Below, piece after piece: positions 1-64,000 of a stretch of 64,000 nucleotides of DNA. The position numbers were made by a program, and so were the translations under genes. Origin of the DNA: Mycolicibacterium boenickei (GTDB taxonomy: Bacteria; Actinomycetota; Actinomycetes; Mycobacteriales; Mycobacteriaceae); assembly GCF_010731295.1 (NCBI RefSeq), contig NZ_AP022579.1:3534001-3598000 (forward strand), read 5' to 3'. Below the pieces are notes generated by a model. That model did no database searches and was not told the origin of the DNA. It saw only the letters and a program-made list of their open reading frames with translations. Positions within the stretch are counted from its first letter, which is position 1. Every line of letters begins with the position of its first letter.

Positions 1-1959
1 CGTCGCGAGGCCGTCGAGCGCACCATGATCGTGCGTGACAAGGTGCGCACCGAGCCGCCGCACGAGGGGGCCCGCTACACCCAGATCGCCGTGCTGGAAG
101 ACGGCGTCGTCGTCGAGCACTTCGTCACTTCGGCGGCGTCGGCCTCCCTGGTCGGCAACATCTACCTCGGCATCGTGCAGAACGTGCTGCCCTCGATGGA
201 GGCCGCCTTCGTCGACATCGGCCGCGGCCGCAACGGCGTGCTCTATGCCGGTGAGGTGAACTGGGAGGCCGCCGGGCTCGGCGGCTCGAACCGCAAGATC
301 GAGCAGGCGCTCAAGCCGGGCGACTACGTGGTGGTGCAGGTCAGCAAGGACCCGGTGGGACACAAGGGTGCCCGCCTCACCACGCAGGTTTCGCTGGCCG
401 GCCGCTACCTGGTCTACGTCCCGGGCGCATCGTCGACCGGGATCAGCCGCAAGCTGCCCGACACCGAACGTCAGCGGCTCAAGGAGATCCTCAAAGAGGT
501 CGTGCCCGCCGACGCGGGCGTGATCATCCGTACCGCCTCAGAAGGCGTCAAGGAAGAGGACATCCGCTCCGACGTCGAGCGGCTGCAGCAGCGCTGGACC
601 GAGATCGAGGCCAAGGCCGCCGAGGTCACCGCGAAGAAGGCCGGCGCCGCCGTCGCCCTCTACGAAGAGCCCGATGTTCTGGTCAAGGTGATCCGCGACC
701 TGTTCAACGAGGACTTCTCGGGTCTGATCGTCTCCGGTGACGAGGCCTGGGACACGATCAACAAGTACGTGAACACCGTCGCCCCCGACCTGGTCGGCCG
801 GCTGACGAAGTACGAACCGGCCGGTGGCGCCGATGCGCCCGACGTCTTCGCCGTGCACCGCATCGACGAGCAGCTGGCCAAGGCGATGGACCGCAAGGTG
901 TGGCTGCCCTCGGGCGGAACCCTGGTCATCGACCGCACCGAGGCGATGACCGTCGTCGACGTCAACACCGGCAAGTTCACCGGTGCCGGCGGCAACCTCG
1001 AGCAGACCGTCACCCGCAACAACCTCGAAGCCGCCGAGGAGATCGTGCGGCAACTGCGGTTGCGCGACATCGGCGGCATCGTGGTGATCGACTTCATCGA
1101 CATGGTGCTGGAATCCAACCGGGATCTGGTGCTGCGCAGGCTGACCGAGGCGCTGGGCCGTGACCGAACGCGTCATCAGGTGTCCGAGGTGACCTCGCTG
1201 GGCCTGGTGCAGCTGACCCGAAAGCGGCTCGGCACCGGTCTGGTCGAGGCGTTCTCGACCACCTGCACGCACTGTGCGGGCCGCGGCATCGTGCTGCACG
1301 GCGACCCGGTCGACACGGCGTCGTCCAACGCCGGCCGCAAGACCGAACCCAGTGGTGGGGGCGGCGGGGGGCGTCGCAGCAAGCGGGGCAAGAAGGGTGC
1401 CGCCCGCCCCGAGCCCGACGAGGTGCCGGTCGTCAAGGTGCCCGACCATCCAGCCGGTGAACATCCGATGTTCAAGGCGATGGCCGCGGCCAACGGTCGT
1501 CACCACGACGACGAGACGCTCGACGAGGACGCCACCGACGAGACGCACGAGGGCGAGAGCGACGAGCAGCTCACCGCCGAGCAGGCGGACCTGACCGGCG
1601 AATCCCCGGACGGTGAGTTCGACGCGCAGGATTCCGACGAATCCGACGAATCCGACGAGGATTCCGACGAGGACACGGATGAGGACGCCGATGAAGACTC
1701 GGTGGAGGACGAGATCGACCTCGACGACGAGGACCTCGACGACGAGGACGATGATCTGGACGACATCGACGACGACTCTGATGAGGATGACTCGGATGAG
1801 GACGACTTCGACGACTCCGAAGACTCCGACGACGCAGACGAGTCCGAAGAGGACGTCTACCAGGCGCCGGAGCCCGTGGTCGTCGAGGCGCCGGCCGGCC
1901 GCGGCCGCACTCGTCGACGTGCCGCAGCCAGGCCCGCGGGCCCGCCCAGCCACGAGTAG
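1..1959 (+). CDS. rne: Ribonuclease E/G, 5'-truncated by window edge
   Basis: Endoribonuclease for mRNA decay and rRNA processing. The reading frame is open from base 1, so the natural start lies upstream; the first in-window ATG is at 25 and residues are counted from it. An S1 RNA-binding region covers about residues 25-115. The DNase I-like catalytic core has the metal-binding aspartates D312 (VVDVN) and D356 (VIDFID). The zinc-link CTHC motif uses C414 and C417. These spacings match E. coli D303/D346 and C404/C407. From about residue 445 the C-terminus is disordered: a Gly/Arg/Lys-rich patch, then more than 100 residues dominated by Asp, Glu and Ser, ending in a basic RGRTRRR patch. Such tails usually scaffold partners. 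Identity is secure; only the N-terminal extension is missing. Confidence 0.97.
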   Translation, partial: RREAVERTMIVRDKVRTEPPHEGARYTQIAVLEDGVVVEHFVTSAASASLVGNIYLGIVQNVLPSMEAAFVDIGRGRNGVLYAGEVNWEAAGLGGSNRKIEQALKPGDYVVVQVSKDPVGHKGARLTTQVSLAGRYLVYVPGASSTGISRKLPDTERQRLKEILKEVVPADAGVIIRTASEGVKEEDIRSDVERLQQRWTEIEAKAAEVTAKKAGAAVALYEEPDVLVKVIRDLFNEDFSGLIVSGDEAWDTINKYVNTVAPDLVGRLTKYEPAGGADAPDVFAVHRIDEQLAKAMDRKVWLPSGGTLVIDRTEAMTVVDVNTGKFTGAGGNLEQTVTRNNLEAAEEIVRQLRLRDIGGIVVIDFIDMVLESNRDLVLRRLTEALGRDRTRHQVSEVTSLGLVQLTRKRLGTGLVEAFSTTCTHCAGRGIVLHGDPVDTASSNAGRKTEPSGGGGGGRRSKRGKKGAARPEPDEVPVVKVPDHPAGEHPMFKAMAAANGRHHDDETLDEDATDETHEGESDEQLTAEQADLTGESPDGEFDAQDSDESDESDEDSDEDTDEDADEDSVEDEIDLDDEDLDDEDDDLDDIDDDSDEDDSDEDDFDDSEDSDDADESEEDVYQAPEPVVVEAPAGRGRTRRRAAARPAGPPSHE

Positions 1960-1982
1960 AGGGCGGTTTGACCCTCTACCCG

Positions 1983-2057
1983 CTGGTCAAGTACCCTTGA
2001 CCAGTTGTCTCCAGAGCCTGCGGTAGTCGCAGGCCGGTGACGGCGGGGCATCCCGCC
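1983..2057 (+). promoter_or_regulatory. Three-hairpin segment between rne and rplU
   Basis: Three perfect inverted repeats lie in a row in the 165-base gap. The first has 9-bp arms (1983-1991/1996-2004, loop TACC), the second 7-bp arms (2016-2022/2028-2034) and the third 6-bp arms (2042-2047/2052-2057). The first could terminate rne, although no U-tract follows. The other two lie in the probable 5' leader of rplU. A ribosomal-protein leader that mediates autoregulation is possible, but that is inference. Confidence 0.5.
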
Positions 2058-2124
2058 ACCCAAGACCCGCGCACGCACCGACCGGTAGCGCGCGCCCGCA
2101 GAGAGCAGCAGAGCAGAGGACACG

Positions 2125-2436
2125 ATGGCGACATACGCAATCGTCAAGACCGGCGGCAAGCAGTACAAGGTTGCCGCAGGTGACGTGGTGAAGGTTGAGA
2201 AGCTCGACGCCGAGCCCGGCGCGTCGGTGTCACTGCCCGTGGCCCTCGTGGTCGACGGCGCCAAGGTCACCAGCAAGGCTGACGACCTGGCCAAGGTCGC
2301 CGTCACCGGCGAGGTGCTGGAGCACACCAAGGGTCCCAAGATCCGTATCCACAAGTTCAAGAACAAGACCGGCTACCACAAGCGCCAGGGGCACCGTCAG
2401 CAGCTGACCGTGCTCAAGGTCACCGGCATCAAGTGA
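2125..2436 (+). CDS. rplU: 50S ribosomal protein L21
   Basis: Large-subunit ribosomal protein that binds 23S rRNA. At 103 residues it has the normal family length. It opens with the typical [16 protein letters not shown] block and ends in the basic RNA-binding segment containing [14 protein letters not shown]. The ATG follows an AGAGGA purine tract. rpmA starts 47 bases downstream, giving the universal rplU-rpmA-obg order. Confidence 0.98.
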
Positions 2437-2483
2437 TGAGCCGTCAGGCGAAGAACAGACAAGATAGCGCGAGGGACATATAA

Positions 2484-2750
2484 ATGGCACACAAGAAGGG
2501 CGCTTCCAGCTCTCGTAACGGTCGCGAATCCGCAGCACAGCGGCTCGGCGTGAAGCGGTTCGGTGGTCAGGTCGTCAAGGCAGGCGAGATCTTGGTCCGC
2601 CAGCGCGGCACCCACTTCCACCCCGGCGTCAACGTCGGCCGTGGCGGCGACGACACCCTGTTCGCGCTGGCTCCCGGCTCGGTGGAGTTCGGTTCCAAGC
2701 GCGGCCGCAAGCACGTGAACATCGTTCCCGTGCCGCGCCCGGAGGCCTGA
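2484..2750 (+). CDS. rpmA: 50S ribosomal protein L27
   Basis: Large-subunit protein whose N-terminus reaches the peptidyl-transferase centre. It has 88 residues, the usual length. The N-terminus [16 protein letters not shown] is the typical actinobacterial form, with no cleavable extension of the Firmicutes kind. The conserved core containing [17 protein letters not shown] follows. It is co-transcribed with rplU, and a long hairpin separates it from obg. Confidence 0.98.
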
Positions 2751-2763
2751 GACTCCGAGGATT

Positions 2764-2830
2764 CTCCGCGAATGTGAAGCAGCTGCGAGTTCTCGATAGG
2801 ACTATCGCGATAGCTTCACATTCGACGGAG
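2764..2830 (+). promoter_or_regulatory. Long hairpin in the rpmA-obg gap overlapping the obg SD
   Basis: The arms 2764-2780 and 2813-2830 pair over 17 bp with one bulged A (2825). The central 12 bp, 2769-2780/2813-2824, are perfect. The loop holds further symmetry, including the palindrome CTATCGCGATAG at 2802-2813. The 3' arm runs into the purine tract GGAGAGG (2828-2834) that serves as the obg Shine-Dalgarno. The structure could attenuate transcription after rpmA, act as an RNA-processing site, or limit obg translation. Confidence 0.6.
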
Positions 2831-2840
2831 AGGATGTCCG

Positions 2841-4289
2841 ATGCCACGGTTTGTCGACCGCGTCGTCATCCATGCGAGTGCAGGGAACGGCGGCCACGGC
2901 TGCGCGTCGGTGCACCGCGAGAAATTCAAGCCCCTCGGCGGTCCTGACGGCGGCAACGGTGGTCGCGGCGGCAGCATCGTGCTCGTCGTGGATCCGCAGG
3001 TGCACACCCTGTTGGACTTCCACTTTCATCCCCATGTCGTCGCACCCTCGGGCAAGCAGGGTGCGGGCAGTAACCGTGACGGCGCCGCCGGCGAAGATCT
3101 GATCGTGCGCGTGCCGGACGGCACGGTGGTGCTCGACGAGGACGGCCGGATGCTGGCCGACATGGTCGGTGCCGGTACCCGCTTCGAAGCCGCGCAAGGT
3201 GGACGCGGTGGTCTCGGCAACGCGGCGCTGGCCTCACGGGCCCGCAAGGCTCCCGGGTTCGCCCTGCTGGGGGAGAAGGGCCAGACCCGCGATCTCACCC
3301 TCGAACTCAAGACCGTCGCCGATGTCGGCCTGATCGGCTTCCCCTCGGCGGGCAAATCGTCTCTGGTGTCCACCATCTCGGCCGCCAAACCGAAGATCGC
3401 CGACTATCCGTTCACCACGCTGGTGCCAAACCTGGGCGTGGTTTCGGCCGGTGACAACACTTTCACCGTCGCCGACGTGCCCGGCCTGATCCCCGGTGCG
3501 TCCGAGGGGCGCGGCCTCGGCCTGGAATTCCTTCGGCACCTTGAGCGCTGCGCGGTACTGGTGCATGTCGTCGACTGCGCCACCATGGAACCCGGGCGTG
3601 ATCCGATCTCCGACATCGAGGCGCTGGAGGCCGAACTCGCGGCCTACACCCCGACCCTGCAGGGCGATTCCACGCTCGGCGACCTGACGTCGCGGCCACG
3701 TGCGGTGGTGCTCAACAAGATCGACGTTCCCGATGCCCGGGAGTTGGCCGACTTCGTGCGTGAAGAGGTCCGGTCCAAGTTCGGCTGGCCCGTGTACGAG
3801 ATCTCGACGGTCAGCCGTGACGGCTTGCGCCCGTTGATCTTTGCGCTGTGGGAGATGGTGAAGGCCTACCGCGATGCGCAGCCCGCGGTGGTGCCGAGGC
3901 GCCCGGTGATCCGGCCGATCGCCGTGGACGAGAGCGGCTTCACCGTCGAGACCGACGGATACGGCGGGTTCATCGTGCGCGGCACCCGTCCCGAGCGCTG
4001 GATCGCGCAAACCAACTTCGACAACGACGAGGCCGTCGGCTACCTCGGTGATCGGCTGGCACGGTTGGGCGTCGAGGACGCGTTGTGGAAGAAGGGGGCC
4101 AAGCCCGGTTGTGCCGTGACCATCGGCGACATGACCTTCGACTGGGAACCGCAGACCCCTGCCGGCGTGGACATGCCGCTGACCGGTCGCGGCACCGACA
4201 TCCGGCTCGAGCAGACCGACCGGATCGGTGCGGCCGAACGCAAGGCTGCCCGGAAGGAGCGGCGCCAGCCGGGGAGCGAAGACGAGTGA
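2841..4289 (+). CDS. obg: GTPase Obg/CgtA
   Basis: Ribosome-associated GTPase needed for 50S assembly and stress control. The glycine-rich Obg fold covers about residues 1-157. The G domain follows, with P-loop [10 protein letters not shown]3 DVPGLI and G4 NKID. An OCT domain ends the protein at about residue 425, followed by a basic tail. Its 482 residues match mycobacterial Obg. The ATG at 2841 sits 6 bases after the purine tract GGAGAGG. The stop codon overlaps the proB GTG start by 4 bases, so the two genes are translationally coupled. Confidence 0.97.
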
Positions 4290-5407
4290 CGAGCGCAGAC
4301 TCGTCGCCCTCGGTACATCGCGAGGCGATCCGAACCGCACGCAGCGTCGTCGTCAAGATTGGCACCACTGCGCTCACCACGCCGTCCGGCGTCTTCGACG
4401 CGGGCCGGCTCGCGGTGCTGGTCGAGGCGATCGAAGGCCGGATGAAGGCCGGCTCCGATCTGGTGATCGTGTCCTCCGGTGCCATCGCTGCCGGTATCGA
4501 ACCGCTCGGACTGTCCAAGCGCCCAACGGATCTGGCGACCAAGCAGGCGGCGGCCAGCGTCGGGCAGGTGGCGTTGGTCAATGCCTGGAGTTCGGCGTTC
4601 GCGGTCTTCAACCGTACGGTCGGGCAGGTGCTGCTGACCGCCCATGACATTGCGATGCGGGTGCAGCACAACAACGCTCAGCGCACGCTTGACCGGCTGC
4701 GCGCGCTGCACGCGGTGGCGATCGTCAACGAGAACGACACCGTGGCCACCAACGAGATCAGGTTCGGCGACAACGACCGGCTCTCGGCGCTGGTGGCCCA
4801 GCTGGTCGGCGCCGACGCGTTGATCCTGCTGTCCGACATCGACGGGCTGTACGACTCCGATCCGCGAAAAGGCAACGCGCGCTTCATTCCCGAGGTGGCC
4901 GCGCAACGTGATCTCGACGGCGTGGTGGCCGGTGGCGGCAGCCACCTTGGCACCGGCGGCATGGCCTCGAAGCTGTCCTCGGCCCTGCTGGCCGCCGATG
5001 CGGGGGTGCCGGTGCTGCTGGCGGCCGCGGCGGACGCGGGTGCGGCGCTGAGCGATGCCTCGGTCGGCACCGTGTTCGCGCCGCGGCCCGAGCGCATGTC
5101 GGCACGCCGGTTCTGGGTTCGGCACGCCGCGGAGTCGCACGGGGCATTGACCCTCGACGACGGCGCGGTGCGTGCCGTCGTCAAACAGCGGCGCTCGCTG
5201 CTACCCGCCGGGATCACCGAGGTCACCGGTCACTTCCACGGCGGTGACGTGGTGGATCTGCGGGGGCTTGACGGGCAGACCGTCGCGCGCGGTGTGGTGG
5301 CCTACGAGGCCTCGGAGCTGGCCGCGATCATCGGCCGCTCCACGCCGGATCTGCCGGCCGAGCTGCGCCGGCCCGCGGTGCACGCCGACGATCTGGTCGC
5401 CACCTAG
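4286..5407 (+). CDS. proB: Glutamate 5-kinase
   Basis: First enzyme of proline synthesis: it phosphorylates glutamate to gamma-glutamyl phosphate, which ProA then reduces. The GTG at 4286 overlaps the obg stop (GTGA) and gives 373 residues, the normal family length. The frame stays open upstream, but only inside obg. The amino-acid-kinase fold begins with the [10 protein letters not shown] motif and includes SSGAIAAG and NENDTV. A C-terminal PUA domain starts near residue 280. Its partner proA lies about 10 kb downstream at 15529. Confidence 0.97.
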
Positions 5408-5409
5408 CG

Positions 5410-5456
5410 ATTTGGGTGCATCCACCGGCGCGCACCGCCGCCAGATGCACCGAAAT
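5410..5456. terminator. Bidirectional terminator-like inverted repeat
   Basis: The arms 5410-5422 and 5444-5456 pair at 12 of 13 positions around a 21-base loop, between the convergent proB and TetR genes. AT-rich ends (ATTT/AAAT) supply U runs on both strands. Confidence 0.6.
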
Positions 5457-6091
5457 CATTCGGGTGGGGCCTCCAGATACAGCGCACCCCAGATGATTTG
5501 GGTCAGTGTGTCGGCCAGTTCTGCGTCGTAGGACGCCGGGTGTGACGGCAGGTTCTGGTGGCAGGTGCGTTCCACCATCCAGGTCAGGGTGCTCGCGGTG
5601 GTGGCGGCGGGCAGGTGCGGCCGGATCGATCCGTCGGCCTGACCGTCCTCGATCACGCGGGTGAGCTGATCGCCGATCCCGGCCAGCAGCTCCCGGTAGG
5701 TCTGCCCGACCAGTGGGTCGTAACCCGACATCTCGTTGAGGGCGATCAACACCGGTTGGTGGCTGCGATAGCTGGCGATGATGCCCGACATGGCGGCATG
5801 GACGTCGGCGGGGTCACGCCGGCCGGAGACGCTCCACCACCGCTCGGCGGCCTGGGTCAGGTCGCCGAACACCTGGCTGGCCAGCCGGCGCAGCAGATGA
5901 CCCTTGTCCTCGAAGTAGATGTAGAAGCTGGCCCGCGAGATGCCGGCCTCGGTGGCCAGTTTGTCGACGCTGAGCTCGGTGAAGCTGGTGCCGTCGGCCA
6001 TCAGCCGGTCGGTGGCGTCGAGCAGTTGGCGTTCGATCCGCTCGCGCCGTTCCTCCCGTTTGGCCTGCGGTTTCCGCGTTACCGATGGCAT
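5456..6091 (-). CDS. TetR-family transcriptional regulator
   Basis: Probable ligand-responsive repressor of 211 residues. The N-terminal TetR helix-turn-helix (about residues 20-65) contains LSVDKLATEAGISRASFYIYF, and the C-terminal helices would form the ligand and dimer domain. The ATG at 6091 lies 33 bases from a palindrome (6125-6141) shared with the divergent P450 gene. The regulator therefore probably controls both itself and the P450. The ligand is unknown. Confidence 0.9.
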   Translation of the reverse strand: MPSVTRKPQAKREERRERIERQLLDATDRLMADGTSFTELSVDKLATEAGISRASFYIYFEDKGHLLRRLASQVFGDLTQAAERWWSVSGRRDPADVHAAMSGIIASYRSHQPVLIALNEMSGYDPLVGQTYRELLAGIGDQLTRVIEDGQADGSIRPHLPAATTASTLTWMVERTCHQNLPSHPASYDAELADTLTQIIWGALYLEAPPE

Positions 6092-6124
6092 GGTCCCAGC
6101 GTATCGGTCCTCGTCACACCTTGA

Positions 6125-6141
6125 CTAGACATAGTGTCTAG
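6125..6141. promoter_or_regulatory. Palindromic operator between tetR and P450
   Basis: CTAGACA-TAG-TGTCTAG is a perfect 7-bp inverted repeat around a 3-bp centre. It lies between the divergent TetR and P450 genes, next to a TTGACT element at 6121, and 16 bp upstream of the P450 ATG. Length and symmetry are typical of TetR operators. That the adjacent regulator binds it is inferred. Confidence 0.7.
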
Positions 6142-6157
6142 ACTTATCGTCACCAAC

Positions 6158-7441
6158 ATGAGTGTGTCGCCCATCACATCCGCTGCTTCCTGGCCCTCTT
6201 CCGCCCGCCCCTACGACCCGGTCGACCTGTCGTCACGGGTGTTTTGGGCCACCACGGCCGCTGATCGCGAAGTCGCCTTCGCCGAGCTGCGCGCCTCCCG
6301 CCCGGTCAGCTGGCATCCACCGGTCGAGGACGCGCTCATGCCCGATCCCGACGATCGCGGATTCTGGGCCGTGACCCGGCACGCCGACATCGTGGCGATC
6401 AGCCGCGACAGCGAGACATTCCTTTCGGGCAAAGGGGTCCTGTTCGAGTCCGTTCCCGAAGAGCTGCTGGAGGCCTCGCAGTCCTTCCTGGCGATGGATG
6501 CGCCCCGGCACACCCTGATCCGCAAGCTGGTCCACGCCGCGTTCACGCCCCGCCAGGTGGCCCGCATCGAAACCTCGATCAAGGACAACGCCCGCGACAT
6601 CGTGGCCGAGCTCAAGGAGGTCGGCAGCGGGGTCGACTTCGTCGATCAGTGCGCCAAGGAACTACCGATTCGCACGTTGTCGGACATGGTCGGGATCCCC
6701 GAGTCCGAGCGTCAGCGGGTGGCGCATGCCGCCGACGCGCTGGTGTCGTGGGCCGACCCGGTCTACCTGGCCGGGCGGCACCCGCTCGAGGTGCTGATGC
6801 AGAACCAGATGTACCTGCATCAGGTCGCGAATGCGCTTGCCGCGGAACGCCGGGAGAACCCGGGCAACGATCTGATCAGCGCGCTGGTCCACGCCGAGGT
6901 CGACGGCGACCGGCTCACCGACGCCGAGGTCGCGGCGTTCTTCGTCCTGCTGGCGGTGGCGGGCAACGACACCACCCGCCAGACCACCAGTCACGCGCTC
7001 AGGGCCCTGACCGACCACCCCGACCAACGCGCTTGGCTCATGGCCGATTTCGACGACCGCATCGGCGGCGCGGTCGAGGAGTTCGTCCGGTGGGCGACTC
7101 CGGTGATGACGTTCCGCCGCACCGCGGCCGTCGACGTCGAACTCGGCGGGCAGCAGATCGCGGCGGGGGAGAAGGTGGTGATGTTCTATTCCTCGGGCAA
7201 CCGGGACGGCGAGGTGTTCGACCGGCCCGAGGCGTTCGACCTGAGCCGAAAGCCCAACCCACACCTGGGATTCGGAGGCGGTGGGCGCCACTTCTGCCTC
7301 GGTGCGCACGTCGCTCGGACGCAGTTGCGGGCGCTCTTCGGTGAGCTGTTGCATCAGCTGCCCGGCATCGAAGCGGGCGAACCGGCCTACCTGGCGGGCA
7401 ACTTCGTGCACGCTATCCGGTCGATGCCGTGCACGTTCTGA
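6158..7441 (+). CDS. Cytochrome P450
   Basis: Haem-thiolate monooxygenase of about 427 residues, a soluble bacterial type without membrane anchor. The I-helix oxygen-activation motif AGNDTTR, the K-helix ExxR (EEFVRW) and the haem loop FGGGGRHFCLG with ligand Cys380 are all present. The start at 6158 (MSVSPIT) is preferred. An in-frame GTG at 6134 would place the operator inside the gene. No Shine-Dalgarno is visible, so a leaderless or very short-leader mRNA is possible. The substrate cannot be read from sequence; steroid or fatty-acid oxidising mycobacterial CYPs are the closest in style. The 3' end overlaps the convergent sirtuin gene by 29 bp. Confidence 0.95.
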   Translation: MSVSPITSAASWPSSARPYDPVDLSSRVFWATTAADREVAFAELRASRPVSWHPPVEDALMPDPDDRGFWAVTRHADIVAISRDSETFLSGKGVLFESVPEELLEASQSFLAMDAPRHTLIRKLVHAAFTPRQVARIETSIKDNARDIVAELKEVGSGVDFVDQCAKELPIRTLSDMVGIPESERQRVAHAADALVSWADPVYLAGRHPLEVLMQNQMYLHQVANALAAERRENPGNDLISALVHAEVDGDRLTDAEVAAFFVLLAVAGNDTTRQTTSHALRALTDHPDQRAWLMADFDDRIGGAVEEFVRWATPVMTFRRTAAVDVELGGQQIAAGEKVVMFYSSGNRDGEVFDRPEAFDLSRKPNPHLGFGGGGRHFCLGAHVARTQLRALFGELLHQLPGIEAGEPAYLAGNFVHAIRSMPCTF

Positions 7442-8252
7442 GCTCACCGGCCAACAGGGTCAACATCTCTGAACAGCCCGCTTCGACCTTGACCGTGGCC
7501 AGGTCGTCGCCGCGGGTGGACCCGCGGTTGATGATCCCCACCGGGATGTCGTGCGCGGCCGCGTGCCGGACGAATCGATAGCCTGAATACACCGTAAGGG
7601 AGGACCCGGCGACCAACAGTGCCTCGGCGTCTTCCACCATCGAATACGCCTGTTCGACACGGTCTTTGGGGACGCTCTCGCCGAAATAGACGATGTCGGG
7701 CTTGAGCATGCCCCCGCAGGCCGGGCAGGCCACGATGACGAACGAGTCGGTTTCGCGGACCACGGCATCGGCGTCGGGCGCCACCGCGATACCGCCGACC
7801 GCCTCGGCGCGTTCGAGGAAGCCGGGATTGGCCGCCTCCAGCAGTGCGGCCAGCTCGGCACGGTCCATGGTCGCGCCGCAATCCAGACAGATCACCTGCG
7901 CGTAGGTGCCGTGCAGGTTCACCACCGACCGGCTGCCGGCCTTGCTGTGCAACAGATCCACGTTCTGGGTGATCAGTCCGGTCACGACCCCGCCGGATTC
8001 CAGCGTCGCAAGGGCGCGGTGCCCGGCATTGGGCATGGTCGCGTCCATGTGGCGCCAGCCGACGTGGTTGCGGGCCCAGTACCGCTGCCGGAACTCCGGA
8101 TCGGAGGTGAATTGCCGGATCGTCATCGGGTTGCTCGGCGGGGAGTCGGGGCCGCGGTAATCGGGGATACCGGAATCGGTCGACATGCCTGCCCCGGTCA
8201 ACACCGCGAGGCGGCGTCCCTGCAGGAGGGAGACGAGTTCAGGGGCGTCCAC
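7413..8252 (-). CDS. Sir2-family NAD-dependent protein deacylase
   Basis: NAD-consuming deacylase of 279 residues. It shows the NAD-binding GAGMSTDSGIPDYRGP motif, TQNVDLLH, the catalytic His in NLHGTY, and a zinc site formed by two CxxC pairs (CLDC and CPAC). A C-terminal Rossmann element containing VAGSSLTVYSG follows. The stop lies inside the end of the P450 gene on the other strand. The next gene upstream on the same strand is a nicotinamidase-like hydrolase, and nadE is divergent from that, so this is a local NAD-related neighbourhood. Confidence 0.93.
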   Translation of the reverse strand: MDAPELVSLLQGRRLAVLTGAGMSTDSGIPDYRGPDSPPSNPMTIRQFTSDPEFRQRYWARNHVGWRHMDATMPNAGHRALATLESGGVVTGLITQNVDLLHSKAGSRSVVNLHGTYAQVICLDCGATMDRAELAALLEAANPGFLERAEAVGGIAVAPDADAVVRETDSFVIVACPACGGMLKPDIVYFGESVPKDRVEQAYSMVEDAEALLVAGSSLTVYSGYRFVRHAAAHDIPVGIINRGSTRGDDLATVKVEAGCSEMLTLLAGELRTCTASTG

Positions 8253-8274
8253 CCTCGCCAGGATAGGCCGCCGG

Positions 8275-8814
8275 TCAATTCAGGCATTTCGCCGCGGGCA
8301 CGATCTCGGCGCTCATGTTGCGGCGCATCATCTGCAGTGCCGCCTCGCCCAGGCCGGCGTCGATGTGCGCCACGGCATCGGACGGGATCACCACCTCGAA
8401 ATGTCGCACATAGGCATCCAATGCGCTGTAGAGGATGCACTGCTCGGTGACCTGGCCGGCCAAGATCAACCGCCGGGTGCCGAGCCGGCCCAGCAGGTAA
8501 TCGAGCGCGGTCGCGTAGAACACGCTGTGGCGCACCTTGGTCAGCACCAGGCAGTCGTCCGCGGGCACGATCGGGCGCACCAATTCCGGGTGCGCGCCGG
8601 CCAGTGCGGCGCCGACGATGTCGCTGAACTGCGCGGTGAAATCACCGTAGTTGTCGTTGACGTAGATCAGGTCGACGCTGTCGTCCCGACGCGCGCCGTC
8701 GATCAGTCCGACCAGCGGATCGATGACGTGTGCCACGTTGGGTGCCAGTAGTTCGGCGTCCTCATGTCGGTAGGTGTTGAGCATGTCCACAACCACCAGC
8801 GCGGTATCGCTCAT
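8275..8814 (-). CDS. Isochorismatase-family cysteine hydrolase
   Basis: A 179-residue alpha/beta hydrolase with the family triad D10 (VVVDML), K93 (LTKVRHSVF) and C126 (VTEQC). This family includes nicotinamidase, isochorismatase and related amidases. The metal-binding HxH of true PncA is not evident, so nicotinamidase activity is doubtful. It lies 22 bases upstream of the sirtuin gene on the same strand and is divergent from nadE, suggesting a short NAD-linked operon. The substrate is unknown. Confidence 0.88.
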   Translation of the reverse strand: MSDTALVVVDMLNTYRHEDAELLAPNVAHVIDPLVGLIDGARRDDSVDLIYVNDNYGDFTAQFSDIVGAALAGAHPELVRPIVPADDCLVLTKVRHSVFYATALDYLLGRLGTRRLILAGQVTEQCILYSALDAYVRHFEVVIPSDAVAHIDAGLGEAALQMMRRNMSAEIVPAAKCLN

Positions 8815-8871
8815 GCGTCATTTGGTACCCAGTGGCCCGATCTTGACACTTTTCGGGTGACAATGGGCCCG

Positions 8872-10914
8872 ATGGACTTCTACAGCGCCTACCACCATGG
8901 TTTCGCGCGGGTCGCCGCCTGCACTCATCACACGGCGCTGGCGGACCCGCCGGCGAACGCCGAATCGGTGCTCCGCCTGGCGCAGGCCTGCCACGACGAT
9001 GGCGTGGCCGTCGCCGTGTTCCCGGAGCTGACCTTGTCGGGCTACTCGATCGACGACATCCTGATGCAGGACGCGCTGCTCGAGTCGGTGGAACAGGCCC
9101 TCATCGAAATCGTCGCTGCGTCGGTGGTGTTGACGCCGGTACTGGTGGTCGGCGCGCCGCTGCGGCACCGGCACCGGATCTACAACACCGCGGTCGTCAT
9201 CCACCGCGGCGCGGTGCTCGGCGTGGCACCCAAGTCCTACCTGCCGACGTACCGGGAGTTCTACGAGCGCAGGCAGATGGCAACCGGTGCTGACGTCCGC
9301 GGCACCATCCGGGTGGCCGGCGCCGAGGTTCCGTTCGGACCGGACCTGCTGTTCGAGGCATCCGACCTTCCCGGGCTCGTCCTGCATGTCGAGATCTGCG
9401 AGGACATGTTCGTGCCGGTGCCGCCCAGCGCGCAGGCCGCGCTCGCCGGGGCGACGGTGCTGGCGAACCTCTCGGGTAGCCCGATCACGGTCGGCCGTGC
9501 CGAAGACCGTGCGCTGCTGGCCCGTTCGGCCTCGTCGCGGTGCCTGGCCGCCTATGTGTACGCGGCTGCCGGCGAAGGGGAGTCGACCACCGACCTGGCC
9601 TGGGACGGCCAGACCATGATCTGGGAGAACGGGCTGCTGCTCGCCGAGAGTGAGCGCTTTCCGCGCGGTGAACGACGCTCGGTGGCCGACGTGGACCTGG
9701 AGTTGCTCCGGGCCGAGCGGTTGCGGATGGGCACCTTCGACGACAACGCCAGACACCATGGTGCTCAGGTGGATTCGTTTCGTCGCATCGAGTTCCAGCT
9801 CGATCCGCCGACGGGGGACATCGGGCTGCTTCGTGAGGTCGAGCGGTTCCCGTTCGTTCCGGCGGATCCTGCACGGCTGCAACAGGATTGCTATGAGGCC
9901 TACAACATTCAGGTCTCGGGACTGGAACAGCGGTTACGGGCGCTGAACTATCCGAAGGTGGTCATCGGGGTGTCCGGCGGTCTCGATTCCACTCATGCCC
10001 TGATCGTCGCCGCGCGGGCGATGGATCGGGAAAATCGCCCGCGCAGCGACATTCTCGCGTTCACCCTGCCGGGCTTCGCCACCGGCGACCGGACCAAGAA
10101 CAACGCCATCCGGTTGAGCCGGGCGCTGGGCGTGACGTTCGAAGAGATCGACATCAAGAAAACGGCCGAGCTGATGCTCACCGAGATGGATCATCCGTTC
10201 GGCCGTGGTGAGAAGGTCTACGACGTCACGTTCGAGAACGTCCAGGCCGGCCTGCGCACCGACTACCTGTTCCGGCTGGCCAACCAGCGCGGCGGCATCG
10301 TGCTCGGCACGGGTGACCTGTCCGAGCTGGCGCTCGGCTGGTCCACGTACGGGGTGGGCGACCAGATGTCGCATTACAACGTCAACGGCGGGGTGCCGAA
10401 AACCTTGATCCAGCACCTGATCCGGTGGGTGATCTCATCGGACCAGTTCGGCGCTGAGGTGAACGAGGTCCTGCAGTCGGTGCTGGACACCGAGATCACC
10501 CCGGAGCTGGTGCCCACCGGCGAGGACGAGGAGATCCAGAGCAGCGAGGCCAAGGTCGGCCCGTATGCGTTACAGGACTTTTCGTTGTTCCAGGTGCTGC
10601 GTCACGGGTTCCGTCCGTCGAGGGTGGCCTTCCTGGCCTGGCATGCCTGGCATGACCCGGCGCTCGGTGACTGGCCCGCGGGGTTCCCCGAGGACAAGCG
10701 CCCGGCGTATTCGCTCAAGGAGATCCGGCACTGGCTGCAGGTGTTCGCGCAGCGGTTCTACTCGTTCTCCCAGTTCAAGCGGTCGGCGCTGCCGAACGGC
10801 CCCAAGGTGTCGCACGGCGGCGCCCTGTCGCCCCGCGGGGATTGGCGGGCACCCTCGGACATGTCGGCACGGATCTGGCTCGACGAGATCGAGCGCAACG
10901 TCCCCGAGCGCTAG
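8872..10914 (+). CDS. nadE: Glutamine-dependent NAD(+) synthetase
   Basis: Final step of NAD synthesis: it amidates nicotinic acid adenine dinucleotide using ammonia from glutamine. The ATG at 8872 ([11 protein letters not shown]) gives 680 residues, against 679 in M. tuberculosis. The frame extends further upstream, but only over the divergent gene. The N-terminal nitrilase-type glutaminase domain has the E-K-C set in [22 protein letters not shown] and EICEDM, with nucleophile C176. The C-terminal synthetase has the P-loop [10 protein letters not shown] and the [12 protein letters not shown] block. It appears monocistronic. Confidence 0.97.
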
Positions 10915-11059
10915 GTCGCGTCGTGACCTGGCCAAACGGCCGGTTCACCCAATTGACGACGCAAAAAATTGACAAGCTAACCTTCTGGCTCACGTTGTCG
11001 CGCTAATGTGCGGCGGGTCACAGTCCGGCGGTGCCGGATGCCGGGTCGAGGAGGTTGCG

Positions 11060-13729
11060 TTGGGTGCTGCGAAGTACGTCGGTCGGGTAGGAGGATTGGC
11101 AGTCGCGCTCGGGGTCGGGTCGGCGGTCGTTCTGGGTGGCCAGGCCACGGGCACCCCCGTCGCCTCGGCGTCGCCCGGTCCGGGTGACTCATCGTCCGAG
11201 TCCGCGTCCGCGCCGGCCACGAACAAAGGGCCGGCCAAGGAACGGCAGAGCGCCCGCTCGTTGCGGCAGGCCGCGGTCCGCGCGGCGATCAAGGACCGGG
11301 CCGCCAAGCTCGGCGAATCCGGCCGCCATCGGGTCAGCTCGACGACGCCGACATCCGATGTCGTGCAGTCGATCACCGACCGGCTCTCGGATGCCCAGGA
11401 CAGGGTTGCGGCCCGCCCGGCCCGCCGTGACGGTGACTCCAAGACGCCTGAGTCCACCAAGCCCGCGGCGGCCACCGAGGTTGAGACGCCGCGGGTCCTG
11501 TCGTCGCTGACGCCGAAACTGCCGCGCCCCCTGCGTGATCGTGCCCAGGACGAGGTCGCCGCTCCCGACGTACCCACGATCGAGGCTGCTGACACCGGCG
11601 CCGTCGACGCACCCGAAGCGAAACCAGAGGTCACCCCGACGACGAAGACCGAGACGGCCCCGGCTCCCGTGCGGAGCCTGATCGAGACCGTGGTCGACAA
11701 CATCGCCACCACCCTGGCCGGCAATTCGCCGAATGCGCCGCGGACCGATTCGCCCGCCGAGTGGGTTCTGCTCGCCGCCGCGCGCCGGGAGTTCTCCACG
11801 GCCGCCGTCTCACCCGCACTGGCGAGCCCGGGCGGCATCACCGCGACCCCGTCGGTCGGCATCGCCGACGGCATCATCAACGGCACCACGGGCGCGACGA
11901 GCACGAGCGGGCTACCGCTCACCTACACCGTGATCGGCGACCCGAGCGCGGGCGGCAAGGTCCGGCTCAACTCGGCCAACGGCACCTTCACGTTCCTGCC
12001 GTATGCCACCGTCGTCGACAGCCACGGCACCGAGAAGTTCACCGTGCTGGTCGCGGAAACCACGGCGTTCGACGCTGCGCTGCAACAGATCCCGATCGTC
12101 GGCTCGTTCGTGCCGCAGGTGCTGGTGATCGTGCACCAGGTGCCGGTGGTGAACGACCTGCTGGCCCCGCTCATCGGCGACGCCGAGGTGGTCGACGTCA
12201 GCGTCGACGTCGGGGCGCTGGCGCCCGGCGACACCCCGGTGGCCTACACGGTCAAGGTGACGTCCTTCGACGGCACGCCGATCAGCATGAACTGGTTCCC
12301 GGCGTCGGGCCTGCAGGCAGGGGAGGAGGCGCCGACGATCTTCAGCGGCGCCGGTCTGTCGAGTGCCGGTGACACCAACCCGTACTCCGGCGGCGCGACC
12401 GGCGTCGGCACCTTCCGGGACAACGGCTACAACGTCGTCACCTGGGATTCCCGCGGCGAGCACGCTTCGGGCGGGATCCTGCAGCTGGACAATCCGTTCT
12501 TCGAGGGCCGTGACATGTCGGCCCTGATCGACTACGTCGCCAAGCGGCCCAACACACAGCTCGACGGCGTGAACGACCCGCGCATGGGCATGGTGGGCGG
12601 CTCGTACGGCGGCGGCATCCAGTGGGTGACGGCGGGCACCGACAACCGGGTCGACGCGATCGTCCCGACGATCTCGTGGAACTCGCTGAACAGCTCGCTG
12701 TACCCCAATGAGGCGTTCAAGACGTCGTACGCGGCGCTGCTGCTGCTGTCCCTGGTGACGAGCGGCGCGAACATCAACAACCAGCTGTACAGCGGCATCT
12801 TCACGGGTGCGTTGCTCGGCATCCTGACCCCTGAGCAGCAGGCCGTCCTCGCCAGTAGCGGCCCGACCTCGCTGGTGAACAAGATCACCGCGCCGACGCT
12901 GATCATCCAGGGCACCGTCGACGTGTTGTTCCCGCTGCAGCAGGCCATCGACAACGCCAAGATCCTGGACGCCAACGGGGTTCCGGTGAAGATGGTCTGG
13001 TTCTGCGGTGGTCACGGCAACTGCGAAACCCCGCCGGGGGACAGCGCCGAGATGGTCCAGACCGCCACGCTGAGCTGGCTGGACACCTACGTCAAGCACA
13101 AGGGTGAGGACGTCGACGATGGTCTTCCTACGTTCCAGTGGATCGACCAGAACGGCGAGCACTACACGTCCGACCTGCTGCCGTCCGACCCCGATTTCGC
13201 CGGGACCCCCGTCACGGCGTCGGGCAGCGGCGGCCTGCTGGGCATCGTCCCGATCCTCGGCGGTTCCGGACCGGGAGCGGCAGGGATTCCGTTCGGGCTC
13301 GGTGACGGCACCAAGGCCACCAACGCCGTGAACACCACGGTGACCGCGCCGTCGGAGGGCACCACGCAGATCGTCGGTGCACCCGAGCTGACGATGACGT
13401 ACTCCGGCATCGGCACCAGCCGTCACGTCTACGCCCAGATCGTCGACGACCAGACCGGCCAGGTGATCGGCAACGTGGTCACGCCGATTCCGGTCACCCT
13501 CGACGGCAAGGAGCACACCGTCACCATCCCGATGGAGGCCGTGGCGTACACGCTGGAGCCCGGGCACACCGCGACGGTGCAGATCACCACTTCGGCGACA
13601 CCGTTCCTCAACTTCACCCAGTTCGGCGTCATCAACATCTCCGACGTGCAGGTCGCATTGCCGACGGCGGGGCCCGGGGCCAACGTGCAGCCCGCGTCGG
13701 ACGCCGCGCAGGAGGTGGTCAGCGTCTAG
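11060..13729 (+). CDS. Large exported alpha/beta hydrolase (S15/CocE-like)
   Basis: About 889 residues. A TTG start at 11060, 6 bases after GAGGAGG, gives the N-terminus GAAKYVGRVGGLAVALGVG, a signal-peptide form common in mycobacterial exported proteins; an upstream in-frame ATG at 11006 lacks this support. A low-complexity Ala/Pro/Ser/Thr region runs to about residue 265. A beta-sandwich cadherin/VCBS-like module follows, with LPLTYTVIGDPSAGGKV and NGTFTFLPYA. The hydrolase domain has nucleophile S515 (GGSYGG), acid D621 (GTVDVLFPL) and H652 (GGHGNC). A C-terminal beta domain resembles X-prolyl dipeptidyl-peptidases. It is a cell-envelope or secreted esterase/peptidase of unknown substrate. 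The gene overlaps the convergent crotonase gene by 4 bp. Confidence 0.85.
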   Translation: MGAAKYVGRVGGLAVALGVGSAVVLGGQATGTPVASASPGPGDSSSESASAPATNKGPAKERQSARSLRQAAVRAAIKDRAAKLGESGRHRVSSTTPTSDVVQSITDRLSDAQDRVAARPARRDGDSKTPESTKPAAATEVETPRVLSSLTPKLPRPLRDRAQDEVAAPDVPTIEAADTGAVDAPEAKPEVTPTTKTETAPAPVRSLIETVVDNIATTLAGNSPNAPRTDSPAEWVLLAAARREFSTAAVSPALASPGGITATPSVGIADGIINGTTGATSTSGLPLTYTVIGDPSAGGKVRLNSANGTFTFLPYATVVDSHGTEKFTVLVAETTAFDAALQQIPIVGSFVPQVLVIVHQVPVVNDLLAPLIGDAEVVDVSVDVGALAPGDTPVAYTVKVTSFDGTPISMNWFPASGLQAGEEAPTIFSGAGLSSAGDTNPYSGGATGVGTFRDNGYNVVTWDSRGEHASGGILQLDNPFFEGRDMSALIDYVAKRPNTQLDGVNDPRMGMVGGSYGGGIQWVTAGTDNRVDAIVPTISWNSLNSSLYPNEAFKTSYAALLLLSLVTSGANINNQLYSGIFTGALLGILTPEQQAVLASSGPTSLVNKITAPTLIIQGTVDVLFPLQQAIDNAKILDANGVPVKMVWFCGGHGNCETPPGDSAEMVQTATLSWLDTYVKHKGEDVDDGLPTFQWIDQNGEHYTSDLLPSDPDFAGTPVTASGSGGLLGIVPILGGSGPGAAGIPFGLGDGTKATNAVNTTVTAPSEGTTQIVGAPELTMTYSGIGTSRHVYAQIVDDQTGQVIGNVVTPIPVTLDGKEHTVTIPMEAVAYTLEPGHTATVQITTSATPFLNFTQFGVINISDVQVALPTAGPGANVQPASDAAQEVVSV

Positions 13730-14550
13730 AGCCGGCCCTCGCCCCGCAGGTCCGGGTGGACCCACTCCGGTGAACGGCGTGCCTTGAAGGCGCGGAATCC
13801 CTCCATCGCCTCGTCGCCGCTGTAGCTGGCCTTCATGCCGATCCGGTCGTAGAGGCCCATGTAGCTGTCGAGGCTGGACTTGACCACGCCGCGGGCGCGC
13901 GGCGCGGTGCGGCAGCACTGGGCGAGCACTTCGTTTGCGGCGGAGAGTAATTCGTCGTGCGGAACCACCCTGGCCACCATGCCCCAGTCGACCGCCTCCT
14001 GCGCCGTGAGCGTGCGTCCGGTGAACATCAGATCGCGGGTGCGGACCACGCCGATCAGGCGGGCCAGCATCTGGCTGTAGTAGGTGTCGGCGATGCCGCG
14101 GTACAACTCGGGCACCCGGAACGTGGCCCGGTCGCTGACCACGGCCATGTCGCTGCAGATCGCGATCTGCAGGCCGCCGCCCTGGCACAGCCCGTTGACC
14201 GCGCTCACCACCGGCTTGACCGATTGGCGCAGGGTTTCGAACGGGGTGACGTCCATCGACAGGGCCGCACCGAAACTCATCCAGTCGTCGACGCCGTTGC
14301 CGCCGCCGAGGTCACCGCCCGGGGCGAACACGTCCCCGGTGCCGGTGATCAGCAGGCCGGCCAGATCCGGATCCGCCTCGACGTGGGTGACCGCGTACCG
14401 GATGCCGAAGTACATGGCCGGGGTCATGGCGTTGCGGGCCTCTGGGCGATCCAGGGTGACGACGCCGAACGGCCCCTGGCGCTCGAACTTGAGGTACGGG
14501 GTACCGAGCCAGTCGCCCTCGGGCGGGCGTGGGGACAGAGCCTGCGTCAT
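13726..14550 (-). CDS. Enoyl-CoA hydratase/isomerase (crotonase) family
   Basis: A 274-residue crotonase-fold protein. The N-terminal strand has VVTLDRPEARNAM. The first oxyanion-hole loop is FAPGGDLGG and the second is NGLCQGGGLQ. A glutamate in FRVPELYRG occupies the usual catalytic region. Substrates are acyl-CoA thioesters; hydratase and isomerase activity cannot be separated from sequence alone. The ATG at 14550 precedes ribokinase by 44 bases in the leftward direction. It may share a transcript with rbsK, since it lies immediately downstream of it on the minus strand. Confidence 0.9.
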   Translation of the reverse strand: MTQALSPRPPEGDWLGTPYLKFERQGPFGVVTLDRPEARNAMTPAMYFGIRYAVTHVEADPDLAGLLITGTGDVFAPGGDLGGGNGVDDWMSFGAALSMDVTPFETLRQSVKPVVSAVNGLCQGGGLQIAICSDMAVVSDRATFRVPELYRGIADTYYSQMLARLIGVVRTRDLMFTGRTLTAQEAVDWGMVARVVPHDELLSAANEVLAQCCRTAPRARGVVKSSLDSYMGLYDRIGMKASYSGDEAMEGFRAFKARRSPEWVHPDLRGEGRL

Positions 14551-14594
14551 GGTGGCGACTATAACGCCAACGGTATCCGCTTCAGTTGGCCGTC

Positions 14595-15455
14595 TCAGGG
14601 GGTCAGGACGGCATCGATGTCTGCGGCCGACGGCGCGCAGTCGCCCGCCCCGCGCACCAAGGTGGCCAGGGCTCCGGCCGCGCAGGCGCGCCGCAGCGCC
14701 TGCTCGTGGCCCGCGGTCCAGCCGGCGGCCAGCACCCCGGCGAACACGTCACCGGCCCCGGCGGTGTCCAGCGCCCGCACCGTGGGGGCCGGCACGTCGA
14801 AGCGCTCGTCGGCGCCCAGGTAACTGGCGCCCCGGGCGCCCCGGGTGATCACCAGATGCCGCACCGGCCAGTGCCACTCGGCCGCCTCGGTCTCGTTCAC
14901 CACCACGACGTCGACCAGTTCGGAAAGGGCCAGCAGATGATGGGCGGGGGTGCCGCCGGGCGACGCGTTGAGCATCACCACCGCACCGGCAGCCCGTGCC
15001 AGTTTGGCCGCGGCGATCGCCGTCGTCACCGGGATCTCCAACTGGATCAGCGTGACCTCACTCCAGACGATCGCCGACCGGGCTGCCGCGGAATCGACCT
15101 CGAGTCGCGAGTTGGCGCCCGGCGCCACCACGATGCAGTTCTCGCCGACGGTGTCGACGAGGATCGCCGCCGACCCGCTGGGGCCGGGCACACACGTCAC
15201 GGCGTCGGCCCCGACCCCGTTGGTCTGGAGATGACGGCGCAGGATCGTGGCGGCGGCGTCGTCACCGACCGCGGCCACCAGTTCCACCTCGGCGCCGGCC
15301 CGCGCGGCCGCCACCGCCTGGTTTCCGCCCTTGCCGCCGGGCGCCGAGGCCAGCGATGACGCGAGCACCGTCTGTCCCGGGCGCGGCAGCGCACCGACGG
15401 TGAACGTGAGATCGGCGTTGATACTCCCGACGACGCAAACCCGCGCAGCGGCCAT
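14595..15455 (-). CDS. rbsK: Ribokinase (PfkB family)
   Basis: Phosphorylates D-ribose, or a related sugar, at O5. Its 286 residues show the N-terminal PfkB signature VVGSINADLT, the glycine-rich APGGKGGNQAVAAARAG, and the C-terminal signature DTAGAGDVFAG with its catalytic aspartate. The start ATG at 15455 lies 73 bases from the divergent proA. The same rbsK neighbourhood (Rv2436) occurs near nadE/proB in M. tuberculosis. The protein is a little shorter than E. coli RbsK (309 residues). Confidence 0.92.
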   Translation of the reverse strand: MAAARVCVVGSINADLTFTVGALPRPGQTVLASSLASAPGGKGGNQAVAAARAGAEVELVAAVGDDAAATILRRHLQTNGVGADAVTCVPGPSGSAAILVDTVGENCIVVAPGANSRLEVDSAAARSAIVWSEVTLIQLEIPVTTAIAAAKLARAAGAVVMLNASPGGTPAHHLLALSELVDVVVVNETEAAEWHWPVRHLVITRGARGASYLGADERFDVPAPTVRALDTAGAGDVFAGVLAAGWTAGHEQALRRACAAGALATLVRGAGDCAPSAADIDAVLTP

Positions 15456-15528
15456 GACTGAAAAGGCTAGTTGCTACCGGCGCCTGACACGTGTCGAAGC
15501 ACCTCAACAGGTCCGATACGCTGGCTAG

Positions 15529-16794
15529 ATGAGCGTTCAGACAGAGTCTCCGACGACTGCGGTGCCCGACGTCGACCTGCGCGGGCAGGTGCACGAGGCC
15601 GCGCGTCGGGCCCGTGTCGCGGCGCGCACCCTGGGCACGTTGAGCGCCGAGACCAAGAACCGCGCACTGCACGCCGCCGCTGACAGCGTGCTGGCCCACG
15701 TCCACGAGATCCTGGCCGCCAACGCTGCCGACGTCGAGGCCGCGCGTGAGGCCGGGACGCCCGAGTCGATCCTGGACCGCCTGGCGCTCAACCCACAACG
15801 GGTCGACGGCATCGCCGCCGGTCTGCGCCAGGTCGCCGGGCTGCCGGATCCGGTCGGCGAGGTGTTGCGCGGCCGCACGCTGCCCAACGGACTGCAGCTG
15901 CGTCAGCAGCGGGTACCGCTCGGCGTGGTCGGCATGGTCTACGAGGGCCGGCCCAACGTCACGGTCGACGCCTTCGGGCTCACCCTGAAATCGGGCAATG
16001 CGGCTCTGCTGCGCGGCAGTTCGTCGGCGGCCCGGTCCAACGAGGCACTGGTGACCGCGCTGCGTTCGGCGCTGGCGTCGGTCGGTCTGCCATTGGATGC
16101 CGTGCAACTTCTGCCCAGCCACGACCGCGCCAGCGTGACCCACCTGATCCAGGCCCGCGGTCTGGTCGACGTGGTGATCCCGCGCGGGGGAGCCGGCCTG
16201 ATCGAGGCCGTGGTGCGCGACGCGCAAGTGCCCACCATCGAGACCGGTGTCGGCAATTGCCATGTCTACGTTCATGAGTCCGCCGACATCGACCTGGCCG
16301 AGAAGATCCTGCTGAACTCCAAGACCCGGCGTCCCAGCGTCTGCAATGCCGCCGAGACACTGCTGGTGGACAAGGCGCTCGAGGCGACCGCGCTGCCCCG
16401 GCTGACCGCCGCGCTGCGCGCCGCCGGTGTCACGGTGCACGCCGATCCGACCGACGAGGAACTGCACACCGAGTTCCTCTCGATGGACATCGCCGTGGCT
16501 CTGGTCGACGGGGTCGACGGCGCGATCGCCCACATCAACGAGTACGGCACCGGGCACACCGAGGCCATCGTGACAACGAATCTTGCTGCGGCCCAGCGCT
16601 TCACCGAACAGGTGGACGCGGCGGCAGTGATGGTCAACGCGTCCACCGCGTTCACCGACGGAGAGCAGTTCGGTTTCGGCGCCGAGATCGGCATCTCCAC
16701 CCAGAAGCTGCATGCCCGCGGACCCATGGGCCTGCCCGAACTGACCTCGACCAAATGGATCGTGTGGGGAGACGGTCAGACCCGCCCGGCCTAG
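15529..16794 (+). CDS. proA: Gamma-glutamyl phosphate reductase
   Basis: Second enzyme of proline synthesis: an NADPH-dependent reduction of glutamyl phosphate to glutamate semialdehyde. It has 421 residues and an aldehyde-dehydrogenase fold. Motifs include [19 protein letters not shown] and catalytic C272 in [10 protein letters not shown]. The substrate loop [14 protein letters not shown] and the C-terminal [18 protein letters not shown] are also present. The start ATG follows the divergent rbsK. The moxR-like gene begins 31 bases after the stop and may be cotranscribed. Confidence 0.97.
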
Positions 16795-16825
16795 GCGCCG
16801 ACCAGACAGAAGACCAGGAGACCAC

Positions 16826-17710
16826 ATGAGCGTGCCCGCTCGCCCCGCACCGTTGTTCGCCGACATCGACGATGTCGCGCGGCGCCTCGCGGAGACCGGA
16901 TACCTGCCCGACACCGCCACCGCGACGGCGGTTTTCCTCGCCGACCGGCTCGGTAAGCCGTTGCTCGTGGAGGGGCCCGCGGGTGTCGGCAAGACCGAGC
17001 TGGCGCGCGCGGTGGCGGCGACCACGGGCTCGGAGCTGGTGCGGTTGCAGTGCTACGAGGGCGTCGACGAGGCCCGTGCGCTCTACGAGTGGAATCACGC
17101 CAAGCAGATCCTGCGGATCCAGGCCGGTCAAAGTCAGGGCGGGGACTGGGACCAGACGAAGATGGACGTCTTCAGCGAGGAGTTCCTGCTGACCCGTCCG
17201 CTGCTGACCGCGATCAAGCGGACGGACCCGACCGTGCTGCTGGTCGACGAGACCGACAAGGCCGACATCGAGATCGAGGGCCTGCTGCTGGAGGTGCTCT
17301 CCGACTTCGCGGTCACCGTCCCGGAGCTCGGCACCATCACCGCCGAGCGGCCGCCGTTCGTGCTGCTGACATCCAACGCGACCCGTGAGCTCTCCGAGGC
17401 GCTCAAGCGTCGTTGCCTGTTCCTGCACATCGACTTCCCGGACCCGGATCTGGAGCGCCGCATCCTGCTGTCCCGGGTGCCCGAGCTGCCCGAGCACATC
17501 GCAGGAGAGCTGGTCCGCATCATCGGCGTGCTCCGCGGCATGCAACTCAAGAAGCTGCCGTCGGTCGCCGAGACCATCGACTGGGGCCGCACGGTGCTGG
17601 CCCTGGGCCTGGACACCATCGACGACGAGATGATCGCCGCCACGCTCGGTGTGGTGCTCAAACATCAGTCCGACCAGCAACGGGCTGCGGGCGAACTGAA
17701 GCTGAACTGA
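16826..17710 (+). CDS. MoxR-family AAA+ ATPase
   Basis: A 294-residue AAA+ chaperone-like ATPase. Walker A is GPAGVGKTEL, Walker B is VLLVDETDKAD, and sensor 1 is LTSNATREL. A leading GAGACC purine tract supports the ATG at 16826. The stop overlaps the next gene's ATG by one base (TGATG), so the MoxR and VWA proteins are coupled. MoxR/VWA pairs generally mature or remodel protein complexes, often metal-containing ones. The pair corresponds in position to Rv2426c-Rv2425c. Confidence 0.92.
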   Translation: MSVPARPAPLFADIDDVARRLAETGYLPDTATATAVFLADRLGKPLLVEGPAGVGKTELARAVAATTGSELVRLQCYEGVDEARALYEWNHAKQILRIQAGQSQGGDWDQTKMDVFSEEFLLTRPLLTAIKRTDPTVLLVDETDKADIEIEGLLLEVLSDFAVTVPELGTITAERPPFVLLTSNATRELSEALKRRCLFLHIDFPDPDLERRILLSRVPELPEHIAGELVRIIGVLRGMQLKKLPSVAETIDWGRTVLALGLDTIDDEMIAATLGVVLKHQSDQQRAAGELKLN

Positions 17711-19164
17711 TGGTGCCCCGCCGGGTTCGACCGCCCCAGCCGCTGGCCCCGCACGGCCTGCCCGGGCACCTCGTCGAGTTCGTCGAAGCCCTGCGCGGGC
17801 AGGGAATCTCGGTCGGTCCGTCGGAAACGGTTGACGCCGGCCGGGTGATCACCGTGCTGGGGTTGGGTGATCGTGACGCCTTGCGCGAGGGCATCGCGTG
17901 CGCGGTGCTGCGCCGTCCCGACCACCGCGAGACCTACGACGCGATGTTCGACCTGTTCTTCCCCGAGGCGCTCGGTGCGCGCACCGTGCTCTCGGATGAC
18001 GAAGACAGCGCCGAGGACGCGGAAAACCGGCCCCAGCTGCCGCCCGAAGACATCGAGGCGATGCGCGACGCGCTGGTGCAGATGCTGGCCGACAACGAGG
18101 ACCTGGCCAACCTCGACGACCGGATGGCGGCGATGATCGCGCGGATCGTCGAGGCCTACGGCCGCTACAACTCCAGCCGTGGCCCGTCGTACTCGTCGTA
18201 TCAGGCGCTCAAGGCCATGAGCCTCGACGATCTTGAGGGCCGGCTGCTGGCCGGACTGCTCGCTCCCTACGGTGAGGAGCCCACGCCGACCCAGGAGGAG
18301 ATCGCCAAGGCCCTGGCCGCCCAGCGCATCTCCCAGTTGCGCAAGATGGTCGAGTCCGAGACCAAGCGGCGCACCGCCGAACAGCTGGGCCGCGACCACG
18401 TGCAGATGTACGGGGTGCCGCAACTGGCCGAGAACGTCGAGTTCCTGCGTGCCTCCGGTGAGCAGCTGCGTCAGATGCGCAAGACCGTGCAGCCGCTGGC
18501 CCGCACGTTGGCGACCCGGCTGGCTGCTCGGCGCCGGCGATCCCGCTCCGGCGAGATCGATCTGCGCAAGACGCTGCGCAAGTCGATGTCGACCGGTGGT
18601 GTGCCCATCGACGTGGTGCTCAAGAAGCCGCATCCGGCCCGTCCCGAGCTCGTCGTCCTCTGCGATGTGTCGGGGTCGGTGGCCGGGTTCAGCCACTTCA
18701 CCCTGATGCTCGTCTCGGCGCTGCGCCAGCAGTTCAGCAGGGTGCGCGTCTTCGCCTTCATCGACACCACCGACGAGGTCACCGACATGTTCGGCCCGGA
18801 GGCCGATCTGGCGGTGGCGGTGCAGCGCATCACCCGCGAGGCCGGCGTCTACACGCGCGACGGGCATTCCGACTACGGGCACGCCTTCGTATCGTTCCTG
18901 GACAAGTACCCCAACGTGCTGTCTCCCCGCAGCTCGCTGCTGGTGCTGGGCGACGGCCGGAACAACTACCGCAACCCCGAGACGGCGCTGCTCGCGCACA
19001 TGGTGTCGGCCAGCCGGCATGCGCACTGGCTCAACCCGGAGCCCAAGCACCTGTGGGGCAGCGGGGATTCCGCGGCGCCGAAGTACCTCGAAACCATCCC
19101 GATGCACGAGTGCCGCTCGGCCAAACAGCTGGCCTCGGTGATCGACGGGTTGCTGCCCGTCTGA
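17710..19164 (+). CDS. VWA-domain protein, CoxE-like
   Basis: Partner of the MoxR ATPase just upstream, 484 residues from ATG 17710; a GTG at 17713 is the next codon. The N-terminal half is helical and charged. The C-terminal von Willebrand A domain carries the MIDAS motif in VVLCDVSGSVAGFS (DxSxS) and an LVLGDGRNNYRN block. No signal peptide or membrane segment is visible, so it acts in the cytoplasm. CoxE relatives work with MoxR proteins in metal-enzyme maturation; the client here is unknown. Confidence 0.9.
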   Translation: MVPRRVRPPQPLAPHGLPGHLVEFVEALRGQGISVGPSETVDAGRVITVLGLGDRDALREGIACAVLRRPDHRETYDAMFDLFFPEALGARTVLSDDEDSAEDAENRPQLPPEDIEAMRDALVQMLADNEDLANLDDRMAAMIARIVEAYGRYNSSRGPSYSSYQALKAMSLDDLEGRLLAGLLAPYGEEPTPTQEEIAKALAAQRISQLRKMVESETKRRTAEQLGRDHVQMYGVPQLAENVEFLRASGEQLRQMRKTVQPLARTLATRLAARRRRSRSGEIDLRKTLRKSMSTGGVPIDVVLKKPHPARPELVVLCDVSGSVAGFSHFTLMLVSALRQQFSRVRVFAFIDTTDEVTDMFGPEADLAVAVQRITREAGVYTRDGHSDYGHAFVSFLDKYPNVLSPRSSLLVLGDGRNNYRNPETALLAHMVSASRHAHWLNPEPKHLWGSGDSAAPKYLETIPMHECRSAKQLASVIDGLLPV

Positions 19165-19221
19165 GCTCGCTCGTCGCGTGGGTGCCGGGCCCTGGTCAAC
19201 GCTCCCGTAAGCTGCCTCTTT

Positions 19222-19875
19222 GTGGCAAGACGGCGCAGGCTGGGTGTGATGGGCGGGACGTTCGATCCCGTCCACAACGGGCACTTGGTCGCCGCCAGTG
19301 AGGTCGCCGACCTGTTCGAGCTCGACGAGGTGGTGTTCGTCCCGACCGGTCAGCCGTGGCAGAAGCACGATCGGCGGGTCAGCGCGGCGGAGGACCGGTA
19401 TCTGATGACGGTGATCGCCACCGCGTCCAACCCGCGTTTCTCGGTCAGCCGCGTCGACATCGATCGAGGCGGTGCGACCTACACCAAGGACACCTTGCGT
19501 GACCTGCGTGATCTCAATGCCGACACCGACACCGACCTGTACTTCATCACCGGCGCCGACGCCCTGGCCTCGATCCTGTCCTGGCAGAACTGGGAGGATC
19601 TGTTCTCCATGGCGAGGTTTGTCGGCGTCAGCCGGCCGGGCTACGAGTTGGACGGTGAACATATCGAGGCGGCGCTGCGTGAGCTGCCGCCGGACACATT
19701 GACGTTGGTCGAGGTGCCCGCGCTGGCGATCTCGTCCAGTGACTGCCGAAAGCGGGCCGCCGAAGGCCGGCCGATCTGGTACCTGGTGCCGGACGGTGTG
19801 GTGCAGTACGTGGCCAAACGCGGGTTGTACTCCGCAGATGGGAAGGGTGAACACATCATGGAGCCGGTTCGATGA
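19222..19875 (+). CDS. nadD: Nicotinate-nucleotide adenylyltransferase
   Basis: Makes nicotinic acid adenine dinucleotide from NaMN and ATP, the substrate of NadE encoded upstream in this window. It has 217 residues from a GTG start. The nucleotidyltransferase motif is [12 protein letters not shown], and the C-terminal signature ISSSDCRKR matches the family's ISSTxxR. The last four bases overlap the start of rsfS (ATGA). The gene leads a run of tightly packed genes nadD-rsfS-gpgP-octT-degV. Confidence 0.96.
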
Positions 19876-20258
19876 GCGCGACCGACGAGGCCGTCGCGAT
19901 GGCGACCGTGGCCGCCCAGGCGGCCGCGGCCAAGCTGGCCGACGATGTGGTGGTCATCGACGTGTCGGGCCAGTTGGTGATCACCGACTGCTTCGTGATC
20001 GCATCAGCCTCCAACGAGCGACAGGTCAACGCGATCGTCGACGAGGTCGAGGAGAAGATGCGGCTGGCCGGGTACAAGCCGGCGCGCCGCGAAGGGACCC
20101 GCGAGGGACGCTGGACGCTGCTCGATTACGTCGACATCGTGGTGCACATCCAGCACCAGGACGAGCGGGAGTTCTACGCGCTGGAGCGGTTGTGGCGGGA
20201 TTGCCCGACGATTCCGGTCGAGCTGGACAAGCCGGCGGACTCCGAGTTGCCGGAATGA
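19872..20258 (+). CDS. rsfS: Ribosomal silencing factor RsfS
   Basis: Binds L14 and blocks subunit joining when nutrients are scarce. The 128-residue DUF143 protein has the conserved [19 protein letters not shown] block near residue 25 and the R-E-G-R-W-x-L-L-D-Y-x-D motif. The start overlaps the nadD stop by 4 bp. The nadD-rsfS pairing is very widespread in bacteria and supports both calls. Confidence 0.95.
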
Positions 20259-20265
20259 GGGCGCG

Positions 20266-20940
20266 ATGAAGGTCCGTCGGCTCGTGCTGTTGCGGCACGG
20301 CCAGACCGAGTACAACGCGGGCAGCCGGATGCAGGGGCAGCTGGACACCGAGCTGTCCGACCTCGGACGTGACCAGGCCGCCGCGGCCGCCGAGGTGCTG
20401 GCCAAGCGTCAGCCGCTGCTGATCGTGTCCTCGGACCTCAAGCGTGCCCTCGACACCGCGGTGACGCTCGGTGACCGTGCCGGGATCGCGGTGCAGGTGG
20501 ACAAGCGGTTGCGGGAGACGCATCTGGGGGACTGGCAGGGGCTGACCCACCTGGAAGTGGACACGATGGCACCGGGCGCACGGGTGGCCTGGCGTGAGGA
20601 CGCCCGGTGGGCCCCGCACGGCGGTGAGAGTCGTGTCGACGTGGCCGACCGCAGCGTTCCGGTGGTTGCCGAACTTGTTGCCGGACAACCGGAGTGGGGC
20701 CTGGATGGCTCGGACCGCCCTGTCGTGCTGGTGGCCCACGGTGGGCTGATCGCGGCGCTCACGGCCGGCCTGCTCGGTCTGCCGGTGGACAACTGGCCGG
20801 TGCTCGGCGGCATGGGCAACGCCAGTTGGGTTCAGCTGTCCGGACATTCGCCGGAATCCGCGGAAGACGATTTCGACTCCATCCGCTGGCGGCTCGATGT
20901 CTGGAATGCGTCGGCGCAGGTGGCCAACGATGTCCTCTGA
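20266..20940 (+). CDS. gpgP: Glucosyl-3-phosphoglycerate phosphatase
   Basis: Histidine-phosphatase-superfamily enzyme of 224 residues, orthologous by position and sequence to Rv2419c. It dephosphorylates glucosyl-3-phosphoglycerate to glucosylglycerate, an early step of methylglucose lipopolysaccharide synthesis. The catalytic RHG motif includes H11 ([10 protein letters not shown]), the acid lies in RETHLGDW, and the second histidine is H158 (LVAHGG). The gene starts 7 bases after rsfS and overlaps octT by 11 bases. Confidence 0.92.
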
Positions 20941-21682
20941 CCACCCGCCCACCGAACCGCGTCGCACCCTGCTGGTGTTCTGCGACTCGCTCTCCTATTT
21001 CGGCCCGACCGGCGGTCTGCCATCCGACGATCCACGCATCTGGCCCAATATCGTGGCCCAGCAACTGGGTTGGGATGTCGAGCTCATCGGCCGGATCGGT
21101 TGGACCACCCGCGACGTCTGGTGGGCCGCCACCCAGGATCCGCGGTCCTGGGCGGCCTTGCCGCGGGCCGGTGCGGTCATCTTCGCCACCAGCGGCATGG
21201 ATTCGCTGCCCTCGCCGCTGCCGACGGCGCTGCGCGAGTTGATCCGGTATGTGCGTCCGGCCTGGCTGCGCCGGTGGGCGCGGGACGGCTACGGCTGGGT
21301 GCAGCCGCGGTTGTCGCCGATCGCCAGATCGGCACTGCCCCCGCATCTGACGGTCGAATACCTAGAGATGACGCGCAACGCCATCGATTTCAACCGCCCG
21401 GGCATTCCGGTGGTGGCCTCTTTGCCGTCGGTGCACATCGCCGACACCTACGGCAAGGCCCACCACGGGCGTGAGCCCACGGTCACGGCGATCACGGCCT
21501 GGGCCCAGGAACATGATGTGCCGCTGGTGGACCTCAAAGCCGCGGTGGCCGACGAGGTGCTCAGCGGACGGGGCAACCCCGACGGCATCCACTGGAACTT
21601 CGACGCTCACCGGGCGGTGGCCGAGCTCATGCTCAAGGGCCTGGCCGATGCCGGTGTGCCACAACTGGATTCCACCGACTGA
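20930..21682 (+). CDS. octT: SGNH hydrolase, diglucosylglycerate octanoyltransferase-like
   Basis: A 250-residue SGNH/GDSL-fold protein from ATG 20930. The catalytic serine is S20 (FCDSLSYFG), and the C-terminal D-x-x-H lies in [12 protein letters not shown]. Position next to gpgP matches Rv2418c, characterised as OctT, which octanoylates the early diglucosylglycerate intermediate of methylglucose lipopolysaccharide. The reaction is carried over from that homologue. The 11-bp overlap with gpgP argues for coupled expression of the two pathway steps. Confidence 0.85.
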
Positions 21683-21684
21683 CG

Positions 21685-22524
21685 ATGGCGGTCATGGTGG
21701 TGACCGACTCGACGGCGCGGTTGGGGCCCGAGTTGTGCGAGCAGTGGGGAATTCGGCTGGTGCCGTTGCACATCCTCGACGATGGCAATGACTGGCGCGA
21801 TGGTGTCGATCCGGTGCCTCCGGCCATTCACGATCGGCCCCGGGTGACCACCTCGGGCGCGTCGCCGGCCGACCTCGCCGAGACCTACCGGCAGGCGCTG
21901 GCCGACAGCGGCGGCGACGGCGTTGTCGCAGTGCATATCTCGGCCGCCCTCTCCAGTACCTACAGCACGGCTGCGTCCGTGGCCCGCGAGATCGGACAGG
22001 CCGTGCGGGTGGTGAACTCCCGTGCGGCAGCGATGGGGGTGGGCTTCGTGGCCCTTGCCGCCGCCGAGGCGGCCCGCCGGGGAGATTCGCTGGACGCCGT
22101 CGAGGCGGCCGCCCGGGCCGCGATACCGCGCGGGCAGGCGTTCATCGTCGTGCACCGGCTCGACAACCTGCGGCGCAGTGGCCGCATCGGTGCGGCGGCG
22201 TCGTGGCTGGGCACCGCCCTGTCTCTCAAACCGCTGCTGCGTCTCGACGTCGACGGCCGGCTGGTGCTCTCACAACGCATCCGGACGATATCGAAAGCAC
22301 ATGCGGCACTTGTCGATCAGATCGCCGATGCGGCGGGGGACCGGGCCGTGCATGTGGTCGTGCACCACGTCGACAACCCGGACGGGGCCGACGAGATCGC
22401 CGCGGCGCTCACCGACCGGCTGCCGAACCTGCGTTCCCTGTCGGTGACCGACATGGGTGCGGTGCTCGCGGTGCACGTCGGCGGCGGTGCGGTCGGTGCG
22501 TGCATCACCGTGGAAGACGCATAG
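21685..22524 (+). CDS. DegV-family fatty-acid-binding protein
   Basis: A 279-residue DegV/FakB-type protein. It begins AVMVVTDSTARLGPEL and has the conserved TSGASPADLAETY and VHISAALSSTYSTA segments that line the fatty-acid pocket in structures of this family. FakB proteins present fatty acids to a kinase, but a FakA partner is not in this window. It starts 2 bases after octT, so it probably belongs to the same operon, corresponding to Rv2417c. Confidence 0.9.
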   Translation: MAVMVVTDSTARLGPELCEQWGIRLVPLHILDDGNDWRDGVDPVPPAIHDRPRVTTSGASPADLAETYRQALADSGGDGVVAVHISAALSSTYSTAASVAREIGQAVRVVNSRAAAMGVGFVALAAAEAARRGDSLDAVEAAARAAIPRGQAFIVVHRLDNLRRSGRIGAAASWLGTALSLKPLLRLDVDGRLVLSQRIRTISKAHAALVDQIADAAGDRAVHVVVHHVDNPDGADEIAAALTDRLPNLRSLSVTDMGAVLAVHVGGGAVGACITVEDA

Positions 22525-22546
22525 CGGGTTCGCTGCTCGCCGACGC

Positions 22547-22603
22547 CGCTTTCTACCTCAGACTTGTGTCTCGGCGGCGAGCGCGGCCGACAGGTAGAAA
22601 GCG
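22547..22603. terminator. Inverted repeat between convergent degV and DapB-like gene
   Basis: Perfect 12-bp arms CGCTTTCTACCT (22547-22558) and AGGTAGAAAGCG (22592-22603) enclose a GC-rich 33-base loop. They lie in the 98-base gap between two convergent genes, consistent with a bidirectional terminator. Confidence 0.6.
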
Positions 22604-22622
22604 ACGCAGAGGTAGTGCTGAA

Positions 22623-23675
22623 CTAGCCGGCGAACCGTCCGGTGATCGGCGGCAGATCCTTGAGCGTGAGAATTCCGGGTGCGGCGGCCACCACGGCGGG
22701 CACCGCGTTGGTGACCGGCAGCGCGGTGTAGATCATGCCGAGCCCGTTGAGGCTGACCTCGCTCCAATCCTTCGACGGCAGGCAGTACACGACGGTGCGC
22801 ATGTTGGGCACGCCGAACACCTGGATCACGTGACCGTGCGCCACCGGCTTCGGAGGAGTGACGTGGTTGCCCATGATCCAGTTGAATCCGACGCTGACCA
22901 CGTTCTTGTCGCCCACCCAGCCGCGGTGGTAGCCGTACACGCTGGCCACGGTGCCCTTGGGGATCTGCATGAAACCCAGATCGGAATCATCGGTGGCGGG
23001 GGTGAACGTGACGTCGAAAGTGATCTTGTCGAGCTTGGCTCCGATGGCGTCGGCCATCATCGCCGCCGACTCGGCGAACACCTCGCTCTCGAGACGGACA
23101 CTCTCGGCCAGTCCGGGTGTCTCCGGGTCCTTGCCGAAGCCCATCGCGGCCATGGTTCCCGCCGATTCGTAGACGCCGCAGTCGACCGACTCGGTGATCC
23201 GGATTTCGTCGACGCTCTCGCACGCGCTGGACAGCACCATGCCCATCATGTTGGTCAGCCCGGGGTGCGCGCCGCTGCCGAAGATCGTGGAATTACCTGC
23301 CTCGCATGCCTTCTGGATACGTGCCAGGTCTTCGGGGGTCTGCTTGCCGCCGGTGATCCAGGCGGCGGTGGAACACACGTTGACACCGGATTCCAGCAGG
23401 CGAACCAGTTCGTCGACGCTGGGCCAGATCGGGTTGTAGCAGCACGCGTCGGGCTTGAGCGCGATCAGTTCGTCGATGTCGTTGGTGGCCTTGATACCGG
23501 TCGGTTCGGGCCAGCCGGCCAGCTCGGCGGCGTCCACTCCGACCTTCTCGGCGCCGTACGCATACACGCCCACCAGTTCCATGTCGTCACGGGCGATGAT
23601 CGCGTGCAGCGAGCGTCGTCCGATGTTTCCGGTGGTCCATTGGATGACCCGGATCGGCTTGTCCGCTGTGGTCAT
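22623..23675 (-). CDS. DapB-N-like NAD(P)H-dependent dehydrogenase
   Basis: A 350-residue oxidoreductase from ATG 23675, preceded by a clear GAGGAGG. The N-terminal Rossmann motif is VIQWTTGNIGRRSL. The architecture is that of the dihydrodipicolinate-reductase-N / 2,4-diaminopentanoate-dehydrogenase-like family, which is greatly expanded in mycobacteria. The long upstream extension of this frame is not coding. The substrate is unknown. An 11-bp half-site identical to half of the TetR operator lies 32 bp upstream. Confidence 0.88.
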   Translation of the reverse strand: MTTADKPIRVIQWTTGNIGRRSLHAIIARDDMELVGVYAYGAEKVGVDAAELAGWPEPTGIKATNDIDELIALKPDACCYNPIWPSVDELVRLLESGVNVCSTAAWITGGKQTPEDLARIQKACEAGNSTIFGSGAHPGLTNMMGMVLSSACESVDEIRITESVDCGVYESAGTMAAMGFGKDPETPGLAESVRLESEVFAESAAMMADAIGAKLDKITFDVTFTPATDDSDLGFMQIPKGTVASVYGYHRGWVGDKNVVSVGFNWIMGNHVTPPKPVAHGHVIQVFGVPNMRTVVYCLPSKDWSEVSLNGLGMIYTALPVTNAVPAVVAAAPGILTLKDLPPITGRFAG

Positions 23676-23831
23676 ATCGCCTCCTCGCTGAGCCCTGCGC
23701 TGGACTCTAGACACTATCGGTGAGTTGTTCACCACCGGCACCGGTCCCTCGTGGCGGCAGGCACACCGGAGTCGCACAATCGAATTACGGGGCACGCTCG
23801 CCCCGGCGAAGCCATGAATCGAGGTCAGATC

Positions 23832-24620
23832 ATGGACATGCTCTACCTGCTCGCGTCGGTGGGTGCCGGCGGCGTCGCCCTGATCTGGCTCGGTATGAGC
23901 AACATCCGCGTCGTCAGACAGTACGAACGAGGCGTGGTATTCCGGTTCGGCCGGGTCCGCGACCACGTCAGGCAACCCGGCCTGACGATGCTCATCCCCG
24001 TCGCGGACCGGCTGCAGAAGGTCAACATGCAGATCATCACGATGCCGGTACCGGCGCAGGACGGCATCACCCGCGACAACGTCACCGTGCGGGTCGATGC
24101 GGTGATCTATTTCAGGGTGCTCGACCCGGTGCGGGCCGTGGTCGACGTCCAGGACTACATGTCGGCGATCGGTCAGGTGGCGCAGACCTCGCTGCGGTCG
24201 ATCATCGGCAAGAGCAATCTCGACGACCTGCTGTCGAACCGGGAGCACCTCAATCAGGGCCTCGAACTGCTCATCGACAACCCGGCCGTGGGCTGGGGAA
24301 TCCACATCGACCGCGTCGAGATCAAAGACGTCGTGCTGCCGGATTCGATGAAGCGGTCCATCGCGCGTCAGGCCGAGGCAGAGCGGGAACGGCGGGCCCG
24401 GGTCATCACCGCCGACGGCGAACTGCAGGCGTCCGAAAAGCTCGCCGCGGCCGCCGATGTGATGGCCGCCGACCCGGCCGCCCTGCAGTTGCGGCTGCTG
24501 GAGACCGTCGTCGAAGTGGCCGCGGAGAAAAACTCCACCCTGGTGCTGCCGTTCCCGGTGGAGCTGCTGCGCTATCTGGAACGCGCCACGCCTCAGTCCT
24601 CCACCCAGGTCGTCGGGTAG
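23832..24620 (+). CDS. SPFH/stomatin-family (slipin) membrane protein
   Basis: Probable membrane-microdomain scaffold of about 262 residues. One N-terminal membrane segment (residues 3-22) precedes the SPFH core, which contains VVRQYERGVVFRFGRVRDHV and QVAQTSLRSIIG. A charged coiled-coil stretch with RQAEAERERRARVI follows, then a short C-terminal tail. The ATG at 23832 sits 6 bases after GAGGT; an in-frame ATG at 23814 is an alternative with a weaker site. The last codons lie in a 59-bp direct repeat whose second copy is 1414 bp downstream, so the 3' end is the edge of an inserted island. Confidence 0.9.
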   Translation: MDMLYLLASVGAGGVALIWLGMSNIRVVRQYERGVVFRFGRVRDHVRQPGLTMLIPVADRLQKVNMQIITMPVPAQDGITRDNVTVRVDAVIYFRVLDPVRAVVDVQDYMSAIGQVAQTSLRSIIGKSNLDDLLSNREHLNQGLELLIDNPAVGWGIHIDRVEIKDVVLPDSMKRSIARQAEAERERRARVITADGELQASEKLAAAADVMAADPAALQLRLLETVVEVAAEKNSTLVLPFPVELLRYLERATPQSSTQVVG

Positions 24621-24665
24621 TAGTCCACAGCGCGAGATTCATCCACAGCCCGCCGGTGTAGACGG
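24607..24665 (+). repeat. Island-flanking direct repeat, left copy
   Basis: Matches 26021-26079 at 53 of 59 positions, with an uninterrupted 37-bp identity (24620-24656 = 26034-26070). It spans the slipin 3' end and stop codon. Inside are two DnaA-box-like nonamers, TAGTCCACA (24621-24629) and TCATCCACA (24639-24647). Confidence 0.9.
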
Positions 24666-24690
24666 CTGTGCGCGTGGCCGTGCTGTCCTG

Positions 24691-24726
24691 TTGTTACTGC
24701 CGCGAGACTTGTTACTGCCGCGAGAC
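24691..24726. repeat. 18-bp tandem duplication
   Basis: Two exact adjacent copies of TTGTTACTGCCGCGAGAC lie at 24691-24708 and 24709-24726. They sit two bases from the stop codon of the island gene, at the left edge of the island. Confidence 0.9.
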
Positions 24727-24728
24727 CA

Positions 24729-25826
24729 TCAACTCGTCGTTGGCCGCTCATCGATCTGTGCTAGCCGCGCAAGGAATGCGGGAGAAGAATCCTCCCCGGG
24801 ATACTCACGAAACGCCGTCAACGTTCTTCGCTGAACCCCCATCGAACGTTCCAGAGAGTCTAGTGCCGCGAGCGGATCGCAACCAGCCTTGCGTGGTGTG
24901 GTGCGCCGGAGAAAGCTCACCCCGTAACCCAGGTCGGAACCGAACTCGCTTTCAGGGATCTTCACCCCAGATGGCATGAGGTAGACCGCACAATTACGGA
25001 TCGTCTCTATCAGTTGTGCGCGCATCTTCGAATCATGAGGGTCTGAATCCTCCGTCGCCACGGCAATATTCCTGAACTTCCGATCCATGAATCCCATCAA
25101 GCCCATCGGTCCCATATCTACTAGCCGGGCATACTGCATATCCCAGGCCGCGGCCCACGCTTTGTCGGCCAACTCATCGGGCGTCTCGTTGCCGCCAATA
25201 TGGAATATCCCTCTTGCCTCGGCCTGTTTCTTCTTGTCTAGCAACGTATAGGCAGCAAGCGCGCTCTCATACGCGAGCTGATACCCGAATTCGTTCATCA
25301 TCCAGTCGACATATTGATTGAATGCCCATTCTCCTCCATCTTTTCCGCGGCGCTTCTTTTCTTTGAAAAGACTGCACAGTCGCAGCATCGGAGCGTAGCT
25401 CGCGAGGATGGCGTAAAGCGGATGTCGATCTTTCTCTGGTAGCGGAACGCCTTGTCTCCACTTCTTGTCGCGCTCGACAGGGGGATGGCGATGTCCGAAC
25501 TCGTATGCCACACGATCCGGGTCCCAGCTGAGGACGCGATCCGTGGCCCATCGCACATAACGCGTATTCTTCGCATCGAACTCGCCTGTTCTCTTCCATG
25601 CGAGCTCTTCGATTCCCCATCCACTGCTGATATGGGTCCGGGAAAAGTACTTAGAATAGGGAAACCGTGTCAGCAACTCGTGAAGATCTGGACGGTACTT
25701 GCAGTTCTGGCCAAAATAGAACATCGCGATATGTAGACAGATGTTCTGATCAAGGACCAATAGGTCAGGCTCCTTGCTCTGAACGTTGTTTGAACCAAAG
25801 TAGCGGTATCGTCCTATGCGGGACAT
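24729..25826 (-). CDS. Island protein of unknown function, possible PIN-like nuclease
   Basis: 365 residues; I do not recognise the family. Codon choice and base composition differ from the neighbours, with many A/T-ending codons, which suggests transfer. Near the N-terminus a hydrophobic strand ends in LLVLDQN (D26, N28). Acidic residues E73/E74 lie in a helix (GIEELAW), D229 in AWDMQYARLVD, and D260/D262 directly after a strand in VATEDSD. This order of acidic residues resembles PIN-domain nucleases (first Asp, middle Glu, Asp, then an Asp after TxD). The central part is helical with a lysine-rich stretch (KEKKRRGKDGG). No signal peptide or membrane segment is seen. A GGAAGG tract precedes the ATG. 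It could be an orphan effector or defence nuclease; that is inference only. Confidence 0.6.
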   Translation of the reverse strand: MSRIGRYRYFGSNNVQSKEPDLLVLDQNICLHIAMFYFGQNCKYRPDLHELLTRFPYSKYFSRTHISSGWGIEELAWKRTGEFDAKNTRYVRWATDRVLSWDPDRVAYEFGHRHPPVERDKKWRQGVPLPEKDRHPLYAILASYAPMLRLCSLFKEKKRRGKDGGEWAFNQYVDWMMNEFGYQLAYESALAAYTLLDKKKQAEARGIFHIGGNETPDELADKAWAAAWDMQYARLVDMGPMGLMGFMDRKFRNIAVATEDSDPHDSKMRAQLIETIRNCAVYLMPSGVKIPESEFGSDLGYGVSFLRRTTPRKAGCDPLAALDSLERSMGVQRRTLTAFREYPGEDSSPAFLARLAQIDERPTTS

Positions 25827-26020
25827 CGGGTCTCAGCCTTCCGGGCAGTCATATTGCTTACCATAGATCCATCTTTGTCCACGTCAAATGAATTTCTTTC
25901 TGAGGTTTACCTGCGACCGTCGGAAATGACGATCGGTATGCGAGGTCAAGCTTCGATAACGTTAAAGCGGCGTATCCAAAGCGTGAACTGTGCCCGGCTG
26001 GCGCTCAAGTGCGTCTAGCC

Positions 26021-26079
26021 AGATCGTGGGGTGGTAGTCCACAGCGCGAGATTCATCCACAGCCCGCCGGCGCCGACGG
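26021..26079 (+). repeat. Island-flanking direct repeat, right copy
   Basis: Second copy of 24607-24665. Read in the slipin frame it gives a remnant C-terminus, SSQIVGW plus stop, where the live gene ends SSTQVVG. This copy therefore looks like the old 3' end of a slipin gene left beyond the insertion. The remaining bases up to comEA (26080-26124) hold no recognisable feature beyond the comEA leader. Confidence 0.85.
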
Positions 26080-26124
26080 TTCTGGAGCGGGGAATCGTCG
26101 TGTCCCGCACCTAACGTCGCGGGC

Positions 26125-26970
26125 ATGGGTACCGAATTGTCGGTGGAGCGGCTCCGTCGATTGGGTGGCAGCCGCCTCGGGGACGACCCCGAAGCCGAGG
26201 GAAAAAGCGATCCCGATCAGAACGCGACGTCCGAGAGCGCGCTGTCACGATGGTTGCCGGAAACCGCGCCGGGAGGCGGCCGGGGATGGCTGGCCGCCGC
26301 GCGCGCCGATCCCGGCCGGGCCGGGGCGCTGGCGCTGGCCGGGGTCGGCGTACTCGCGATCCTGGTTACCGTCTTCGCCCTGATCCGCCAGCAACCACCC
26401 CCGGTCACTTCGGCGAATCTTCCTCCGGTACAGATGGTTTCGTCGTCCACCCCGACTCCGTCAGCTGACGGGCCCGGCGGCCCGGTGGTGGTCAGCGTCG
26501 TCGGTCTGGTGCACAAACCGGGTCTGGTGACCCTGCAGTCCGGGGCGCGGATCGCCGACGCGCTGGAAGCCGCCGGCGGACCGCTCGACGGTGCCGACCT
26601 GATCGGGTTGAACATGGCGCGCCGGGTCGGTGACGGTGAGCAGATCGTGGTCGGCATCGAGGCGCCGCCAGGCCAACCGGCGACCATGGGCAGTTCGGTC
26701 GCCGGTGCTGCGCCGGCTTCGCCGTCGAGTGGAGCCCCGCAGACCGGCTCCTCGAAAGCCAAGCCCGGCGCAGCGTCGGGACCGATGGACCTCAACACCG
26801 CGACCGTCGAGGACCTCGACACGTTGCCCGGTGTCGGCCCGGTGACCGCCGCGGCGATCGTGGCGTGGCGGGATGCGCACGGCCGGTTCGACAGTGTCGA
26901 CCAGCTCGGTGACGTCGACGGGATCGGGCCGGCGCGGCTGGAGAAGCTGCGTGAGCTGGTCCGGGCGTGA
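26125..26970 (+). CDS. comEA: ComEA-like DNA-binding competence protein
   Basis: A 281-residue membrane-anchored DNA-binding protein. The N-terminal 65 residues are cytoplasmic. One membrane helix follows (about 67-87), then a Pro/Ser/Thr linker and an SLBB domain (about 118-175, with VVSVVGLVHKPGLVTLQSG). A second linker leads to a C-terminal helix-hairpin-helix pair from residue 216 (LNTATVEDLDTLPGVGP). In competent bacteria it holds incoming DNA at the surface. Transformation is not established for most mycobacteria. It is directly coupled to comEC. Confidence 0.93.
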   Translation: MGTELSVERLRRLGGSRLGDDPEAEGKSDPDQNATSESALSRWLPETAPGGGRGWLAAARADPGRAGALALAGVGVLAILVTVFALIRQQPPPVTSANLPPVQMVSSSTPTPSADGPGGPVVVSVVGLVHKPGLVTLQSGARIADALEAAGGPLDGADLIGLNMARRVGDGEQIVVGIEAPPGQPATMGSSVAGAAPASPSSGAPQTGSSKAKPGAASGPMDLNTATVEDLDTLPGVGPVTAAAIVAWRDAHGRFDSVDQLGDVDGIGPARLEKLRELVRA

Positions 26971-28543
26971 CCGTCAGGGCGGGGGCGGTGGTGCCGGCCC
27001 GATCGGCGATGCGTGGGCCGAGGGGCAGTCCCTGGATCTACGAATCGTTCCCGCGGCCCTGACTGCGTGGTCGGTGTCGGCGGCGGGGATCGTTTGGCAC
27101 CCCGGTGCCGCGGTGATGGTGGGCCTCGGCGCCGTCGGGGTGACCTGGCTGGCCGCGCGATGGGGTGCCGTGCCTGACGTGGCGGACCACCGTCCGGTCG
27201 CGGCCGCGGTGCTGGCCGTCGCGGCGGTGGCCGCCGGGTTCGCGATGGCGGTCGGACTACGGGTGCATCAGGTCGAACATCATCCGATCGGTCGGTTCTA
27301 CGGCAACGCCGCGACGGTAGTGGTGGTGCCCGGCGAGACCCCGCGGCCGATCAATGGTGGCCGGTTGATGTTCCGCGCCACGTTGCGTGAGGTCGATCGG
27401 GTCCCGATGTCGGGCCGGGTGCTGGTGTTCGCGCCGGCCGCTTTCGGTCGGGCCGGTCCCGGGACGCCGGTGCGCTTTCGCGTCACCGTGAACCGCCCGG
27501 ACCGCAACGATCTGAGTGTGGCCGTGTTGGCGGCGTCGGGTCAGCCGTCGCTGGGGGAGGCCTCGGCGGTGCAACGGGTTGCGGCGCAGATCCGTTCGCG
27601 CTTCGCCGACGCGGCGCGTGCGGTGCTGCCCGCGGACCAGGCGGCCATGCTGCCTGCCCTGGTGCTCGGTGACACCTCGGCGGTCACCGGCACGACCACC
27701 GCGCAGTTTCGCACCGCGGGGCTGACGCATCTGACCGCGGTGTCGGGTGCGAACGTGACGATCGTGTGTGGCGCGCTGTTGCTGAGCGCCGTGCTGGTCG
27801 GGCCGCGGGTGGCGGTGTTGCTGGCCGGCGCCGGACTGGTCGGCTTCGTCATCGTGGTGCAGCCCTCGGCGAGCGTGCTGCGGGCCGCGGTGATGGGCGC
27901 GGTGACGTTACTGGCGGTGTTGACCCACCGGCGGCGGCAGGCGGTGCCCGCACTGGCCGCCAGCGTGATCGCGTTGATGATCGCCGCGCCCGAACTCGCG
28001 GTCGATGCCGGGTTCGCGTTGTCGGTGTGCGCCACCGCCGGCATCGTCGTCCTCGCGCCGGTGTGGGCGGGCCGGCTGCAGGACCGCGGGTGGCCGCGCC
28101 CGGTGGCGGCCGCCGTCAGCGTCGCGGTGGTGGCTCAGCTGGTCACCGCCCCGCTGGTGGCCGGGATCTCGGGCACCGTCAGCCTGGTGGCGGTGGCCGC
28201 CAATCTCGCAGTGGCTGGGGTAATTCCGCCGATCACCATCCTCGGCACGGCGGCCGCGGTGTGTGCGGGGATCGCGCCGGGCGGGGCACAGCTGCTGATC
28301 CGGTTCACCGGGCCCGAGCTGTGGTGGCTGTTGTCGGTGGCACGGTGGGCCTCGGAGCTGCCCGCGGCCGCGCTGCCGTCGCCCTCGGGGCTGGCCGGTG
28401 TGGTGTCGGTCGCCCTGGGTGGCGTGGCGTTGACGGTGCTGTGGCGGCTGCGCTGGGTGCGTCGCGGACTGGCCGTCTCGGTGTTCGGCTTGCTGGCCTG
28501 GGTGCTGGCGGGCCACGTGGTCGGAGCTGTCGGGTCGGCGTGA
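26951..28543 (+). CDS. comEC: ComEC/Rec2-like DNA channel protein
   Basis: Polytopic membrane protein, about 530 residues from a GTG at 26951 that overlaps comEA by 20 bp. The exact start is uncertain because no other start codon lies near the junction. The competence domain begins at about residue 195. It includes [14 protein letters not shown] and [16 protein letters not shown], the family signature, within roughly ten membrane helices. As in other mycobacteria, the C-terminal metallo-beta-lactamase domain of Bacillus ComEC is absent. It probably forms the DNA channel, if the system is active. Confidence 0.88.
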
Positions 28544-28556
28544 CACGATCATCGGT

Positions 28557-29519
28557 GTGAGTGAACAGATCGACGGTCTGCACCTGGTTCTGGGCGATGA
28601 GGAACTGCTGGTCGAACGAGCGGTCGGGGCGGTGCTGCGGGCACTGCGCCGGCAGGCCGGTTCCGATGACGTCCCGGTGGACCGGATGCGGGCCGGCGAG
28701 GTCAGCACCAGCGAGCTCGCCGAGCTGCTGAGCCCGTCGCTGTTCGCCGAGGAACGCATGGTGGTCCTGGAGGCCGCCGCCGAGGCGGGTAAGGACGCCG
28801 TGGCCTTGATCGCCTCGGCGGCGGCCGATCTGCCACCGGGCACTGTGCTGGTCGTCATCCACTCCGGCGGTGGGCGGGCCAAGGCTCTGGCCGATCAGCT
28901 GAAAAAGCTTGGTGCACAAATTCATCCGTGTGCCAAGATCACCAAGCCGGCCGAGCGTGCGGATTTCGTGCGTGCCGAGTTCCGCGCACTGCGGGTCAAG
29001 GTGTCCGACGACACCGTGAACGCGGTGCTCGACGCGGTCGGATCGAACATCCGGGAGCTGGCTGCGGTGTGCTCACAGCTGGTGGCCGACACCGCCGGGC
29101 AGGTCGACGCTGTCGCGGTACGCCGCTATCACAGCGGCAAGGCCGAGGTGAAGGGCTTCGACATCGCGGACAAGGCGGTCACCGGCGATGTCGCGGGTGC
29201 GGCTGAGGCGTTGCGGTGGGCGATGCTGGCCGGTGAGCCGCAGGTGGTGTTGGCCGATGCGCTGGCCGAGGCGGTGCACACCATCGCCCGCGTGGGTCCG
29301 CTGTCAGGTGATCCCTACCGGTTGGCCGGTGAGCTGGGGATGCCGCCCTGGCGGGTGCAGAAGGCGCAGAAGCAGGCGCGCCGATGGTCGCGCGACTCGG
29401 TGGCCGAGGCCATGCGGGTGGTCGCCGCCCTCAACGCAGACGTAAAGGGCGCAGCGGCGGATGCCGACTACGCCCTTGAAACAGCGGTACGCCGGGTGGC
29501 GGAACTCGCCACCCGGTGA
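28557..29519 (+). CDS. holA: DNA polymerase III delta subunit
   Basis: Clamp-loader delta subunit of 320 residues from GTG 28557. The N-terminal domain contains [14 protein letters not shown], a typical HolA opening. Later segments such as [17 protein letters not shown] and [20 protein letters not shown] match the C-terminal collar. It lies 13 bases after comEC, the widespread comEA-comEC-holA arrangement (Rv2415c-Rv2413c), and converges on rpsT. Confidence 0.94.
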
Positions 29520-29540
29520 ACCGGGAAAACTAACGAAGAC

Positions 29541-29801
29541 TCAGAGCTTGTTCAGCGCCAGGGCCAGAGCCGACTTCTTGTTGGCGGCCTGGTTGGCGTG
29601 GATGACGCCCTTGCTGGCGGCCTTGTCGAGCTTGCGGCTGGTCGACACCAGCAACTCGGCGGCCTTGTCCTTCTCGCCTGCGTCGACGGCCTCGCGGAAG
29701 CTACGCACAGCCGTACGCAGCGACGACTTCACGGACTGGTTACGCAGCCGACGACGCTCGTTGGTGAGGATGCGCTTTTCCTGCGACTTGATGTTGGCCA
29801 C
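29541..29801 (-). CDS. rpsT: 30S ribosomal protein S20
   Basis: 86 residues from a GTG start at 29801, preceded by GAAGGA. The longer open frame to 29855 is not coding. The N-terminus [18 protein letters not shown] and the basic helices are diagnostic of S20, which binds 16S rRNA. It converges with holA and diverges from the ATP-grasp gene. This rpsT placement beside holA is nearly universal. Confidence 0.97.
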
Positions 29802-30037
29802 GTAAAAATTCCTTCGTAATTCTCTAGCTGGGGTTACCGAAGTCTGGGTGCGCACACCCGCACTGCGGGCAGCGACTGTTCAGGGTACCAGCGAGACGCT
29901 TGAACTCCCAAAGCGGTGCAGCGGAAACGTCGGGCGTCCGTGCCCCGTTTTTCGACCCCAATACCACCTCAACCGGGCTTTGGCCTGCCGAAACGGGCTG
30001 GCCATTGACCCGGCGAAACCTGGCCGGGTGCGGCAGC

Positions 30038-31699
30038 ATGAGGGGGGTGAGCCTGCGAACTGTCCGTACCCAAGGAGCCGAGTCGAACGGGTCCAGGCCG
30101 GCCGGCCAACGTGCCGCGTCGGCGCGACGCGTCAAACATCAGGGCATCTTCGACGGGTACAACCGGCTGGGCCGGTACTCGGAGGCGTTCGACGAGATGT
30201 TCGACGCCGCCGGCAACGTCCGCGGTCCGTACAAGGGCATCTTCGCCGAGCTTGCTCCGTCGGATGCCTCCGAGCTGCGCTCGCGCTCGGACGCGCTGGG
30301 ACGGGCGTTCATCGATCAGGGCATCACGTTCTCGCTGTCCGGCCAGGAGCGGCCGTTCCCGCTCGATCTGGTGCCTCGGGTGATCTCGGCGGCCGAATGG
30401 TCCCGGCTGGAGCGCGGCATCACCCAGCGGGTCAAGGCGCTGGAGATGTACCTCGACGACATCTACGGCGAGCAGGAGATCCTCCGGGACGGCGTGATCC
30501 CGCGCCGGCTGGTGACCTCGTGCGAGCACTTCCACCGCGAAGCCGCGGGCATCGTCCCGCCCAACGGGGTACGCATCCACGTCGCCGGCATCGACCTGAT
30601 CCGCGACGACAAGGGTGACTTCCGGGTGCTCGAGGACAACCTGCGATCGCCGTCAGGGGTGTCGTATGTGATGGAGAACCGGCGCACCATGGCGCGCGTC
30701 TTCCCCAACCTGTTCGCCACCCATCGGGTACGTGCCGTCGGCGACTACTCCTCGCACCTGCTGCGCGCGCTGCGCAACGCGGCACCTACGAATGTCGCCG
30801 ACCCCACCGTCGTGGTGCTCACGCCCGGGGTCTACAACTCGGCCTACTTCGAGCACTCGCTTCTGGCCCGGCAGATGGGCGTCGAGCTGGTCGAGGGTCG
30901 CGACCTGTTCTGCCGCGACAACGCCGTGTACATGCGCACCACCGAAGGGGAGCGGCAGGTGGACGTCATCTACCGCCGCATCGACGACGCGTTCCTGGAC
31001 CCGATGCAGTTCCGCCCCGACTCGGTGCTCGGGGTGGCCGGACTGCTCAACGCCGCGCGCGCGGGCAACGTGGTGATCTCCAGCGCGGTGGGCAACGGGG
31101 TCGGTGACGACAAGCTCGTCTACACCTATGTGCCGACCATCATCGAGTACTACCTGGGCGAGAAGCCGATCCTGGCCAACGTCGACACCTACCGCTGTTG
31201 GTTGGACACCGAACGTGAGGAGGTGCTCGACCGAATCCACGAACTCGTCATCAAGCCGGTCGAGGGCTCGGGCGGTTACGGCATCGTCTTCGGCCCGGAC
31301 GCCTCGGAGAAGGAGCTGGCGGCTATCGCCAAGAAGATCCGGGCCGACCCGCGCGGCTGGATCGCTCAGCCGGTGATGCAGTTGTCCACCGTGCCGACCC
31401 AGATCGGCAACAAGCTGGCGCCGAGGCACGTGGACCTGCGTCCGTTCGCGGTCAACGACGGCAACAACGTCTGGGTGTTGCCCGGTGGGCTGACCCGGGT
31501 GGCACTGCCGGAAGGGTCCCTGGTGGTCAACTCCAGCCAGGGTGGCGGTTCGAAGGACACCTGGGTGCTGGCGTCGAGGACGTCGGTGGCCGACCGTGAG
31601 CTGGCCGCCGCCGAGGTGGTGCGGTCGCTGCCCAGGTCCGCCAAGGGGCCCAAAGGCAATGGTGCCGCTGATGGTTCGTCGTCCCAACAACAGCAATAG
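30038..31699 (+). CDS. Circularly permuted ATP-grasp protein (type 2)
   Basis: About 553 residues from ATG 30038; a GTG at 30047 is an alternative. The 236 bases between it and rpsT hold no gene and presumably carry both divergent promoters. Family blocks include GPYKGIFAELAPSDASEL, TFSLSGQERPFPLDLVPR, VLEDNLRSPSGVSYVMENR, VIKPVEGSGGYGIVFG and VNSSQGGGSKDTW. ATP-grasp enzymes join a carboxylate to an amine or thiol. It is followed within 12 bases by the alpha-E gene and then the transglutaminase gene. This trio (Rv2411c-Rv2410c-Rv2409c) is widespread and is thought to make and process a peptide-like product. The Gln-rich C-terminus (SSSQQQQ) is unusual. Confidence 0.9.
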   Translation: MRGVSLRTVRTQGAESNGSRPAGQRAASARRVKHQGIFDGYNRLGRYSEAFDEMFDAAGNVRGPYKGIFAELAPSDASELRSRSDALGRAFIDQGITFSLSGQERPFPLDLVPRVISAAEWSRLERGITQRVKALEMYLDDIYGEQEILRDGVIPRRLVTSCEHFHREAAGIVPPNGVRIHVAGIDLIRDDKGDFRVLEDNLRSPSGVSYVMENRRTMARVFPNLFATHRVRAVGDYSSHLLRALRNAAPTNVADPTVVVLTPGVYNSAYFEHSLLARQMGVELVEGRDLFCRDNAVYMRTTEGERQVDVIYRRIDDAFLDPMQFRPDSVLGVAGLLNAARAGNVVISSAVGNGVGDDKLVYTYVPTIIEYYLGEKPILANVDTYRCWLDTEREEVLDRIHELVIKPVEGSGGYGIVFGPDASEKELAAIAKKIRADPRGWIAQPVMQLSTVPTQIGNKLAPRHVDLRPFAVNDGNNVWVLPGGLTRVALPEGSLVVNSSQGGGSKDTWVLASRTSVADRELAAAEVVRSLPRSAKGPKGNGAADGSSSQQQQ

Positions 31700-31711
31700 G
31701 GGGTGGAGTAG

Positions 31712-32686
31712 ATGCTGGCGCGCAACGCCGAGTCGCTGTATTGGATCGGACGCTATGTGGAACGGGCCGACGACACCGCACGCATCCTCGATGTCACGGT
31801 GCATCAGTTGCTGGAGGACTCCAGCGTCGACCCGGACGTCGCCTCCCGCACACTGCTGCGGGTGCTCGGGATCGAGCCGCCCGCGAAGCCCCTGGACGTG
31901 TGGTCGCTGACCGACATCGTGGCGTTCAGCCGTGACAGCGGCGGGAATTCGATCGTCGACTCGATCTCGTCGGCGCGCGAGAACGCCCGCGGCGCCCGTG
32001 AGGTCACCTCCACGGAGATCTGGGAGTGCCTCAACACCACGTACAACGCCTTGGCCGAGCGGGAGCGTGCGGCCAAACGTCTTGGTCCCCACGAGTTTCT
32101 GTCGTATGTGGAGGGGCGCGCTGCGATGTTCGCCGGGCTGGCCGATTCAACGTTGAGCCGCGACGACGGTTACCGGTTCATGGTGCTGGGTCGCGCGATC
32201 GAGCGCGTCGACATGACGGTCCGCCTGCTGCTGTCGCGGGTGGGGGACAGCGGGTCGTCGCCGGCCTGGGTCACGCTGTTGCGCTCGGCCGGTGCCCACG
32301 ACACCTACCTGCGGACTTACCGCGGTGCGCTCGACGCCGGCCGCGTGGTCGAGTTCATGTTGCTGGACCGGCTTTTCCCGCGGTCGATCTTCTACTCGCT
32401 GCGGTTGGCCGAACACAGCCTCGACGAGTTGCTCAACCGGCCGCACAGCCGGCTGGGGGCGACGGCCGAGGCGCAGCGGTTGCTCGGCCGGGCCCGCAGC
32501 GAGTTGGAGTTCCTGCAGCCCGGTGCGCTGCTCGAATCCCTGGATGCCCGGCTGGCCGCGCTGCAGAAAACTTGCCGTGATGTGGGAGAAGCATTGTCGC
32601 TGCAGTACTTCCACTCCGCGCCGTGGGTGGCCTGGACGGATGCCGGGCACGGCGACGTGGTTGTGATCGAGGAGGGCGAGGTCTAG
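31712..32686 (+). CDS. Alpha-E domain protein
   Basis: A 324-residue, mostly helical DUF403 protein beginning MLARNAESLYWIGRYVERAD, the family hallmark. It contains no recognised catalytic motif. It always travels with the ATP-grasp and transglutaminase-like genes that flank it here. It ends on the base before the transglutaminase ATG, so the three are one operon. Biochemical function is unknown. Confidence 0.92.
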   Translation: MLARNAESLYWIGRYVERADDTARILDVTVHQLLEDSSVDPDVASRTLLRVLGIEPPAKPLDVWSLTDIVAFSRDSGGNSIVDSISSARENARGAREVTSTEIWECLNTTYNALAERERAAKRLGPHEFLSYVEGRAAMFAGLADSTLSRDDGYRFMVLGRAIERVDMTVRLLLSRVGDSGSSPAWVTLLRSAGAHDTYLRTYRGALDAGRVVEFMLLDRLFPRSIFYSLRLAEHSLDELLNRPHSRLGATAEAQRLLGRARSELEFLQPGALLESLDARLAALQKTCRDVGEALSLQYFHSAPWVAWTDAGHGDVVVIEEGEV

Positions 32687-33526
32687 ATGTGGCGACTGCG
32701 GGTGGTGCACTCCACGGGTTACGCCTACAAGTCGGCGGTGACCGCGTCCTTCAACGAGGCCCGGCTGACACCGCGTTCCGACTCGCGTCAGAACGTGATC
32801 CTGAACCGGGTCGAGACCATCCCGGCCACCAGGTCCTATCGGTACGTCGACTACTGGGGCACCGCGGTGACGGCGTTCGACCTGCATGCCCCGCACACCG
32901 AGTTGGAGGTCTCGGGGTCCTCGGTGGTTGAGACCGAGGTCGCCGAAAAGCCTGAGGAGCTGGCGAGTTGGGATGATTTGCGCTCGGAGGCCGTGATCGA
33001 CCGGTTCGACGAGGTGCTCGGCCCGACGCACTACACCCCGCGCAGCAGGCGCATCGCACGGGTCGGGCAGCGGATCGCCAAGGAACACGATCCGTTCGAG
33101 GCGGTGATGGCCGTGGCGCAGTGGGTGCGCAGCGAACTCGACTATGTGCCGGGGACCACCGGGGTCCACTCGTCCGGCCTGGACGCCCTGCGTGAGGGCA
33201 AGGGCGTGTGCCAGGATTTCGCCCATCTCTCGCTGATCATGTTGCGGTCCATGGGGATTCCGGCCCGGTACGTGTCGGGCTACCTGCATCCGACGCGCGA
33301 GGCGATGGTGGGGGACACGATCGACGGGCAGAGCCACGCCTGGATTCAGGCCTGGGCCGGTGGCTGGTGGCACTACGATCCGACCAACGACAGCGAGATC
33401 ACCGAGCAGTACGTCAGTGTCGGCGTGGGCCGGGACTACTCGGATGTGGCCCCGCTCAAGGGGATCTACTCGGGCGAGGGATCAACCGATCTCGACGTGG
33501 TCGTGGAGGTCACCCGGCTGGCTTGA
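32687..33526 (+). CDS. Transglutaminase-like cysteine protease
   Basis: 279 residues. An N-terminal bacterial transglutaminase-associated beta domain begins MWRLRVVHSTGYAYKS. The papain-like core has the triad Cys in GKGVCQDFAHL, His in QSHAWIQAW and Asp in YDPTND. No signal peptide is visible, so it is cytoplasmic. In this conserved trio it probably hydrolyses or transfers the product of the ATP-grasp ligase. The 3' end overlaps the convergent MarR gene by 17 bp. Confidence 0.92.
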   Translation: MWRLRVVHSTGYAYKSAVTASFNEARLTPRSDSRQNVILNRVETIPATRSYRYVDYWGTAVTAFDLHAPHTELEVSGSSVVETEVAEKPEELASWDDLRSEAVIDRFDEVLGPTHYTPRSRRIARVGQRIAKEHDPFEAVMAVAQWVRSELDYVPGTTGVHSSGLDALREGKGVCQDFAHLSLIMLRSMGIPARYVSGYLHPTREAMVGDTIDGQSHAWIQAWAGGWWHYDPTNDSEITEQYVSVGVGRDYSDVAPLKGIYSGEGSTDLDVVVEVTRLA

Positions 33527-34010
33527 CGCGGCCGGCGGTGCGCCCGAGGTTGCGGAAGCCGGGATGCACGTGCGGTGTCAGCCCCTGGTGGTCGGCGAGC
33601 TTCTCCAGCAGGGTGCGGAGCTCGTCGCGCTGTTTGGCGTCGAGGCCGGCGGTCATGCCGTCATCGTGCCGGCGCGCCAGCTCGCCGATGCGGCGTAGCG
33701 TCTTCTTGCCTGCCGTGCTGAGAAACAACGCGTGCAGGCGGCGGTCGTCGGGGTTGCGGCGGCGCTCGACGTAGCCGCGGTCCTCCAGGTCGTCGACATA
33801 ACTGACGACGCGGCTCGGCAACAGACTCAGCTGAGTGCTCAGGGACTGCTGGCTGAGCCCGGGTTGCGCTCCGATGGCACGCATGATTCCGGCATGCGGC
33901 GGAGTGAGCTCGAGTGTCGCCATCTGTTCGGCGAACTGCGTCGCGGCCCGGTGGCCGAGCTGTGCCAGCAGAAATGCCACGGTATCGGGCCGTCCGTTCT
34001 CCACGGTCAA
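33510..34010 (-). CDS. MarR-family transcriptional regulator
   Basis: Winged-helix regulator of about 166 residues. The recognition region is GLSQQSLSTQLSLLPSRVVSYVDDLEDRGYVERRRNPDDRR shown here in pieces: GLSQQSLSTQLSLLPSR, then the wing VERRRNPDDRR. The frame opens at a TTG (34010); a GTG at 34004 is equally possible. Neither has a good ribosome site, suggesting leaderless translation. A perfect 8-bp inverted repeat lies 70 bp away at the start of the divergent gene, the expected operator position. Confidence 0.9.
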   Translation of the reverse strand: MTVENGRPDTVAFLLAQLGHRAATQFAEQMATLELTPPHAGIMRAIGAQPGLSQQSLSTQLSLLPSRVVSYVDDLEDRGYVERRRNPDDRRLHALFLSTAGKKTLRRIGELARRHDDGMTAGLDAKQRDELRTLLEKLADHQGLTPHVHPGFRNLGRTAGRVKPAG

Positions 34011-34026
34011 ACCGTATCACGGAGAA

Positions 34027-34100
34027 ATCGTTCAAAATCCAAAACATTCAGGAGGTTGAGTTCGGTGGCGACCGGGCATATCGTTCAAACCATGAACGAT
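34027..34100. promoter_or_regulatory. Probable MarR operator sites
   Basis: ATCGTTCA-AACCA-TGAACGAT (34080-34100) is a perfect inverted repeat with 8-bp arms. A separate half-site ATCGTTCAAAA occurs at 34027-34037, closer to the marR start. Together they cover the divergent promoter region. Binding by the adjacent MarR protein is inferred. Confidence 0.65.
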
Positions 34101-34799
34101 TCAATCGTAGATCGAATTGGCAGCGACCGGTCGCCCGGAAGACAGGGTGGGCCACCGCTGGCCCCGGTGGCAGCGGTATCCCTGACGTTGCTGCTGGTCG
34201 GGCTGGCCGTCGGGGTTGCCCTCGGCGGAGTGATGCCGTTGCCGTACGGCCAGGGGGCCGCGGTGCTCGCATATATCCGGGACCAGCACTCGGCGGTACA
34301 GGCCGCCGCCGTGGGCACGTTCGCCGCCTCGGTGCCGCTGGCGATCTACGCCGCGACCGTCAGTACTCGGCTGCGCCAGCTCGGGGTGACGGCGCCCGGC
34401 GCGACGATCGCCCTGGCCGGCGGCATTCTGGCGGCCGGATCGCTGGCGCTGTCCGGGTTGATCTGCTGGACGATGTCTCGGGCTGAGGTGGTTGTCGACG
34501 ACGGTCTGATCCGGGCGTTGTACTACCTGGTGTTCCTCACCGGAGGTGTCGGGCACATCGTCGCGCTCGGGTTGCTGCTCGCCGGGATCGCGGTGCCGGG
34601 CCTGATCCTCGGGCTGTTGTCGCGACCGGTGGCTTGGGCCGGCCTGGCGATCGCCGCACTGGCCGAACTGGCCACGTGCGTGTTGATCTGGCCGGAATCG
34701 GCGGTGATCCTGCCGATCGCTCGGTTCACCGGTCTCGTCTGGCTCATCGTCGCCGGCGCCCTCCTGCCGGCGCGCCGGGCCGCCAGGAACCGGTCATGA
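34065..34799 (+). CDS. Small polytopic membrane protein
   Basis: About 244 residues from a GTG at 34065, which is 9 bases after a perfect AGGAGG. An ATG at 34092 (MNDSIVDRIG) is the alternative, and the operator palindrome covers that site. Roughly six hydrophobic helices follow, for example PVAAVSLTLLLVGLAVGVAL and the C-terminal TGLVWLIVAGALL. It resembles DUF4386-type membrane proteins in length and layout, but no function is known. It is coupled to the LLM oxidoreductase gene by a 4-bp overlap (ATGA), and both are probably under the MarR regulator. Confidence 0.82.
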   Translation: MATGHIVQTMNDSIVDRIGSDRSPGRQGGPPLAPVAAVSLTLLLVGLAVGVALGGVMPLPYGQGAAVLAYIRDQHSAVQAAAVGTFAASVPLAIYAATVSTRLRQLGVTAPGATIALAGGILAAGSLALSGLICWTMSRAEVVVDDGLIRALYYLVFLTGGVGHIVALGLLLAGIAVPGLILGLLSRPVAWAGLAIAALAELATCVLIWPESAVILPIARFTGLVWLIVAGALLPARRAARNRS

Positions 34800-35677
34800 A
34801 GCTCAGTGTCAGCGTCACGAACTATTCGTGGCGCGAGCCGATTCACCAGCGGTTGGCCTCGCTGGCACGCTTTCTCGACGGCACCGCCGTCGACACCCTG
34901 TGGGTGCCCGATCACCTCGTTCAGGCCGATCCCGCCAGTGCCCTCGACGAACCGATGCTGGAGGCCTACACCGCGCTCGGGTATCTCGCCGCGGCGACGG
35001 GCCGAATCCGGTTGGGCACCATGGTGACCGCGGCCACCTTCCGCGCGCCCGCGTTGCTGATCAAAGCTGTCACGACGCTCGACGTCCTCACCGACGGCCG
35101 TGCCTGGCTCGGGCTCGGTGCGGGCTACAACGCGGCCGAAGCGAGCGCGATGGGTTTGTTCCTGCCCGGCACCGCGGAACGATTCGAGCGGATGGCCGAG
35201 CTGTTGCAACTGGCCCACCAGATGTGGCGGGGTGACGAAACTCCGTTTCTGGGGCGGTATCTGACAGTGCAGCAGCCCATCGGTAGTCCTCGCCCGGTCA
35301 CCGCGCCGCATCCTCCGGTGCTGATCGGCGGCACCGGTGAGCGGCGTACGCTGCGGCTCGTCGCGCAGTACGGGGACGCCTGCAACTTGTTCGACGTCCC
35401 CGACGGCGGCACCGCGATCCGCAGACAGCTCGACGTTCTGGATCGGCACTGCGCTGATGTCGGACGGTCGGCCGGAGAGATCGAGCGCACCGTGACCGCG
35501 GCGCTTCACGACGGCGAGCCACCGGACGCGCTCGTGGAGCGGTGCCACGCGTTGGCCAACATCGGGATCCAGCATGTCGTACTGATCATCCGCGGCCGCC
35601 CTTGGACCCCTGCGGATCTCGCCGTCGCTGCCGCGGCGGCCGATCAGCTGCGCGATCGGGTGCACACCCCGGGATGA
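34796..35677 (+). CDS. LLM-class (F420/flavin) oxidoreductase
   Basis: A 293-residue luciferase-like TIM-barrel protein beginning [20 protein letters not shown]. It contains [30 protein letters not shown] and [16 protein letters not shown], the usual LLM cofactor-pocket segments. In mycobacteria many such proteins use F420, but FMN cannot be excluded. The 4-bp overlap with the membrane protein upstream ties it to the MarR regulon. The 3' end overlaps the convergent MBL gene by 34 bp. Confidence 0.88.
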
Positions 35678-36504
35678 ACCTCGACCCGGTGCAGGTCGTC
35701 ACCCAGCTCGATCTGGCGGTCGAACACCGAGGCGGCCAACGCGCGCCAGTCCTCCTCGGTACCGGCGGCGATCCCGGGCACGTAGTGGGTCAGAATCAGA
35801 ATTCCGACGCCTGCGCGGGTGGCCGTGGCCGCCGCCTCCTGCACCGAAGAGTGGTAGTCGCAGATGTCGCGGATCCGTTGCTGCGGAAGCAGATCGATCA
35901 GATCCTTACGAATCGCCGTGTGTACCAACGCCCCCGCTCCGTCGGCCAGCGCATCGAGGCTGGGGCAGGGCACGGTGTCGCCGGCGGCCACCACCGAGGC
36001 CCCGCTGTGTTCGATCCGGAACGCGATCGTCGGCGTCACCGGCCGGTGATCGGTGGGCGCCACCCGGATCTGCACACCGCCGCGGTCCCATACCGGGCCG
36101 TCGGTGTATTCGTGAACCTCCACCCGTGGCGGACCGGTGAGATCGGCGTGGTGGGCGATGCGGTAACCGATGTCGTGTCCGAAGGCGCGCAGCGTCGCGT
36201 CGACCACGTCGGCGGTCCCCGGCGGACCGATGATCGGCAAGGCAGGTGCATCCGGGGTGAACGTGCTCACCCAGCGGGTGATGATCACGTCGCCCAGGTC
36301 GGCGATGTGATCGCTGTGCAGGTGGGTCAGCAGGAGTGCACTGAGTTGGTTGGCGCCCGACCCGGCCGCGGCCAGCCGCTGCAGCACCCCGCGGCCGCAG
36401 TCGATGAGAAACATCTGATCGCTCGCGCGCACCAGGGTGGACGGTCCGGCCCGCTGCGGGTCCGGGATCGGGCTACCAGTGCCGAGCAGCGTGACCTCGA
36501 TCAT
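35644..36504 (-). CDS. Metallo-beta-lactamase-fold hydrolase, RNase Z-like
   Basis: 286 residues. The metal-binding motif is [10 protein letters not shown] (HxHxDH), preceded by [13 protein letters not shown], and later metal ligands lie in [10 protein letters not shown] and ILTHYVPG. The overall layout resembles RNase Z/arylsulfatase-type MBL proteins, corresponding in position to Rv2407. The exosite needed for tRNA 3' processing was not identified, so RNase Z activity is possible but unproven. Confidence 0.87.
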
Positions 36505-36637
36505 GGCCCCATTCCTACTCCGTTCCCGCGACGGATACGCGGAATCGGATTCCTGGCTGCTGCTAGGCGTGGCCCCTTTCCTCGCGGCGACCGCCGACCT
36601 AGCCTGGTGTGAGGTGGATCACGATCGGAGGCTGCCG

Positions 36638-37069
36638 ATGCGAATCGCGGACGTGCTGAAAAACAAGGGCACGGCGGTGGTGACGATTTCGCCGGAGACC
36701 ACGGTGACGGAGCTGTTGGCCGGGCTGACCGAGCTGAACATCGGCGCGATGGTGGTGATGGGTCCCGACGGCCTGGCCGGCATCGTCTCGGAGCGTGATG
36801 TGGTGCGCAAGCTGCACGAGCGGGGCAGCAGCCTGCTGGCGCAGCCGGTGTCCGAGATCATGACCACGGTGGTGGCGACCTGTACGCCGCGTGACACCGT
36901 GGATCACCTGAGCGCGCTGATGACCGAGAACCGGGTGCGACACATCCCGGTGCTCGACGAAGGACGGCTGGCCGGCATCGTCAGCATCGGCGACATCGTC
37001 AAGACCAGGATGGAAGAACTCGAGGCCGAGCAGGAACAACTGCAGGCCTACATCACGCAAGGCCGCTGA
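36638..37069 (+). CDS. Tandem CBS-domain protein
   Basis: A 143-residue protein consisting of two CBS domains (about 8-60 and 75-128), with the repeated motifs GIVSERDVVRK and GIVSIGDIVK. CBS pairs bind adenine nucleotides or S-adenosylmethionine and act as sensors. The ATG follows CGGAGG closely. The longer open frame upstream is not coding. It corresponds to Rv2406c. Its partner protein is unknown. Confidence 0.92.
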   Translation: MRIADVLKNKGTAVVTISPETTVTELLAGLTELNIGAMVVMGPDGLAGIVSERDVVRKLHERGSSLLAQPVSEIMTTVVATCTPRDTVDHLSALMTENRVRHIPVLDEGRLAGIVSIGDIVKTRMEELEAEQEQLQAYITQGR

Positions 37070-37079
37070 GCGAGAATCT

Positions 37080-37110
37080 CTGGTGCAGAACCGGTTTGGC
37101 GTTCCACCAG
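37080..37110. terminator. Hairpin between convergent CBS and DUF1254 genes
   Basis: The arms CTGGTG/CACCAG and GAAC/GTTC stack with a 2-base CA bulge around a 9-base loop. They lie in the 45-base gap between two converging stop codons. Confidence 0.5.
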
Positions 37111-37114
37111 TGCA

Positions 37115-38584
37115 CTAGACCTTGACGAAATCACCGGGCTTGTACTTGTGCTCGAAGAATTCCTGCTTCGGGCCGTACCACCGGATCAGGCTGAACCAGC
37201 CGCGGCCGGGAACGGTCTTGAGCCAGTTCTTGGCGCCCTCCGGTGGGTTGGGTCCGATGTAGAAGGTGACTGACCCGTCGTCGTTGAACTCGAGATCATT
37301 CATCGAGTTCAGAGACGGATACACCTGGCCCGGGGCGTCGACACCGGCCGCGGTATCGGCGTCGTAGACCGTTACAGACCACAGGATGTTGGCCGGCGGG
37401 TCGGCGGGCAGGTCGATGGTGTAGGTGTTCTCGCCCCGTAGGTACTCGCCGTTGCTGTCCTTGTAGGCGGCGCCGTACTTGGCGCCCATGCCGACGATCG
37501 AGGACATCATGCCGCTGCTGATCGAGTAGGCGTTGATGAACATGTGGGCCTTGGCGTTGACGTCGGTGTGGCCGGTGGTGCGGTCGCGCCACTGCTCGTC
37601 GAGCAGGGTGTGCCAGAAGTCGTCGAGTTCGGTCTTGGCGTGTGCCACCCAACGGCGGTCCTGCCACCACAGAGCGTTCTGTTCCTGGTCGAAGTGGGCT
37701 GCGATGTTCTTTGCCATCTTCCACGCGGTCTGAGCGCCCAGACCGAGTAGCTGGCGCTGACGGTCGGTCGGGGCGAACGGGCGACCTTTCGCGATACCCA
37801 GCGCGGCGAGTGAACCGTGCATGTAGGGATCCACCGAATCGACGCGTTCGTTTTGGATCAGCTCATTCAGGATGTCGAAGTAGCCGGCGTCATGTGCGAA
37901 CAGGGCATTGGCCGGAAGGTCGGAGACGTGCTGGAACTTCATCGGGATGGCCGGCCCGTTGAGGGGACGGACGACGAGTCCCTCGACCGATTGCACCCCC
38001 GGCGACAAGTCGTCGACCGACTGGAAGAAACCCCGCTGGAAGATGAACACCCTGTTGGTGGGGCAGTCATAGATGAAGTACTCGTTCGGGTCGATGCCGA
38101 GTAAGCCGACCTCCTGCCCTGACGGTACGACGAGATACTTGCCGCCTTGGCCCTTGTCGGGGCCGGGAATACCGATATCGCCGAGGTATTGGACGTCACC
38201 GATCCTCGGGCCGGCGAGCGGGCGGTGCCAGAAATCGTCGAGCAATCCTTGAATCTTGGGCGGTGCCTCCAGCACCAGGGGACCTGTCTCACTCAGGTCG
38301 GCGAAACCAATGCAGTAGATGACGTCGGAGTTGGGGGTGGTGATGACCGTGTTGGGTTTGAGTCGCTTCTCGTAGACGGACATCACGTTGTATCCGGTCC
38401 CGGCAACTGCGCCGAGGCCCTTCTTCATCGCGTACATGTTCACTGCCGGCAGTGCCCAGAGATACGTCTGCACCGCGCGTTGGAAATACAGCTCCTCGGT
38501 CAGTGATTGCGCGGCATCGGTGGTCGGATAGCCACCTTCGAAAGCGACATCGGCGATGGCCTTGAAGCGGTCGGAGTCTGTCAT
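37115..38584 (-). CDS. DUF1254/DUF1214-type protein, cytoplasmic form
   Basis: About 489 residues from ATG 38584 (MTDSDRFKAIAD). An AGGAAGGA tract lies 13 bases upstream. The frame continues upstream to 38668 without support. The N-terminal DUF1254 half contains TVITTPNSDVIYCIGFADLS and the C-terminal DUF1214 half contains ILWSVTVYDADT and the terminal KYKPGDFVKV. No signal sequence is present, unlike the divergent paralogue at 38848. Molecular function of this family is unknown. Confidence 0.88.
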   Translation of the reverse strand: MTDSDRFKAIADVAFEGGYPTTDAAQSLTEELYFQRAVQTYLWALPAVNMYAMKKGLGAVAGTGYNVMSVYEKRLKPNTVITTPNSDVIYCIGFADLSETGPLVLEAPPKIQGLLDDFWHRPLAGPRIGDVQYLGDIGIPGPDKGQGGKYLVVPSGQEVGLLGIDPNEYFIYDCPTNRVFIFQRGFFQSVDDLSPGVQSVEGLVVRPLNGPAIPMKFQHVSDLPANALFAHDAGYFDILNELIQNERVDSVDPYMHGSLAALGIAKGRPFAPTDRQRQLLGLGAQTAWKMAKNIAAHFDQEQNALWWQDRRWVAHAKTELDDFWHTLLDEQWRDRTTGHTDVNAKAHMFINAYSISSGMMSSIVGMGAKYGAAYKDSNGEYLRGENTYTIDLPADPPANILWSVTVYDADTAAGVDAPGQVYPSLNSMNDLEFNDDGSVTFYIGPNPPEGAKNWLKTVPGRGWFSLIRWYGPKQEFFEHKYKPGDFVKV

Positions 38585-38847
38585 CTCGGTCTGTGATCCT
38601 TCCTCGCGTGCGCATGCCCACGATCGCAACTCAGGCGCCGTGATCCTCATCGTATGGGCCTGCTCCAATGCAATCCCACAATTCTGGATAGGCGCAATGA
38701 CTTTCGCTCATACCGCCCGAAAGGGGTGGGAGAACACCCGTGTTCACCTGATCCGAATGTCCCGTTGCAGGCGCGGCTTTGCGGCTATCGTCGTGGTGGC
38801 CTTGGCTCGCAAGACCTGAACAAAACAGGGAAAGGAATTGCAGCAAA

Positions 38848-40386
38848 ATGGATATGCCACTGACTCGGCGTGGCGCGCTGCGGACGGCGGGCCTTGCGGC
38901 AGCTGCTGCCGGTGTCGCCACGGCGATGGCCGCGTGCTCGACCGAGAAGGCCTCAAACGGCTCAGAAACGCAGGAACCCGACGGCAAGCCTTCGGCCGCG
39001 CCGAATTCGCCGCCCGGCGCCGCGGACATCACCCAGCCCGCCTCCGGCGTCGGGATGTTCCCGGGATATGTCCAGACGATCGCGCAGTTCGCCTATGTCT
39101 GGGGCTGGCCAATGGTCAACATGCTCAACCGGCGCGCCAAGATCACCCAGGCTCCGCACCCCGGCCTGCTCAACGGCGTCCTGCCCGCCGCGCCGCAGGG
39201 CCGACTCGCCATGCTGTCCAACTACATCGACCCGGCCGAGACCTTCGTGACCTGCCCGAATCAGGATGTGGTGTACGGACTGGCGTACTTCTCCCTCGAT
39301 GACCAGCCGGTGATCGCCCAAGTGCCGGATTTCGGCGACCGGTTCTGGGTGTACGCGCTGTACGACGCCCGCACGGATCAGTTCGGGGAGCTCGGTAAAC
39401 CGTATGGCACCAAGCCAGGTTTCTATCTCCTGGCCGGGCCGGACTGGAAGGGCGAAAAACCTGACGGTGTCGAAGCGGTGATCAGGAGCTCTACTTCGTT
39501 GGCCAACGCGATACCTCGGGTCTTCATGGACGACACCCCCGAGGATCACACCGCGATCCAGGCGGTCATCAACCAAATCGACATCTATCCGCTCAGTGAC
39601 TTCGACGGCAAGATGAAGAGCACCGAGTGGGCGAAGCTTGGCGCGATCCCCGGGCCGCCCGCCGATGGCGGGGCGGGGGAGACGAAATGGGTTGTGCCCG
39701 AGAAGTTCTTCGACGAATTCGGGTCGATCCTCGATGAGGTGAGTCCGCTGCCCGGCGAGGAAGCGCTCTACGCACAATTCCGGGCGCTGCTGGACTCGGC
39801 CGACCAGAAGCCCAACATCAAGAAGGTTCTCGTCGAGAGTGCGGTGAGCACGGAGCGCGAAGTCATCGGGCCGTTCTTCCAGTGGGCACACAACGGACGC
39901 CCCGCGGGCAACGGCTGGAACCGGTCGACCAACAACGCGCAATTCGGAATCGACTACTTCGACCGGACCGGTACCGCCAGATCGAACATGTTCGACAACC
40001 GGCCCAACGAGACGCAGTACTTCTACACCGACAACGACGCCACCGGCGCCCCGCTGCACGGTGACAAGGTGTACAGGGTCACCTTCCCGGCTGGTCAGGA
40101 ACCGCCTGTCAAGGGCTTCTGGTCGCTGACGCTCTACAACGACAAGCACCTGTTCCATCCCAACGACCTCAAGCGCTACTCCCTGGGCACCAAGAACAAG
40201 AACCTCAAGCGCAATCCCGACGGATCGCTGACCCTCTACGCCGGTGCCAAGTCACCTGGACCGGACACCGAGTCGAACTGGCTGCCCGCGCCCGCCGGAC
40301 CGTTTTCCCTCTATATCCGTGCCTACTGGGGTGAGTCGGGCATCACCGAGGGCACCTGGAAGCCGCCGGCGGTCGAAGTTGTCTGA
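38848..40386 (+). CDS. DUF1254/DUF1214 protein, predicted Tat lipoprotein
   Basis: 512 residues. The N-terminus has a twin-arginine motif (LTRRGALR, R7-R8), a hydrophobic stretch and a lipobox ending in C30 (AMAAC). It is therefore predicted to be a folded, exported, lipid-anchored protein. The body has the same two domains as the divergent gene, including [20 protein letters not shown] and [15 protein letters not shown]. An AAAGGAA tract precedes the ATG. The 263-base gap between the two genes contains no gene and must hold both promoters. Function is unknown. Confidence 0.87.
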
Positions 40387-40420
40387 CAGCCCCTGGGTAC
40401 GTGTGTGGGATGGTGGTTTG

Positions 40421-41029
40421 GTGGCTGCCGTCGATGTCCGTCCCCCGAACAAGTCTGACGTGAAGCGGCTTGCCGCGGTCCTGGGCCGGGCCTTCCACGA
40501 CGACCCGGTGATGTCGTGGATCCTGTCCGACGACGCCCGCCGGGCCACGGCGCTGCCTCGCTTGTTCTCGGCGATCACGCGCCACCATTTCCTTGCCGGC
40601 GGTGGTGCCGAGGTGGCCGTCCGCGGCGGCGAGATCGGTGCGGCAGCGTTGTGGGACGGACCCGGTCGATGGAAGCAGACTCCTGGTGAGGAACTGCGCA
40701 TGTTGCCGACGATGGTGTTGGCGTTCGGCCGCGACCTGCGACGCGGGCAGCGGGTGGTCGAGCTCATGAAAGAGCATCACCCCGAGGAGCCGCACTGGTA
40801 TCTGGCAGTGATCGGCAGCGACCCCACTGTCCGCGGCGGGGGCTTCGGGCACGCCCTGATGCGATCGCGGCTGGATCGCGTCGACGCCGAACACGCGCCG
40901 GCCTACCTGGAGTCGAGCAACCCCGACAACGTTCCGTACTACATGCGGTTCGGGTTCGAGGTCACCGGCGAGATCGTACTGCCCAACGGCGGACCCACCT
41001 TGACGCCGATGTGGCGGGCGCCGCGCTGA
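40421..41029 (+). CDS. GNAT-family acetyltransferase
   Basis: About 202 residues. Start candidates are TTG 40418 and GTG 40421 (VAAVDVRPPNKSDV), 35 bases after the preceding stop. The acetyl-CoA loop lies in VRGGGFGHALM, and the C-terminal strand and helix include SSNPDNVPYYMRFGFEVTGE. The layout matches standalone mycobacterial GNATs of unknown substrate. It ends about 60 bases before the cobalamin riboswitch and is probably not part of that operon. Confidence 0.85.
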   Translation: MAAVDVRPPNKSDVKRLAAVLGRAFHDDPVMSWILSDDARRATALPRLFSAITRHHFLAGGGAEVAVRGGEIGAAALWDGPGRWKQTPGEELRMLPTMVLAFGRDLRRGQRVVELMKEHHPEEPHWYLAVIGSDPTVRGGGFGHALMRSRLDRVDAEHAPAYLESSNPDNVPYYMRFGFEVTGEIVLPNGGPTLTPMWRAPR

Positions 41030-41077
41030 TCCAGCCGACGGCCGGGTGCGCGCGGGCAACCACGCGACATTGTGGCT

Positions 41078-41175
41078 GTTACAGTGCGAAGGCCGACCAA
41101 CAGGGGAATCCGGTGAGAAGCCGGAACTGACGCGCAACGGTGTGGGGCACAGCCTCGAGTCCGACCACCTGGGCC
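41078..41175 (+). ncRNA. Cobalamin riboswitch
   Basis: Conserved B12-riboswitch segments occur in order. GGGGAATCCGGTGAGAAGCC (41103-41122) comes first. CGCGCAACGGTGT follows (41131-41143). A 3' GAGTCCGACCACCTG stretch (41157-41171) fits the position of the closing B12-box segment. It sits 57 bases upstream of a B12-type ABC transporter operon, the classic target. Boundaries are approximate. Cobalamin binding would be expected to lower expression. Confidence 0.85.
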
Positions 41176-41231
41176 GGGAATGACCGTTGACGGCTCCGCG
41201 ACTGGGCCCTGGATCAAAGGAAGTCTTGGCT

Positions 41232-42269
41232 GTGCGTGTACTCACCGCACTGTTGTCCCTGGTGTCTGTGACGTTGTCGCTCACGGTGGCTTGCGGGCAT
41301 CGAGAGTCTGGTGCCGACAACCCCACCGCCGGGCCCGCCGCGGGCCCGACCAGCTATCCGCTCACGATCGAGAACTGTGGTGTCACCGTCACTTTCGGCG
41401 GACCGCCGCAGCGGGCCGTATCGCTGTATCAGTCCTCGACCGAGATCCTGCTGGCGCTGGGGCTGGCCGATCGGATGGTCGGTACCTCGACATGGTTCGA
41501 TCCCGTGTTGCCCGAACTCGCGGCCGACAATGCCACCGTGCCCCGGCTGGCCGACAACGACCCGGGGCTGGAGACGGTGCTCGGCGCGGAGCCCGACCTG
41601 GTGACCTCGGCCAGCGCCCACACCTTCACACCGGCGGTGGTCGCCGACCGGAGCCGATTCGCCCAACTGGGCATCCCGACGTACCAGTCGCCTTCGGTGT
41701 GCACCGGGGGGAAGGTCGACGGTGAGACCGTCACCCGCACCGAACCGCTGGCCCTCGAAACCCTGTTCCGCGAGATCGGCGAGCTGGCCCGGATCTTCGA
41801 TGTGCAGCAGCGTGGCCGGGATCTGATCGCCCGGCTCACCAGGCGGCTGGACGACAAGCCGTCGATCACCGAACCGAATACCACTGTCGCCTTCTGGTTC
41901 TCGGGCTTGCGGACGCCGTATCTGGCCGGCTGCTGCTCGGCACCGGGACTGTATGCCGGCGAGCTCGGCGTGACCAATGTCTTCGCCGACACCCGCGAAG
42001 ACTGGCCGGAGGTCAGCTGGGAGGCATTGGCCGACCGCGATCCGGACGTATTGGTGCTCGCCGATCTCAATCGAAGACGCGTCGACGGGGACGCCCTGGA
42101 CACGAAGGTGAAGTTCCTGGAATCGAATCCGGTGACCAGGAACATGTCCGCGGTGCGCGACAAGCGCTATGTCGTGCTGTCCGGGTCCGAACTCGATCCC
42201 GGGATCCGTGAGATCGATGCCCTGGAGAAGCTGGCCGCCGGATTCCGAGCGTTCGGATTGGCCCGATGA
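41232..42269 (+). CDS. BtuF-like substrate-binding lipoprotein 1
   Basis: 345-residue periplasmic-binding-type lipoprotein from GTG 41232, 9 bases after AAAGGA. The signal sequence ends in lipobox TVAC (C21). The class III binding-protein fold is shown by QRAVSLYQSSTEILLALGLADRMVG and DRDPDVLVLADL, quoted here in shorter parts: SSTEILLALGLADRMVG and the latter. A GCC pair (TPYLAGCCSAPG) is conserved with the next gene. The riboswitch upstream points to cobalamin or a precursor. The stop overlaps the next start by 4 bases. Confidence 0.9.
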   Translation: MRVLTALLSLVSVTLSLTVACGHRESGADNPTAGPAAGPTSYPLTIENCGVTVTFGGPPQRAVSLYQSSTEILLALGLADRMVGTSTWFDPVLPELAADNATVPRLADNDPGLETVLGAEPDLVTSASAHTFTPAVVADRSRFAQLGIPTYQSPSVCTGGKVDGETVTRTEPLALETLFREIGELARIFDVQQRGRDLIARLTRRLDDKPSITEPNTTVAFWFSGLRTPYLAGCCSAPGLYAGELGVTNVFADTREDWPEVSWEALADRDPDVLVLADLNRRRVDGDALDTKVKFLESNPVTRNMSAVRDKRYVVLSGSELDPGIREIDALEKLAAGFRAFGLAR

Positions 42270-43285
42270 AGGGCCGCGTCCGGTTGCTCGTCTGCGCGCT
42301 GAGTGCTGTGTTGTCGGCCGGGTGTGCCCCGGCCGTCGGGCCGATGGCGACACCCGCGGCGCCCGGATACCCGCTGACCGTGCGGAATTGCGGTAGGGAC
42401 GTGGTGATCGATGCACCGCCGCAGCGGGCGGTCTCGTTGAACCAGAGCTCCACCGAGATTCTGCTCTCGCTGGGCCTCGCGGACCGCATGGTCGGCACCG
42501 CGACCTGGACCGACCCGGTCCGCTTCAACCTCGAAGCCGAGAACGCCGGGGTGCCTCGGCTGGCGGTGAACAAGCCTTCTCTGGAGACCGTGCTCGACAC
42601 CGAACCCGATTTCGTCTCGGCCTCTTTCGGCGGCACGCTGGGGCCAGGCGGGGTCGCCGACCGTGACCAGTTCGCAGAGCTGGGAGTGCCGACGTATCTG
42701 GCGCCCAGCGACTGCGAGGGCAAGACCTCGGTCAACGGTGATGGTGCCCGCAGTGCACCGTTCACCATGGAGGCGATCTACACCGAAATCCGGGACTTGG
42801 CAACGATATTCGGTGTCGCCGAACGCGGCGACCACCTCGTCGCCGAGCTGCGGGGACGGATGGAGTCCGCCGCCGCGGCCGCCGCCGGTGTCGACGTCGC
42901 GTTCTGGTTCTCCGACGTGCGTGCGCCGTACTTCGCCGGCTGCTGTGGAGCCCCTGGCATGATCGCCGGCGCGGTCGGGGCGCGCAACGTGTTCGCCGAC
43001 ACCACCGATGAGTGGCCCCAGATCAATTGGGAGAGTCTGGCCGACCGCGACCCGGATGTGCTGGTGCTGGGCGATCTGAGTCGCCGCACGATCGAGGGAG
43101 ACGCGCTGGAGACGAAAGTCGAATTCCTGGAATCAAATCCGCTCACCCGGGGCCTGACCGCCGTGCAAAGCCGGCGCTACATCGTGGTGAACGGCGCCGA
43201 TCTGAACCCATCGATCCGCACCGTGGACGGCGCAGAGAAAGTGGCGAAGGGCCTGACCGAATTCGGGTTCGGCGCGGCGCGGTGA
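42266..43285 (+). CDS. BtuF-like substrate-binding lipoprotein 2
   Basis: 339-residue paralogue of the preceding protein, starting inside its stop codon (ATGA). The lipobox is SAGC (C20). Shared blocks include SSTEILLSLGLADRMVG, APYFAGCCGAPG and DRDPDVLVLGDLSRR, so the pair arose by tandem duplication. Two binding proteins sharing one permease and ATPase suggest two related ligands, for example different corrinoids. It is coupled to the permease by a GTGA overlap. Confidence 0.9.
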   Translation: MKGRVRLLVCALSAVLSAGCAPAVGPMATPAAPGYPLTVRNCGRDVVIDAPPQRAVSLNQSSTEILLSLGLADRMVGTATWTDPVRFNLEAENAGVPRLAVNKPSLETVLDTEPDFVSASFGGTLGPGGVADRDQFAELGVPTYLAPSDCEGKTSVNGDGARSAPFTMEAIYTEIRDLATIFGVAERGDHLVAELRGRMESAAAAAAGVDVAFWFSDVRAPYFAGCCGAPGMIAGAVGARNVFADTTDEWPQINWESLADRDPDVLVLGDLSRRTIEGDALETKVEFLESNPLTRGLTAVQSRRYIVVNGADLNPSIRTVDGAEKVAKGLTEFGFGAAR

Positions 43286-44304
43286 GTGTGCGTACCAAAT
43301 GGCTCGGCGGATTGTGGGCCGCCGGGCTCGTCGTTCTGGTCCTTTCCGCCGCGGTAGCCATCACCATCGGCCCCGCCGCGTTGTCGGTGGGGGACGTGTA
43401 CCGCATCGTCGGTGACCGTCTCGGCTTCGGGCCTTCGGGGGCAACGCGATTGCAAGAGAGCATCGTGTGGCAACTGCGCCTGCCGAGGGTCGTCCTTGCC
43501 GCCATCTGCGGAGCCGGGCTGGCACTGTGCGGGGCGATACTCCAGTCGCTGCTGCGCAATCCGCTGGCGGACCCGTTCGTGCTGGGCGTCTCCTCGGGCG
43601 CCTCGACCGGCGCCGTGCTGGTCGCGGTGCTCGGGGTCGGGGCGGGCGCGCTGACGTTGTCCGGCGGCGCCTTCGCCGGTGCGGTGCTGTCATTCGTGGT
43701 GGTGCTGCTGCTCGCCTACGCCGCAGGCGGCGGGACCGACCGGGTGGTTCTGGCCGGTGTGGCAGGCACTCAGCTGTTCTCGGCGCTGACGTCCTTCATC
43801 GTGCTGTCCTCCGCCGATGCGGAGCAGACCAGGGGAGTGCTGTTCTGGCTGTTGGGGTCGCTGGCCGGGGTGTCCTGGACCGACGTCTCCACTTGCGCGG
43901 CCGCCGTCGGTGTGGGGCTGGCGGTGTGCCTGGCCTACGCGCGGACCCTCGACGCGTTCGCCTTCGGGCAGGATGCGGCCGCCGCTCTGGGGGTCTCGGT
44001 GAACCGGGCGCGTGTCGTGTTGCTGGTGATGACCGCGTTGGTGACGGCGGCCCTGGTCAGTGCGGCCGGCGCGATCGGGTTCGTCGGATTGGTACTGCCG
44101 CACGCCGCACGCTTTGTCGTCGGGCCCGGCCACCGGCGCCTGTTGCCGACGGCGGTGATCCTCGGCGCGATCTTCATGGTCTGGGTAGACACCCTGGCGC
44201 GGACGGTCTTCGCTCCGCAAGAATTGCCCACCGGAGTCGTCACCGCCCTGCTCGGCGTCCCAGCCTTCGCGTTGATCCTGTTACGGCGCAGGGGTATGCC
44301 ATGA
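43282..44304 (+). CDS. FecCD/BtuC-type ABC permease
   Basis: 340 residues from GTG 43282, with about nine or ten membrane helices. Family hallmarks are LRLPRVVLAAICGAGLALCG, NPLADPFVLGVSSGAS and GAIGFVGLVLPHAAR. Homodimers of this family import cobalamin, haem or ferric siderophores. The riboswitch favours cobalamin. It overlaps both neighbours by 4 bases. Confidence 0.93.
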   Translation: MSVRTKWLGGLWAAGLVVLVLSAAVAITIGPAALSVGDVYRIVGDRLGFGPSGATRLQESIVWQLRLPRVVLAAICGAGLALCGAILQSLLRNPLADPFVLGVSSGASTGAVLVAVLGVGAGALTLSGGAFAGAVLSFVVVLLLAYAAGGGTDRVVLAGVAGTQLFSALTSFIVLSSADAEQTRGVLFWLLGSLAGVSWTDVSTCAAAVGVGLAVCLAYARTLDAFAFGQDAAAALGVSVNRARVVLLVMTALVTAALVSAAGAIGFVGLVLPHAARFVVGPGHRRLLPTAVILGAIFMVWVDTLARTVFAPQELPTGVVTALLGVPAFALILLRRRGMP

Positions 44305-45083
44305 GTCTGCGAGCGGTCGATGTGAGCTGGACCCGCTCGGGTCGGGTCGTGCTGGACGGTGTGACGGTGGATCCGGTTCCCGGTAGCACCGTAGGACTGC
44401 TGGGGCCCAATGGTTCCGGCAAGTCTTCGCTGCTGCGGTTGTTGGCCGGGATCGACCGGGCTGACTCCGGGAGTGTGCAGCTCGACGGCCGTGAGCTGCA
44501 CACGATGTCGCGCCGTGCGGTGGCACGGCGGGTGGCGGTGGTCGGCCAGCACGCGGACACCGATCTGGACATCGCGGTGCGCGACATCGTCCGGTTGGGG
44601 CGGATTCCGCACACACCGATTTTCGGCGGCCGCGACGACACCGCGGCTGTGACCGCGGCGATGGCGGCCACCGGCCTGCTCCCGATGGCCGACCGGTTGT
44701 GGCACACCCTCTCGGGCGGGGAGCGGCAGCGCGTGCAGATCGCCAGATCCCTGGCCCAGGAACCCAGCGAGTTACTGCTGGACGAACCGACCAACCATCT
44801 CGATATCGCACATCAACTGGAGATCCTGGCGATGATCCGCGCTCTCGATGTGACCAGTGTGGTGGCGCTGCACGATCTCAACCTCGCGGCGATGTTCTGC
44901 GACCGCGTGGTGGTGCTGTCGGAGGGAACCGTGGTGGCCACCGGAACCCCGGCCGAGGTGCTGACCGAAGACCTGGTGGCCGCCGTCTACGGCGTGCGGT
45001 GCCGGATCACCGTCGACGACGCCGGGCCGTACGTGCGGTTCGAACATGGCGGCTCGCCGCGCAGTCAGCTCCAGGAGTACTGA
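44301..45083 (+). CDS. BtuD/FecE-type ABC ATPase
   Basis: A 260-residue ABC ATPase. Walker A is GPNGSGKSS, the signature is LSGGERQRVQIAR, Walker B is ELLLDEPTNHLD, and the H-loop is VVALHDLNLA. It is the last gene of the riboswitch-led transporter operon, coupled to the permease by ATGA. The 3' end overlaps the convergent MazF-like gene by 19 bp. Confidence 0.94.
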   Translation: MSLRAVDVSWTRSGRVVLDGVTVDPVPGSTVGLLGPNGSGKSSLLRLLAGIDRADSGSVQLDGRELHTMSRRAVARRVAVVGQHADTDLDIAVRDIVRLGRIPHTPIFGGRDDTAAVTAAMAATGLLPMADRLWHTLSGGERQRVQIARSLAQEPSELLLDEPTNHLDIAHQLEILAMIRALDVTSVVALHDLNLAAMFCDRVVVLSEGTVVATGTPAEVLTEDLVAAVYGVRCRITVDDAGPYVRFEHGGSPRSQLQEY

Positions 45084-45712
45084 GCGCGCAGCCTGACCGC
45101 GATCGCCTCGAACCGGGTGCGATCCAGGATCGCGCCCTCTCGGCGGATGCCTTCCTCTGGCACGTCGAGCACCCGGTCCAGCCGGACCCAGCTCGGCCTG
45201 CCGTCGTAATCCCAGGTGCCGGTGCCGATCGCGATCCAGTCCGGATCACTGCTGTGGTATTCCTGGCTGGACAGCATCAGCCCGAGCAGAGTGCGCTGAT
45301 CACGGCCGACCACCAGGACCGGGCGGTCCTTGCCCTGGGTCGGGTCGTCTTCGTAGACCACCCAGGTCCAGACGATCTCGCCGGGATCGGCCTGCCCGTC
45401 CAGGTCCGGTGCGTAGACGACTTTGCGGGCCCGGTGTGCGGTGGGCACGCTGTGCTTGGATACCGGCCGGCCGGCGGTGATCGCCTGGGGCGGCGGGGCG
45501 GCCGCACCGGCGAGCACGCCCAGACCCAGTCGCAGGCCCTGCTGAAGACCCTGTTGGAGGCCCTGCTGCACGGTCCGCGGCACGTTGTCCGTGGTCTGCA
45601 ACTGGCGCACGAACTTCGGTGCCTCGTTGAACACCAGGTGCTCGGCGCCGTCCACTACGCCCTTGAGAACCTGTTGGAACGCCTTCCACTGCGACGCCAT
45701 GGTGTCGAGCAT
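45065..45712 (-). CDS. PemK/MazF-fold protein with N-terminal extension
   Basis: 215 residues from ATG 45712; ATG 45700 is an alternative. The first 90 residues are helical and contain a short repeat, QQGLQQGLQQGL. The C-terminal half matches the MazF/PemK beta-barrel, with RKVVYAPDLDGQADPGEIVW, GKDRPVLVVGRD and DWIAIGTGTWD. It corresponds to Rv2405. No antitoxin gene adjoins it, so a classical toxin role is doubtful. Its promoter region is shared with lepA. Confidence 0.82.
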   Translation of the reverse strand: MLDTMASQWKAFQQVLKGVVDGAEHLVFNEAPKFVRQLQTTDNVPRTVQQGLQQGLQQGLRLGLGVLAGAAAPPPQAITAGRPVSKHSVPTAHRARKVVYAPDLDGQADPGEIVWTWVVYEDDPTQGKDRPVLVVGRDQRTLLGLMLSSQEYHSSDPDWIAIGTGTWDYDGRPSWVRLDRVLDVPEEGIRREGAILDRTRFEAIAVRLRAQYSWS

Positions 45713-45779
45713 ATGCGAGCGGACCCCTGGCGATTGTGTCGCGACGGTGGTTGCTCGATACCCTTAGAGAGCACAGCAC

Positions 45780-47654
<1,875 letters not shown>

Positions 47655-47733
47655 ACCCGGGTACGCGCCGGGGATTGCTTCGCGCTGAGCGCAACCCTGT
47701 CTGCGGGTCCACGCCGGTCGTAGTGTCGCCGGA

Positions 47734-49038
47734 GTGTCCAGAGAGCTGCATCTGCTGGCCTTCGGCAATACCCGGTCTACCGGGCCGTGGCGGCATCCCG
47801 ACATCGACAACAGCACCGCAGGCGTGCGCCGACGGCTGATCAGCCACGCGCAGACCGCCGAGGCCGGTACGTTCGACGCGCTGTTCTTCGCCGACGGTCT
47901 GAACTACGGTCCGCCGGCGACCTGGCCGTACAAGATCACCGAGGACTTCGAGCCGCTCACCGCGACGGCGGCGCTGTCCTCCGTCACCGACCGCATCGGG
48001 CTGGTGGTCACCGGATCGGCCACCCTGGCCCATCCGTACCACCTTGCCCGCCAGCTGCTTTCACTCGATCACCTCAGCGGTGGCCGGGCCGGCTGGAACC
48101 TGGTCACCAGCTTCGCCCAGGCGGCCGCGGACAACTTCAGCGCCCGCGGCGTGGTCGCCCACGACGAGCGTTACCGCATCGCCGACGAAGCCCTTGAGGT
48201 GGTCCGCAAGCTATGGGACGGCTGGGGCGAGGACACCGTCGTCGAAGACCGCGCCGCGGGGATCTTCAACGACGTCAGCAGAATTCAACCGACCGACCAC
48301 CATGGGCACTACTTCGACGTGGCGGGGCCGCTGGGCGCGGCTCGCTCGGCTCAAGGGCAGCCGGTGCTCTTCCAGGCCGGATCATCGGAAACGGGACGGG
48401 GTTTCGCGGCCCGGCACGCCGAGGTGATCTTCACCAGCCACGGCAACAGGGCGCGGGCGCAGGAGTTCTACGACCAGATCCAGCAGGAGGCACGCCGGTT
48501 GGGCCGAGCCAGGCCGCCGCTGATCACCCCGTCGCTTCGGTATCTCGTCGGCTCCACCGAGGAGGAAGCCCGGCGCGCCCAGCAGCAGGAGTACGAGTAC
48601 TTCAGCCCGCAGTACCAGGCCGGGTGGCTGCTCGAGGTCGATGTCGACGTCACTGGTGCGGACCTCGACGGCCCGGTGCCGGAGTCGGCCTTCCCGGCAC
48701 ACACCGAGACCCACCAGACCGCGCTGGCCGGCTACCGGCTGCTCGCGACGGAAGGAAATCCGACGGTGCGAGAGTTCCTGTACCGCACCGTCAACGGATG
48801 GGGCGCGGCCGTGGTGGGCACACCCGAGCAGATCGCCGATGAGATCGAGCAATGGTTCACCACCGGAGCGGCCGACGGATTCGTGCTGCGAGACTCCGGA
48901 TTGCCGGGGCAACACGAGCTTTTCGTGGAGCAGGTGGTGCCGGTGCTGCGCAAGCGCGGGCTGTTCCGTCACGAGTACGCCGGAACCACACTGCGATCCC
49001 ATCTCGGGCTCGACGTACCGCGGCGGCGGCTGTCATGA
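47734..49038 (+). CDS. Flavin monooxygenase, NtaA/SnaA/DszA family (A)
   Basis: 434-residue LLM-class monooxygenase from GTG 47734. The family blocks are AEAGTFDALFFADGLNYGP, GSATLAHPYHLARQLLSLDHLSGGRAGWN in part (LDHLSGGRAGWNLVTS), HDERYRIADEALEVVRKLWDGW and VLFQAGSSETGRGFAARHAE. Members such as DszA, NtaA and CmoJ use reduced FMN from a separate reductase to split C-S or C-N bonds. The stop overlaps the next LLM gene by 4 bp. It is the first gene of the five-gene cluster 47734-54256. Confidence 0.92.
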   Translation: MSRELHLLAFGNTRSTGPWRHPDIDNSTAGVRRRLISHAQTAEAGTFDALFFADGLNYGPPATWPYKITEDFEPLTATAALSSVTDRIGLVVTGSATLAHPYHLARQLLSLDHLSGGRAGWNLVTSFAQAAADNFSARGVVAHDERYRIADEALEVVRKLWDGWGEDTVVEDRAAGIFNDVSRIQPTDHHGHYFDVAGPLGAARSAQGQPVLFQAGSSETGRGFAARHAEVIFTSHGNRARAQEFYDQIQQEARRLGRARPPLITPSLRYLVGSTEEEARRAQQQEYEYFSPQYQAGWLLEVDVDVTGADLDGPVPESAFPAHTETHQTALAGYRLLATEGNPTVREFLYRTVNGWGAAVVGTPEQIADEIEQWFTTGAADGFVLRDSGLPGQHELFVEQVVPVLRKRGLFRHEYAGTTLRSHLGLDVPRRRLS

Positions 49039-50417
49039 TCGAACCGTACGTGCTGTCGGCGTTCACCATGTCGACGGTGTCCCACGGCAACTTCGGGCTG
49101 TGGCGCCACCCGAGGGACCGCACCGCCGACTACACCGACGTCCGGTACTGGGTCGAGCTGGCGAAGCTACTCGACGCCGGCGGATTCGACGTGCTGTTCA
49201 TCGCCGACGCGGTCGGTCAGCTCGACGTGTTCGGCGGTGACGCCAGTGCGGCGCTGGCACGGGGAGTGCAGACGCCGGTGACCGACCCGCTGTTGGCGGT
49301 GTCGGCGATGGCCGCGGCCACCGAGCGGTTGGGTTTCGGCATCACCGTATCCACCACCTACGAGAGCCCGTACCTGCTGGCGCGAAAGTTCAGCACCCTG
49401 GACCATCTCACCGGCGGCCGGATCGGCTGGAACATCGTCACGTCGCTGCTCAACAGCGCGGCGCGCAACATCATCGGCCGCGACCGGCAGATCCCGCACG
49501 ACGAGCGCTACGCGATGGCCCAGGAATTCGTCGAAGTGACCTACAAACTCTGGGAAGGCTCATGGGAGCCGGGCGCTGTCCTCCGCGATGCCGAGCGCGG
49601 GGTGTACACCGACCCGGCGAAGGTGCACGACATCGGCCACCACGGAAGATATTTCACCGTCCCCGGTGCGCACCTGGTCGAACCTTCGCCGCAACGGACG
49701 CCGGTGCTGTTCCAGGCCGGCACGTCATCGGCCGGCCGCGAGTTCGCTTCCCGCAACGCCGAACTGGTGTTCGTCAGCGATCCGCGGCCCGAGGTCCTGC
49801 GCGGCCATATCGAGGACATCCGTCGCCGGGCAGCCGGACACGGCCGCGACCCGCACGCGCTGAAGTTCATCACGTCGGTTGAGATCGTCACGGACAGTAC
49901 CGATTCCGCAGCCCAGGCCAAGGCGCGCGAGCTCGCGGACTTCCATGACCTGGAGGGCGGCCTGGTGCTGTTGTCAGCACTGTCCGGCGTGGACTGGTCG
50001 ACCTACGGAGTCGATCGCCCGATCGAGCAGTTCGACACCGACGCCAGCCGGTCCATCCTGGCCGCAGTCACTGATTCCGATGTCCGAGAGCGTCTGACGT
50101 TGCGGGACTACGTCGGGGGACTTGGCGGGTTCGGCGGCGAGCTGTTCGTCGGATCGGCCACCACGGTGGCCGATGCGCTGGACGCCTATGCGGACCGCAC
50201 CGGGGTGGACGGCTTCAACATCGCCTATCACGTCACGCCCGGTAGCTTCGCCGACGTGGCCACCTACCTCATCCCCGAGCTCCGCCGGCGTGGCCGCGCC
50301 CGCGAGCTCTCCGCTCCGACCACCTTGCGGCAGAAGCTGTTCGGCGGCGACGACGGATTGTTGGCCGACGGGCACCCTGGCGCCGCATTCCGAAGGAATC
50401 CCGTTCAATCACAATAG
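49035..50417 (+). CDS. Flavin monooxygenase, NtaA/SnaA/DszA family (B)
   Basis: 460-residue second member of the same family, ATG 49035 coupled to the first by ATGA. Motifs include SHGNFGLWRHP, GGFDVLFIADAVGQLDVF, FSTLDHLTGGRIGWNIVTS, HDERYAMAQEFVEVTYKLW and VLFQAGTSSAGREFASRNAE. It is clearly diverged from gene A, so the two probably act on different steps or substrates. A 126-base gap follows, with no gene in it, before the permease. Confidence 0.92.
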   Translation: MIEPYVLSAFTMSTVSHGNFGLWRHPRDRTADYTDVRYWVELAKLLDAGGFDVLFIADAVGQLDVFGGDASAALARGVQTPVTDPLLAVSAMAAATERLGFGITVSTTYESPYLLARKFSTLDHLTGGRIGWNIVTSLLNSAARNIIGRDRQIPHDERYAMAQEFVEVTYKLWEGSWEPGAVLRDAERGVYTDPAKVHDIGHHGRYFTVPGAHLVEPSPQRTPVLFQAGTSSAGREFASRNAELVFVSDPRPEVLRGHIEDIRRRAAGHGRDPHALKFITSVEIVTDSTDSAAQAKARELADFHDLEGGLVLLSALSGVDWSTYGVDRPIEQFDTDASRSILAAVTDSDVRERLTLRDYVGGLGGFGGELFVGSATTVADALDAYADRTGVDGFNIAYHVTPGSFADVATYLIPELRRRGRARELSAPTTLRQKLFGGDDGLLADGHPGAAFRRNPVQSQ

Positions 50418-50543
50418 AATCCCGCCGATTCCATAGCTGACGATGCGAATCCGATTGCGGCAGTGTGACAACACATACCGACATCTCAACCACCCGCACC
50501 GGATCACGGACGGGAGGCGTCGCGGTCAGAAAGGGACATTGCC

Positions 50544-52031
50544 GTGACTACTACAGACGATCCGAAGTCGCACCCGGCGACGGAGGCCGGAGGCCGCACC
50601 CTCATTTCGGCGGAATCGACGGGGCTGGAATCCGGGGCACTGGGCCCGTGGGGCGTGTTCGCCCAAGGGCTGGCGGCTGCCGCACCCAGTGTGGCACTGG
50701 CCGTGGTGCCGTTCTCGTTGTTCGTGGCGGCGGGCAAGGGGGCGGCGTGGGCGGCCGTAATCGGCCTGTCCATCGTGGTACTGGTCGCCATCACGATCAG
50801 CTTCCAGGCCAAGCGCACGGTGTCCTCCGGATCGCTGGGCACCTACACCGGACACGGTCTGGGCCCGGGCTTCGCCTTCGCCGCCGGGTTCAGCCTGCTG
50901 TTCGGCTACATCGGTTTCGCCACCACCGGCACCCTCGGTGGGGTGCTGTATCTCGACGCGTTCCTGGAGTCGATCGGCCTCGGATCGCAAGCGGTGTGGT
51001 TTCGCCTGCTGCTGGTGATCGTGGTGGTCGGGGTCGCGGTGTACCTGCCGTACCGCGGGGTTTCACTGGCCGCCAAGTACGAACTGGCCTTCGAGTTGCT
51101 GGCCATCGCGTCGATCCTGGTGATCATCGTGGCCTCCTACGTCGGCTACGGGTTCCGCATCGACTGGGAGCAGTGGAATCCGCAGCACCTCGGGTCCAGT
51201 GCGACGTTCATCGCGGCGGTCACCGCGGTGGGTTCCTACGCCGGCTTCGAAAGCGTGGCCTCGCTCGGGGCCGAAGCCAAGGACGCGCATCGCAACATCG
51301 CCAGATCTTTGCTGCGCGTGGTGATCCTGATCGGCGCCCTGTACATCTTCGCGACCTACCCGCAGATCCTGCACTTCGGCGAGATCGACGGTGACAAGGC
51401 GGTGCTGCCGCAGCTGGCTGCCAGCGTCGGGGTCGAATGGGTCAACCAGATCGTCAGCGGTGCCGTCGCGATCGCGTTCATCGTGTTCGTCACCGCGGTC
51501 ACCACCGCAGCGGCGCGATCGCTGTTCACCTTCGCGCACGAAGGCGCACTGCCGCAGGTGTTCACCAAGGTGCACCCCACCTACAAGACGCCGTGGGCCG
51601 GTGTGGTGTTCGTCGGGATCCTGGCACTGGCGTTCTCGGTCACTGCCACGTTCAGTTCCGCGGGCCGTCTGGTGTTCGACGTCTACGGCGGCTACGTGGC
51701 CAACTGGGGCTTCCTGGTCAGCTACCTGCTGGTGGTCATCGCGACGCCGATCTGGCTGCGCAAGATCGGTGCCCTCACGCCGCGGCGCCTGGCCGTTGCG
51801 GTCGCGGCCACCATCGGGCTGGGATACGTGATCGTGAGCAACTTCTATCCGGTGCCCGAATTCCCGTTCAACATACTGCCTTTCGTGTTCGGTGCCATCT
51901 TGCTCGCCGGTCTCTCGTGGTACTGGTACCTCAAGCGGACCCGGCCCGAAGTGGCCAATCGGATCGGCACCATCCAGAGCATCTCGGCCGAGGAGCAGCA
52001 GCGCCTGCTCGATGCGGGAGTGACGCCGTGA
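50544..52031 (+). CDS. APC-family amino-acid permease
   Basis: 495 residues from GTG 50544, preceded by AAAGGG. About 12 membrane helices begin with GLAAAAPSVALAVVPFSLFV. The conserved APC loop is AAVTAVGSYAGFESVASLGAEAKDAHRNIARS, quoted in part as SYAGFESVASLGAE. It imports an amino acid or related amine. It is coupled to the GNAT gene by a 4-bp overlap, which links uptake to acetylation. Confidence 0.92.
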   Translation: MTTTDDPKSHPATEAGGRTLISAESTGLESGALGPWGVFAQGLAAAAPSVALAVVPFSLFVAAGKGAAWAAVIGLSIVVLVAITISFQAKRTVSSGSLGTYTGHGLGPGFAFAAGFSLLFGYIGFATTGTLGGVLYLDAFLESIGLGSQAVWFRLLLVIVVVGVAVYLPYRGVSLAAKYELAFELLAIASILVIIVASYVGYGFRIDWEQWNPQHLGSSATFIAAVTAVGSYAGFESVASLGAEAKDAHRNIARSLLRVVILIGALYIFATYPQILHFGEIDGDKAVLPQLAASVGVEWVNQIVSGAVAIAFIVFVTAVTTAAARSLFTFAHEGALPQVFTKVHPTYKTPWAGVVFVGILALAFSVTATFSSAGRLVFDVYGGYVANWGFLVSYLLVVIATPIWLRKIGALTPRRLAVAVAATIGLGYVIVSNFYPVPEFPFNILPFVFGAILLAGLSWYWYLKRTRPEVANRIGTIQSISAEEQQRLLDAGVTP

Positions 52032-53020
52032 CGCTCACCCACGACGCCGCAGTGGTGACGGCCGGTTGGACCGTTACCGAGGCCACCCCACGGCACCACC
52101 CGCTGATCGCCGATTTCCTGGCCACCACGCCGGGTCTCGGTGGGCGCAAGTTCGCCGCCGATTCCCGCGATGTCGCCGAGCAACTCAGCGGTGTGTATCC
52201 CGGCTCGGCGGTCGTCCTGCTCGACACGGCGGGCACAGTTGCCGGATACGCGGCCCTGCACCGGCCGGACGGCGCCGAACCGGAGGTGTTGGGGAGCTTC
52301 GTGTTCGGTTCGCATGCCCCGGCCGAGGCGGTGCGCGCGATCGTCGGTGACGCCGTCGGGCGGTTCGGCCGGGTGGCCGTGCCCGGCGCCTATCTGCGGG
52401 TGTTCATCGGCGCCGATCAGGCAGTGACGATCGATGCGCTGGCCGCCCACGGAGCCCGGAGAGAACGCCAGTTCGCCAGCACCCGAAAGGCATTGATCGA
52501 CGAGGATCCGGACGCGCTGGCCGAGGCCCGGATCGAGTCGATCACGATCCTGTCGTGGCCCGAGGTGGTGGCGGCGGGTTTGACCGAGCAGGTCCGGCAG
52601 GTGCAATTCGACACCTTCCGTGAGCATTTCGGGAACATGTCGAAGACTCCGCAGCGCTGGGAACACCACCTGGCCAGCCGGGCGTTCACCGGGGATTTCA
52701 GCCTGGCCGCCATCGACGACGACGGTGCGGTGGTCGGTTACGTGCTCGGTTCGACCTACACGTCAGGGGCCGGCGCGGACGAGATCCGCAGTGCGCACAC
52801 CGACTACATCGGCGTGCGTGCGGACCGGCGCAAGGCCGGTGTCGCGGAGCTGCTGCTGCGCAAGCTCTGGTTGGCGGCGCTGCGGCGCGGGTTCACCCAC
52901 GCCTCGTTGGGTACCGACATCGCCAATGCCAGCAACGCCCACCTGCTGTATCAGCGGTTGGGGTATCGCACTGTGGGCGACGAGTACGCCTACCGGATCG
53001 ACGCCGAGGAGAAGTCGTAA
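52028..53020 (+). CDS. Two-domain GNAT acetyltransferase
   Basis: 330 residues from GTG 52028. Two GNAT halves are visible. The first (about 1-150) is degenerate, and the second has the acetyl-CoA loop in VRADRRKAGVAELLLRKLW and the terminal NASNAHLLYQRLGYRTVGDEY. The gene sits exactly between the permease and the DszC-like flavoprotein. In Bacillus, N-acetylation by a GNAT precedes oxygenase cleavage of S-modified cysteines. A similar role here is inferred. Confidence 0.88.
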   Translation: MTLTHDAAVVTAGWTVTEATPRHHPLIADFLATTPGLGGRKFAADSRDVAEQLSGVYPGSAVVLLDTAGTVAGYAALHRPDGAEPEVLGSFVFGSHAPAEAVRAIVGDAVGRFGRVAVPGAYLRVFIGADQAVTIDALAAHGARRERQFASTRKALIDEDPDALAEARIESITILSWPEVVAAGLTEQVRQVQFDTFREHFGNMSKTPQRWEHHLASRAFTGDFSLAAIDDDGAVVGYVLGSTYTSGAGADEIRSAHTDYIGVRADRRKAGVAELLLRKLWLAALRRGFTHASLGTDIANASNAHLLYQRLGYRTVGDEYAYRIDAEEKS

Positions 53021-54256
53021 ATGTCAACGGAAAACACCTATCTGAAGCGTCCGACCGGCTATGACGCCGAGCTGCGTTCGGTGTTCGGGCCGATCTTCGC
53101 GCAGATCGCCGAGGGGAATCGACAGCGTGAGGCCGACCGGGTGTTCCCGCACGAGCAGGTGCGCTGGTTGAACGATGCCGGATTCGGCACCTTGCGGATC
53201 TCGGCCGAGCAGGGCGGTTTCGGCGCGTCCTTGGAACAGACCTTCCTGCTGCTGGCCGAGCTGGGGGAGGCCGACGCCAATGTCGCCCACATCTGGCGCA
53301 ACCATCTGGCCTTCGTCGAGGACCGGCTCAACGCGCCGGCGTCGGAGGACAACACCACGTGGATCAAACGGTTTGTGGCCGGTGAATTCGTCGGCGGCGG
53401 CTGGACCGAGGCCAACAATCTGACCCTGGCCAATCTGGCCACGACGGTCACCGAGGAGGACGGTCACTGGTCGGTGACCGGCTCGAAATACTATGCAACG
53501 GGCAGCCTTTACGCCGACTGGCTGGATGTTCTCGGTCGCGGTAAGGACGGTGAGCTGTGGACGGCACTGGTGCGTGCCGACGATCCCGGCGTCACCCTCG
53601 TCGACGACTGGCGCGGGTTCGGCCAGCGCACCACGGGCAGCGGCTCGGCCCGCTATGACGGGGCCCGCGCCGAGCGCGGCAACGTGTTCCCGGCCGGCGA
53701 GCGGTTCACCTATCAGGCGCACTTCTACCAGATCGCCATGCTGGCGGTGCTGACCGGAATCATCAGGGCCGCGCAACGGGACGGTTCGGCCGCCTTGACG
53801 GCGCGGCAGCGTAACTATCCGCAGGGGCTGGCCGAGGTTCCGGCCGCCGATCCGCAGCTGCTGCAGGTCATCGGCGAGGTGTCGGCCGAGGCGTTCGGTG
53901 CGACGGCGGCGCTGGCACAGAGCGCCCGCAGCCTGGACCGGATCGTGGCCGGCCGGCTCGCGGGCAGCGATGACCAGGCCCGCCAGTTGCTCGTCGACGC
54001 CGAGGTGGCCGTCACCCAGGCCCAGCTGGTGATCGTGGCCGCGGCACTGCGGGCCACCACGCGGGTGTTCGACGCGCTGGGTGCCTCGGGCGTCTCCGAA
54101 GAGCTCGGCCTTGACCGGCATTGGCGCAACGCCCGCACGCTGGCCTCCCACAACCCGGTGGTCTACAAGGCGCGCATCCTCGGTGACTGGTTCATCAACG
54201 GCAAGGACCCGGTGGCCGACCTGGTGTCACGAGGACGCGGCGGACAGGGCAACTGA
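53021..54256 (+). CDS. DszC/SfnB-like acyl-CoA-dehydrogenase-fold monooxygenase
   Basis: 411 residues, starting on the base after the GNAT stop. The acyl-CoA-dehydrogenase fold is indicated by FGTLRISAEQGGFGASLEQT, GGGWTEANN, VTGSKYYATGSLYADWLDVL and the C-terminal LDRHWRNARTLASHNPVVYK. The last lacks the usual catalytic glutamate of dehydrogenases and matches the DszC/SfnB flavin-monooxygenase branch. It probably hydroxylates or oxidises at sulfur or nitrogen using reduced flavin. It ends the cluster. Confidence 0.9.
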   Translation: MSTENTYLKRPTGYDAELRSVFGPIFAQIAEGNRQREADRVFPHEQVRWLNDAGFGTLRISAEQGGFGASLEQTFLLLAELGEADANVAHIWRNHLAFVEDRLNAPASEDNTTWIKRFVAGEFVGGGWTEANNLTLANLATTVTEEDGHWSVTGSKYYATGSLYADWLDVLGRGKDGELWTALVRADDPGVTLVDDWRGFGQRTTGSGSARYDGARAERGNVFPAGERFTYQAHFYQIAMLAVLTGIIRAAQRDGSAALTARQRNYPQGLAEVPAADPQLLQVIGEVSAEAFGATAALAQSARSLDRIVAGRLAGSDDQARQLLVDAEVAVTQAQLVIVAAALRATTRVFDALGASGVSEELGLDRHWRNARTLASHNPVVYKARILGDWFINGKDPVADLVSRGRGGQGN

Positions 54257-54263
54257 ACCCGGA

Positions 54264-55178
54264 TCAGACGACCCGCAGCACCGCTTTGCCCGCCACCTTG
54301 CGGCCCAACAACGCCTGTGCGGCGGCGGCGGTGTTCTCCCATGAGTCCCGCAGCCCGATCTGCGGATCGAGTTCGCCGTCGGCCAACAGGGTCAGCAGGT
54401 AGTCGAGATCGTCCTGGAACGGTGCCCGGACCGTGAACGGCTCCAACCGCTTTCGGTTGCCGGTGCGCCGTTCCTGCTCGAAGTTGATGGTGGTGGGCTC
54501 GTTCGAGGCCATCCCGATGGACTGCACCGAGCCGCCGTCGGACACCAGGCTGAACGCCTGGGCCAAAAGTTTCCCTCCGACGTTGTCGAGCACACCGAAC
54601 ACCGGCTCGGTCACCGAGTCCAGGCCGACCACCACCTCGGCCGCGCCCAATTCCTCCAGGCCCTCACCGCGCGGGGCGCTGCCGACCGCGGCCACCACAT
54701 GAGCGCCCGCCCGGGCGGCCAGCTGTACGGCGTACCGGCCGACGCCGCCGGACGCACCGGTGATCAGAACCCGGCGCCCGACAATCGGGCCGAGGGCGCG
54801 CAGTGCCTGCAGTGCCGTCACCCCGGCGACCGGGAGCGCGGCCGCTTCATCGAACTCGACGAACTCGGGGAGTTCGGCCAGATTGTCGGTCGACACCACG
54901 CGTCGTTCAGCCCAGCCGGCCTCGCCGCTGAAGCCGACCACCCGGGCGCCTGCCGGTGGCCCGGAACCGTCTGCCGCGGCCTGAGCGACGATGCCCGCAC
55001 TGTCCCAACCGGGAACTTCGCCGGGACGGCGCATCTGGTCGATGAAGTGCAGCTCCCCGAAGTTCAGCGCGATCGCGTGCACCTCGATCAGGGCCTGCGA
55101 TTCGGCGGCGGATGGTTCGGCGACGTCGTCGAATCGGAGATTGGCAGGAGCGTGCGGGTCGTAGACGAGGGCTCGCAT
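54264..55178 (-). CDS. MDR-family quinone oxidoreductase/alcohol dehydrogenase-like
   Basis: 304-residue medium-chain reductase from ATG 55178 (MRALVYDPHAP). The frame extends upstream without support. NADPH binding is shown by VLITGASGGVGRYAVQLAARAG, quoted as LITGASGGVGRYAVQ. The GroES-like domain lacks the catalytic zinc ligands, as in quinone oxidoreductases. The gene converges with the DszC-like gene with 7 bases between stops. The substrate is unknown. Confidence 0.9.
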   Translation of the reverse strand: MRALVYDPHAPANLRFDDVAEPSAAESQALIEVHAIALNFGELHFIDQMRRPGEVPGWDSAGIVAQAAADGSGPPAGARVVGFSGEAGWAERRVVSTDNLAELPEFVEFDEAAALPVAGVTALQALRALGPIVGRRVLITGASGGVGRYAVQLAARAGAHVVAAVGSAPRGEGLEELGAAEVVVGLDSVTEPVFGVLDNVGGKLLAQAFSLVSDGGSVQSIGMASNEPTTINFEQERRTGNRKRLEPFTVRAPFQDDLDYLLTLLADGELDPQIGLRDSWENTAAAAQALLGRKVAGKAVLRVV

Positions 55179-55232
55179 GAAGGGGCTAACCCCGGAGGGT
55201 GTGCCGCTATTCCCTCCCATAGGGTGGCGCAC

Positions 55233-55787
55233 GTGAGCGAGAAGGACCGCATCCGCTGGGATGCGGCCTATGCCGATCGGCAGCCGGATATGGCACCTGC
55301 CCTGCCGCAGGTGTTCAGCGCCCACGCCGGCCTGTTTCCCTCGGCAGGTTCGGCCCTCGACGTCGCCTGCGGCACCGGTCGGGCCGCGGTGTGGCTGGCA
55401 CAGCGCGGGTTGCAGGTGTGGGGCCTCGACGCGTCCCCCGTGGCGATCACCCAGGCGAAGCAGGCGGCCGCATTCCACGGGGTGGCAGAGCGGTGCCGGC
55501 TCGATGTCGCTGATCTTGACGAGGGTCTCCCGGCCGGACCTCCGGTCGACGTGGTGCTGTGCCATCGCTTCCGGGATCCGAAGCTCTACCCGGCGCTGGC
55601 CGCCCGGCTGCGACCGGGCGGCCTGCTGGCCATCTGTGTGCTGAGTGAGGTGGGTGCCCAGCCGGGCCGGTTCCGTGCCGCCGCGGGCGAACTCGAGGCG
55701 GCATTTGCCGGTCTTGAGGCGCTCGCGGCGGGGGAGTGCGACGGCCAGGCGTGGCTGCTGGCGCGGGCGCCCGTTACCGGGTGCTGA
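55233..55787 (+). CDS. SAM-dependent methyltransferase, class I
   Basis: 184 residues from GTG 55233. Motif I is ALDVACGTGRAAVWLA, followed by VWGLDASPVAITQAK and a later RLRPGGLLAICVL strand. The TehB/small-thiopurine-like layout suggests a small-molecule target. It is divergent from the MDR gene, and its 3' end overlaps the ANTAR gene by 14 bp. The substrate is unknown. Confidence 0.87.
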   Translation: MSEKDRIRWDAAYADRQPDMAPALPQVFSAHAGLFPSAGSALDVACGTGRAAVWLAQRGLQVWGLDASPVAITQAKQAAAFHGVAERCRLDVADLDEGLPAGPPVDVVLCHRFRDPKLYPALAARLRPGGLLAICVLSEVGAQPGRFRAAAGELEAAFAGLEALAAGECDGQAWLLARAPVTGC

Positions 55788-56046
55788 CCGGCACCCGGCG
55801 CGCCTGCGCGAGCAGTTCGCCCCAGGCGTTGAACGCCTCGGCGTACTCGGCCGTGGTGCCTGATCTGCCGCCGGCGAGGTCGACCAATGCCCTTGCGATG
55901 CTGCCGATTCCGATACCGGTGCGCTGTACCACCCTGACCAGTTCGGCGAACGCCTGATCGGGCGCGCAACCGCGCAGGGCGACCAGAACGCCGATCGCCA
56001 CGTCGATCTTGATGCGTGAAGTGTCGTCTGCACGGTTGTAGCTCAT
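55774..56046 (-). CDS. Small ANTAR-domain protein
   Basis: 90 residues from ATG 56046. A central ANTAR-like three-helix segment contains KIDVAIGVLVALRGCAPDQAF, quoted as IDVAIGVLVALRGCAPDQAF, and LVRVVQRTGIGIGSIARALVD. ANTAR domains bind tandem hairpins in RNA and prevent termination. No sensory domain is attached. It lies 85 bases downstream of the cysteine desulfurase on the same strand and may be in that operon. The assignment rests on pattern only. Confidence 0.72.
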   Translation of the reverse strand: MSYNRADDTSRIKIDVAIGVLVALRGCAPDQAFAELVRVVQRTGIGIGSIARALVDLAGGRSGTTAEYAEAFNAWGELLAQARRVPVSTR

Positions 56047-56131
56047 GGAACGATGGTGCCGTGCGCGCAACGGTGGATCCAGAGATCGGCGCACCGTGAT
56101 TGCGTCTGCTCGCAGGGGACTGCTCGCGAGG

Positions 56132-57955
56132 TTAGGGTGAGCCCTCGGCGATCCGCCGGACCGCGTCGATGAACACGTCGATCTCCTCGAAGGTGTTGTA
56201 GAACGCGAAGGACGGCCGCACGGTCGCCTCCAGGCCGAGGCGGCGCAGGATCGGCTGGGCGCAGTGATGCCCGGCCCGCACCGCGATGCCCTCGGCGTTG
56301 AGCGCCTTGCCCACCTCCAGCGGCTCGTGCCCGGCCAGCACGAAGGACAGCACGCTGGCCTTCTCGTCGGCGGTGCCGACCAGTCGTACGCCCGGGATGG
56401 CCGCCAGCCGTGGGGTGGCGTACTCCAGCAGCGCGTGTTCGTACGCCGCGATGCGTTCGATACCGACGCGCTCCACGTAGCGCAGCGCCTCACCGAGCCC
56501 GACGGCGTCGGCGATGTTGCCGGTGCCGGCCTCGTACTTGTTCGGCGGGCCCTGATACAGCGACCGGTCGAGAGTGACGTCGGCGATCATGTTGCCGCCG
56601 CCCTGCCACGGCGGGGTCTCGGCGAGCACGTCCTCACGGCCGTACAGGGCACCGATTCCGGTGGGGCCGTAGATCTTGTGCCCGGAGAACACGAAGAAGT
56701 CGGCCCCGAGCTCGGCCACGTCGATCGGGATGTGTGGAATGGACTGCGCCCCGTCGATCAGCACCCGCGCCCCGTACCGGTGCCCGAGCTCGACGATGGT
56801 CTTGACCGGGGTCACGGTACCCAGCGCATTGGACACCTGGGTGGCGGCAACGAGTTTGGTCCGCGGCCCGAGCAGGTCCTCGAACTCGCTGAGCAACAGG
56901 TTGCCAGCGTCGTCCACCGGCGCCACCTTCAGCACCGCGCCAGTCTGCTGCGAGATCAGCTGCCACGGAACGATGTTGGCGTGGTGTTCCAGATGGGTGA
57001 TGACGATCTCGTCGCCCGGGCCCAGATGCTTGCCACCCCACGCATAGGCCACCAGATTGATCGCCTCGGTGGTACCGCGGACGAAGATGATCTCCTCGGC
57101 CTTCGATGCCCCGATGAAGCGGCGCACCGCCTCGCGCGCGTCCTCGTAGGCATCGGTAGCCCGAGCCGCCAATTCGTGTGCGGCCCGGTGGATGTTGGAG
57201 TTCTCGTGCGCATAGAAGTAGGCCAGCCGATCGATGACCGACTGTGGCTTCTGGGTGGTGGCTGCGTTGTCGAACCAGATCAGCGGTTTGCCGTTGACGG
57301 TCTCCCGCAGGATCGGGAAGTCCGCGCGGATGGCGTTGACGTCGAAGATCTCGTGGTCATCCCGCGCTGCCGGGACGGGTTCGGCCGCAATAGGTTCGGC
57401 GGGAGGTCGCAGGAAGTAGTAGCTTCCCGCGTCCTCAGATACCGCGGGCGCATCCGACCACCCGAGATTCGGTACTTCCGGAACCGCGCCCGGCCAGGTT
57501 GGAGCCGATCCGCGGGGTGCCACCGGCGCCGACGGGGGAGCGCTTGCCAGCACGCCCGGCACCGTCGGGACCAGGCCGGTGGGGACGGCGAACGCCTCCA
57601 GTCCACCGATGGGCGCGATGGGACTGGCCGCACTACCGCGGGGCGCTACCGGGACCACGCCCGGAATGCCCTCCGGCTCAGGAGACGTCGGTGCCGGTAC
57701 GAAAACCTCTGGCACCGCCACGAATTCGGCCGGCGTCGCCGGATGTGCCAGGCCGGCCGCGGCTGAGCCCGCCGACGCCGCCGAGGTGGTGTCCGGTGCT
57801 ACCCCGCGCGGAGCGACCTGCGTGGCCGACGGCGGGCTGTCGGGTCCCGGCCGGATGCTGGTCGCGTACAGCTGGGTTGCCAGCGCGGCCAGCTCGGCCG
57901 CGCTGATCGGAAGGTCGCTTTCGGCGTCTAGCGAGCGGAACTCACTTGTACTCAT
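56132..57955 (-). CDS. Encapsulin-cargo cysteine desulfurase (SufS-like) with long N-terminal extension
   Basis: 607 residues, about 200 more than SufS. Residues 1-200 are disordered and Pro/Ala/Val-rich, with VAPRG repeated at 47-51, 103-107 and 145-149. The type II PLP desulfurase core begins near 202. It has FDNAATTQKP, THLEHHANIVPW, PLP lysine K427 (FSGHKIYGPTG) and catalytic C565 (RAGHHCAQP). It releases sulfur from cysteine as a persulfide. In Synechococcus a homologue (CyD) is packed into the SrpI family 2A encapsulin through such an extension. Here the gene overlaps the shell gene by 14 bp, so the two are co-translated and probably form one compartment. Confidence 0.93.
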   Translation of the reverse strand: MSTSEFRSLDAESDLPISAAELAALATQLYATSIRPGPDSPPSATQVAPRGVAPDTTSAASAGSAAAGLAHPATPAEFVAVPEVFVPAPTSPEPEGIPGVVPVAPRGSAASPIAPIGGLEAFAVPTGLVPTVPGVLASAPPSAPVAPRGSAPTWPGAVPEVPNLGWSDAPAVSEDAGSYYFLRPPAEPIAAEPVPAARDDHEIFDVNAIRADFPILRETVNGKPLIWFDNAATTQKPQSVIDRLAYFYAHENSNIHRAAHELAARATDAYEDAREAVRRFIGASKAEEIIFVRGTTEAINLVAYAWGGKHLGPGDEIVITHLEHHANIVPWQLISQQTGAVLKVAPVDDAGNLLLSEFEDLLGPRTKLVAATQVSNALGTVTPVKTIVELGHRYGARVLIDGAQSIPHIPIDVAELGADFFVFSGHKIYGPTGIGALYGREDVLAETPPWQGGGNMIADVTLDRSLYQGPPNKYEAGTGNIADAVGLGEALRYVERVGIERIAAYEHALLEYATPRLAAIPGVRLVGTADEKASVLSFVLAGHEPLEVGKALNAEGIAVRAGHHCAQPILRRLGLEATVRPSFAFYNTFEEIDVFIDAVRRIAEGSP

Positions 57956-58865
57956 GGAAGTGGTCCACTCCGACGTCCTCGAGGACCGCCAGCGCGTCGT
58001 CGGTGAGCACCGCCAGCGACGAGTACAGGGTCACCAGGTAGGACGCGATGGCCGACCGGTTGATGCCGGTGAAGCGCACCGACAGGCCCGGGGCCTGCTC
58101 GCCGACCAGTCCCGGCTGGAACAGACCGACGACACCCTGACGCTCCTCACCGGTACGCACCAGGATGAACTTGGTCTTGCCGTCGGTCACCGGGACCTTG
58201 TCCGACGGCACGATCGGGATGCCGCGCCAGGTGATGAACTGAGCGCCGAACAGGCTGACGACTGGCGGCGGGACGCCGCGGCGGGTGGCTTCACGGCCGA
58301 ACGCCGCCACCCCGAGCGGATTGGTCAGGAAGAACGCCGGGGTCTTCCACACCTTGGTGATCAGCGAGTCCAGGTCGTCGGGGGTGGGGGTGCCGCGCAG
58401 GGTCTGGATGGTCTGCTCGGGCGTCACCTGCGACAGCAACCCGTACTCGGGGTTGTTGACCAGCTCGAACTCCTGGCGTTCCTTGATCGTCTCGATGGTC
58501 AGCCGCAACTGCTGGGCCACCTGATCGTGCGGGCTGGAGTACAGGTCGGACACCCGAGTGTGCACGTCGAGCAATGTCGAGATCGAGCGCAGGGTGTACT
58601 CGCGCGGACTGGTCTCGTAGTCCACGTAGGTCTCGGGCAGCGGCTCTTCGGTGCCTGCACCTTCCTCCGAGTGGATCGCCACCTGATCGGGGTTGACCAC
58701 CCGGTTCACCCGGTAGATGCCCGCCTCGACCGGGACCCAGCTCAGCAGGTGCAGCAGGAACCGAGGGGTGATGGTGGACAGCTGGGGAACGGTCTTGGTC
58801 GCATTCGCCAGCTGCCGGGCGGCAAGATCGCCGAGTGCCTGTGATTCGTTCTGCGCGGACGTCAC
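57942..58865 (-). CDS. Family 2A encapsulin shell protein (MMP-I/SrpI)
   Basis: 307-residue shell protein with HK97 phage-capsid fold, very close to the M. leprae major membrane protein I (MMP-I). Recognisable segments are LLHLLSWVPVEAGIYRVNRV, YETSPREYTLRSISTLLDVH in part, VWKTPAFFLTNPLGVAAFG and ERQGVVGLFQPGLVGEQAPG. Sixty such subunits form a nanocompartment in the Synechococcus homologue. The only likely cargo is the desulfurase that overlaps it. Upstream, 151 bases separate it from a divergent leaderless cysteine-rich ORF. Confidence 0.95.
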   Translation of the reverse strand: MTSAQNESQALGDLAARQLANATKTVPQLSTITPRFLLHLLSWVPVEAGIYRVNRVVNPDQVAIHSEEGAGTEEPLPETYVDYETSPREYTLRSISTLLDVHTRVSDLYSSPHDQVAQQLRLTIETIKERQEFELVNNPEYGLLSQVTPEQTIQTLRGTPTPDDLDSLITKVWKTPAFFLTNPLGVAAFGREATRRGVPPPVVSLFGAQFITWRGIPIVPSDKVPVTDGKTKFILVRTGEERQGVVGLFQPGLVGEQAPGLSVRFTGINRSAIASYLVTLYSSLAVLTDDALAVLEDVGVDHFHEYK

Positions 58866-59003
58866 GGGGGTCCTACCTCCAACCGGTCAAAGTGGGTGTG
58901 GGCGGCAACGATACGGCCAAATCCTGTCCACGACAGTGTTTAGCGCGCGGACGATTCAAACCTGTCACGCCGATGTGAACTGGGCATTGCTGCCGACTTG
59001 CCG

Positions 59004-59019
59004 TATGGTGGGCCGCATG
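59004..59019 (+). promoter_or_regulatory. -10 element placing the transcript start at the uORF ATG
   Basis: TATGGT (59004-59009) ends 8 bases before the ATG at 59017. The mRNA would start at or next to the ATG, giving a leaderless upstream ORF, as is common in mycobacteria. Confidence 0.5.
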
Positions 59020-59082
59020 CAACACGTCGAATCGCTGCGCGTCGCCATCGTGCGCTGCCTCGACGTGCGTTGTTGTTGTTGA
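59017..59082 (+). CDS. Leaderless polycysteine leader peptide (21 aa)
   Basis: The ORF encodes MQHVESLRVAIVRCLDVRCC plus a final Cys, so three consecutive TGT codons precede the TGA. Polycysteine leaderless ORFs are established cysteine-responsive attenuators in mycobacteria. Ribosomes stall on the Cys codons when cysteine is scarce and free a sequestered ribosome site downstream. The next gene is the TQXA-like protein at 59172. An anti-SD/SD pair in the following leader supports the mechanism. Confidence 0.82.
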   Translation: MQHVESLRVAIVRCLDVRCCC

Positions 59083-59171
59083 TTTTCTGACGCCCTCTTC
59101 TGCGTCGTCCGCCCGCTTTCTCGCGGTGCGTTGATGCGCGCGTATCCGGCCTTCAAGAAAGTCAACCCGCC
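59083..59171 (+). promoter_or_regulatory. Attenuator leader with anti-SD/SD pair
   Basis: CTTTCT (59116-59121) is the exact complement of the SD-like AGAAAG (59156-59161) that lies 10 bases before the ATG at 59172. Pairing would hide the ribosome site. The same arrangement is found in front of subI. Regulation by stalling on the uORF Cys codons is inferred. Confidence 0.6.
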
Positions 59172-60491
59172 ATGTCTGTCCTGTCTTTTGATGATTCCCG
59201 CGTCGAACTCCCGGTGGATTCCCAGGGAGCGTCCGGTCCGGTCGCCGTGCGCACCCGGATCCGTCCGCGCCGGGCCGATCCGGCGCCGATGACGCGGTAC
59301 CGCGGTGGCACCTATTCGCACACCGTGGACACCGTGGTGTTCACCGACGGCACCTCGGCGCGCACCGACCTGATCAGGCTGAATCCCAATGTGGAGGCCT
59401 ACTCGCTGGACTTCGCCGGGATCGCGCCCACCCGGCCGTCGCGGTATCAGGCCGCCACCTGGTCGGCGGTGCGCAACCTGCGTGCCCGCTCGTATGAGGC
59501 CGAGGTGGACTGGATCGTCCGCAACTCGTTTCCGACTCTCGGCACGGCTGAACTGAGCCGCCGGATGCGGGCGGCCGGGGTGCCGCTGGGCGCGGCCAAC
59601 CTGGCCGAACACGAGGCCATCGCGGCCACTCAGGCAGCCATCTGGTTGTTCACCAACGGGCTGGCGCTGGACAACCGGCCGCGCAACGAACCGACGAGGG
59701 CGCACCCCGACGCCGACGGGATCGTGTTCGAGTTCGACGGGGCACCCCAGCTGGGCGGCTACACGGTCGAACTGGAATCGACCGCCGCGGTGTCGTTGGT
59801 GCTGCAGAAGTCGCACGACGGCGTGCGGTGGGAGGACGTGGCGGCCTCGGGACTCAATGTCGCGGCCGGACGGGGCACGCATCGCCGGACCCTCGGGGTC
59901 GGCAGCACCGTGTCCTCGACCCGGCCCGGCCGCGGTGCGCAGGGTTACCGGTACTACCGGCTGGCCGTCCTGTCCGACCGTGACGCACTGGTGCGGATCA
60001 CCGATATCCGGTTCTGGCTCAACGGATCCGGCACGTTCGCCAACTCCGACCGGGTGGTACATCTGTACAACTATCTGACCGCCGGGGCCCGCGCGGCCCG
60101 GCGCGCCACCACGCCTCCCGCGTTGGCCGCCGAGGACGCCGTGGTCGAGGCGGGGTTGATCGGGCCGTTCCGGTTGCGGGCCACCGACACCGCGGCGCTC
60201 GCGGTGTCAGACGGGGCGGTCGTCGATCGCCACGGCCGGGAGCTGAGCGGCCCGGTCGAACCGGGCGACGAGTTCTTCCTGCGGGCGCCTGCGGGCGTCG
60301 ATCAGGTCGTGCTGACCGTGCGCGTCCCGGCCACCCCTGACGGCTTCGGCGGGCGCGTGATCACCGGAATCGCCGACGATGGCGCGAGCGGACTCACTCC
60401 GGTGGTGCTGGTGACCCCGGCTCAGCTGGAGGTCGAGTTCGACGTCCAGTTCGACGCCGCATGGTCGGGCCAGCTGACCCGCAGCGCCTGA
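59172..60491 (+). CDS. TQXA/thioester-domain-like protein
   Basis: 439 residues. The N-terminal half (about 40-165) resembles TQXA thioester domains, with the C-terminal signature ATQAAIWLFTNG (Q154). At the place where the thioester cysteine is expected the sequence reads EAYSLDF, so S78 replaces Cys and a Cys-Gln thioester cannot form. The C-terminal half is beta-rich with a lectin/F5-8-like feel (YTVELESTAAVSLVLQKSHD), then a second beta module. No signal peptide or membrane anchor is visible, which is odd for this mostly surface family. It lies under the polycysteine leader, so it is probably induced in low cysteine. Function is unknown. Confidence 0.75.
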   Translation: MSVLSFDDSRVELPVDSQGASGPVAVRTRIRPRRADPAPMTRYRGGTYSHTVDTVVFTDGTSARTDLIRLNPNVEAYSLDFAGIAPTRPSRYQAATWSAVRNLRARSYEAEVDWIVRNSFPTLGTAELSRRMRAAGVPLGAANLAEHEAIAATQAAIWLFTNGLALDNRPRNEPTRAHPDADGIVFEFDGAPQLGGYTVELESTAAVSLVLQKSHDGVRWEDVAASGLNVAAGRGTHRRTLGVGSTVSSTRPGRGAQGYRYYRLAVLSDRDALVRITDIRFWLNGSGTFANSDRVVHLYNYLTAGARAARRATTPPALAAEDAVVEAGLIGPFRLRATDTAALAVSDGAVVDRHGRELSGPVEPGDEFFLRAPAGVDQVVLTVRVPATPDGFGGRVITGIADDGASGLTPVVLVTPAQLEVEFDVQFDAAWSGQLTRSA

Positions 60492-60508
60492 CCACACCTG
60501 CAGAACGC

Positions 60509-62539
60509 CTACATCGGCGCGTTGGCCGGCTGGAACACCCCGGAACTGTCGGACTCCTCCTCGGCCCGGATCACGTGCACCACGGCGTTGATCAGGGCCA
60601 GGTGGGTGAACGCCTGCGGGAAGTTGCCCAGGTGCCGGCCCGTCCGCGGCTCGATCTCCTCGGCGTACAGATGCAGCGGGCTGGCGAACGACAACAATCG
60701 CTCCAGCAGATGCTTGGCCCGGCTCACCTCACCGATCTCGACGAGGGCGGACACCAGCCAGAACGAACAGATCGTGAAGGTGCCCTCTTCGCCGGACAGG
60801 CCGTCGTCGGTCTCCTCGACGCGATAGCGCAGCACCAGGCCGTCCTCGGTGAGCTCGTCGGCGATCGCCAGCACGGTGGCCCGCACCCGCGGATCATCCG
60901 AGGGCAGGAACCGCGTCAGAACCGCCAGCAGCAGCGACGCGTCCAGCGCGTCGTCGCCGTAGCGCTGGGTCAGCACGCCACGGGAATCGACGCCACGGGC
61001 CAGGATGTCGGCCTTGATCTCCTCGGCCGTGGCGCGCCACTGCTGCGCGTAGCTCTTCTCACCCTGCAGCTCGGCCAGCTTCGAACCGCGGTCCAGCGCC
61101 ACCCAGCACATGATCTTGCTGGAGGTGAAGTGCTGCGGTTCGCCGCGCACCTCCCAGATGCCGCGGTCGGGCTCCTTCCAATGCTTGATCGCCTCTTCGA
61201 CCTGGTTCTTCAGCACCGGCCACAGCGCCTCGGGAATCTGCTCGCGCGACTTGGCGTGCAGGTAAACCGAATCGAGCATCGTGCCCCAGATGTCGTGCTG
61301 CATCTGGTTGTAGGCGCCGTTGCCGATGCGCACGGGCCGGGCGTTGTCGTAACCGGACAGGTGGTGCAGTTCTTCCTCGACCAGGCTGCGTTCGCCTCCG
61401 ACCCCGTACATCACCTGCAGCGGGTGCCGTTCCCCGTTGTTCGCGCCGGAGACATCGGCGATGAACGAGAAGAAATCGTCGGCTTCCCGGTCCAGCCCGA
61501 GCGTGTACAAACCCCACAGCGCGAACGTGGAGTCGCGGATCCACGAGTAGCGGTAGTCCCAGTTGCGTTCGCCGTGCGGCGTTTCCGGCAGCGATGTGGT
61601 GGGTGCGGCCAGCAGGGCGCCGGTCGGCGAGTAGGTCAGCCCTTTCAGGGTCAGTGCGCTGCGCTGCAGGTACGACCGCCACGGGTGGTCGGGGAAGTCG
61701 CCGATGTTGATCCACTGCCGCCAGGACTCGCTGGTCTTCCACATCTTCTCGGCGGCCTCGTCGTAGGTCTGCGGGGCCGGGTGCTTGGACCAGCTCAGCG
61801 CGACGAACACGTTGTCGCCCTCGGTGAGCCGGGTGCGCGCGCGGGCCTCGCGGCCCTCGATGCCGATGCGCAGGTTGGTGGTGAGCCGCAGCGTGGGGTG
61901 CGAATCCGGGTTGCGGCTGGCGCGGGCGATGGCCTCGCCGTACGCCGGGCCGGAGTACTCCCACGACGCGCTGACCCGGTGGTAGTCGAACGCCGGCTCG
62001 CAGTTCATCACGAGTTCGACGGTGCCGCTGACGCAGCGGACGGTGCGCAGCAGGATGTGCTCGGCGTCCCAGTCCATGGGGGTGCGCCGGTGCGTGCGGG
62101 AGCGGGTCTCGATGTCGTGCCACGGGCCCATCACGAGCGCGTCGCGCACGATCAGCCACCCGGTGTGGGTCTGCCAGGTCGTTTCCAGGATCAGGCTGCC
62201 CGGCAGGTAGCGGCGCGCCGCCGGAACGGTCACGCCGTAGGGGCCGAGCCGGAAGTGGCCCGCGCTGCGGTCCAGGATCGCCCCGAAAACGCTGGGGGAG
62301 TCCGGCCGGGGGACACACAGCCACTCCACCGAACCGGCCGAGGAGATCAGGCAGGTGTTCTCGCAGTCGGACAGGAAGCCGTAGTCGGCGATCGGCGGGA
62401 ACGGGTTCCGTAGCGCCCCGCCCGACGAGTACGGCACCGGGGCGGTCACCGTCAACGGCGCCTCGGGTGCCTTGGGCGTGTCAGCTGTCTTGTCGAGTGC
62501 CGCGACGACATCCGTGGGCTCGGTGTGTTGCAGAACCAT
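60509..62539 (-). CDS. Glycoside hydrolase family 15 trehalase
   Basis: 676 residues from ATG 62539; a GTG two codons upstream is possible. The N-terminal beta-sandwich (PFPPIADYGFLSDCENTCLI in part) is followed by the (alpha/alpha)6 barrel. Active-site segments are RNWDYRYSWIRDSTFALWGL and EEGTFTICSFWLV with its catalytic acid. It corresponds to Rv2402, and mycobacterial members of this group hydrolyse trehalose to glucose. No signal peptide is present, so it acts on cytoplasmic trehalose. It converges with the TQXA gene with 17 bases between stops. Confidence 0.92.
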   Translation of the reverse strand: MVLQHTEPTDVVAALDKTADTPKAPEAPLTVTAPVPYSSGGALRNPFPPIADYGFLSDCENTCLISSAGSVEWLCVPRPDSPSVFGAILDRSAGHFRLGPYGVTVPAARRYLPGSLILETTWQTHTGWLIVRDALVMGPWHDIETRSRTHRRTPMDWDAEHILLRTVRCVSGTVELVMNCEPAFDYHRVSASWEYSGPAYGEAIARASRNPDSHPTLRLTTNLRIGIEGREARARTRLTEGDNVFVALSWSKHPAPQTYDEAAEKMWKTSESWRQWINIGDFPDHPWRSYLQRSALTLKGLTYSPTGALLAAPTTSLPETPHGERNWDYRYSWIRDSTFALWGLYTLGLDREADDFFSFIADVSGANNGERHPLQVMYGVGGERSLVEEELHHLSGYDNARPVRIGNGAYNQMQHDIWGTMLDSVYLHAKSREQIPEALWPVLKNQVEEAIKHWKEPDRGIWEVRGEPQHFTSSKIMCWVALDRGSKLAELQGEKSYAQQWRATAEEIKADILARGVDSRGVLTQRYGDDALDASLLLAVLTRFLPSDDPRVRATVLAIADELTEDGLVLRYRVEETDDGLSGEEGTFTICSFWLVSALVEIGEVSRAKHLLERLLSFASPLHLYAEEIEPRTGRHLGNFPQAFTHLALINAVVHVIRAEEESDSSGVFQPANAPM

Positions 62540-62654
62540 CCGCACATCATCATCTGCGGACAGAGGTGGCGTCTACCCAAGACAGGCGTGTCGAATCTTA
62601 CGGGCGGGACGGGACCGGAAAAGGATGCACCGCGCCATCGCCTACGCTTGCCCC

Positions 62655-62858
62655 ATGGCGGCAATCCTCAACTGGTGGGACGGCGTCGAATTGTGGCTGA
62701 CCGGGCTGCCGTTCGTCGTGCAGACCGCCGTGGTCATGCCGGTGGTGCTGGCACTGGCCTATGGCAGCGCAGTGGTGCTCGACGGCGTGCTGGGCTGGGG
62801 AATCACCGGATTGCACCGGTTGCGCCACGCCCCAGCTGACGAGGTGGAATCCGAGTGA
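62655..62858 (+). CDS. Small conserved membrane protein (67 aa)
   Basis: 67 residues from ATG 62655. The amphipathic start MAAILNWWDGVELWLTGLP leads into one long membrane segment (FVVQTAVVMPVVLALAYGSA), then a charged C-terminal tail. It corresponds in position and character to the small Rv2401A-type protein beside subI. Function is unknown. It is coupled by a GTGA overlap to an even smaller membrane ORF. Confidence 0.82.
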   Translation: MAAILNWWDGVELWLTGLPFVVQTAVVMPVVLALAYGSAVVLDGVLGWGITGLHRLRHAPADEVESE

Positions 62859-62941
62859 ACGGGATGCCACGCTCACGTGTCACGCTGATCTTGATTCTGC
62901 TGGTTGTGCTGGTCATTGTGATGTGGTTGCTGACCCGCTAA
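62855..62941 (+). CDS. Single-span membrane microprotein (28 aa)
   Basis: An ORF of 28 residues from GTG 62855 to TAA 62941. It begins VNGMPRSR, continues as a nearly pure Leu/Val/Ile span (LILILLVVLVIVMWLL) and ends TR. The start overlaps the stop of the 67-aa gene (GTGA), the same coupling used by real gene pairs in this window. The positive-inside N-terminus and single span suggest a genuine membrane microprotein. Without comparative data it remains tentative. Confidence 0.65.
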   Translation: MNGMPRSRVTLILILLVVLVIVMWLLTR

Positions 62942-62984
62942 CCGGGACACCCATAGCTCGGCGGGCGCGACGCCGGAATTCTGT

Positions 62985-63000
62985 TATTCTTCGCGCCATG
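62985..63000 (+). promoter_or_regulatory. -10 element for leaderless uORF upstream of subI
   Basis: TATTCT (62985-62990) ends 7 bases before the ATG at 62998, as expected if transcription starts at that ATG. Confidence 0.55.
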
Positions 63001-63090
63001 CATTCAGCGTCCGGCAAGACCGAGAGCCATGTCTTGGCTCTCATTGCCGTGGGTTCATGCGCTGTTGCAGACGTCGCCTGTTGTCGCTGA
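62998..63090 (+). CDS. Leaderless cysteine-rich leader peptide (30 aa)
   Basis: A 30-residue ORF beginning MHSASGKTESH and ending GSCAVADVACCR, with Cys codons at 21, 28 and 29, the last two adjacent to the end. It is expected to be leaderless from the TATTCT element. It precedes the sulfate-binding protein gene, a gene that low cysteine should induce. A Cys-responsive attenuator role is inferred from position, composition and the downstream anti-SD/SD pair. Confidence 0.78.
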   Translation: MHSASGKTESHVLALIAVGSCAVADVACCR

Positions 63091-63206
63091 CTCCAACCCG
63101 TCCGCGGTTTGGTGTCGGTGGCGCTAGCTGTACGCCCGGATACTCTTCTTCGCCTTTCCGCCTGACGGGACCTCGTATTGTCCGCTGTCCGCAAGAAAGG
63201 TCATCA
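63091..63206 (+). promoter_or_regulatory. subI leader with anti-SD/SD pair
   Basis: CCTTTC (63153-63158) exactly complements the SD GAAAGG (63195-63200), which is 6 bases from the subI GTG. The layout equals that of the 59083-59171 leader: Cys-rich ORF, anti-SD, SD, gene. Confidence 0.6.
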
Positions 63207-64000
63207 GTGCCCATTTACAAGTCCCATGTCAGCAGGTTCTGGCGAACCGCCACCGTCCTGGCCACCACCGGCGTCCTCGCCGTCGGCTGCGGCGGCGGCG
63301 CGAGTGACGTCGCCGGAGGCGATCAGGGTGCGGCGGGTGCCGACACCACGCTGACGCTTGTGGCCTACGCAGTGCCCGAACCCGGCTGGAGCAAGATCAT
63401 CCCGGCATTTGCCGCCACCGAGGAGGGCAAGGGCGTCGCGGTGCGGACGTCGTACGGTGCCTCCGGCGACCAGTCCCGTGCGGTGGCCGACGGCAAGCCG
63501 GCCGACATCGTCAACTTCTCGGTCGAGCCCGACGTCACCCGGTTGGTCAAGGCCGACAAGGTGGCCGACGACTGGAGCGCGGGCAACACGAAGGGCATCC
63601 CGTTCGGTTCTGTGGTGTCATTAGTGGTGCGCAAGGGTAACCCCAAGGGCATCAAAGACTGGGATGACCTGCTGCAGCCCGGGCTCGAGGTGGTCACCCC
63701 GAGTCCGCTGAGTTCGGGTTCGGCCAAGTGGAACCTGCTGGCGCCGTACGCCGCAAAGAGCAACGGCGGCAAGGACTCCGCGGCCGGTCTGGACTTCGTC
63801 AACAAGCTGGTCACCGAGCACGTCAAGACCCGCCCCGGTTCGGGCCGGGAGGCCACCGACGTGTTCCTGCAGGGCACCGGCGACGTGCTGATCAGCTACG
63901 AGAACGAGGCGATCAACGTCGAGCGGCAGGGCAAGGACGTCGAGCACGTCAACCCGCCGCAGACCTTCAAGATCGAGAACCCCGTGGCGGTCGTCAAGAC
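63207..64000 (+). CDS. subI: Sulfate-binding lipoprotein, 3'-truncated by window edge
   Basis: Periplasmic sulfate/thiosulfate-binding component of the CysTWA-type ABC importer. The frame opens at GTG 63207, 6 bases after GAAAGG, and remains open to the window end (264 codons seen of about 340). The signal sequence ends in an Ala-Val-Gly-Cys lipobox (C28). Family segments include YGASGDQSRAV, ADIVNFSVEPDVTRLV and LISYENEAIN. It corresponds to Rv2400c; cysT-cysW-cysA1 would be expected just beyond the edge. Expression is probably set by cysteine through the leader peptide upstream. Confidence 0.94.
   Translation, partial: MPIYKSHVSRFWRTATVLATTGVLAVGCGGGASDVAGGDQGAAGADTTLTLVAYAVPEPGWSKIIPAFAATEEGKGVAVRTSYGASGDQSRAVADGKPADIVNFSVEPDVTRLVKADKVADDWSAGNTKGIPFGSVVSLVVRKGNPKGIKDWDDLLQPGLEVVTPSPLSSGSAKWNLLAPYAAKSNGGKDSAAGLDFVNKLVTEHVKTRPGSGREATDVFLQGTGDVLISYENEAINVERQGKDVEHVNPPQTFKIENPVAVVK

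Follow-up and report, generated by a model that had tools for sequence, protein, structure and literature searches.

Among described systems, the family 2A encapsulin SrpI of Synechococcus elongatus (PDB 6x8m) and its cysteine desulfurase (CyD) are close to the locus reported here. The two shells share 66.1% identity, and in both cases a nearby desulfurase bears a long low-complexity tail with one aromatic YF motif (GFYFID in S. elongatus). However, the S. elongatus tail contains no VAPRG, the shell and CyD genes lie 234 bp apart without overlap, and the neighbours are cysK, epsC and a rhodanese gene, with no TED-like gene in the 7.9 kb covered. According to the available part of one report, the motifs LARLANEFFS and AASPYYFLDG are conserved in the majority of CyDs associated with SrpI; in S. 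elongatus, a CyD segment comprising residues 1-100 gave partial loading while residues 155-183 alone gave none (PMC8049743). The same report lists M. smegmatis among the species that have the compartment. For desulfurase encapsulins, the available part of a 2021 survey reports that no specific targeting peptide was identified; in family 2B it describes GPTGLGT as a proposed targeting sequence, located in a disordered segment of terpene-cyclase cargos and present twice in geosmin-synthase-like ones (PMC8346489). This motif and VAPRG are alike in being short, in lying in a disordered cargo segment and in occurring in more than one copy, but they differ in sequence, in cargo and in the 2B shell.

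The window analysed here is a stretch of 64,000 nucleotides from Mycolicibacterium boenickei (contig NZ_AP022579.1). On its reverse strand, a shell gene of 307 codons with a GTG start (57942..58865; NF041162, PF19307) and a desulfurase gene of 607 codons with an ATG start (56132..57955; NF041166) overlap by 14 bp (57942-57955), as the initial annotation had stated, and the overlap is 14 nt in all readable mycobacterial loci (29/30; L013 stops at a contig end). The assignment as a family 2A compartment whose cargo is a desulfurase was borne out as well. The shell protein scored 495.9 bits against the NCBIfam 2A shell model NF041162 (cut-off 380; residues 11-306), an SrpI-like HK97 model, and lacks the cNMP insertion of family 2B; it also just passed the 2B model (400.9; cut-off 400), the match being split over two segments of the region common to both families. 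CyD scored 858.6 bits against NF041166, the model for family 2A cargo cysteine desulfurases (cut-off 800), and 549.2 bits against the SufS model (cut-off 475.1), so that a SufS-type enzyme, an N-terminal extension and an adjoining shell gene are found together. The enzyme has SGHK at residue 424 and RAGHHC at 560, which we take to be the catalytic motifs with the PLP lysine and the cysteine.

Solved relatives of the shell found with phmmer were 9ksl, 8wol and 8won (Major membrane protein I or 1), 8t6r and SrpI (6x8m). Icosahedral assembly may be inferred from such relatives, for example 8wol with its 60 chains. The best solved matches to the shell and the desulfurase domain are 9ksl, 8wol and 8won, and the cysteine desulfurase 8kg1, respectively. 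The loading contact is not visible in these chains, because 8kg1 aligns only with CyD residues 191-606 and the tail matches no PDB chain at E<=10.

By homology, the flexible N-terminal tail of CyD (residues 1-201; 57353..57955, reverse strand) is a candidate cargo-loading domain. It is rich in Ala (20.4%) and Pro (17.9%) and has no Lys, while Arg is rare (3.5%), three of the seven Arg falling inside VAPRG. This composition fits the disordered extension of about 200 residues that had been claimed, but the AlphaFold2 model of CyD (mean pLDDT 35.7) is too poor to add much; it places one helix (19-32) within the tail, and this pattern proves little because the model is poor throughout, the folded enzyme included. 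No second protein of the same genome had a similar tail at E<=10 in a search for overall similarity, which an unrelated VAPRG-bearing protein would escape. VAPRG does occur three times, starting at residues 47, 103 and 145. The flanks had been called similar, and SA does follow copies 2 and 3; this similarity is weak, however, since PGV starts 5 residues before copy 2 (PGVVPVAPRG) but 12 before copy 3. By eye, counterparts of both published motifs are present as single copies, namely LAALATQLYA at residue 22 (for LARLANEFFS) and YYFL at 179 (for AASPYYFLDG). The former lies in the helix motif ELAALATQLYA (residues 21-31; 57863..57895; pN/pS 0.254), which falls within the helix of the poor model, and the latter occupies residues 179-182 (57410..57421).

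We suggest that this mycobacterial encapsulin of family 2A consists of an HK97-fold shell that encloses the SufS-type CyD by means of the flexible tail, and that the VAPRG copies may dock the tail to the shell. To us the chances for and against this reading appear about even. VAPRG is a good candidate for the loading tag of CyD, because it recurs within the tail and has been well retained among mycobacteria.

The evidence for preservation came from comparing the extensions of mycobacterial homologues, a check proposed in the initial annotation. At least two APRG were found in 40/44 mycobacterial tails (shuffle mean 0.01), one in 3/44 and none in 1/44, indicating a loose copy number, and two leprosy-type genomes had eroded copies. 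Among the full-length database homologues, all near the query and taken from the best 120 of 7995, 97/111 had at least two. The VAPRG codons had a pN/pS of 0.168, compared with 0.541 in the unmarked rest of the tail and 0.166 in the 32 codons after residue 201. The corresponding pS values were 0.612, 0.572 and 0.423; since pS of the motif is similar or higher, the constraint acts on the protein and not on the DNA. Copy 1 (residues 47-51; 57803..57817, reverse strand like the other tail features; pN/pS 0.095) reads VAPRG in 36/44 rows and copy 2 (residues 103-107; 57635..57649; 0.088) in 34/44, with a gap in five; among 197 blocks, both are in the top three for constraint. Copy 3 (residues 145-149; 57509..57523; VAPRG in 29/44 rows) is weakly kept (0.299). 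In several homologues a short repeat interrupts the motif as VAPR|G. The lack of conservation that had been named as grounds for dropping the motif was thus not observed, because VAPRG is both conserved and repeated in these homologues.

It is conceivable that the repeats are a functionless by-product of the Ala- and Pro-rich composition and of tandem duplication. Some 5-mer occurred three times in 62/20000 full shuffles of the 201-residue tail and in 45/20000 local (20-residue) shuffles; therefore three copies in one such tail are only mildly surprising, unusual but not extreme. A longer unit around VAPRG is also repeated in some species (L014, L016 and L018, by eye). However, random triples of 5-codon blocks were as constrained as the three VAPRG copies in just 6/20000 draws, and together with the low pN/pS at a high pS this makes a neutral origin very unlikely in our judgement. 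Conservation across species is stronger evidence for VAPRG than the copy count in one tail.

By a second measure, other blocks are better preserved than the VAPRG copies. In an entropy-type score from 97 non-redundant of 155 mycobacterial tails they ranked 39, 52 and 102 of 224, corresponding to percentiles 93, 88 and 63 within residues 1-200. Values of pN/pS between 0.24 and 0.30 were also obtained for the helix motif, RPGPDSPP, PAPTSPEPE, FAVP... and YYFL, and 0.251 for a second conserved block, FAVPTGLVPTVPGVLA (residues 122-137; 57545..57592). VAPRG had been chosen beforehand from the single window sequence, unlike these other classes, whose pN/pS is biased low because they were picked after the alignment had been viewed. 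As other blocks are constrained too, constraint alone cannot pick out the docking element.

Outside the mycobacteria the picture changed. At least two APRG were found in 0/7 sister-genus tails and in 0/85 tails of other phyla, one of the latter having a single APRG, so that VAPRG as a family-wide 2A tag has to be rejected. At least two copies of [YF]YF[LIMVA] were present in 68/85 of these other tails and in 3/7 of the sister-genus tails, compared with 0/44 in mycobacteria. Because YYFL is duplicated in most other sampled tails, mycobacteria appear to keep multivalency with another repeated motif, and the repeated motif may have been switched from YYFL to VAPRG. VAPRG is hence a candidate targeting peptide for mycobacteria, where the motif is conserved in the cargo of one shell type, but not a general tag of family 2A (0/92 in the wider family). 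The swap suggests that the family keeps multivalency more than any one peptide.

These counts depend on how the samples were drawn. The genus search gave a shell match in 49/148 genomes, the 148 being a sample of a larger group; 30 of the 49 gave loci and 17 more were added as 18 regions, and the CyD count leaves out G059 and G089. Of the 48 mycobacterial loci, 44 contributed a tail to the counts; genome G098 supplied two of these tails, and common ancestry means that the 44 are not independent events. Left out were L013 (contig end), L182 (missed by the start pattern; two VAPRG by eye), and L191 and L192, in which no tail frame was found and which come from genomes in which the shell match is split or has a stop. 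In the sister genera 7/8 tails were counted; L032, missed by the start pattern, had no VAPRG by eye, and L044 gave no CyD frame. In the other phyla 85/87 were counted (without L112 and L159). The 87 loci include 27 from Acinetobacter, and 80 of them are the top 80 among 582 relatives confirmed for an Acinetobacter-led query, so the 85 tails are not independent of each other and do not represent the family fairly.

The restriction to mycobacteria also bears on a second explanation, in which loading depends on the family-wide N-terminal helix LAxLAxQLYA and YYFL, and VAPRG has a different conserved function, for example spacing, binding of another partner or contact with sulfur species in the lumen. 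We regard it as doubtful, though it deserves serious weight. The helix and YYFL are the motifs published for most SrpI-associated CyDs, the first 100 residues sufficed for partial loading in S. elongatus (PMC8049743), and such a system loads cargo although VAPRG is found in none of the 92 tails. The scarcity of Arg and the lack of Lys would also permit a role of VAPRG based on charge. However, duplication of a tail motif parallels the YYFL copies elsewhere, which fits docking better than spacing, and a pN/pS as low as that of the codons following the tail is strict for a spacer.

We also looked for signs of docking by VAPRG on the shell side. There were 24 mycobacteria-specific shell positions when 40/46 mycobacterial, 7/8 sister-genus and 87/87 other loci were compared. 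They include E241, E67, A193, V202 and T266. The last of these adjoins the reported cargo-contact residue F262, which is suggestive, but chance would place a specific position this close in about four cases out of ten. With 24 such positions, and one shared ancestry explaining them all, we rejected them as proof of co-adaptation. Even so, a motif of five residues whose evolutionary signature is clear makes the gap in desulfurase targeting peptides approachable by a small deletion experiment.

Divergent to the shell gene lies a gene for a thioester-domain-like (TED/TQXA) protein of 439 aa (59172..60491, forward strand), a conserved neighbour of the shell. The protein scored above the cut-offs of PF08341 (36.7 bits; cut-off 22) and TIGR03934 (56.3 bits; cut-off 30.4). 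It contains no Cys at all, with Ser at the position where the thioester Cys is expected: AYS[LV]D is found in the proteins of 30/30 loci and AYC in one full-model TED sequence, the Cys of which is presumably the residue forming the internal thioester. An AlphaFold2 model of the protein, built from one sequence, was poor (mean pLDDT 46.4). PADLOC found no matches.

A match to this gene lay beside the shell in 49/49 shell genomes among the 148 sampled of the genus, and it was absent from 8/9 shell-bearing genomes tested from other genera, where the readable tails lack VAPRG (the ninth, G189, ends before the tail). Because the two ranges are nearly the same, the partner of VAPRG might be the TED-like protein instead of the shell. 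However, shared ancestry alone could explain the matching ranges, and the gene is transcribed in the opposite direction, probably under separate control by cysteine; we therefore consider this quite unlikely.

Poly-cysteine leaderless uORF attenuators of mycobacteria were reportedly described by Canestrari et al. in 2020. The TED-like gene is preceded on the forward strand by a similar arrangement, a uORF ending in a Cys run, MQHVESLRVAIVRCLDVRCCC (59017..59082), with a -10-like hexamer TATGGT (59004..59009) 7 nt before its ATG, from which we infer a leaderless start. In related loci a TAnnnT hexamer lies 6-7 nt upstream of the ATG, and a poly-Cys uORF was found in 30/30 mycobacterial loci (L001-L030). 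In the leader (59078..59171; RNA fold z -3.93) the tail of the uORF is predicted to pair with the Shine-Dalgarno region of the TED-like gene and so could sequester it, and the pairing was alike in 30/30 predicted folds. The leader is thus likely a cysteine-responsive attenuator; it differs from the others in its place, next to an encapsulin and upstream of a gene for a TED-like protein. This tightly linked gene with its predicted cysteine sensor offers a concrete handle on a possible coupling between the compartment and cysteine supply in mycobacteria. We would further speculate, quite tentatively and with rather low confidence, that the mycobacterial 2A encapsulins are a lineage-specific module, in which a duplicated YYFL gave way to a docking code of repeated VAPRG, tied to a thioester-less TED-like protein that would be made when cysteine is short and act on the compartment, for example in the release or handling of stored sulfur. 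A further poly-Cys frame is present at 12708 in the window.

The family 2A cargo cysteine desulfurase (CyD; 607 aa, 56132-57955, minus strand) begins with a low-complexity tail of residues 1-201, in which VAPRG occurs at residues 47, 103 and 145, the three copies that the initial annotation had reported and proposed as a candidate targeting peptide. Some 5-mer occurred three times in 62 of 20000 shuffles of this tail, and the repeat in a single tail is therefore only mildly surprising. The initial annotation had suggested looking for the motif among mycobacterial homologues, and it proved to be kept and repeated in most of 44 tails: VAPRG was present in no copy in 1 tail, one in 3, two in 23 and three in 17, and the shorter APRG in none in 1, one in 3, two in 14 and three in 26. 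Among the 111 full-length homologues of CyD in the 120 matches listed in the database search, 97 had at least two APRG, and at least one VAPRG was present in 109.

The codon alignment of the 44 tails demonstrated that VAPRG is under strong selection at the peptide level. The pN/pS was 0.168 for VAPRG, compared to 0.541 for the unmarked tail and 0.166 for the 32 codons past residue 201, and of 20000 random triples of 5-codon blocks 6 came down to 0.168. By constraint, copies 1 and 2 were within the top three of 197 blocks, and copy 3 was looser. Synonymous change was as high in the VAPRG codons as in other codons, so selection acts on the peptide. Scored by an entropy-type measure across 97 non-redundant tails, however, the conservation was less striking than by pN/pS: the copies ranked 39, 52 and 102 of 224 blocks, the final ones of which belong to the enzyme, and within residues 1-200 they stood at percentiles 93, 88 and 63. 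Per-residue identity was 0.81-0.99, 0.87-0.91 and 0.61-0.96 for copies 1 to 3.

Within the tails sampled, VAPRG is mycobacterial. None of 7 sister-genus tails and none of 85 tails from other phyla had at least two APRG (a single APRG in one of the 85). The 85 were mainly from beta- and gammaproteobacteria and included 26 from Acinetobacter, because, of the 582 relatives that an Acinetobacter-led query gave, the scan retained only the best 80. The motif [YF]YF[LIMVA], which matches the second of two tail motifs published in the text of Nichols et al. (PMC8049743), was found at least twice in 68 of the 85, in 3 of the 7 and in 0 of the 44 mycobacterial tails, with a shuffle mean of 0. One sister-genus tail (L033) carries a repeat that doubles a segment holding YYFLD, apparently a parallel route to a multiplied motif.

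By homology, the CyD tail probably loads the enzyme into the shell. In Synechococcus elongatus, the main text of Nichols et al. (PMC8049743) describes the N-terminal 225 residues of CyD as necessary and sufficient for loading, poorer loading with residues 1-100, and no loading by residues 155-183 with AASPYYFLDG by themselves. According to the text of Andreas and Giessen (PMC8346489), desulfurase encapsulins had no known specific targeting peptide. The main texts of the two papers do not mention VAPRG, and a literature search for it returned no encapsulin paper by title; work on Acinetobacter and 2-methylisoborneol encapsulins was outside that search, and an earlier mention there is possible. 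The likeliest job of VAPRG would be lineage-specific, multivalent docking to the shell, and we consider it a candidate for this role with about an even chance of filling it. The main rival is that the helix and YYFL motifs alone do the docking; 4 of the 44 mycobacterial tails have at most one APRG, which counts against a strict need for VAPRG. The repeat itself was confirmed, and its reading as a targeting peptide was only partly supported, with conservation in mycobacteria in favor and absence from the other tails sampled against.

The VAPRG copies were eroded in two reduced genomes of ~3.27 Mb, with VAPRG, VALHG and VASRN at the motif sites in one and VALRG, VFSRG and VAPRN in the other (one intact copy at locus L180, none at L187); the CyD frame was open as far as read in both. 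A short DNA repeat with the core CCCGTCGCTSCGCTCGCCCC interrupts the motif as VAPR/G in several homologues; across L005, L006, L007 and homologues including P0017, P0079 and P0084 it lies there or, in reverse orientation, close to the CyD N-terminus. Exact copies were present in 4 of 10 genomes searched (6 in G087, 5 in G063, 4 in G109 and 1 in G141), two of those in G087 and one each in G063 and G109 being, judged by position, in the CyD gene. A search of the M. boenickei genome for the exact repeat found none.

The family 2A encapsulin shell protein (307 aa, 57942-58865, minus strand), assigned like CyD by ORF call and family model, has a single match in this genome (6.59 Mb, 2 contigs, completeness 100). 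Its gene overlaps that of CyD by 14 bp, as first annotated, and the same overlap was seen in 29 of 30 related loci, the 29 that were readable. The nearest named homologues of CyD among the matches listed were, at 97% over the searched region, Mycolicibacterium proteins, M. boenickei among them. About 1.9 kb from the desulfurase gene is an acyl-CoA-dehydrogenase-like gene (53021-54256, plus strand), nearest to the SfnB sulfur-acquisition family at 237.1 bits, under the 430.9 cut-off. Comparison of 40 mycobacterial shells with 7 from sister genera and 87 others gave 24 positions that at least 90% of the mycobacterial ones keep and that are rare in the rest. One of them, T266 (M263 in SrpI, the S. 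elongatus shell protein), adjoins F262, which the text of Nichols et al. (PMC8049743) places close to cargo density in SrpI. By our arithmetic, 24 positions would yield an equally close neighbor of F262 or Y273 by chance in ~40% of cases; T266 is therefore only a lead.

Divergent from the shell gene is a gene for a TED/TQXA-type (thioester-domain-like) protein of 439 aa (59172-60491, plus strand), recognized by domain models. All 49 shell genomes among 148 of the genus gave a match to this gene, with its listed place adjoining a shell in every case; in G089 and G105 the gene was in fragments only and the shell was broken too. Weaker or partial matches occurred in three further genomes (G070, G139 and G146). 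Outside the genus, one of nine shell-bearing genomes (G189) had the gene, there too adjoining the shell. One genome (G098) has two shell-desulfurase pairs, and its sole TED-like match adjoins one of them. AYS[LV]D was present in 30 of 30 TED-like proteins, 14 of which have no cysteine at all, and one full-model TED sequence has AYC there. We take this Cys to be the thioester-forming residue; if so, with Ser in its place the canonical thioester could not form. Neither PMC8049743 nor PMC8346489 uses the word 'thioester' in its main text.

A leaderless-type poly-cysteine uORF (59017-59082, plus strand) precedes this gene, and the two together (59017-60491) are conserved beside mycobacterial family 2A shells. 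A short frame with a terminal Cys run was present 5' of the TED-like gene in 30 of 30 loci. Among 30 loci of the genus fetched around that gene the uORF was found in 28 and was not found in L215 and L219; the same pattern gave none in four further loci (two in G189, one each in G070 and G139). L219 stems from the same genome as the eroded L187. Mycobacterial cysteine-responsive attenuators, reportedly described by Canestrari et al. 2020, are said to have this architecture, and the uORF with its predicted Shine-Dalgarno pairing would resemble them. Canestrari et al. 2020 is cited in the text of PMC9094748 and PMC13236596. The uORF ATG is preceded by a -10-like hexamer at a distance of 7 nt in the window; in the other loci the distance is 6-7 nt. 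At least 3 Shine-Dalgarno bases were paired with the uORF tail in 30 of 30 predicted folds, and the window leader had a better predicted fold than any of 200 shuffles (z -3.93). When the duplex was tested with shuffled partners, 0 to 24 of 200 equalled or exceeded the observed pairing.
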